NCBI GenBank assembly: GCA_003133425.1
Contig: PKXI01000322.1
Coordinates: 717 to 25,439, forward strand
From: Acidobacteriaceae bacterium
GTDB lineage: Bacteria; Acidobacteriota; Terriglobia; Terriglobales; Acidobacteriaceae
Direction: 5' to 3'
DNA: 24,723 nucleotides
Every line of letters starts with the position of its first letter. Position 1 is the stretch's first letter. The translations under genes and the position numbers were made by a program. A model generated the notes under the pieces. The model searched no databases, had not been told where the DNA came from, and was given only the letters and a program-made list of their open reading frames with translations. Positions 1 through 24,723 of the stretch are shown here, in pieces.

Positions 1-215
1 TTCAAGCAATCCAAATCCGCGATTTGGCTGCTCGAAAGGTTCCGGATTTGAGCAAAGGGTTGTTTGGAACTACCCGGAATGGGTGTAAATAGGGGCTTTT
101 GCGCACAAAAAAGGCGCTTATTCTGCGCTAGAAGCCCCCTTTACAGGGACGAAACACCCTATAAGGTGTCATAGCCCAGTTGTAATTTCCGCTTTTTCCT
201 GACTGTGGGCGGTTG
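1..215. repeat. Dispersed palindromic element, copy 1 (left-truncated)
   Basis: The right arm tgctcgaaaggtt (29-41) pairs with ttcaagca at 1-8, which is cut by the window edge. The loop holds a second perfect stem, ccaaatc/gatttgg (11-27). Beyond the hairpin, the words gaaaggttc, gggttgt, tacc and finally ttcctgactgt occur in the same order as in the copy at 19040-19210. The two copies share order and hairpin but not every base, so they look like diverged members of one intergenic family. Function is unknown. Confidence 0.6.
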
Positions 216-222
216 AGGTTTG

Positions 223-268
223 TGCTATCCCACTCTTTCCGCAAAATGCGCGGAAAGGATGGGGCACC
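223..268. repeat. REP-like hairpin repeat (tatccca...ggatggggca family), copy A
   Basis: This starts with the shared left end ctatcccac and ends with the shared right end ggatggggcacc. The inner stem is ctttccgc/gcggaaag, a perfect 8 bp. Related copies lie at 6408-6452, 17844-17931 and 22861-22902. The outer ends are conserved while the inner stem differs between copies yet stays complementary. Confidence 0.75.
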
Positions 269-467
269 CGGCCCTCGGCGCTGACAGCGGGCAGTGGACC
301 GTGAGCTTTTGCGGAGCGCGGCGGGGATCCTGTAAAGAAAAGCAGCAAGTCAGCCTCCGCTGCGCGGAGATGGCGGATCAGCAAGTCAGCCCGTACTTGT
401 GGAGTTGGCATTTCAGTCCTGCTCAGGCGGGGATCTTGAGTCAGCAGTTGGGATATGCGCACGCCGC

Positions 468-1148
468 TCAGGCGACGGCGGAGGGGGCGGACTGTTCTTC
501 GGCGTCGATTTTGCTGCCTACTTCGGCGGCGGCTTTTGCGAGGACGCGGTGGTGGATGGTGAATAATGCCAGTTCGAGGCGGTCGCTGACGCCGGTCTTG
601 TCGTAGATGGAGCGCAGGTAGTTTTTGATGACCTGTTCAGTGGTTTTGAGGCGGAGGGCAATTTCGCGGTTCTTGCAGCCCTGAGCGATGAGGGCCACGA
701 TGCGCATCTCCTTGGGTGTGAGGCGGTCGCGGACGCGCGTGCCGACCATATCCTCTTCGGGCGATTCAGGCAGCATGAGCTGAGGGGGCACCCAGGTATC
801 GCCGGCAGCGACGTGGTGGACGCATTCAACCAGGGCGGGACCGGTGACGTTGCGGAAGACCACGCCGCGAAATCCCTGCTGCAAATAAGCACCGGCAACC
901 TCGCTGTTCTCCGCGATTACGATGCCTCGGCTTCCCACGGTATCAAGGAGCATGCGCAGCCGGGTGAGCTCGGGGTGGAGGGAAGCGGCAAACAGGACGA
1001 TGGAGCCGGGGAATGTGGTGATGGCATGGTACATGCGGTCGAGATCGGTGCATTGAGCGATGATCCGCAGACCCTCGTCCATGGCCAGCACTTTGGCGGT
1101 TCCTGCACGAAAGATCGCTTGCGAATCGGCCAGTATAAGTTTATTCAT
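468..1148 (-). CDS. LuxR/NarL-type response regulator with degenerate receiver domain
   Basis: A 226-residue predicted cytoplasmic DNA-binding regulator. The C-terminal LuxR helix-turn-helix is clear at about residues 140-200 (LTPKEMRIVALIAQGCKNRE, then TTEQVIKNYLRSIYDKTGV). The N-terminal 125 residues have the length and rhythm of a CheY-like receiver. However, the phosphoacceptor position in IVLFAAS (about residue 54) is Ala rather than Asp, and the late Lys is Arg99 in VVFRN. Only one acidic residue (Asp8) of the usual Asp/Glu pair is obvious. It therefore probably does not work by ordinary phosphotransfer. The start is supported by aggtgagg about 7 bases upstream. It is divergent from the receiver-flavoprotein gene across a 364-bp gap. 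Its target genes and any partner kinase are unknown. Confidence 0.9.
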   Translation of the reverse strand: MNKLILADSQAIFRAGTAKVLAMDEGLRIIAQCTDLDRMYHAITTFPGSIVLFAASLHPELTRLRMLLDTVGSRGIVIAENSEVAGAYLQQGFRGVVFRNVTGPALVECVHHVAAGDTWVPPQLMLPESPEEDMVGTRVRDRLTPKEMRIVALIAQGCKNREIALRLKTTEQVIKNYLRSIYDKTGVSDRLELALFTIHHRVLAKAAAEVGSKIDAEEQSAPSAVA

Positions 1149-1512
1149 AACGTGCGCCTCACCTGCTGGACTTTACTGCTCAACGTTTTGCAGCCGGCAC
1201 GACTTTGATCTCCGGCAAGAGTTGAGACTTCTGTCTGAAATCGGACTTTATTTTCTTCCGTTGTAACCCTATCGGCAGAATGGCTAGAAATCCTGCAAAT
1301 GCCCAGATCTGCGACACTGCGAATCGTAAGAGTTCCTAAGGTAATCTGATGGACTGGGACCTAATTAGTCAAGTGGGATTTAGCAGGACAGAGGCTACAA
1401 CTTTTGGGGAGTGAAGGCCCATAAAGATCACGGCAGGAAGCGCGGAAGTTGCTGTTTTTTCAGGGGCAATCAGGCCCTAAAAAGTGAAAACCGCGTTCTA
1501 CACTGAGGACAT
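1149..1512. other. Divergent intergenic region between luxR-type gene and receiver-flavoprotein gene
   Basis: No gene is supported in these 364 bases. Both flanking genes start outward from it, so it must hold promoters for both. I do not see a canonical sigma-70 pair that I would defend. A weak inverted repeat, aggggc-aatca-ggccct, lies near 1460-1480 and is followed by aaaaag, about 30 bases before the plus-strand start. It could be a minor hairpin in the leader. Confidence 0.5.
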
Positions 1513-3165
1513 ATGGCGAGGCCGATTCTGTTAGCGGTGGATGACGACGTAAGCGTTCTGGAAGCGGTGGTACAGGACCTGCGAAGGCAATATGGCGCCA
1601 CCTACCGGGTAATGCGAGCAGCGAGCGGGCAGGCTGCACTGGATACGCTGGCGCAGGTAAAGACGCGTCAGGAGCCGGTGGCACTCCTGGTGAGCGATCA
1701 GCGTATGCCGGGAATGGCCGGCGTGGAGTTTCTGGAGCGCGCGCAGGAGATTTATCCGGATGCGCGGCGGGTGCTGCTGACGGCCTACGCGGACACGGAG
1801 GTGGCCATCCGTGCGATCAATACGGCCCGGATTCACTACTACCTGACGAAGCCCTGGGATCCGCCGGAAGAGAAGCTTTACCCGGTATTGACCGACCTGC
1901 TGGAGGATTGGCAGGCTGGCTATCGGCCGCCCTTTGAGGGGCTGCGCGTGATTGGTCACCGGTGGTCGTTGAAGGACCACAAGGTGCGCAACTTTCTTTC
2001 GCGGAACCATGTGCCCTACCGCTGGCTGGACATTGCAGGCAACGAGGAGGCTTTCCAACTGCTGAAGGACGCGGGGCTGGATCCGGACGTGTTGCCCGTG
2101 GTGTTGTTTGCCGATGGGGCCGCGCTGGTGGACCCGGAGACGGAGGAGCTTGCGGCGCGGGTGGGGCTGAGGGTCCAAGCCGAGCAGGAGTTCTATGACA
2201 TGGTGGTGGTGGGCGCCGGGCCTGCGGGGCTGGCTGCGGCGGTTTATGGCGCCAGCGAGGGTTTGCGTACGGTAGTGATTGAGCCAGTAGCGCCGGGAGG
2301 CCAGGCGGGGTCTTCATCGAGGATCGAGAACTACCTTGGATTCCCTTCAGGAGTGACGGGAGCGGACCTGGGGCGGAGGGCACACACGCAGGCCACGCGC
2401 TTTGGCGCCGAGTTTGTAACGCAGCGGGCTACGGGCCTGCGCATCGAGGGGCAGTACCGCTTTGTGCAACTTGCCGACGGGCGCGAGGTTTCGAGCCACG
2501 TGGTGCTGCTGGCTCCCGGGGTGCAGTACCGCAAGCTTGGAATTCCTGATGCGGACCGGTTGACGGGGCGAGGCATCTACTACGGAGCGGCGCCGGTAGA
2601 GGCTGTTGCGTGCAAGGACGAAGAGGTGTTTGTAGTGGGGGGCGCGAACTCGGCCGGCCAGGCGGCGCTGCACTTTGCCAAGTTTGCCCGCAAGGTGACG
2701 ATGCTGGTGCGGGGAGAAGGACTTTCGGCAACCATGTCGAAATACTTAATCGATGAGATCGAGCGAACATCCAATATTGTGGTGGAGCCGGGCACGCAGG
2801 TGCTGGAGGCAATGGGCGAAGAGAGGCTGGAGACGCTGAAATTGAGCGGGCCGCAGGGGGAGTATCAAGCTCCTGCTTCGTCGGTGTTTGTGTTTATTGG
2901 AGCGGCGCCGGGGACGAAGTGGCTGCCGGCGTCGATCTTGCGGGACGACAAAGGGTTTTTGCTGGCAGGACCGGATCTGCGGATTGAAGGCAAGTTGCCG
3001 GAAAGCTGGCGTGAAGCGCGCGAGCCGTACTTGCTTGAGTCCAGTGTGCCGGGTGTGTTTGTGGCCGGCGATGTGCGGCACGGTTCGGTAAAGCGCGTGG
3101 CCTCGGCGGTGGGCGAAGGATCGATTGCGGTGCAGTTTGTTCACCAATACCTGGCGGGGTTCTAG
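1513..3165 (+). CDS. Fused response-regulator receiver / thioredoxin-like / thioredoxin-reductase-like flavoprotein
   Basis: 550 residues with three parts. Residues 1-133 are an intact CheY-like receiver (acidic Asp10-Asp12, phosphoacceptor Asp62 in LLVSDQRMPG, Thr90, Lys113 in TKPW). Residues about 142-220 are thioredoxin/glutaredoxin-like in length and pattern but have no cysteines. Residues about 226-550 are a thioredoxin-reductase-type flavoprotein with FAD motif GAGPAG (234-239), NADPH motif GGANSAGQAA (376-385) and second FAD motif PGVFVAGD (513-520). Where thioredoxin reductases carry CxxC, this protein reads YYGAAPVEAVAC, so the redox dithiol is absent. It is probably an NAD(P)H-linked flavin oxidoreductase whose activity or partner contact is set by phosphorylation. 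The ATG is preceded by gagga. The histidine kinase 300 bases downstream is the likely partner. Similar fusions are annotated in other genomes, but I know of no defined substrate. Confidence 0.93.
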   Translation: MARPILLAVDDDVSVLEAVVQDLRRQYGATYRVMRAASGQAALDTLAQVKTRQEPVALLVSDQRMPGMAGVEFLERAQEIYPDARRVLLTAYADTEVAIRAINTARIHYYLTKPWDPPEEKLYPVLTDLLEDWQAGYRPPFEGLRVIGHRWSLKDHKVRNFLSRNHVPYRWLDIAGNEEAFQLLKDAGLDPDVLPVVLFADGAALVDPETEELAARVGLRVQAEQEFYDMVVVGAGPAGLAAAVYGASEGLRTVVIEPVAPGGQAGSSSRIENYLGFPSGVTGADLGRRAHTQATRFGAEFVTQRATGLRIEGQYRFVQLADGREVSSHVVLLAPGVQYRKLGIPDADRLTGRGIYYGAAPVEAVACKDEEVFVVGGANSAGQAALHFAKFARKVTMLVRGEGLSATMSKYLIDEIERTSNIVVEPGTQVLEAMGEERLETLKLSGPQGEYQAPASSVFVFIGAAPGTKWLPASILRDDKGFLLAGPDLRIEGKLPESWREAREPYLLESSVPGVFVAGDVRHGSVKRVASAVGEGSIAVQFVHQYLAGF

Positions 3166-3329
3166 CAGGCTGCGGAAAAAGGCCTGAATTTGATTTTGGC
3201 GCGAAGTGGAGTTTCGCAGGGGCTAAAGCCCACGTTCATTTTGCGACATTTGCGGCACGACTAAAGTCGTGCCCTGTTACAAAGCCTTGAGGTTTTATGC
3301 CAAGACCGAGTTTTTCCGCAGCCTGCTAG
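3162..3329. repeat. 168-bp element with perfect 19-bp terminal inverted repeats
   Basis: The left end ctagcaggctgcggaaaaa (3162-3180) is the exact reverse complement of the right end at 3311-3329. Inside are two further hairpins, gggctaaagccc (3220-3231) and ggcacgact-aa-agtcgtgcc (3254-3273). The same internal pair recurs at 8802-8855. The stop codon TAG of the upstream flavoprotein gene (3163-3165) lies inside the left end. No open frame is present, so this is a non-autonomous or structural element rather than an insertion sequence. Confidence 0.85.
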
Positions 3330-3468
3330 GGCGTTTTGGGAGGGGCATTCGACGGCTGAAATGGAATTTTGCGGTCCCTCACCATTTGAGCGAATGAGGC
3401 ATAAAGGATGGGGCGCCCAGGTTAGAACGACTGTGAAGACGGTTCAGGTGGGGGAGAAGCAAGCAAGG

Positions 3469-4950
3469 ATGAGCGTGGAAGGAAAATTACTGGAGATCGA
3501 ATCGGTCCCGTTGGCGGAGATCATAGAAGCTCTGCGTCGGACGCGTCCTTTTGCCGAGACGAGCGCGGAGACTCTGCTTGGCGCGCTTGGCGGCGTTGTC
3601 GGCGTGGAACGCGTGACGGCCAGGGCGGGCGCGGTGCTGATGGAGCCGGGGAAGCCCTGGCACTTCTATTGGCTGGTGCTTGACGGCGAGACACGGGCCG
3701 AGCGCCCGGAACAAGATGGGTCGCTGACACTGGTGGGAATTGCGCGCACCGGCGAGGGATTTGGCGAAGCGCCGATGCTGACCGGCAAAGGCTACTCGCC
3801 CTTCCTAATTACGGCGACACAGGATTCGCTGCTGTTGCGATTCACGGAAGAGGATTTTTGGAAGCTGCTTGCCTGCTGTGCATCGGCGCGCAAAGTGGTG
3901 CTGGCCGATATGGCGGTGCGGTTGCAGGCTTACCAGGTAGAGGCGCTGCACCGCGAGAAGCTGGTGTCATTGGGGACACTGGCGGCAGGGTTGATGCACG
4001 AGCTGCACAATCCGGGTTCGGCGGCCAAGCGTGCTGCTTCGCAACTGCGCGAAAACCTGAAGCGGCTGCAGGAGCTGAGTCTGCGGTCGGCGGGGAAGCC
4101 GAAGACGCAACTTCAATTGGAGTGCATGCACAGTCTGTTGGACCACGCGGTTCGGAGCTGCTCCGCGCCCGCATTGAGCACAGTGGAACAGTCGGACGCG
4201 GAAGAGGCGATGTCAGAGTGGCTGCAGGCGGCCGGAGTAGAAAACGCATACACGATTGGGCCAGCGCTGGTGGCGATTGGCTTCGACCAACAGGAACTTG
4301 CCTGCGCGCGGGAGGCGTTTGCGGCGGGGAGTTTTTCAGACGCGCTGAACTGGCTGGAGGCGCTGGTTTCAAGCGTCACTCTGGTGTGTGCGATTGAGGA
4401 AAGCATCACGCGCATTTCAGACCTGGTGATGGCGGTGAAGAAGTTCGCCTACGACGAGCGGTCGCCGGACAGGGAAATGGACGTACACGACAATTTGCAA
4501 AGCACGCTGACGATTCTGGGCCACAAACTTCGGCTGAAACAGATTGGCGTGGACAAGCGGTTTGAGGCTGAACCTTCAATCATTCGCAGCAAAGGATCGG
4601 CGTTGAGCCTGGTGTGGACCAACCTGATTGATAATGCCGTGGACGCATCACCGGAGAAGGGGCAGATTGAGATTGCGACCTGGAATGAAGCAGGGGCGGG
4701 GATTGAACCGGGATGGCTGGCGGTGAGCATTACCGATCATGGCGCGGGGATTCCGGAGGATGTAAAGCCGCGGATCTTTGAGGCGTTTTTTACAACCAAA
4801 CCGCAAGGATCGGGGACCGGGCTGGGGCTGGAGATTGTTCACCGGATTGTGACACAGAAATTTGGCGGCACGATTGAGGTGGAGTCGCAGCCGGGGAGTA
4901 CGCGGTTCATTGTGAGGCTGCCGATGAAGGGTGCGCAGGCGGCGCGGTGA
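3469..4950 (+). CDS. Cyclic-nucleotide-binding-domain sensor histidine kinase
   Basis: 493 residues from the ATG at 3469; no membrane segment is seen, so it is probably cytosolic. Residues about 15-150 form a cNMP-binding (Crp-like) beta-roll. The dimerisation/phosphoacceptor helix carries HELHNPGSAA with His177. An unusual insert of about 110 residues follows. The ATPase core has N-box NLIDNAVDAS (385-394), G1 DHGAGIP (423-429), F-box IFEAFFTTK and G2 GSGTGLGLEI (447-456). The frame extends up to an ATG at 3361, but that stretch contains REP-like sequence (ataaaggatggggcgcc). ATG 3469 has ggggga upstream, so I prefer it. It most likely phosphorylates the receiver of the preceding flavoprotein, making a two-component system with a redox enzyme as output. 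The ligand of the sensor domain is unknown. Confidence 0.9.
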   Translation: MSVEGKLLEIESVPLAEIIEALRRTRPFAETSAETLLGALGGVVGVERVTARAGAVLMEPGKPWHFYWLVLDGETRAERPEQDGSLTLVGIARTGEGFGEAPMLTGKGYSPFLITATQDSLLLRFTEEDFWKLLACCASARKVVLADMAVRLQAYQVEALHREKLVSLGTLAAGLMHELHNPGSAAKRAASQLRENLKRLQELSLRSAGKPKTQLQLECMHSLLDHAVRSCSAPALSTVEQSDAEEAMSEWLQAAGVENAYTIGPALVAIGFDQQELACAREAFAAGSFSDALNWLEALVSSVTLVCAIEESITRISDLVMAVKKFAYDERSPDREMDVHDNLQSTLTILGHKLRLKQIGVDKRFEAEPSIIRSKGSALSLVWTNLIDNAVDASPEKGQIEIATWNEAGAGIEPGWLAVSITDHGAGIPEDVKPRIFEAFFTTKPQGSGTGLGLEIVHRIVTQKFGGTIEVESQPGSTRFIVRLPMKGAQAAR

Positions 4951-4980
4951 ATCGCTGAGCGCGTGATTTTGCCTTTACTC

Positions 4981-4993
4981 GTGGTAGGACCAC
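4981..4993. promoter_or_regulatory. Candidate GntR/FCD operator before the GH28 gene
   Basis: Perfect palindrome gtggt-agg-accac, of the TGGT-N3-ACCA form used by several FadR-type GntR regulators. It matches 10 of 13 positions of the palindrome between uxaC and the gntR-type gene (13007-13019). A -10-like tatgat lies at 5009-5014, which would put the site over the -35 region. The assignment to the local regulator is inference. Confidence 0.45.
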
Positions 4994-5052
4994 TGGGGTT
5001 TTCTGGCGTATGATGGGTGGGCACGTAAACTTTCCCTCCGCGAGGAATTCTA

Positions 5053-6345
5053 GTGAAACCACAGATTTTTCATATTAAGCAGAAGCTCTTTGTGCCGGTT
5101 CTGGCCTTGGCATTTTTGGGATTATCCGCGAGCGCTTTGCATGCGGCGGCGAACTGCGACGCACGCGCGCTTGGCGCCAAGGGTGATGGAACCACGAAGG
5201 ACACGGTTGCGCTGCAGGGTGCGATTGATGCATGCGCCAAGCAGGGGGGCGGCACGGTGCGGCTGACGGCGGGCACGTATTTGAGCGCGCCGATCGTGCT
5301 GAAAAGCAATGTTACGCTGCGGCTCGACAAGGGCGCAACGCTGCTTGGATCCCCCAAACACGAGGACTACCCTCCGATTACGATGTTTCATTTGCCGGAT
5401 TTGCAGCCGCTGGTGAGCGCGACGAATGCGTCGAACGTGGCGATTGAGGGCGAAGGCACGATTGACGGCAACGGCGAGAGCTGGTGGCAGCAGGCGCGGG
5501 CGATCAAGGATCATGGCGTGCTTGGCAACGGGCACCCGCGGCCGAAACTGATCATCTTCGATCACTGCAAGAATGTTCGCGTTGAGGGAGTGACGATCCA
5601 GAACTCGCCGATGTGGCAACTGGTTCCGTATTACACCGACAGCATGGTGATTCGCAACGTGAGGATCCTGGCGCCGCAACACTCGCCGAATACCGACGCG
5701 ATCGATCCGTTCTCGTCTTCGAATTTGATTATCGATCACGTGTACTCCGATGTGGGCGACGACAATGTCGCGATCAAATCGGGGCCGATCAATTCGCCGG
5801 GGCCGGACGATCCGAGCAAGAATATTACGATTACGGACTGCACGTTCAAGCATGGGCATGGGCTGTCGATCGGGAGCGAACTCTCCGGTGGTGCGCAGAA
5901 TATTCGTGCGGAGCGGATCAGCTTTGAGGGCACAGACAATGGGATTCGCGTGAAGTCCAATCGCGACCGCGGGCACGATGTGGGGAACCTGATCTTCCGC
6001 GACATCACGATGAAGGGCGTGAAGAATCCGATTATCATCAGCGAGTACTATCCCAAGGTGATGCCGCCGGCGGACGAAGCGGCACAAGTGGTTGGGCGGC
6101 TGACACCGCACTTCCACGACATTGTGCTGGAGAATGTGACGGCAACAGGGGCTGGCGTGGCTGCGGTGATCGCGGGGCTTCCGGAGTCACCGGTGAAGAA
6201 CGTGGTGCTGAATCATGTGAAGATCAGCGCGGAGACTGGAATGTCGGTTGGCTATGCCGAAGTGACGGGCAATGGCGTGGTGGTGACGGCGGAGAAGGGC
6301 GAGGCGATTACGAAGATGACGGGGGCGAACGTTACGCTGCGGTGA
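5053..6345 (+). CDS. Secreted GH28 polygalacturonase family glycosidase
   Basis: 430 residues starting at a GTG with gagga six bases upstream. Residues 1-32 form a Sec signal peptide (KLFVPVLALAFLGLSASALHAAA). The rest is a right-handed beta-helix of family GH28 with all its signature sites: NTDAID (213-218), GDDNVAIKSG (235-244, two catalytic Asp), GHGLSIGSE (268-276) and RVKSN (299-303). NTDAID in place of NTDG, and the overall length, suggest an exo-acting enzyme that releases galacturonate or a digalacturonide from pectin, but this is not proven. It would work in the periplasm or outside and supply the uronate pathway encoded by the convergent operon. A GGT-N3-ACC palindrome before the gene suggests control by the GntR-type regulator. 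Confidence 0.93.
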   Translation: MKPQIFHIKQKLFVPVLALAFLGLSASALHAAANCDARALGAKGDGTTKDTVALQGAIDACAKQGGGTVRLTAGTYLSAPIVLKSNVTLRLDKGATLLGSPKHEDYPPITMFHLPDLQPLVSATNASNVAIEGEGTIDGNGESWWQQARAIKDHGVLGNGHPRPKLIIFDHCKNVRVEGVTIQNSPMWQLVPYYTDSMVIRNVRILAPQHSPNTDAIDPFSSSNLIIDHVYSDVGDDNVAIKSGPINSPGPDDPSKNITITDCTFKHGHGLSIGSELSGGAQNIRAERISFEGTDNGIRVKSNRDRGHDVGNLIFRDITMKGVKNPIIISEYYPKVMPPADEAAQVVGRLTPHFHDIVLENVTATGAGVAAVIAGLPESPVKNVVLNHVKISAETGMSVGYAEVTGNGVVVTAEKGEAITKMTGANVTLR

Positions 6346-6407
6346 GAATGCTGCTATTTGCTTTCAGCTGTCAGCTTTCAGCTTGTTTGTGGCGGGGTTG
6401 GGGGCTT

Positions 6408-6452
6408 GCTATCCCACCCTTGAATCAAAGAACGATCCATGGATGGGGCACC
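6408..6452. repeat. REP-like hairpin repeat, copy B
   Basis: Shares the left end ctatcccaccc and right end ggatggggcacc with the copies at 223, 17844 and 22861. The inner stem gaatc/gatcc is imperfect here. It lies between two convergent genes. Just upstream (6360-6384) is a small run of repeated tttcagct words. Confidence 0.7.
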
Positions 6453-6482
6453 TGGGGTTTTTGCGACACTTGAATTGAAAGT

Positions 6483-6520
6483 GCAAAGAGGGGCTGCGCT
6501 GGCGCGCAGCCCCTCTTTGC
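6483..6520. terminator. Bidirectional rho-independent terminator
   Basis: A long GC-rich hairpin, with arm gcaaagaggggctgcg pairing with cgcagcccctctttgc around a six-base centre. A-rich and T-rich edges on each side fit termination in both directions. It sits between the convergent GH28 gene and the SDR gene that ends the uxaC operon. Confidence 0.85.
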
Positions 6521-6535
6521 ATTTACTGGCGGGAT

Positions 6536-7312
6536 TTATTGGTTGACGCCGCTGGCGAGGAAGCCGCCGTCGACTACGAGGGTTTGTCCGGTGACGAAGG
6601 AGGCGGCGTCAGAAGCTAGATAAATGGCGGCGCCGATAAGCTCTTCGGTTTTTCCGAAACGGCCCATGGGGGTGCGCATGAGGAGTTCCTGACCGCGGGG
6701 CGTCGAGTCGAGCAGGTTGGCGTTGAGGTCGGTGCGGAAGACGCCGGGTGCAATGGCGTTTACGGTGACACCCTTTTTGGACCACTCGACGGCGAGGGAG
6801 CGAGTGAGGGAGGCGACGCCGGCCTTGCTGGCGGCGTAGGCGGCTACTTCACTGAGGGCGACGAAGCTATTGAGCGATGCGATGTTGATGATGCGGCCGT
6901 AGCCGCGCTCGAGCATGTGCCTGCCGAAGATCTGGCAGGCGCGCAGGGTTCCGGTGAGGTTGGTGTCGAGGATGCTGGTCCATTCTTCTTCGGGGAAGTC
7001 GAGGGTCGGGGAGCGCTTGATTCTTCCGGCGCAGTTGATGAGGATGTCGACTTTGCCGAAGCGGTCGAGGGTGGCGGTCAGCAATGTTTCCAGCGATTCG
7101 CGATTGCAGACGTCCGAGGTCAGGCGCAGAGATTTGCGGCCGCGGGCTTCGATTTCGCCGGTGGTCTCTTCTACCTCATGCTGGCGGCGCGCGGTGGCAA
7201 TAACGTCGGCGCCGAAATCGGCAAGCCCGAGGCTGAGGGCGCGGCCGATTCCAGAGGTGCCTCCGGTAACGACCGCGGTTTTACCTTCAAGGCTGAGAAT
7301 ATGAGCTGTCAT
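6536..7312 (-). CDS. SDR-family dehydrogenase, KduD / gluconate 5-dehydrogenase-like
   Basis: 258 residues, a classical short-chain dehydrogenase. It shows cofactor motif TGGTSGIG (16-23), NCAG (93-96), catalytic Ser146 and Tyr159-x3-Lys163, and a C-terminal VTGQTLVVDGG. The sequence is closest in character to 2-dehydro-3-deoxy-D-gluconate 5-dehydrogenase (KduD) and gluconate 5-dehydrogenases. It is the last gene of the minus-strand uxaC operon, with ggagagg directly before the ATG. KduD would process the product of KduI, whose gene is 11 kb away. Alternatively, because the operon has no UxuB, it may reduce fructuronate to mannonate; the sequence alone cannot decide. The family is secure, the substrate is not. 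Confidence 0.88.
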   Translation of the reverse strand: MTAHILSLEGKTAVVTGGTSGIGRALSLGLADFGADVIATARRQHEVEETTGEIEARGRKSLRLTSDVCNRESLETLLTATLDRFGKVDILINCAGRIKRSPTLDFPEEEWTSILDTNLTGTLRACQIFGRHMLERGYGRIINIASLNSFVALSEVAAYAASKAGVASLTRSLAVEWSKKGVTVNAIAPGVFRTDLNANLLDSTPRGQELLMRTPMGRFGKTEELIGAAIYLASDAASFVTGQTLVVDGGFLASGVNQ

Positions 7313-7428
7313 GACCTCTCCATTAGAGCTTTTTCAAAGAAGGTGTAATGCCTTGCGGGAGTGTACAGCCTCGCATCCCGCCCTTGCCACAAAAACAAAG
7401 AAGTGGGACGCGACTCAGAGGGTTCCCC

Positions 7429-7446
7429 GGTGCCCCGAGGGGCACC
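7429..7446. terminator. Hairpin between uxaE and SDR gene
   Basis: Perfect 8-bp stem ggtgcccc/ggggcacc with a two-base loop, in the 158-base gap inside the minus-strand operon. There is no T-run, so it may be an mRNA-stabilising or processing hairpin rather than a terminator. Confidence 0.4.
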
Positions 7447-7470
7447 CGCTGGCGTGCGTGGACGCTGCGA

Positions 7471-8724
7471 TTACGCGTTGCGCCCTAGAAAGACGGGGGC
7501 GATGTGGCGGTTGTAGAGATTTTCGGTCACGTTCTTTGCGATCACGGATTCGTTGGCTTCAAGCAGGTCGAGATAGCGGCGGCCCATTTTTGCGGCGACC
7601 TTGAAACCGACATGAAGCAACTGGCGGAGGCTGCTGTTATATGCGGGGTTGGCCTGGACGTGACGCAAGGCAGAGGTGTATTGCTCCGAGGTCCAGCCGC
7701 GGACTTCATCGGGCGAGGGGAGCTTCGCGGGATCGATGTCAATGACGGTGGCATAAGGGGCGCAGAGCTCCTCGCGATGGGCGAAGGCTTCGGCGTAGAT
7801 TTCCTTGGCGAGGGCGAGACCGTCTCCACCGGCTTCGGCGAGACCGATGAGTTCTTCAAGCCACGTGGTTCCGGCGGTCTTGAGGTGGACGCCGGCGTTG
7901 AAGCGCCTGGTGCATGCGTAAATGGCGGGGTAGATGGAGAATTTGTCGCTGCCGGAGTGAACGCTGAGCTTGAGATTCGCGGGCAGGCCGAATTGTTTGA
8001 CGGCGTAGGCGATGGCGGCGATGTCGAGGCCGAATTCGCGCTCGAACTGGGCTACGTCGCCGACGTAGTCGACGCCCTTGTTGAAGCGGCCGCTGAACTT
8101 GGGGGCGACGGTCTGGACGGGAATGCCTTCATCGGCGATGGCGGCCAGGATGATGAGCAGCTCGACTGGGCTCTGGGCGCGATCGGTTTCGTCCATTGAA
8201 ACTTCGGGGATGAAGTTGCCTACACCTTTGGCGCTTACGACCTTGCGGTAGACTTCGCGGGCTTTCTTGACCGCGGCGAGAAATTTCTGCGCGGCCTGGC
8301 GGAGGTCATCGGCTGTGATGTCGAAGGCGGCATCGACGCCGGCGAGCTGAATGCTGCCGAGGAGTTCGGGATGGCGCTTTACGAATGCGTCGATGTCCGC
8401 CGCCTGCGGGGGCTGGCCGATGAAGTCTGCTACGTCGATGGTGAAGAAGTCGCAGGGGGCGAGGAAGCGGTCGACGGTTGCAATGGTGATGTGGTCGGCG
8501 TCGCAATAGTAGGGGAGCTTCCACGCGAGTGCTTTGACCGCGGCATCGGCGGCCTGACGTGCTGATAAGGGCTCAGAGCCGATGATCATGTGTTCGCGGT
8601 TCGACTTGTTCCACACGGGAACGACTTCGATTCCGCTCGAGAGGGCTTTTACGCAGGCCTGTAATTGAGCCTTGGCCTGGTGAGAGAATCTGTCGCCGGT
8701 TCCAACCGAATATTTGTTGAGCAT
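7471..8724 (-). CDS. uxaE: D-tagaturonate 3-epimerase (UxaE family)
   Basis: About 417 residues. It converts D-tagaturonate to D-fructuronate, letting galacturonate enter the glucuronate branch without altronate enzymes. Family features known from the Thermotoga enzyme are present: GTGDRFS near the N-terminus, DADHITIATVDRFL, SMDETDRAQSPVELL, SVHSGSDKFSIYPA, GVHLKTAGTTWLEEL and RQLLHVGFKV. The conserved Asp, His and Glu in these stretches probably bind a divalent metal. The frame extends one codon further to TTG (8727); I chose the ATG at 8724. It lies between the LarA-like gene and the SDR gene in the operon. The 215 bases upstream hold palindromic and tandem repeats, so its expression may be partly uncoupled from the genes above. 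Confidence 0.88.
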   Translation of the reverse strand: MLNKYSVGTGDRFSHQAKAQLQACVKALSSGIEVVPVWNKSNREHMIIGSEPLSARQAADAAVKALAWKLPYYCDADHITIATVDRFLAPCDFFTIDVADFIGQPPQAADIDAFVKRHPELLGSIQLAGVDAAFDITADDLRQAAQKFLAAVKKAREVYRKVVSAKGVGNFIPEVSMDETDRAQSPVELLIILAAIADEGIPVQTVAPKFSGRFNKGVDYVGDVAQFEREFGLDIAAIAYAVKQFGLPANLKLSVHSGSDKFSIYPAIYACTRRFNAGVHLKTAGTTWLEELIGLAEAGGDGLALAKEIYAEAFAHREELCAPYATVIDIDPAKLPSPDEVRGWTSEQYTSALRHVQANPAYNSSLRQLLHVGFKVAAKMGRRYLDLLEANESVIAKNVTENLYNRHIAPVFLGRNA

Positions 8725-8801
8725 CAAGCTTTGGTTCTCCGTGGTTTCTTTTTCTGTCTTGAAGAATTTGTGATCAGGTCTCTGCCGCGTCCATTGCCTC
8801 G

Positions 8802-8855
8802 GGGGCTAAAGCCCCGATTGATATTGCTCACTTGCGGCACGACTAAAGTCGTGCC
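8802..8855. repeat. Paired-hairpin repeat, second copy
   Basis: ggggctaaagcccc (8802-8815), a 20-base spacer, then ggcacgact-aa-agtcgtgcc (8836-8855). The same two hairpins in the same order and nearly the same spacing lie inside the 168-bp element at 3162-3329. The long outer inverted repeats of that element are absent here. Confidence 0.8.
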
Positions 8856-8955
8856 CTTTCAAAGCCGCCGTTCGCTAGAGCTGCGCCCTTCCAAAAACCT
8901 TCGCTTCCTAAGGCCGCGCCCGTTCAAAGCCTCCACTTGCTAGACTGCCGCTTTC
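8851..8955. repeat. Degenerate 32-33-bp tandem repeat
   Basis: Three full units start at 8851, 8883 and 8916, each built as g(t/c)gccc, ttcaaa-like core, a C/T-rich middle and a (t/g)ctag-like end. A fourth partial unit (gctttcaaaacc) follows. The array runs from the intergenic hairpin repeat into the 3' end of the LarA-like gene, whose stop codon (8940-8942) lies in the third unit. Confidence 0.6.
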
Positions 8956-10250
8956 AAAACCTCGGCCGGTTCGGGGGTTTCATTGAGGCGGCTGCGATGG
9001 GCCCATAATCCCAAACCTGGATTGGCGATGAAGAAGACTTCTTCACCATCGACCTGGTTGTAACCGTGCTGGAGCTTTGCAGGATCGAAGCGCGACGTCA
9101 TTGTCTTGAGATCGCAATAGCTGAAGCCGACGCCTTCGACTTCTTCCCGAGTGAGCTGTCCGGGGCACCAGGTGATCTTGAAACGTCCTTCAGACGAGGC
9201 GTGGATGAGGTGCGCGGCTGCGCTGAGATCGCTACCCAGGTCCGGATTGTCATTGACAGCTTTCAGCGTCGCCGGAGTTCCGCGATAGCCGTATTTGCGG
9301 ATGAGCGCGTCGATGCCCTTGTCTTCGCCAAATTCGTGCACGCCGGGAGCGAGGATGATGAGTTCGGCGCCATCGGCGAGTGCCATGCGGGTGCGGTAGA
9401 CGGCCTTGTTGCCGATCCATGTGGAGTGAAACTCGCTGGGATCGAGGAAGACGACGGCCTTGTGAATCTGCTTGTCGACTATCTCGAAGTTGACCTTGAG
9501 GCTCAGCTCGGCGGCCCGAAGGAAGCACTCGATGTCGTCGCCGATGAACAGGCCGCGCACGGCGAGGCCTCCGTCTGTCTTGCGCCCGACGACCGTCTGC
9601 ACGTAGACGATGGGCAGGTGGCGCAGAAAATGGTCGGACGCGTAGTTGAGCACGTTGCGCACGGGATTGATGGCGCGGCCCATGATGCGCTCCATGCCGT
9701 AGACGGCGCCCAGGTAGTGGCTGCGGTTGATGCCTTCGCGACCACCGGTGCCGATGAGGATGTTCTTTGTGAAGTTGGCCATGCCGATGACTTCGTGGGG
9801 CACGACCTGGCCGATGGAGAGAATGAGATCGAATCCGCCGCTGGAGATGAGCTTGTTGACCTGTGCGGGCCAAGCGTAGGTCAGCTTGCCTTCAGACTGT
9901 TCGCGGATGAACTCCGACGGGACTTCGCCAACAGTCTCGACGTCGGTGCGCCAGTTGTGAACCTTGAACAGATTTTGCGGCACGGAGGGAAACATGTGCG
10001 TGAGCTGGTCGGGGCGCATGGGCGTGTGCGTTCCGATGGCAGGAAGAACGGCTTTGAGCTTGTCGCCGTAGTGCTTGTAGATATAGCCGGTGAGTTCGCC
10101 GGCACGCGAGTGTTCGCGGCTCTGGTCGGGGGGCACGGCGAGGACATTCTTGCGGTCTCCGAGCTTGGCCACGCTTTCCACGAGCAGGTCGTTCAACTGC
10201 TGCGGAGTGAGATCGGTATCGACGCTTCCGGTGGCGCAATAAAGGCTCAT
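8940..10250 (-). CDS. LarA-family nickel-pincer racemase/epimerase homologue (DUF2088)
   Basis: 436 residues, matching the lactate racemase LarA superfamily. The catalytic set is placed as in LarA: Asp42 and Arg45 (PDQSR), His75 (GTHTPM), His152 (VPHEVIG), Lys162 and His178. The His-to-Lys distance of 10 and His-to-His distance of 26 equal those of LarA H174, K184 and H200. Lys162 would anchor the nickel-pincer nucleotide, made by LarB, LarC and LarE, which are not in this window. Family members also include gluconate 2-epimerase and malate racemase. In a hexuronate operon the likely substrate is an aldonate such as mannonate, not lactate. Its start overlaps the permease stop (ATGA), so translation is coupled. 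The family is secure; the substrate is inference. Confidence 0.88.
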   Translation of the reverse strand: MSLYCATGSVDTDLTPQQLNDLLVESVAKLGDRKNVLAVPPDQSREHSRAGELTGYIYKHYGDKLKAVLPAIGTHTPMRPDQLTHMFPSVPQNLFKVHNWRTDVETVGEVPSEFIREQSEGKLTYAWPAQVNKLISSGGFDLILSIGQVVPHEVIGMANFTKNILIGTGGREGINRSHYLGAVYGMERIMGRAINPVRNVLNYASDHFLRHLPIVYVQTVVGRKTDGGLAVRGLFIGDDIECFLRAAELSLKVNFEIVDKQIHKAVVFLDPSEFHSTWIGNKAVYRTRMALADGAELIILAPGVHEFGEDKGIDALIRKYGYRGTPATLKAVNDNPDLGSDLSAAAHLIHASSEGRFKITWCPGQLTREEVEGVGFSYCDLKTMTSRFDPAKLQHGYNQVDGEEVFFIANPGLGLWAHRSRLNETPEPAEVLKAAV

Positions 10251-11554
10251 GCTGACAACTCAACTTTCTTTAATCCCGGCGCGAGCAGGAGGATGATTGC
10301 CAGTGCGGTGAGGTATGCGCTGGCCGCGACGATAAAGAGGGTGGCATAGCTGTGGGTCATTTGCAGGATGAAGCCTGAATAGGTGGCGAGCAGAATGCCG
10401 CCAACCGATCCAGCCATTCCGCCGATGCCGGTGACAGAACCAACAGCAGCGCGCGGAAACATATCCGAGGTAGTGGAGAAGAGGTTTGCTGACCAGCCCT
10501 GGTGTGCTGCGGCAGCCAGACTGAGAAGGGCCACTGCTACCCATTCGGAGTTGGTGTAGTTGACCGCAATGATCGGCACCACGAGGCAAGCACAGAGCGA
10601 CATGGCAGCCAGGCGCGCCTTGGTGGGCGACATTCCCATTCTGATAAAGGGAGCGGGTAGCCAGCCCCCGCCGATGCTGCCAATGGTGGTGCAGTTATAG
10701 ACAATGATGAGCGGCAAACCGAGATGTGAGAGATTCAGGTGAAATCTCTGGGTGAAGTAGGAGGGGAGCCAGAACAGGTAGAACCACCAGATGGGATCGG
10801 TGAGGAACTTGCCAAGAGTAAAGGCCCATGTCTGGCGATATCCGAAGAGCTTGATCCACGGCGTGGAAGGCCCGGGTTTCTCAGTGATTCCCTTGTTGAT
10901 GTATTCCAGTTCGGCGGCGCCGAGGGCGGGGTGTTCGGTGGGCTTGTGGTACTTGAAGAACCACAGGACGATCCAGGAGGCGCTGAACAGGCCAGTTGCC
11001 AGAAAGGCCGCATGCCAGCCATAGTGAATTGTGACCCAGGGAACGATGAGCGGAGCCAGGATGGCGCCCACATTGGCTCCCGAGTTGAAGATGCCAGTGG
11101 CCAGCGAGCGCTCGCTTTGCGGGAACCACTCAGCAGTGGTTTTGATCGCGGCAGGAAAGTTACCGGATTCGCCGATGCCGAGGCAGGCGCGGGCAATGCC
11201 AAACTGCAACACCGTGTTGGCAAGCGCATGGCCCATTGCGGAGAGGCTCCACAAGGCCATGATGACCATGTAGCCGATGCGGGTGCCGATTCTGTCAACA
11301 AAGCGGCCGGCCATTAGCAGGCCCAGCGCGTAGGCAAACTGAAAGGCGTCGACGACGTAGCCGTAGTCGAGTTCGGACATGCCGATGCTTGCCTGGAGGG
11401 TGGGCTTGAGGATGCCGATGACCTGGCGATCCATGTAGTTGATGGTGGTGGCGGCGAAGAGCATGGCGCAGATCGACCAGCGCACGCGCCCTATCCGTGC
11501 GCTGATCGGGGAATCTTCCTTAATCGCGACAGCTGAATCCGTACTGCCATCCAT
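10247..11554 (-). CDS. MFS hexuronate permease, ACS family (ExuT-like)
   Basis: 435 residues with about 12 hydrophobic segments. The first helix ends in NYMDRQVIGIL, the ACS-family signature. GRFVDRIGTRIGY forms the loop between helices 2 and 3, and ACLGIGESGNFPAAIKTTAEWFP is typical of hexuronate, galactonate and glucarate proton symporters. It would carry galacturonate or glucuronate across the inner membrane. Position supports this: it lies 10 bases after uxaC and overlaps the LarA-like gene by ATGA. Aaggag sits six bases before the ATG. The exact uronate cannot be read from sequence. Confidence 0.9.
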   Translation of the reverse strand: MDGSTDSAVAIKEDSPISARIGRVRWSICAMLFAATTINYMDRQVIGILKPTLQASIGMSELDYGYVVDAFQFAYALGLLMAGRFVDRIGTRIGYMVIMALWSLSAMGHALANTVLQFGIARACLGIGESGNFPAAIKTTAEWFPQSERSLATGIFNSGANVGAILAPLIVPWVTIHYGWHAAFLATGLFSASWIVLWFFKYHKPTEHPALGAAELEYINKGITEKPGPSTPWIKLFGYRQTWAFTLGKFLTDPIWWFYLFWLPSYFTQRFHLNLSHLGLPLIIVYNCTTIGSIGGGWLPAPFIRMGMSPTKARLAAMSLCACLVVPIIAVNYTNSEWVAVALLSLAAAAHQGWSANLFSTTSDMFPRAAVGSVTGIGGMAGSVGGILLATYSGFILQMTHSYATLFIVAASAYLTALAIILLLAPGLKKVELSA

Positions 11555-11564
11555 GTCTTTCTCC

Positions 11565-12956
11565 TTACAGCTTGTAGGCCTTCTTTACCAATGAATAGGT
11601 CAGCTCGTGCGCGAGTTCAAATGCTTCGTCTTCATCCAGGCGGTGCTGGGCGACGAGATTGGCAAGGAAAGCGCAGTCGATGCGCCGTGCCACGTCGTGC
11701 CGCGCCGGGATGGAAAGGAATGCCCGGGTGTCGTCGTTGAAACCTACGGTATTGTAAAAGCCCGCCGTTTCCGTAGCCTGCTGCCGGAAACGCATCATTC
11801 CCTCAGGACTGTCATGAAACCACCACGGGGGTCCAAGGCGCAAGCACGGATAATGGCCTGCGAGCGGAGCCAGTTCGCGGCTGATGGTGGACTCGTCGAG
11901 CATGAAGAGAATGATGGTGAGTTTGGTTTCGTTGCCAAAGCGGTCGAGCAAGGGGCGGAGTGCATCAACGTAGTTGGTAGGCCGCGGGATGTCGGCGCCC
12001 ATGTCGCGGCCATAGTGCTCGAAGACCTTGCGATTATGATTGCGCACGCTGCCGGGGTGAATCTGCATGGTGAGGCCGTCTTCCAGGCTCATTTGCGCCA
12101 TTTCAGTAAGCATCTGGGCGCGGAAAAGCTCGTTGTCTGCGGCGCTGGATTTGCCGGAGAGAACCTTGCTGAAGAGGGAAGCTGCTTCAGCGGCGGGAAG
12201 GTCGGCGGTTTGCGCGGTGGGGTGGCCATGGTCGGTGGCCGTGCAACCCTGTTCGCGGAAACGTGCACGGGCTTTGCGCAAGGCGGTGAGATAGCCCTTC
12301 CAGGCGGAGGTGTCCTCGCCGGTTTGTTCACCGAGCTTTGCAATCAGGCCGGCAAACCCTGCGAAGTCGGGATCGACGACCGGGTCGGGACGGAAGGCGG
12401 GCAAAATTCTCGCATTCCAGCCGGAGGCGCGAATCGCCTTGTGATCGTCGAGCGAGTCGGTGGGCGAGTCGGTAGTGGACAGGACCTCAATATTGAAACT
12501 CTTAAAAAGGGCGCGGGGCAGGAACTCGGGGGTACGCAGCTTTTCGGCGATGGTATCGAAATAGTGGTCTGCGGTTTTTTCCGAGAGGCGCTCCGTGAAT
12601 CCAAAGTGCTCCTGGAAGGCATAATCCAGCCAGACGCGCGTGGGGGTGCCGCGGAACAAGTAGTAGTGCTTTGCGAAGATGTGCCAGACCTTGCGGGGGT
12701 CCTTGATGACTGCTTGTCCGATTCCGAGATCGTCAAGAGAGACGCCCTGACTGTAGAGCATCCTGAAGACGTAGTGGTCAGGCTGCACGAACAAGGTGGC
12801 GGGGTCAGGAAATGGTCCATTGTTAGCAAACCAAGCGGCATTGGTATGCCCGTGGGGGCTAATGATGGGCAGGTTTTTTATATGTGCGTACAGGGCTCTG
12901 GCGACTTTGAGGGCGCTGGCCTCGGTTGGAAACAGACGATCTTCATGGAGCAGCAT
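11565..12956 (-). CDS. uxaC: Glucuronate/galacturonate isomerase
   Basis: 463 residues, full length for UxaC, an amidohydrolase-fold aldose-ketose isomerase. It turns D-galacturonate into D-tagaturonate and D-glucuronate into D-fructuronate. Signature stretches include SPHGHTNAAWFANN with His35 and His37, DYAFQEHFGFTERLSE, VLSTTDSPTDSLDDHKAIRASGW, MQIHPGSVRNHN and GPPWWFHDSPEGMMRFRQQATE near the C-terminus. It is the first gene of the minus-strand operon. The ribosome site is weak (gagggg some 14 bases before ATG). The divergent GntR/FCD gene lies 193 bases away. Confidence 0.96.
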   Translation of the reverse strand: MLLHEDRLFPTEASALKVARALYAHIKNLPIISPHGHTNAAWFANNGPFPDPATLFVQPDHYVFRMLYSQGVSLDDLGIGQAVIKDPRKVWHIFAKHYYLFRGTPTRVWLDYAFQEHFGFTERLSEKTADHYFDTIAEKLRTPEFLPRALFKSFNIEVLSTTDSPTDSLDDHKAIRASGWNARILPAFRPDPVVDPDFAGFAGLIAKLGEQTGEDTSAWKGYLTALRKARARFREQGCTATDHGHPTAQTADLPAAEAASLFSKVLSGKSSAADNELFRAQMLTEMAQMSLEDGLTMQIHPGSVRNHNRKVFEHYGRDMGADIPRPTNYVDALRPLLDRFGNETKLTIILFMLDESTISRELAPLAGHYPCLRLGPPWWFHDSPEGMMRFRQQATETAGFYNTVGFNDDTRAFLSIPARHDVARRIDCAFLANLVAQHRLDEDEAFELAHELTYSLVKKAYKL

Positions 12957-13006
12957 GGCTGTTATTTTACCCCTCGGATAAGTGGTGGTGCGATCCCGCC
13001 TGCGTT

Positions 13007-13019
13007 GAGGTCAGACCAC
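13007..13019. promoter_or_regulatory. Candidate operator between uxaC and gntR-type gene
   Basis: gaggt-cag-accac, with core palindrome ggtc-a-gacc. It matches 10 of 13 positions of the palindrome before the GH28 gene (4981-4993). A good -10-like tatacta-type box (tataca, 13023-13028) for the plus-strand regulator begins four bases downstream, and the uxaC start is about 50 bases to the left. A regulator bound here could control both directions. Confidence 0.45.
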
Positions 13020-13149
13020 AAGTATACACATGGCTCCGGAGGTCGTGAATTCCTTCGCGAGGCGAAGATTTCAGGGCAGATACACGCTCCTCAGTGGTAA
13101 GCTCATTCTGTCTGGATTTCGATCAATCTGGAGAAGGTGGCTGACACTT

Positions 13150-13884
13150 ATGCCGCGGACAAAGCAAGACGAACCTAATACCCACCGCACCATGCAGGTG
13201 GTTAACCACATCCGATCCCTGATAGAAAATGGCACGTTGCAACCGGGCGACAAGATTCCGCCGGAACGCGAATTTGCGCGCACACTCAAGATCAGCCGGG
13301 CCAGTCTTCGAACCGGCATTGGCTACATGGCCGCCATGGGAGTGATGAAGGTCCGGCATGGCGTGGGAACCTTTGTGGCCGATGGTCCGCCGGAGTTCGG
13401 CAAGGCGTCGCTTGGCCTGATGGGCGCGTTGCACGGCTTTCAGACATGGCAGATGTTTGAGGCCCGCATCATTCTCGAAAGCAACATTGCGGCACTTGCG
13501 GCCGAACGCGGCAAGGACGAGCACTATACGGCAATGGCCGAGGAAGTGGCCGAGATGTTTGCGGCGATGGAGAGCCCGGCGGATTTTCTGATTCACGACC
13601 TGCTTTTCCACCGCATCATTTCGCAGGCATCCGGCAATCCAATTCTGGCGGCAGTGATCGAGACCATCACGTCGGCACTCTACGACAAGCGGCGCAAGAC
13701 GGCGGAACGATCCATCGACATGCGCGAGTCCGCGGAGATGCACCGGGAGATCTACCGGGCAATTCGCGCTCGGAAATCGCAGGAGGCTCGCAAACTGATG
13801 GAAGAGCACCTGCGCATGGCTCAAACCTCGCAAGGGATGGAACGGCCTCCGGACCGCAAGGCGGTGCTGGTGGCAAGCCGGTAG
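13150..13884 (+). CDS. GntR-family transcriptional regulator, FadR/FCD subfamily
   Basis: 244 residues from the ATG at 13150, which follows ggagaagg; the frame also runs upstream to 13030 without a better start. The winged helix-turn-helix is at about 14-77 (VNHIRSLIENGTLQPGDKIP, then PEREFARTLKISRASLRTGI). An all-helical FCD ligand domain spans 100-225, with likely metal or ligand residues Asp150, His154, His198 and His220. Divergent placement beside uxaC makes it the probable regulator of the uronate operon, like UxuR or ExuR, with a uronate intermediate as inducer. Two GGT-N3-ACC palindromes are candidate binding sites. The true effector is unknown. Confidence 0.92.
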   Translation: MPRTKQDEPNTHRTMQVVNHIRSLIENGTLQPGDKIPPEREFARTLKISRASLRTGIGYMAAMGVMKVRHGVGTFVADGPPEFGKASLGLMGALHGFQTWQMFEARIILESNIAALAAERGKDEHYTAMAEEVAEMFAAMESPADFLIHDLLFHRIISQASGNPILAAVIETITSALYDKRRKTAERSIDMRESAEMHREIYRAIRARKSQEARKLMEEHLRMAQTSQGMERPPDRKAVLVASR

Positions 13885-13923
13885 GGAAACGGCGAGGCGG
13901 AACTCGGAGGCCGGCACGGGATC

Positions 13924-14067
13924 TCAGGTTCCGGGCAGGCCTTTGGCGACTGATGTGTCGCTGATGAGACCAGCCAATTGCGTAGCCACTGGGCGGTCGC
14001 TGGTGATGACGTCTGGGTCTTCAACATTTTCAAATATGAGCGGCACGGATCGAGTTCTGAGTGGGGC
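13924..14067 (-). pseudogene. Possible C-terminal remnant of an unidentified protein
   Basis: On the minus strand, a 47-codon open stretch reads as ordinary protein: PLIFENVEDPDVITSDRPVA, then TQLAGLISDTSVAKGLPGT and a stop. It is bounded upstream by an in-frame stop and has no start codon with a ribosome site. It may be what is left of a gene convergent with the gntR-type gene. I do not recognise the family. A chance open frame is possible at this length. Confidence 0.3.
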
Positions 14068-14086
14068 TTATTCCTTGCTTCCGCTT

Positions 14087-14118
14087 AAGAGGCTGCCGGC
14101 AAGCGCCCGCAGCCTCTT
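14087..14118 (+). terminator. Hairpin terminator after gntR-type gene
   Basis: 10-bp stem aagaggctgc/gcagcctctt with a 12-base loop, followed by the pyrimidine-rich cttccttc. It lies before the esterase start, which supports the downstream ATG for that gene. Confidence 0.6.
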
Positions 14119-14231
14119 CTTCCTTCACCGAAAGTTCAGATCAACTTAACACGGATGGAACACGTCCCAAGAAAGAGAAGGAACTCGAAAACATCCTTCA
14201 GCGTTCAGAATCAACTCCAGAGGATTGCAAA

Positions 14232-15254
14232 ATGCTTGCTTCAAATGTGCAGAATTCCTGCCGTCGTTCTTTGTGCTTGTCTCCATGGTTCGCGCGGAGA
14301 GCGGGAACGTTCTTTCTTCTTGTGGTTGCCGGGTTCGGTTTGTGCCTGGCGAGCGCCGCGCAGAGCCCCACGGCAACTGCCGCCGCCGCTGCAACTCCCG
14401 CTGCCGATATTGCTTTGCCGCATGGGCAGATTGAATATCTCTGGCCGGACGGAGCTCCGGGGGCAGTGGGCACGGAAGAGCAGGACAAACCGCACCTGGA
14501 GATTTTCGGCGCCTCGGGGCCGGGGCCGCATACGGCGGTGGTTGTATGTCCGGGTGGCGGGTACGTGCACCTGGCGTATGAAAAAGAAGGGACACGCATA
14601 GCCGAGTGGTTGAATCTGCGCGGAATTACGGCCTTCGTTCTCACTTACCGGTTATCTCCGCGCTATCACTATCCCGCGCCAATTCTTGACGGATACAGAT
14701 CGGTGCGCTGGGTTCGCAGCCACGCGCAAGAGTTCGGCATTGATCCGAGCCGGATTGGCGTGTGGGGCTTTTCAGCGGGCGGGCACCTGGTGGGAATGCT
14801 GGGTACGCACTTCGACGACGGAAACGCTCAAGCTGCGGATCCGATTGATCGGGTGAGCGACCGTCCCGATTTTGTAATCAGCTCGTATGGCGCGTTGACA
14901 CTGCAAGATGGAGTGGCAAAGCCGACTGCGCTTGTCCCACTGGTCGGCGGGTCGCTCACGCCAGAGCTAAAGGACGAACTATCTCCTGATAAACATGTGA
15001 CAGCTCGGACGCCGCCGTATTTTCTTTATGCGACTACGCCGGACCAATCGGTTCCGGTGCTGAGCAGCGTGGTGTTCTATACGGCGCTGGTGCGCGCGGG
15101 AGTTCCGGCTGAGATGCATATTTTTCAAGAAGGGCCCCATGGAACGGGACTGGCGCAGAGTTACGCCGCCCTCTCTGCATGGCCGGAGTTGCTGGAGAAC
15201 TGGCTGCGGCTGAATGGTTGGATTGCGGCCAGGACTGCGGGTACGGGGCATTGA
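14232..15254 (+). CDS. Secreted alpha/beta-hydrolase esterase (BD-FAE / acetylesterase type)
   Basis: 340 residues from the ATG at 14232, preceded by agagga; the frame extends to 14061 but that part crosses a terminator hairpin. A long basic N-region and hydrophobic stretch (FFLLVVAGFGLCLASAAQ) make a Sec signal peptide. The fold is alpha/beta hydrolase with oxyanion loop CPGGGY (106-111), nucleophile Ser181 in GFSAGG, Asp271 in TPDQSVPV and His303 in GPHGTGL. It belongs with secreted carbohydrate acetylesterases, often annotated as xylan esterases. Placed before a GH105 gene, it may remove acetyl groups from pectin or rhamnogalacturonan; this is inferred from context. Confidence 0.87.
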   Translation: MLASNVQNSCRRSLCLSPWFARRAGTFFLLVVAGFGLCLASAAQSPTATAAAAATPAADIALPHGQIEYLWPDGAPGAVGTEEQDKPHLEIFGASGPGPHTAVVVCPGGGYVHLAYEKEGTRIAEWLNLRGITAFVLTYRLSPRYHYPAPILDGYRSVRWVRSHAQEFGIDPSRIGVWGFSAGGHLVGMLGTHFDDGNAQAADPIDRVSDRPDFVISSYGALTLQDGVAKPTALVPLVGGSLTPELKDELSPDKHVTARTPPYFLYATTPDQSVPVLSSVVFYTALVRAGVPAEMHIFQEGPHGTGLAQSYAALSAWPELLENWLRLNGWIAARTAGTGH

Positions 15255-15294
15255 ACGGCTTAGAGTTTGGAGAATATCGATAAATGAGAATGAA

Positions 15295-15530
15295 GAAAGG
15301 CAAGCGCCTGGCCGTGCCACCCAGATCGTGAGCGGCGGAAAGCTGACGGTATGGCCGCAGCAGGACGATGCGTTGACACTTAAGCCGGTGTCAGGCCGCA
15401 ACTACGAGATGCCGTCATTAGTGATTTGTCCCAAGAACGCCGTAATGGGTATAGTTGGTTCGGCGCCGCCCCGCAACGCGCACTGGACCGCTATGAAAAG
15501 TGGGCCCAGGAATTTCCGGAGTCCAAATGA
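15295..15530 (+). pseudogene. Frame-broken gene remnant upstream of GH105
   Basis: Two adjacent frames read like protein. The first contains TQIVSGGKLTVWPQQDDALT, then LKPVSGRNYEM, resembling the last beta-strands of a glycosidase. From 15384 a second frame, shifted by one or two bases, gives 48 codons ending RALDRYEKWAQEFPESK. It has no ATG and opens after an in-frame TAA. Its TGA (15528-15530) overlaps the GH105 ATG (15527) as ATGA, the arrangement of a translationally coupled pair. I read this as a truncated and frameshifted former upstream gene. The family is not recognised. Confidence 0.4.
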
Positions 15531-17455
15531 AAATCTTTCGCAATCTTGCCTTGGTTCTCTTGCTTGCCGGAATAGCAAGCGGCTCGTTCGCCGCAATAAA
15601 TAAAGATGAGTTGCCGTGGTCGCAGCGCGCCGCCAATGCGGCGATGGCGCGCTGGCCGCAGGGACATATTGATGGGCCCAACGCGAAGCCGGCCTTCAAG
15701 TATGAACTGGGCACGCTGCTCGGAGGCATCGACAATGTGTATCTGAATACGGCTGATGCGCGCTTCTACAACTACATGAAGAGCGCGGTGGACGAGTTGG
15801 TGACGGCCGATGGAGCTATTCCGACATACAAGCCAGAGGAGAACCAGCTCGATAGCATCCTGATGGGGAGACAACTGCTGCGTCTCTACGGCGTGACGCA
15901 GGACAAGCGCTATCTGACGGCGGCCACGCTGCTCTACGATCAGTTGCAGAAGCAGTCACGGACGCCCTCGGGGGGCTTCTGGCACAAGCAGCGGTATCCG
16001 AATAAGATGTGGCTCGATGGGCTCTACATGGCCGAGCCATTTTATGCAGAGTACGCGTCGATCTCGCATCAGCCGGAGAAGTTAGCGGATGTCACGCACC
16101 AGTTTGCGCTGGTTGCAGAGCACATGCGCGACGCGAAGACGGGCTTGCTGTACCACGGGTGGGACGAGTCGAAAGAGCAGCGCTGGGCCGACAAGAAGAC
16201 TGGACTCTCACCGGAGATTTGGGGCCGCGCCATGGGTTGGTACATGATGGCGCTGGTGGATACGCTGGACTACTATCCTGCGGACGACGCGGGGCGCAAG
16301 CAACTGCTTGCGATCCTCGGCGAAGAAGCCGCTGCGCTGGTACGCGTGCAGGATGCGAAGACCGGGCTCTGGTATGAGGTGCTCGACAAAGGCACCGCAA
16401 AGGGGAATTACCTTGAGTCGTCGGCATCGTGCATGTTCGTCTATGCGCTTGCTAAGGGTGTGCGACGCGGCTATCTGCCGGAACACTACATTGCGAATGC
16501 GGAGCGAGGGTACAAGGGGATTCTCGCGAAGTTCATTGAGGTTGGGCCGGGCGACGATGTGTCGGTGGCCAGCACGATGAAGGTGGGCGGACTGGGCGGC
16601 GATCCGTACCGCGATGGAACCTATGCCTACTATCTGAGTGAGAAGGTAGTTGCGAACGATCCGAAAGGCGTGGGGCCGTTCATCATGGCGGCGACCGAAA
16701 TGGAGAACGCGCAGAATGCGAAGCTGGGCCGCGGCGATACGGTGCTGATGGACGGCTGGTTCAACTCGCAGAAGAGAGCGGATGCGTTTGGCAGGCAAGT
16801 GTACTTCCATTACAAGTGGGATACACAGGATATGCCGGGGTACTCGCTGGTCGGGCGCATCTTCAGGAATTTTGGCGTGGAGACGAAGGAACTTGACGCG
16901 CGGCCTACGTTTGAGAATCTCAGCAAGGCGCAGGTTTACATGATCGTTTCGCCGGATAATCCGGACAAGAATCCTCATCCGAATTTTGCCATGGCGGAGG
17001 ATGGGGAGCAGATAGCGAAATGGGTGAAGGCAGGTGGCGTGCTCGCGATCATGGAGAACGATACTTCGTTCGCGGACCTGGACCACTTCAATGCAATCGC
17101 TGAGAAGTTTGGCATGCACTTCAACAGCGTACTGCGCAAACATGTGATCGGTACAAATTGGGAGCAGGGAAGGATCGAGCTTGATGGCACTGGGCCGATC
17201 TTTCACCATCCGCACACCATTTATGTGAAAGACGTCTGCACGATCTCGGTGAAGGCTCCCGCGGTTTCTGTGCTGAAGGAAGGCGACGACATATTCATGG
17301 CCACGGCGAAGTACGGGAAGGGAACTGTCTACGCCTTCGTCGATCCGTGGCTTTATAACGAGTACACCGACGGGCGAAAGCTACCGACAATGTACGGCAA
17401 CTATGCCGGAGGTGTGGAATTGGTTCGCTGGCTTCTCGAGCAGGTTCCACGCTGA
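15527..17455 (+). CDS. Secreted GH105 unsaturated rhamnogalacturonyl hydrolase with C-terminal Rossmann-like domain
   Basis: 642 residues from ATG 15527; the longer frame from 15500 would spoil the signal peptide MKIFRNLALVLLLAGIASGSFAA. Residues about 30-390 are a six-hairpin GH105 domain. Catalytic Asp164 is in MWLDGLYMAEPFYAEY, with GRAMGWYMMALVD (233-245) and NYLESSASCMFVYALAKG typical of YteR-like enzymes, which remove 4,5-unsaturated galacturonate from lyase products. A further 220 residues (KWDTQDMPGYSLVGRIFRNF onward) look like a Rossmann/GATase-like DUF4350-type domain, not present in minimal YteR. The product is the substrate of KduI, encoded 620 bases downstream. The start overlaps the stop of a gene remnant. 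Confidence 0.92.
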   Translation: MKIFRNLALVLLLAGIASGSFAAINKDELPWSQRAANAAMARWPQGHIDGPNAKPAFKYELGTLLGGIDNVYLNTADARFYNYMKSAVDELVTADGAIPTYKPEENQLDSILMGRQLLRLYGVTQDKRYLTAATLLYDQLQKQSRTPSGGFWHKQRYPNKMWLDGLYMAEPFYAEYASISHQPEKLADVTHQFALVAEHMRDAKTGLLYHGWDESKEQRWADKKTGLSPEIWGRAMGWYMMALVDTLDYYPADDAGRKQLLAILGEEAAALVRVQDAKTGLWYEVLDKGTAKGNYLESSASCMFVYALAKGVRRGYLPEHYIANAERGYKGILAKFIEVGPGDDVSVASTMKVGGLGGDPYRDGTYAYYLSEKVVANDPKGVGPFIMAATEMENAQNAKLGRGDTVLMDGWFNSQKRADAFGRQVYFHYKWDTQDMPGYSLVGRIFRNFGVETKELDARPTFENLSKAQVYMIVSPDNPDKNPHPNFAMAEDGEQIAKWVKAGGVLAIMENDTSFADLDHFNAIAEKFGMHFNSVLRKHVIGTNWEQGRIELDGTGPIFHHPHTIYVKDVCTISVKAPAVSVLKEGDDIFMATAKYGKGTVYAFVDPWLYNEYTDGRKLPTMYGNYAGGVELVRWLLEQVPR

Positions 17456-17483
17456 GATAGATTCCGATTTCGGGGATATTGAG

Positions 17484-17770
17484 ATGGCGGGTACGGTTCC
17501 GCCGGAGGATAACAATCTCTGCATTGCCGCGGACGGCACCGGAGATTTTTATTCGATTCAGCGGGGTGGCGGGAATGGCATCCGGGAGAGACGCATTCTC
17601 TGGATACAGCGTACTACGCGGAGTTTGATTCGACTGGGCCGGGAGCACATCCTAAGGAGCGCGATTCGCATACGCATTTTCTTACTGCGGACGAGGCCAG
17701 GCAATATGAGCCTTCGGTTTTTCTACGCGGTGCGGATGGGTGGGACCCGACGCAAGCGACCAAGAAGTAG
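17484..17770 (+). pseudogene. Collapsed CE8 pectin methylesterase pseudogene
   Basis: The first 26 codons (to 17561) end in the N-terminal pectinesterase signature LCIAADGTGDFYSIQ. After about eight bases, another frame (17570-17770) gives the family's C-terminus: REWHPGETHSLDTAYYAEFD, STGPGA, then FLTADEARQYEPSVFLRGAD, GWDPT and a stop. REW is what would follow LGRPW in a full enzyme. About 200 residues of the catalytic beta-helix are therefore missing, including the glutamine and both active Asp, and the two ends are out of frame. No signal peptide remains. It lies directly after the GH105 gene, where a working methylesterase would fit a pectin operon. Confidence 0.75.
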
Positions 17771-18077
17771 GGCGGGGCTTCCGGAGCAGTAGAATGGTAG
17801 GGGACTTCTGATTGCCTGATTGCGCGCTGGGCGATTGAATGGTGGTATCCCAACCTTTCGCCAAAGGAACGAAACGCAGGTCCTTCGACTTCGCTGCGCT
17901 TCGCTCAGGATGACGGAAAGGATGGGGCACGGGGCTTATTCTCCAAATCCCAGGTGTCATCCGCCGCGGCGGACGAAACCGGGGACACCCATTCTTAATG
18001 CGAGAACGAACAATAAGAGATCAGGGCCCGCGTCGAAGAAGAGAGACGTGGGACGTTGAAAGTGAAGGGGAGAAGAG
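17771..18077. other. Intergenic region between CE8 remnant and kduI
   Basis: 307 bases without a gene. It holds REP-like copy D (17844-17931) and the kduI ribosome site (ggggagaag, directly before ATG 18078). A small gc-rich inverted word, ccgccgcggcgg, lies near 17961-17972. No clear promoter box could be assigned. Confidence 0.5.
17844..17931. repeat. REP-like hairpin repeat, copy D, with nested insertion
   Basis: The ends gtatcccaa and ggaaaggatggggcac match the other copies. The loop is enlarged by a segment of about 37 bases containing ccttcgacttcgctgcgctt and cgctcaggatgac, itself internally repetitive. One palindromic repeat therefore appears nested in another. Confidence 0.6.
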
Positions 18078-18908
18078 ATGAAGACGGTAATGATGGCTGA
18101 TCCGGTGCGGTATCCGCGTATGACGACCGGGGAAATTCGCGAGACATTTTTGCTGAATGGGCTCTGCGAACCGGGCAAGCTGCATGTGAACTACGTGGAC
18201 CTTGATCGTACTGTGGTTGGATTTGCGGCTCCAACAGAGAGCGCGCTGACGCTGCCGACGTATCCGGAGCTGCGAGCGGAATATTTTCTGGAGCGGCGCG
18301 AAATTGGCGTGCTGAATGTGGGCGGGGCAGGCACAGTGAGCGTTGAGGGGAAGAGCTACGAGCTGAACAACCTGGATGCGCTGTACGTTGGCAAGGGCAA
18401 CAAGCAGGTGAGCTTTGCTTCGAAGGACAAGGCAACGCCAGCGGTCTATTACCTGCTGAGCTATCCGGCACACACGGAGTTCCCGGTGACCGTGGTGAGG
18501 AAGGCAGAGGCCAATCCGACCGAACTGGGCTCGGTGGAGACCTGCAACAAGCGGACGATCTGCAAGTACATCTTTCTGCAGGGCGCGCGGAGCTGCCAAC
18601 TTGTGATGGGCGTGACGCACCTGGCTGCGGGGAGTAACTGGAACACGATGCCTCCGCACACGCATATGCGGCGCTCGGAGGTCTACATGTACTTCAACGT
18701 TGCTGAGGATGCGCGGGTAGTGCACCTGATGGGGCCGCCGGATGAGACGCGGCACATTGTGATGGCCGACAAGGAAGTAGTGGTGTCTCCGGGCTGGTCG
18801 ATTCATGCGGGTGTGGGGACGCGGGCTTACAGCTTTGTGTGGGGGATGGGCGGCGAGAACCAGGATTACGCGGACATGGATCCGGCGCCGGTTCAGAGCC
18901 TTCGGTAA
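18078..18908 (+). CDS. kduI: 5-dehydro-4-deoxy-D-glucuronate isomerase
   Basis: 276 residues, full length for KduI, a cytosolic zinc cupin. It isomerises 4-deoxy-L-threo-5-hexosulose uronate, the product from unsaturated uronates, to 2,5-diketo-3-deoxygluconate, the KduD substrate. Zinc ligands are His194, His196 and Glu201 in PPHTHMRRSEVYMYF, and His243 in SPGWSIHAGVG, at the spacing of the E. coli enzyme. The start has ggggagaag immediately upstream. It follows the GH105 gene and CE8 remnant on the same strand, so its substrate would come from GH105. No kduD neighbours it; the SDR gene at 6536-7312 is the candidate partner. Confidence 0.96.
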   Translation: MKTVMMADPVRYPRMTTGEIRETFLLNGLCEPGKLHVNYVDLDRTVVGFAAPTESALTLPTYPELRAEYFLERREIGVLNVGGAGTVSVEGKSYELNNLDALYVGKGNKQVSFASKDKATPAVYYLLSYPAHTEFPVTVVRKAEANPTELGSVETCNKRTICKYIFLQGARSCQLVMGVTHLAAGSNWNTMPPHTHMRRSEVYMYFNVAEDARVVHLMGPPDETRHIVMADKEVVVSPGWSIHAGVGTRAYSFVWGMGGENQDYADMDPAPVQSLR

Positions 18909-19321
18909 GCGCGTTGATGGTTGAAAACAGGGAAGTAATGTTTGCCTGCGAGGTGCGTGTTTAGCGGGAAATGTTCGCTTATAGGGTTGCGCAGGGCGTG
19001 CAAAGGTTGGTCTATAGGGTTGCACTTTTTTGAGCACTTAACCTTTCGAGCAGCCCCAGGGCACGAATGGGTTGCTTGAAAGGTTCTGAAAAGCGGGCAT
19101 GGGTTGTACATAATTACCTGAAAAGTGCGTTATTTGTGGTTTTTTGAGGCAAATAACGTGCATTTACGCGTGAATTAGGGTGTTTTTCTGCGTTATTCCT
19201 GACTGTATGTGCGTAGAAGAACGGCTTGGTGTTCCGGTTCCTTTTTTACAGTTGCGGGCACGAAGTTTAGGCATGGGGCAAGAGACACGACTGCGAGTTT
19301 CTGGATGAAGGGAGTAGTGCG
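18909..19321. other. Intergenic region with dispersed element, no gene
   Basis: 413 bases, more AT-rich than the neighbours. It carries a direct repeat tatagggttgc (18980-18990 and 19013-19023, 33 bases apart) and the dispersed element at 19040-19210. Antisense open frames here have no family signature. The cupin gene's ribosome site (gaagggag) is at the right edge. Confidence 0.55.
19040..19210. repeat. Dispersed palindromic element, copy 2
   Basis: Arms aacctttcgagca (19040-19052) and tgcttgaaaggtt (19073-19085) pair at 12 of 13 positions. The order of words after the hairpin (ggttc, gggttgt, tacc, ttcctgactgt) matches the copy at 1-215. The loop here has cccca/tggg where copy 1 has ccaaatc/gatttgg, so the loop stem is kept while its sequence changes. 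Confidence 0.6.
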
Positions 19322-19792
19322 ATGAAGATTGCGATGGCATTGGTAGCAGCGCTGGCGCTGGGTGCTCCGGCGGCAACTCTCACGGGAGACAAGGCGCTGG
19401 TGATTTCGGCGCAGGATGTGAAGGCGCAAATGGCGGACCTGGTGCCGCAGGCGAAACCTACAGGGAGCGCGGGGCCGATCATTGCGACGTATGGCAATCT
19501 CGGACTGATGCTCTCAGTGCGCACGGCAAGCGGCGTGGGAGAACTGCATCAGCGCTTTGACGATTTGATGATCGTTGAAGAGGGAACCGCGACTCTGGTT
19601 ACGGGCGGGTCGCTTGTGGATCCGAAGACGGGGGACAACGGGGAGATTCGCGGCACGAGCGTGCAGGGCGGGACCTCGAAGACGATTGGCGTGGGGGATG
19701 TGGTGATTGTTCCGGCGGGTGTGCCGCATCAGATTCTGCTGGCGCCGGGGATGGTTTACAAGTCGATGGTGGCGAAGATCAAGGAGTCGTAG
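19322..19792 (+). CDS. Secreted single-domain cupin protein
   Basis: 156 residues with a short signal peptide (MKIAMALVAALALGAPAATL). The rest is one cupin barrel. The first motif is ELHQRFDDLMIVEEG with His76 and Glu87 and an Asp where the second His is usual. The second motif is GDVVIVPAGVPHQ with His136. A metal site of His, acidic residue(s) and His is possible. It could be an isomerase-like or sugar-binding cupin acting outside the cytoplasm; no substrate can be named. It is followed by a strong terminator and appears to be a single-gene unit. Confidence 0.8.
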   Translation: MKIAMALVAALALGAPAATLTGDKALVISAQDVKAQMADLVPQAKPTGSAGPIIATYGNLGLMLSVRTASGVGELHQRFDDLMIVEEGTATLVTGGSLVDPKTGDNGEIRGTSVQGGTSKTIGVGDVVIVPAGVPHQILLAPGMVYKSMVAKIKES

Positions 19793-19813
19793 AAGTGGTC
19801 TTTCACAAACACG

Positions 19814-19849
19814 AAAGGCCAGGTTCCCGCTTGGGGAGCCTGGCCTTTT
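19814..19849. terminator. Rho-independent terminator after cupin gene
   Basis: Hairpin aaaggccagg...cctggccttt with an inner tccc/ggga extension and a T-rich exit (ttttcgtttt). It is nearly identical to the hairpin at 24607-24642. Confidence 0.85.
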
Positions 19850-19867
19850 CGTTTTGGATAAGTGCCG

Positions 19868-19925
19868 AGCTGGATCGTATAGGTGGAGGAGGAGTCGCGT
19901 CCGGTTCCCTCTATGGTGAAGAAAA
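19868..19925 (-). pseudogene. Decayed copy of the tail of the right-edge gene
   Basis: Read on the minus strand this gives TGRDSSSTYTI, close to GGRVSSSTYTV at the end of the partial gene at 24663-24723. The distance from the terminator hairpin to the shared tataggtg/tgtaggtg word is 29 bases in both places. The TAA stop has become CAG here. It overlaps the region just before the aspartic protease gene. Confidence 0.35.
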
Positions 19926-19951
19926 GTTCCAAGGCGATTGATGGGAGCACG

Positions 19952-20947
19952 ATGAAGACACGCTTCCGCACATTTTGGCCGTTGCTTTTGGTGGCTACGT
20001 TGGCGGCGACTTGCGTGGCGGGTGCGCAGAGTTGCGTGCCGGCTGCGACCGCGCCGCTTGTGCTCCCGATGGAGAGTGTCAACGGGCACCTGGTCGTCGA
20101 GCTGGAGGAACGTACGCTGGGCAAGCTGCGGCTGGTGGTGGATACGGGAGCGGAGAAGACGCTGCTGTCAACACGGGCGGCTGGGAAGGCGAAGGTGGAC
20201 CGGCATTTTACCGACCGGTTCTATTCGTTCTACGGATTCGGGCAGGAGAAGAAGGCCAGTCTGGCAGGGCATACGAGTCTGGAACTGCGGTTGGGCGAGA
20301 GGTCGCTAGCAACGGTGGAGGCGCTGGTGCTCGACGCCAACAATATGGATGTAGGCGTGCAGCCGGCACCGGATGGGATTCTGGGGTGGGACTTTTTTCA
20401 ACACCTGTGCGTGCGGCTGGACAGCAAAAGGCAGCGGATGACGATTGGCGCGGCGGACCAGTGCGCGACGAAGGAAGAGGGGTTCGACACGCCGCCGGTG
20501 GAATGGATGAAAGAGGGGCTGCTGCTACCGGTGACGGTGGCGCTGGCCAATCAACACACGATGAAGCTGAAGCTGCATTTGGATACGGGCAGCGACAGTA
20601 TCCAGCTGAATCCGCGGCTTAGGGGTGAACTGGGGCTTGAGCAAAAGCCACAGGGAGAATCGCAGAATCAGAGTAGGGGCGTGAACGGCTCCTATGCCTG
20701 GGACGTGGCGTACGCCACGTCGATTGAGGCCGACGGTGGGCACCCGAGGCTTGAGGGCAAGCTTCCGCTGGTGGTTCCGCGTTCCGGGGCCTACTCGCGG
20801 CCCAGCAGGCTGTTCAGCGGGCGGGACGAGGCGCTGCTGTTTCGGGATGGTGTGGTGGGCAACAATGTGCTGAGCCAGTACGAGCTGATCTTTGATCCGG
20901 CACAGAAGAAGTTGTATGCGCGGGCGTATAGTTTTGTGGCGAAGTAG
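19952..20947 (+). CDS. Secreted two-lobed retropepsin-like aspartic protease homologue
   Basis: 331 residues from ATG 19952 (gatgggag upstream; a longer frame reaches 19883 but hides the signal peptide). MKTRFRTFWPLLLVATLAATCVAGAQS is a Sec signal. Two similar lobes follow, each with an aspartic-protease hallmark: VVDTGAEKTLLS (Asp64) with DGILGWDFF, then HLDTGSDSIQL (Asp211) with GVVGNNVLSQYELIFD. This is the pattern of a duplicated retropepsin fold in one chain, so an intramolecular dimer with both Asp can be expected. Bacterial members are mostly uncharacterised; the substrate is unknown. Repeats fill the gap after it. Confidence 0.82.
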   Translation: MKTRFRTFWPLLLVATLAATCVAGAQSCVPAATAPLVLPMESVNGHLVVELEERTLGKLRLVVDTGAEKTLLSTRAAGKAKVDRHFTDRFYSFYGFGQEKKASLAGHTSLELRLGERSLATVEALVLDANNMDVGVQPAPDGILGWDFFQHLCVRLDSKRQRMTIGAADQCATKEEGFDTPPVEWMKEGLLLPVTVALANQHTMKLKLHLDTGSDSIQLNPRLRGELGLEQKPQGESQNQSRGVNGSYAWDVAYATSIEADGGHPRLEGKLPLVVPRSGAYSRPSRLFSGRDEALLFRDGVVGNNVLSQYELIFDPAQKKLYARAYSFVAK

Positions 20948-21373
20948 GGGTAGCTTCCAGCTGGTTTGTTCGGTGGTTGGGGGATTACTGGCGGTGGGAG
21001 ATTGGGTGCGGGTCTTGAGACCCGCACTACAGCCGGGCTGGAGCCCGGCGCTACTGATCGACGGTGAGCCGGGCGCTACTGGTGCTGTTGACCAGGTGTG
21101 ACTTGGACTGCCGCGGATTGAGGACTGTCTGGTTGTCGATCGAATAGGGTATCCTTGCAGGGATTCCAAATCGACCTGTCTGGAAATGCGCAATTCGACC
21201 GATTTAGACCAAGAGACGGTTGAGGGATCAAAAGATTTGCTCTTCGAGGAAAATCGATTTTCTGAACTACAATCACCGTTGCGAGAGAATGACGACTGTC
21301 CTCTCACTCTTGCGCCTAGATAACTTGATCTGAAGGTTGCATCTTCAGTCCAGCCGGAACTCTTAGGAACTGT
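20948..21373. other. Intergenic region before xylE with hairpin repeats
   Basis: 426 bases without a gene. The left third holds palindromic units (21006-21079), which may also end transcription of the protease gene. The right 260 bases, before the symporter ATG, have no repeat or obvious operator that I can support. Aggaa sits just before ATG 21374. Confidence 0.5.
21006..21079. repeat. Two different hairpin repeats in tandem
   Basis: gtgcgggtct-tg-agacccgcac (21006-21027, perfect 10-bp stem) is followed by gccgggct-gg-agcccggc (21032-21049, perfect 8-bp stem) and gctac. A partial second copy of the latter, gagccgggcgctac, ends at 21079. Confidence 0.75.
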
Positions 21374-22816
21374 ATGTCACGATTGAATCCATACGTTGTT
21401 CTGCTCACGCTGATTGCTACGCTGGGCGGATTGCTTTTTGGATATGACACGGCCGTGATCAACGGCGCGGTGGGCAGTCTGAAGGCTTATTTCATCGATC
21501 CGCGCTTTGCGGATTTGGCCAACCCGGCACAGGCCAATGCCGCGAATTCGCTGCTCGGGTTTGTGGTTTCGAGCGCGCTGATCGGTTGCATCATGGGCGG
21601 AATCTCCGGCGGCTGGGTCAGCACCAACATCGGGCGCAAGCGCGGATTGGTGATTGCCGCCGTGCTTTTCCTGCTCTCAGCGTTGGGCGCAGCGGCGCCG
21701 GAGTTTCCCTTTGCTCCCATCGGCCACGGCGGACCGGGCTACATGGTGAATTTTGTTATTTACCGCATCCTTGGCGGGATTGGTGTTGGGCTGGCTTCGA
21801 TGTTGTCGCCAATGTATATCGCTGAGATTGCGCCGCCCAAGGTGAGGGGAAACCTGGTGGCGTGGAACCAGTTCGCCATTATCTTCGGCATGCTGGTGAT
21901 TTACTTTGTCAACTTTGGAATTTCAAAAACGGGGAGCGGCGATGCGTGGCTGAATACCATTGGCTGGCGCTACATGTTCCTCTCCGGCGTAATTCCCGCG
22001 GGCCTGTTCCTGGTGCTGCTGCTCTTGGTGCCGGAGACTCCGCGCTTCCTGATGCTGAAGGGAAATGAGAGTGCCGCGCGCGCGGTGCTGACCAAACTGG
22101 TGACGCCGGAAGAACGCGAGCAGGAACTTTCTGAAATTCGTGCCTCGCTGAGCGAGCATCACTCCGGCAAGATGTTTTCGTATGGCGCACTGCTGATTTT
22201 CATCGGCATCACGGTGTCGGTGTTCCAACAATTTGTGGGCATCAACGTGGTGCTCTATTATGCGACGGATATTTTCAAAGGCATGGGCATGTCCACCAAT
22301 GCCTCACTGATGCAAACGATTATTGTGGGCGCGGTTAACCTTATCTTCACCGTTGTTGCCGTTCTGAGCGTGGATCATTTCGGCCGGAAGCCGCTGCAAA
22401 TCATCGGAGCGCTGGTGATGGCGGTGAGCATGATTTCGTTGGGCGTTGACTTTTGGCTCGGCGGCCAGGGCATGGTTGCGCTGGTATGCATGCTGGTGTA
22501 CACCGCGGGTTTTGCTGTTTCGTGGGGGCCGGTGACCTGGGTGCTGCTGAGCGAGATTTTCCCGAATCAGATTCGCGGCAAGGCGATGGCGGTGGCGGTG
22601 GCGGCGCAGTGGATCGCCAATTATCTGGTGAGTTGGTCATTCCCCATTCTCGATGACAATCCATACCTGGTGGCGCACTTCAAGCATGGGTTTGCTTATT
22701 GGATCTATGGGGTGATGAGCGTGCTGGCTGCTTTATTTATGTGGAGATTTGTCCCGGAGACAAAGGGGCGGACGCTGGAGCAGATGGAAGGGTTGTGGAG
22801 GAAGAAGTCGGCTTAG
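21374..22816 (+). CDS. xylE: Sugar-porter MFS symporter, XylE type
   Basis: 480 residues, about 12 membrane segments, very close in sequence to E. coli D-xylose:H+ symporter XylE. Shared landmarks include ATLGGLLFGYDTAVI with the proton-coupling Asp, AANSLLGFVVSSALIGC, YRILGGIGVGLASMLSPMYIAE, WNQFAIIFG, FQQFVGINVVLYYA, VDHFGRKPLQIIGAL, WGPVTWVLLSEIFPNQIRGK and VPETKGRTLE. The sugar-contacting Gln and Trp residues lie in these stretches. It would import a pentose or hexose with a proton across the inner membrane. The neighbouring GH30 enzyme could release its substrate, but the two genes converge and are not one operon. Confidence 0.93.
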   Translation: MSRLNPYVVLLTLIATLGGLLFGYDTAVINGAVGSLKAYFIDPRFADLANPAQANAANSLLGFVVSSALIGCIMGGISGGWVSTNIGRKRGLVIAAVLFLLSALGAAAPEFPFAPIGHGGPGYMVNFVIYRILGGIGVGLASMLSPMYIAEIAPPKVRGNLVAWNQFAIIFGMLVIYFVNFGISKTGSGDAWLNTIGWRYMFLSGVIPAGLFLVLLLLVPETPRFLMLKGNESAARAVLTKLVTPEEREQELSEIRASLSEHHSGKMFSYGALLIFIGITVSVFQQFVGINVVLYYATDIFKGMGMSTNASLMQTIIVGAVNLIFTVVAVLSVDHFGRKPLQIIGALVMAVSMISLGVDFWLGGQGMVALVCMLVYTAGFAVSWGPVTWVLLSEIFPNQIRGKAMAVAVAAQWIANYLVSWSFPILDDNPYLVAHFKHGFAYWIYGVMSVLAALFMWRFVPETKGRTLEQMEGLWRKKSA

Positions 22817-22860
22817 TCAGCTAGTCAGCGGGGCAGCCGGTTGGCGGGGATGGATTCGTG

Positions 22861-22902
22861 GTATCCCACCCATGAATCAAAAAGCGATTCATGGATGGGG
22901 CA
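22861..22902. repeat. REP-like hairpin repeat, copy C
   Basis: Left end gtatcccaccc, perfect inner stem catgaatc/gattcatg, right end ggatggggca. It lies between the convergent xylE and GH30 genes, in the 128-base gap, and could serve as a shared transcript end. Confidence 0.75.
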
Positions 22903-22944
22903 GGCGGCACTTGGAATTTGAATGTGCCCACCCGGCGCACGGTG

Positions 22945-24447
22945 CTAGGACCACTGCAAAGTATGCACGGAATCCGCGGGCAGTTCGATGCCCAGGGAGC
23001 TTGAGCCGAGTATGAGCTGAACCTGCGTCTCTGGGCCGCGATTGGAAAGCACTACGACATAACATCCATCTGGGTTTCGGAAGCCAACGTGGGAGACAGG
23101 ATTCGTGGAAGCTTGCGCGGCACCCTCCGCAACTCCGTTGGTACGAAAGACCCTGGCTCCGCGGCGCACGTGTTTTGAGTAATGCGCAAGCGCCCAGAAG
23201 CGCCCGCTGCGGCTTATTGCGCGGGTCTTGCTATCGATGGTGATGACGCCACGGCCGGTGGTTGGCGCGCCAGGCACGACGTCCCCTTGCTCATGAATGC
23301 CGATATAGGGTGTTCCTGCCTCGTCGAGCGCCAGGTTCCACATGGTGATGGATCGCGCCCAGTTTCGGATCACGCTGTTGGCCCACTCCGCCCAGCGCGA
23401 CCAGGCGGTCATTGGGTCGGGAAAGCGAGTTCCGGGCTGACGCGGTTCGCGCTGTGGACCGCCCTCGGTGAAGTAGGCGCTCTTTTGAGGAAAGGCATCA
23501 TGCACCTGCGTCATGGCCGACGGTTCGCCGGCGTAGCCATGCCACGCAATGCCATCGATGAACTCGTTGGCCCGCGGATCGCTCAGTTCGGCAATGGCGC
23601 GTCCCCAGAGAGTGAAGTTGTGGTCCAGCACCCAGATTTTGGTGGAAATGCCCGCGTTGCGGAAGAGCGGTCCCAGGTATTTGCTTACGAAGAGGATTTC
23701 GTCTTCCTGCGACCACTGGCAGGCCGCATAACGGCCATCGACAGTTGTATCGACCTCGTTTTGGACGGTGATCGCGTCGATCCCCACGCCCTCCGCTTTG
23801 TAGGCTTCGAGGAACTTTTGGAAATAGCGCGAGTATGGCTCGAGATTGCTCTTGCGGATGGTTCCACCCAGCATGGAGCGGTTGAACTTCATCCATCCCG
23901 GCGGACTCCAGGGCGAGGAAAAGAGGAAGAGATCGGGATTGACTTTGCGTGCGTCCCTGAGCGCGGGAAGGATGTAGGCTCTGTCGTGGTCGATGGAAAA
24001 CTTTTTAAGCTCAGGATCGTCCTGCTCGCTGTCATCGAAGCTGTAAAGCGACTTCGAGTAGTCGCTTGCCCCGATGCAGGTCCGGCAGACGTTCATCGCC
24101 ATTTCGCCGGGAGCAAAAAGTTCGTGCATCAAGGCAGCCCGCTCGTCGGCGTGAAGCTGGTTGAGCATATAGCAGGCAGCATCGGTGAAGGCCGCGCCGA
24201 AGCCCAGCATCTCCTGTTGCGCCGCCGAGGGGTCGAGCACGATGGCATTGGATGCAATCGCAGTTGCAGGCTTCCATGCTAATGGCGCAGCCAGCTCGTG
24301 CCGCTTATCGCGGAAGGTGCTCCAAAGCTGCGCGGAACCAGTGGCTCCCGTACCGTTGGCCCAGGCTGGAATGCGATAGGATGCCACCAATCCAGCCATC
24401 GTGAACGACGCTGTCTTCAAGAATCGTCTGCGCGAACCGCTAGCCAT
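22945..24447 (-). CDS. Tat-exported GH30 family glycosidase
   Basis: 500 residues from ATG 24447, which has agggagg eight bases upstream; the frame also opens at 24501. The N-terminus MASGSRRRFLKTASFTMAGL is a twin-arginine signal. The body is a GH30 barrel with a C-terminal beta-domain: GFGAAFTDA (82-90), SSPWSPPGWMK (178-188), acid/base Glu231 in TVQNEVDT, WHGYAG, nucleophile Glu328 in YFTEGG, and MWNLALDE. It resembles the glucosylceramidase branch of GH30, which includes beta-glucosidases, beta-1,6-glucanases and beta-xylosidases, so the linkage cut is not certain. Tat export implies folding before export to the periplasm. Confidence 0.92.
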   Translation of the reverse strand: MASGSRRRFLKTASFTMAGLVASYRIPAWANGTGATGSAQLWSTFRDKRHELAAPLAWKPATAIASNAIVLDPSAAQQEMLGFGAAFTDAACYMLNQLHADERAALMHELFAPGEMAMNVCRTCIGASDYSKSLYSFDDSEQDDPELKKFSIDHDRAYILPALRDARKVNPDLFLFSSPWSPPGWMKFNRSMLGGTIRKSNLEPYSRYFQKFLEAYKAEGVGIDAITVQNEVDTTVDGRYAACQWSQEDEILFVSKYLGPLFRNAGISTKIWVLDHNFTLWGRAIAELSDPRANEFIDGIAWHGYAGEPSAMTQVHDAFPQKSAYFTEGGPQREPRQPGTRFPDPMTAWSRWAEWANSVIRNWARSITMWNLALDEAGTPYIGIHEQGDVVPGAPTTGRGVITIDSKTRAISRSGRFWALAHYSKHVRRGARVFRTNGVAEGAAQASTNPVSHVGFRNPDGCYVVVLSNRGPETQVQLILGSSSLGIELPADSVHTLQWS

Positions 24448-24606
24448 CGACGTGCCCTCCCTTTCAATGACGACTGAGATGTCGTTTTGAAATGCAACCA
24501 AACGTTAAGACTTCAGGCCGCGCAAGTCAAGGGGCGCGGTGTGCCGACGGGATAGGAACGCAAATCGATTGTCTTGAGGGGATGGCGTTGGATTTGGCGC
24601 AAACAA

Positions 24607-24642
24607 GAAGGCCAGGTTCCCGGTTGAGGGAGCCTGGCCTTC
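24607..24642. terminator. Rho-independent terminator of the right-edge gene
   Basis: Hairpin gaaggccagg...cctggccttc with inner ttccc/ggga pairing. It lies 20 bases after the stop of the minus-strand partial gene and is nearly identical to the hairpin at 19814-19849. Confidence 0.75.
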
Positions 24643-24662
24643 GTGTTCGGACTGATCTTGAG

Positions 24663-24723
24663 TTAGACGGTGTAGGTGCTGGAGGAGACGCGGCCGCCCT
24701 TGCCGGTCCAGTTGGTGTGGAAG
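24663..24723 (-). CDS. C-terminal end of an unidentified protein (partial)
   Basis: Only the last 19 codons and TAA are inside the window: FHTNWTGKGGRVSSSTYTV. The frame continues past the window edge. The terminator hairpin just after the stop, and a decayed copy of the same tail plus hairpin at 19814-19925, support it as a real gene end. The family cannot be named from so short a piece. Confidence 0.55.
   Translation of the reverse strand, partial: FHTNWTGKGGRVSSSTYTV

Follow-up and report, generated by a model that had tools for sequence, protein, structure and literature searches.

The hexuronate operon and its surroundings

The analyzed window, a stretch of 24,723 nucleotides from a soil acidobacterium (contig PKXI01000322.1), contains an operon with the gene order UxaC-MFS-LarAH-UxaE-SDR, all on the minus strand. 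For coordinates, strands and the matches behind each assignment see Table 1.

Table 1. Features of the window with their coordinates and supporting matches
Feature	Position	Strand	Evidence
GH28 polygalacturonase	5053..6345	+	PF00295 178.4 bits
SDR, probable fructuronate reductase (UxaD type)	6536..7312	-	adh_short_C2; role inferred from position
Tagaturonate/fructuronate 3-epimerase UxaE, start codon uncertain	7471..8727	-	PF16257 162.6 bits; PDB 6il9 UxaE E 4.6e-26
LarAH group 18, putative D-mannonate/D-gluconate 2-epimerase (GntE-like), NPN-dependent	8940..10250	-	NF052594, 4NAR match, residues
ATGA overlap, transporter stop / LarAH start	10247..10250	-	coordinates
MFS transporter, probable hexuronate permease (ExuT-like)	10247..11554	-	MFS_1 190 bits; TIGR00893 252 bits, below cut-off 395
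Uronate isomerase UxaC	11565..12956	-	PF02614 273.6 bits; NF002794 585.5 bits, cut-off 387
GntR-family (FCD) regulator, divergent from operon	13030..13884	+	PF07729, PF00392
GH88/GH105-type unsaturated uronyl hydrolase	15500..17455	+	PF07470 344.5 bits
KduI, 5-dehydro-4-deoxy-D-glucuronate isomerase (unsaturated uronate branch)	18078..18908	+	NF002091 386.1 bits, cut-off 250
gnd (6-phosphogluconate dehydrogenase), last 19 codons + stop, cut by window edge	24663..24722	-	tblastn

The LarAH gene was described in a preliminary description as translationally coupled to a uronate permease gene. The four-base ATGA overlap between the two genes bears this out, the transporter being a probable hexuronate permease, and by coordinates the same overlap occurs in 10 of 23 related loci. 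UxaE had no match among the NCBIfam models. For the SDR the best NCBIfam match was KduD (257.7 bits); gluconate 5-dehydrogenase and D-mannonate oxidoreductase also matched, and all three are below cut-off. Its closest relatives in the PDB are 4j2h and then 1vl8, presumably the SDR encoded at the gntE locus in T. maritima.

The operon is surrounded by the GH28, GH88/105 and KduI genes and by an esterase-like gene. Judged by these predicted functions, operon and surroundings together are a pectin-use cluster. At the right edge of the window, 14 of 17 residues of the Gnd fragment are identical in the tblastn match (E 1.5e-4); the C-terminus was also compared with the Gnd proteins of two related loci (L002 and L019). 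No gntK gene was found in the window.

Two further features of the window were noted. The intergenic palindrome GGCACGACTAAAGTCGTGCC is present at positions 3254-3273 and 8836-8855, where none would be expected by chance; exact copies occur in 3 of 143 loci (L005, L008 and L013) and it looks like a dispersed repeat of the clade. On the plus strand, positions 1513-3165 encode a pyridine-nucleotide-disulphide oxidoreductase with a fused response-regulator receiver domain, and a cNMP-binding histidine kinase comes next at 3361-4950. Both ORFs have relatives in L001, L006, L013, L019 and L020.

Family, fold and active-site residues of the LarAH protein

The LarAH protein matches the NCBIfam model NF052594 (putative hexonate epimerase, LarAH group 18) with 638.7 bits over residues 12-417, at a cut-off of 500. 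We found nothing in which it differs from this family, the function of which is itself a prediction. A fold comparison identified the LarA fold, and the best PDB match by sequence as well as by fold is 4NAR. This entry is GntE2 of T. maritima (Q9WYS3, presumably TM0442), a member of LarAH group 20 with 25% identity to the window protein over the structural alignment. The lactate racemase LarA from L. plantarum (5HUQ) has 12% identity.

All LarA catalytic positions had previously been listed as present at LarA spacing. The sequence comparison confirms this and adds a seventh residue, Lys282, that was absent from the earlier list. The NPN-binding residues R45, K162 and H178 (R75, K184 and H200 in LarA) and the catalytic residues D42, H75, H152 and K282 (D72, H108, H174 and K298 in LarA) are found in 22 out of 22 sequences. 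Equally invariant are E153-V154, directly after the catalytic histidine, W278 near Lys282, and the pair A346-H347. The latter was aligned to A351-H352 of 4NAR, although PMC7583248 maps LarA W358 to N348 of 4NAR. Glu, Val, Ala and His are the usual residues of GntEs at four pocket positions (PMC11770544); whether A346-H347 stand for the Ala and His of this signature, at the places of LarA W358 and T359, is not certain, and a further profile search did not reach LarA itself.

These residues bear on the possibility that the enzyme is a racemase of lactate, or of another small 2-hydroxy acid, that is part of the operon by chance. The Pfam model matched by the protein is Lar_N, and many relatives carry the name "nickel-dependent lactate racemase" in one source (JGI). 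In the window protein, however, E153-V154 occupies the loop positions where lactate racemases usually have Phe-Phe (PMC11770544), as is the case in 5HUQ. The two NCBIfam models for malate racemase, the only ones besides NF052594 to match, score far below their cut-offs, and the uronate operon is conserved. The earlier view that lactate racemization does not fit this locus thus stands, and we regard a racemase of this kind as extremely improbable.

According to PMC7583248, groups 18, 19 and 20 have features of a loop (EV/S) and of two helices in common. The same study showed in 2020 that members of groups 19 and 20 convert D-mannonate to D-gluconate, GntE2 being an assayed D-mannonate/D-gluconate 2-epimerase, and hypothesized a hexonate substrate for group 18. 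We found no assay of a group-18 enzyme in the literature searched. The window protein differs from GntE2 at two positions, with V154 in place of S156 and N281 in place of G286. This difference, the high KM that GntE1 shows with mannonate and the uronate context are compatible with an NPN-dependent epimerase whose sugar-acid substrate would be an isomer of mannonate or an aldarate, as the authors suggested for group 19 (PMC7583248). The operon, however, is expected to yield fructuronate and hence mannonate, and the linkage to gntK and gnd described below points to gluconate. Another sugar acid as the substrate therefore appears unlikely.

Related loci, cofactor genes and linkage to gntK and gnd

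A scan of genome contigs yielded 23 related loci. By name nearly all are acidobacterial and one (L018) is from a spirochaete. UxaC was found in 19 of them, as was an SDR with at least 70% identity, some of the misses being due to contig ends. The next operon gene downstream of LarAH is uxaE in 18 of the 23 loci; in L021 the two are 1.8 kb apart.

Five of the 23 loci (L014, L015, L016, L017 and L021) have gntK between uxaE and sdr. A gnd gene is present in six others (L002, L010, L012, L018, L019 and L020), whole in five and as the 5-prime part in L012. TIGR00873 was over cut-off for gnd in L002 and L018 and below it for the truncated piece of L012; the calls in L010, L019 and L020 were made by tblastn only. 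The start of gnd lies within 40 bases downstream of the SDR gene in L010 and within 40 bases downstream of the LarAH gene in the spirochaete locus. ORFs resembling hutH and ribB, an identification made by eye, stand beside gnd in L019 and L020, so gnd may in part be a neutral neighbor of the operon.

The spirochaete locus contained no relatives of UxaC, UxaE or the SDR, which counts against a mannonate/gluconate epimerase. In this locus (L018:9086-12740) the LarAH gene lies between a gene for a HAD-like hydrolase and gnd. Locus L010 contains a second set of genes (L010:15387-20438) with GH28-like, cupin, UxaE-like, KduI-like and SDR ORFs; the UxaE-like part is split into two ORFs that overlap and include an ambiguous residue.

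Genes for the synthesis of the cofactor were found close to the operon in two loci: larB, larC and larE in L014 and L017. At its edge, L015 also has the end of a larB gene. In the genomes of 15 relatives LarC (PF01969) and LarE (TIGR00268) were each over cut-off in 14, and in 13 they lie side by side on one contig. The LarC match of G009 is in pieces. For the LarB adjoining LarC, two proteins were scanned and NF033503 confirmed both. G014 is the exception among the 15, with no LarC and only a fragment of LarE below cut-off; it is also the one genome of the eight most like the window in which the pair is not kept. The check for larB, larC and larE, which was run on the relatives, hence did not find them missing there. 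Since they are present in the relatives, NPN biosynthesis is to be expected in the host as well.

Given the EV loop and the gntK or gnd genes in the neighborhood, the substrate is best read as mannonate/gluconate. The preliminary description had proposed an aldonate C2-epimerase, for example one linking mannonate and gluconate, in hexuronate catabolism; the match to NF052594, the EV loop, the operon and the gntK/gnd linkage make this the most plausible assignment. On the strength of these comparisons we consider the window enzyme to be probably an NPN-dependent D-mannonate/D-gluconate 2-epimerase of the GntE type from LarAH group 18.

Proposed route and the exits from mannonate

Based on the gene content we propose the following route. 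Galacturonate derived from pectin would be isomerized by UxaC to tagaturonate, which UxaE would epimerize to fructuronate. The SDR would then reduce fructuronate to D-mannonate. For the inversion at C2, the LarAH enzyme would transfer the C2 hydride to the pincer cofactor while a catalytic histidine takes the proton of the hydroxyl group, giving a 2-keto acid. Re-reduction from the other face would yield D-gluconate, the chemistry being that published for LarA. Gluconate would finally be phosphorylated to 6-phosphogluconate, which would enter the pentose phosphate pathway by way of Gnd. The substrate, the direction in vivo, the role of the SDR and, for the clade of the window, the kinase are inferred.

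The preliminary description had regarded such a pathway variant as undescribed. Rodionova 2012 (as cited in PMC6978723; genes in PMC3750489) had proposed the sequence UxaC-UxaE-UxaD-GntE-GntK-Gnd for T. maritima and noted that Lactobacillus, Acidobacterium and Terriglobus have homologues of gntE (as cited in PMC6978723), so the branch is not new. In T. maritima uxaE, uxaD, gntE, gntK and gnd share one pectin regulon (PMC3750489). In the literature searched we found no papers combining galacturonate either with lactate racemase and Acidobacteria or with Granulicella and uronate isomerase. The order of enzymes proposed for T. maritima is the same as that inferred here, and UxaC, UxaE and the SDR (as families) as well as the C-terminal end of Gnd are present in the window. 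Two differences concern uptake and phosphorylation. The transporter is of the MFS type in the window and an ABC system in T. maritima (PMC3750489). The T. maritima route includes GntK, whereas the window lacks its gene.

The lack of a visible UxuA had been part of the original argument for an epimerase. In order to judge this argument we used a sample of 200 genomes from the family of G001 (Granulicella paludicola), scoring 17 candidates per genome for GntK and up to eight for ManD, the non-homologous mannonate dehydratase, so that the counts for these two are lower bounds. LarAH18 was over cut-off in 78 genomes, GntK in at least 109, UxuA in 35 and ManD in at least 69. UxuA was commoner, not rarer, alongside LarAH18 (26 of 78 genomes versus 9 of the 122 others), and the same direction was seen for ManD (at least 40 of 78 versus at least 29 of 122) and GntK (at least 58 of 78 versus at least 51 of 122). 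P values of such co-occurrence tests mean little, because shared ancestry and genome completeness are ignored. At least 52 of the 78 LarAH18 genomes have UxuA or ManD, and the T. maritima control was itself over the UxuA cut-off, with an NF052594 match below cut-off. The argument from a missing UxuA is thus weak, and replacement of UxuA by the epimerase as a general rule was not borne out, both dehydratases being positively associated with LarAH18. Two exits for mannonate coexist in many LarAH18 genomes, and the epimerase is not a simple substitute for UxuA. In a third of these genomes (26 of 78) neither dehydratase was found, which suits an exit via gluconate; GntK was found in 20 of these 26, and none of the three in six of the 78. 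In 15 of the 58 genomes that have both GntK and LarAH18, the two genes are no more than 6 kb apart.

The step from gluconate to 6-phosphogluconate may be different in the clade of the window. Eight of the 15 genomes of relatives (G005-G008 and G011-G014) are window-like, with LarAH identities of 77-91%; they are MAGs of unstated completeness. GntK (TIGR01313) was over cut-off in eight of the 15 and in only one of the eight window-like ones (G013), where it lies on a contig other than that of the operon. Five window-like genomes (G005-G008 and G014) keep gnd in the locus while GntK is not over cut-off. The FGGY gluconokinase model TIGR01314 was over cut-off in none of 13 genomes. These GntK results count against the gluconate reading. 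TIGR01313 gave no call in the T. maritima control either, and since the route of that organism is held to have a gluconokinase, a genome with no match may still have a kinase of another type.

We scanned eleven of the FGGY proteins encoded by G005-G008, G011 and G012; two are XylB over cut-off (L143 from G005 and L149 from G006). Six (L147, L148 and L150-L153) were rejected as substitutes for GntK, being glycerol kinases over the NF000756 cut-off. The remaining three (L144:916-2433 from G005, L145:808-2520 from G012 and L146:799-2400 from G008) are below the xylulokinase and gluconokinase cut-offs and are candidates for the kinase of the gluconate step.

With regard to dehydratases in the window-like genomes, the ManD model NF043051 passed its cut-off in G007, G011, G013 and G014. 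In G005, G006 and G008, where one MR_MLE protein each was scanned, the score stayed below that value. One UxuA-like protein of G008 passes the cut-off of NF003027. Two UxuA-like proteins (L042 and L044) of G005, the genome of the closest locus L019, score 122 and 136 bits where the mannonate dehydratase model requires 191, and possibly form a separate dehydratase or isomerase subfamily. No specific gluconate dehydratase was among the four PF00920 proteins scanned from relatives; these comprise one IlvD, two members of dihydroxy-acid/L-arabinonate dehydratase subfamilies and one YjhG/YagF xylonate dehydratase.

The retention of gnd without GntK over cut-off in five of the eight window-like genomes would also be consistent with a reversed order of steps, in which mannonate is phosphorylated first and then epimerized to 6-phosphogluconate by a 6-phosphomannonate 2-epimerase. 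Both activities have been reported for extracts of Lactobacillus suebicus, the genes not being known (PMC6978723). GntE1 and GntE2, on the other hand, use unphosphorylated mannonate (PMC7583248), gntK lies within the operon in the five loci named above, and the operon of the window contains no candidate for a mannonate kinase. For the window enzyme we consider this activity highly unlikely. A broader proposal for the clade without a GntK-type kinase is a rewired route to 6-phosphogluconate that would link galacturonate to the nearby gnd, either through a non-GntK kinase, perhaps of the FGGY family, or through phosphorylation before epimerization with LarAH18 as the 6-phosphomannonate 2-epimerase. 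Such rewiring is conceivable but distinctly unlikely.

For the preferred D-mannonate/D-gluconate 2-epimerase, the results for the window-like clade point to a kinase that is not yet assigned. Group 18, so far a predicted hexonate epimerase, gains genomic support as GntE from the gntK or gnd genes close to it in several loci, including the spirochaetal one. This linkage, seen in acidobacterial genomes and in one spirochaete, is what the present analysis adds for group 18. The occurrence of LarAH18 in 78 of 200 genomes suggests that pectin catabolism commonly includes a nickel-pincer step in the family of Granulicella paludicola.
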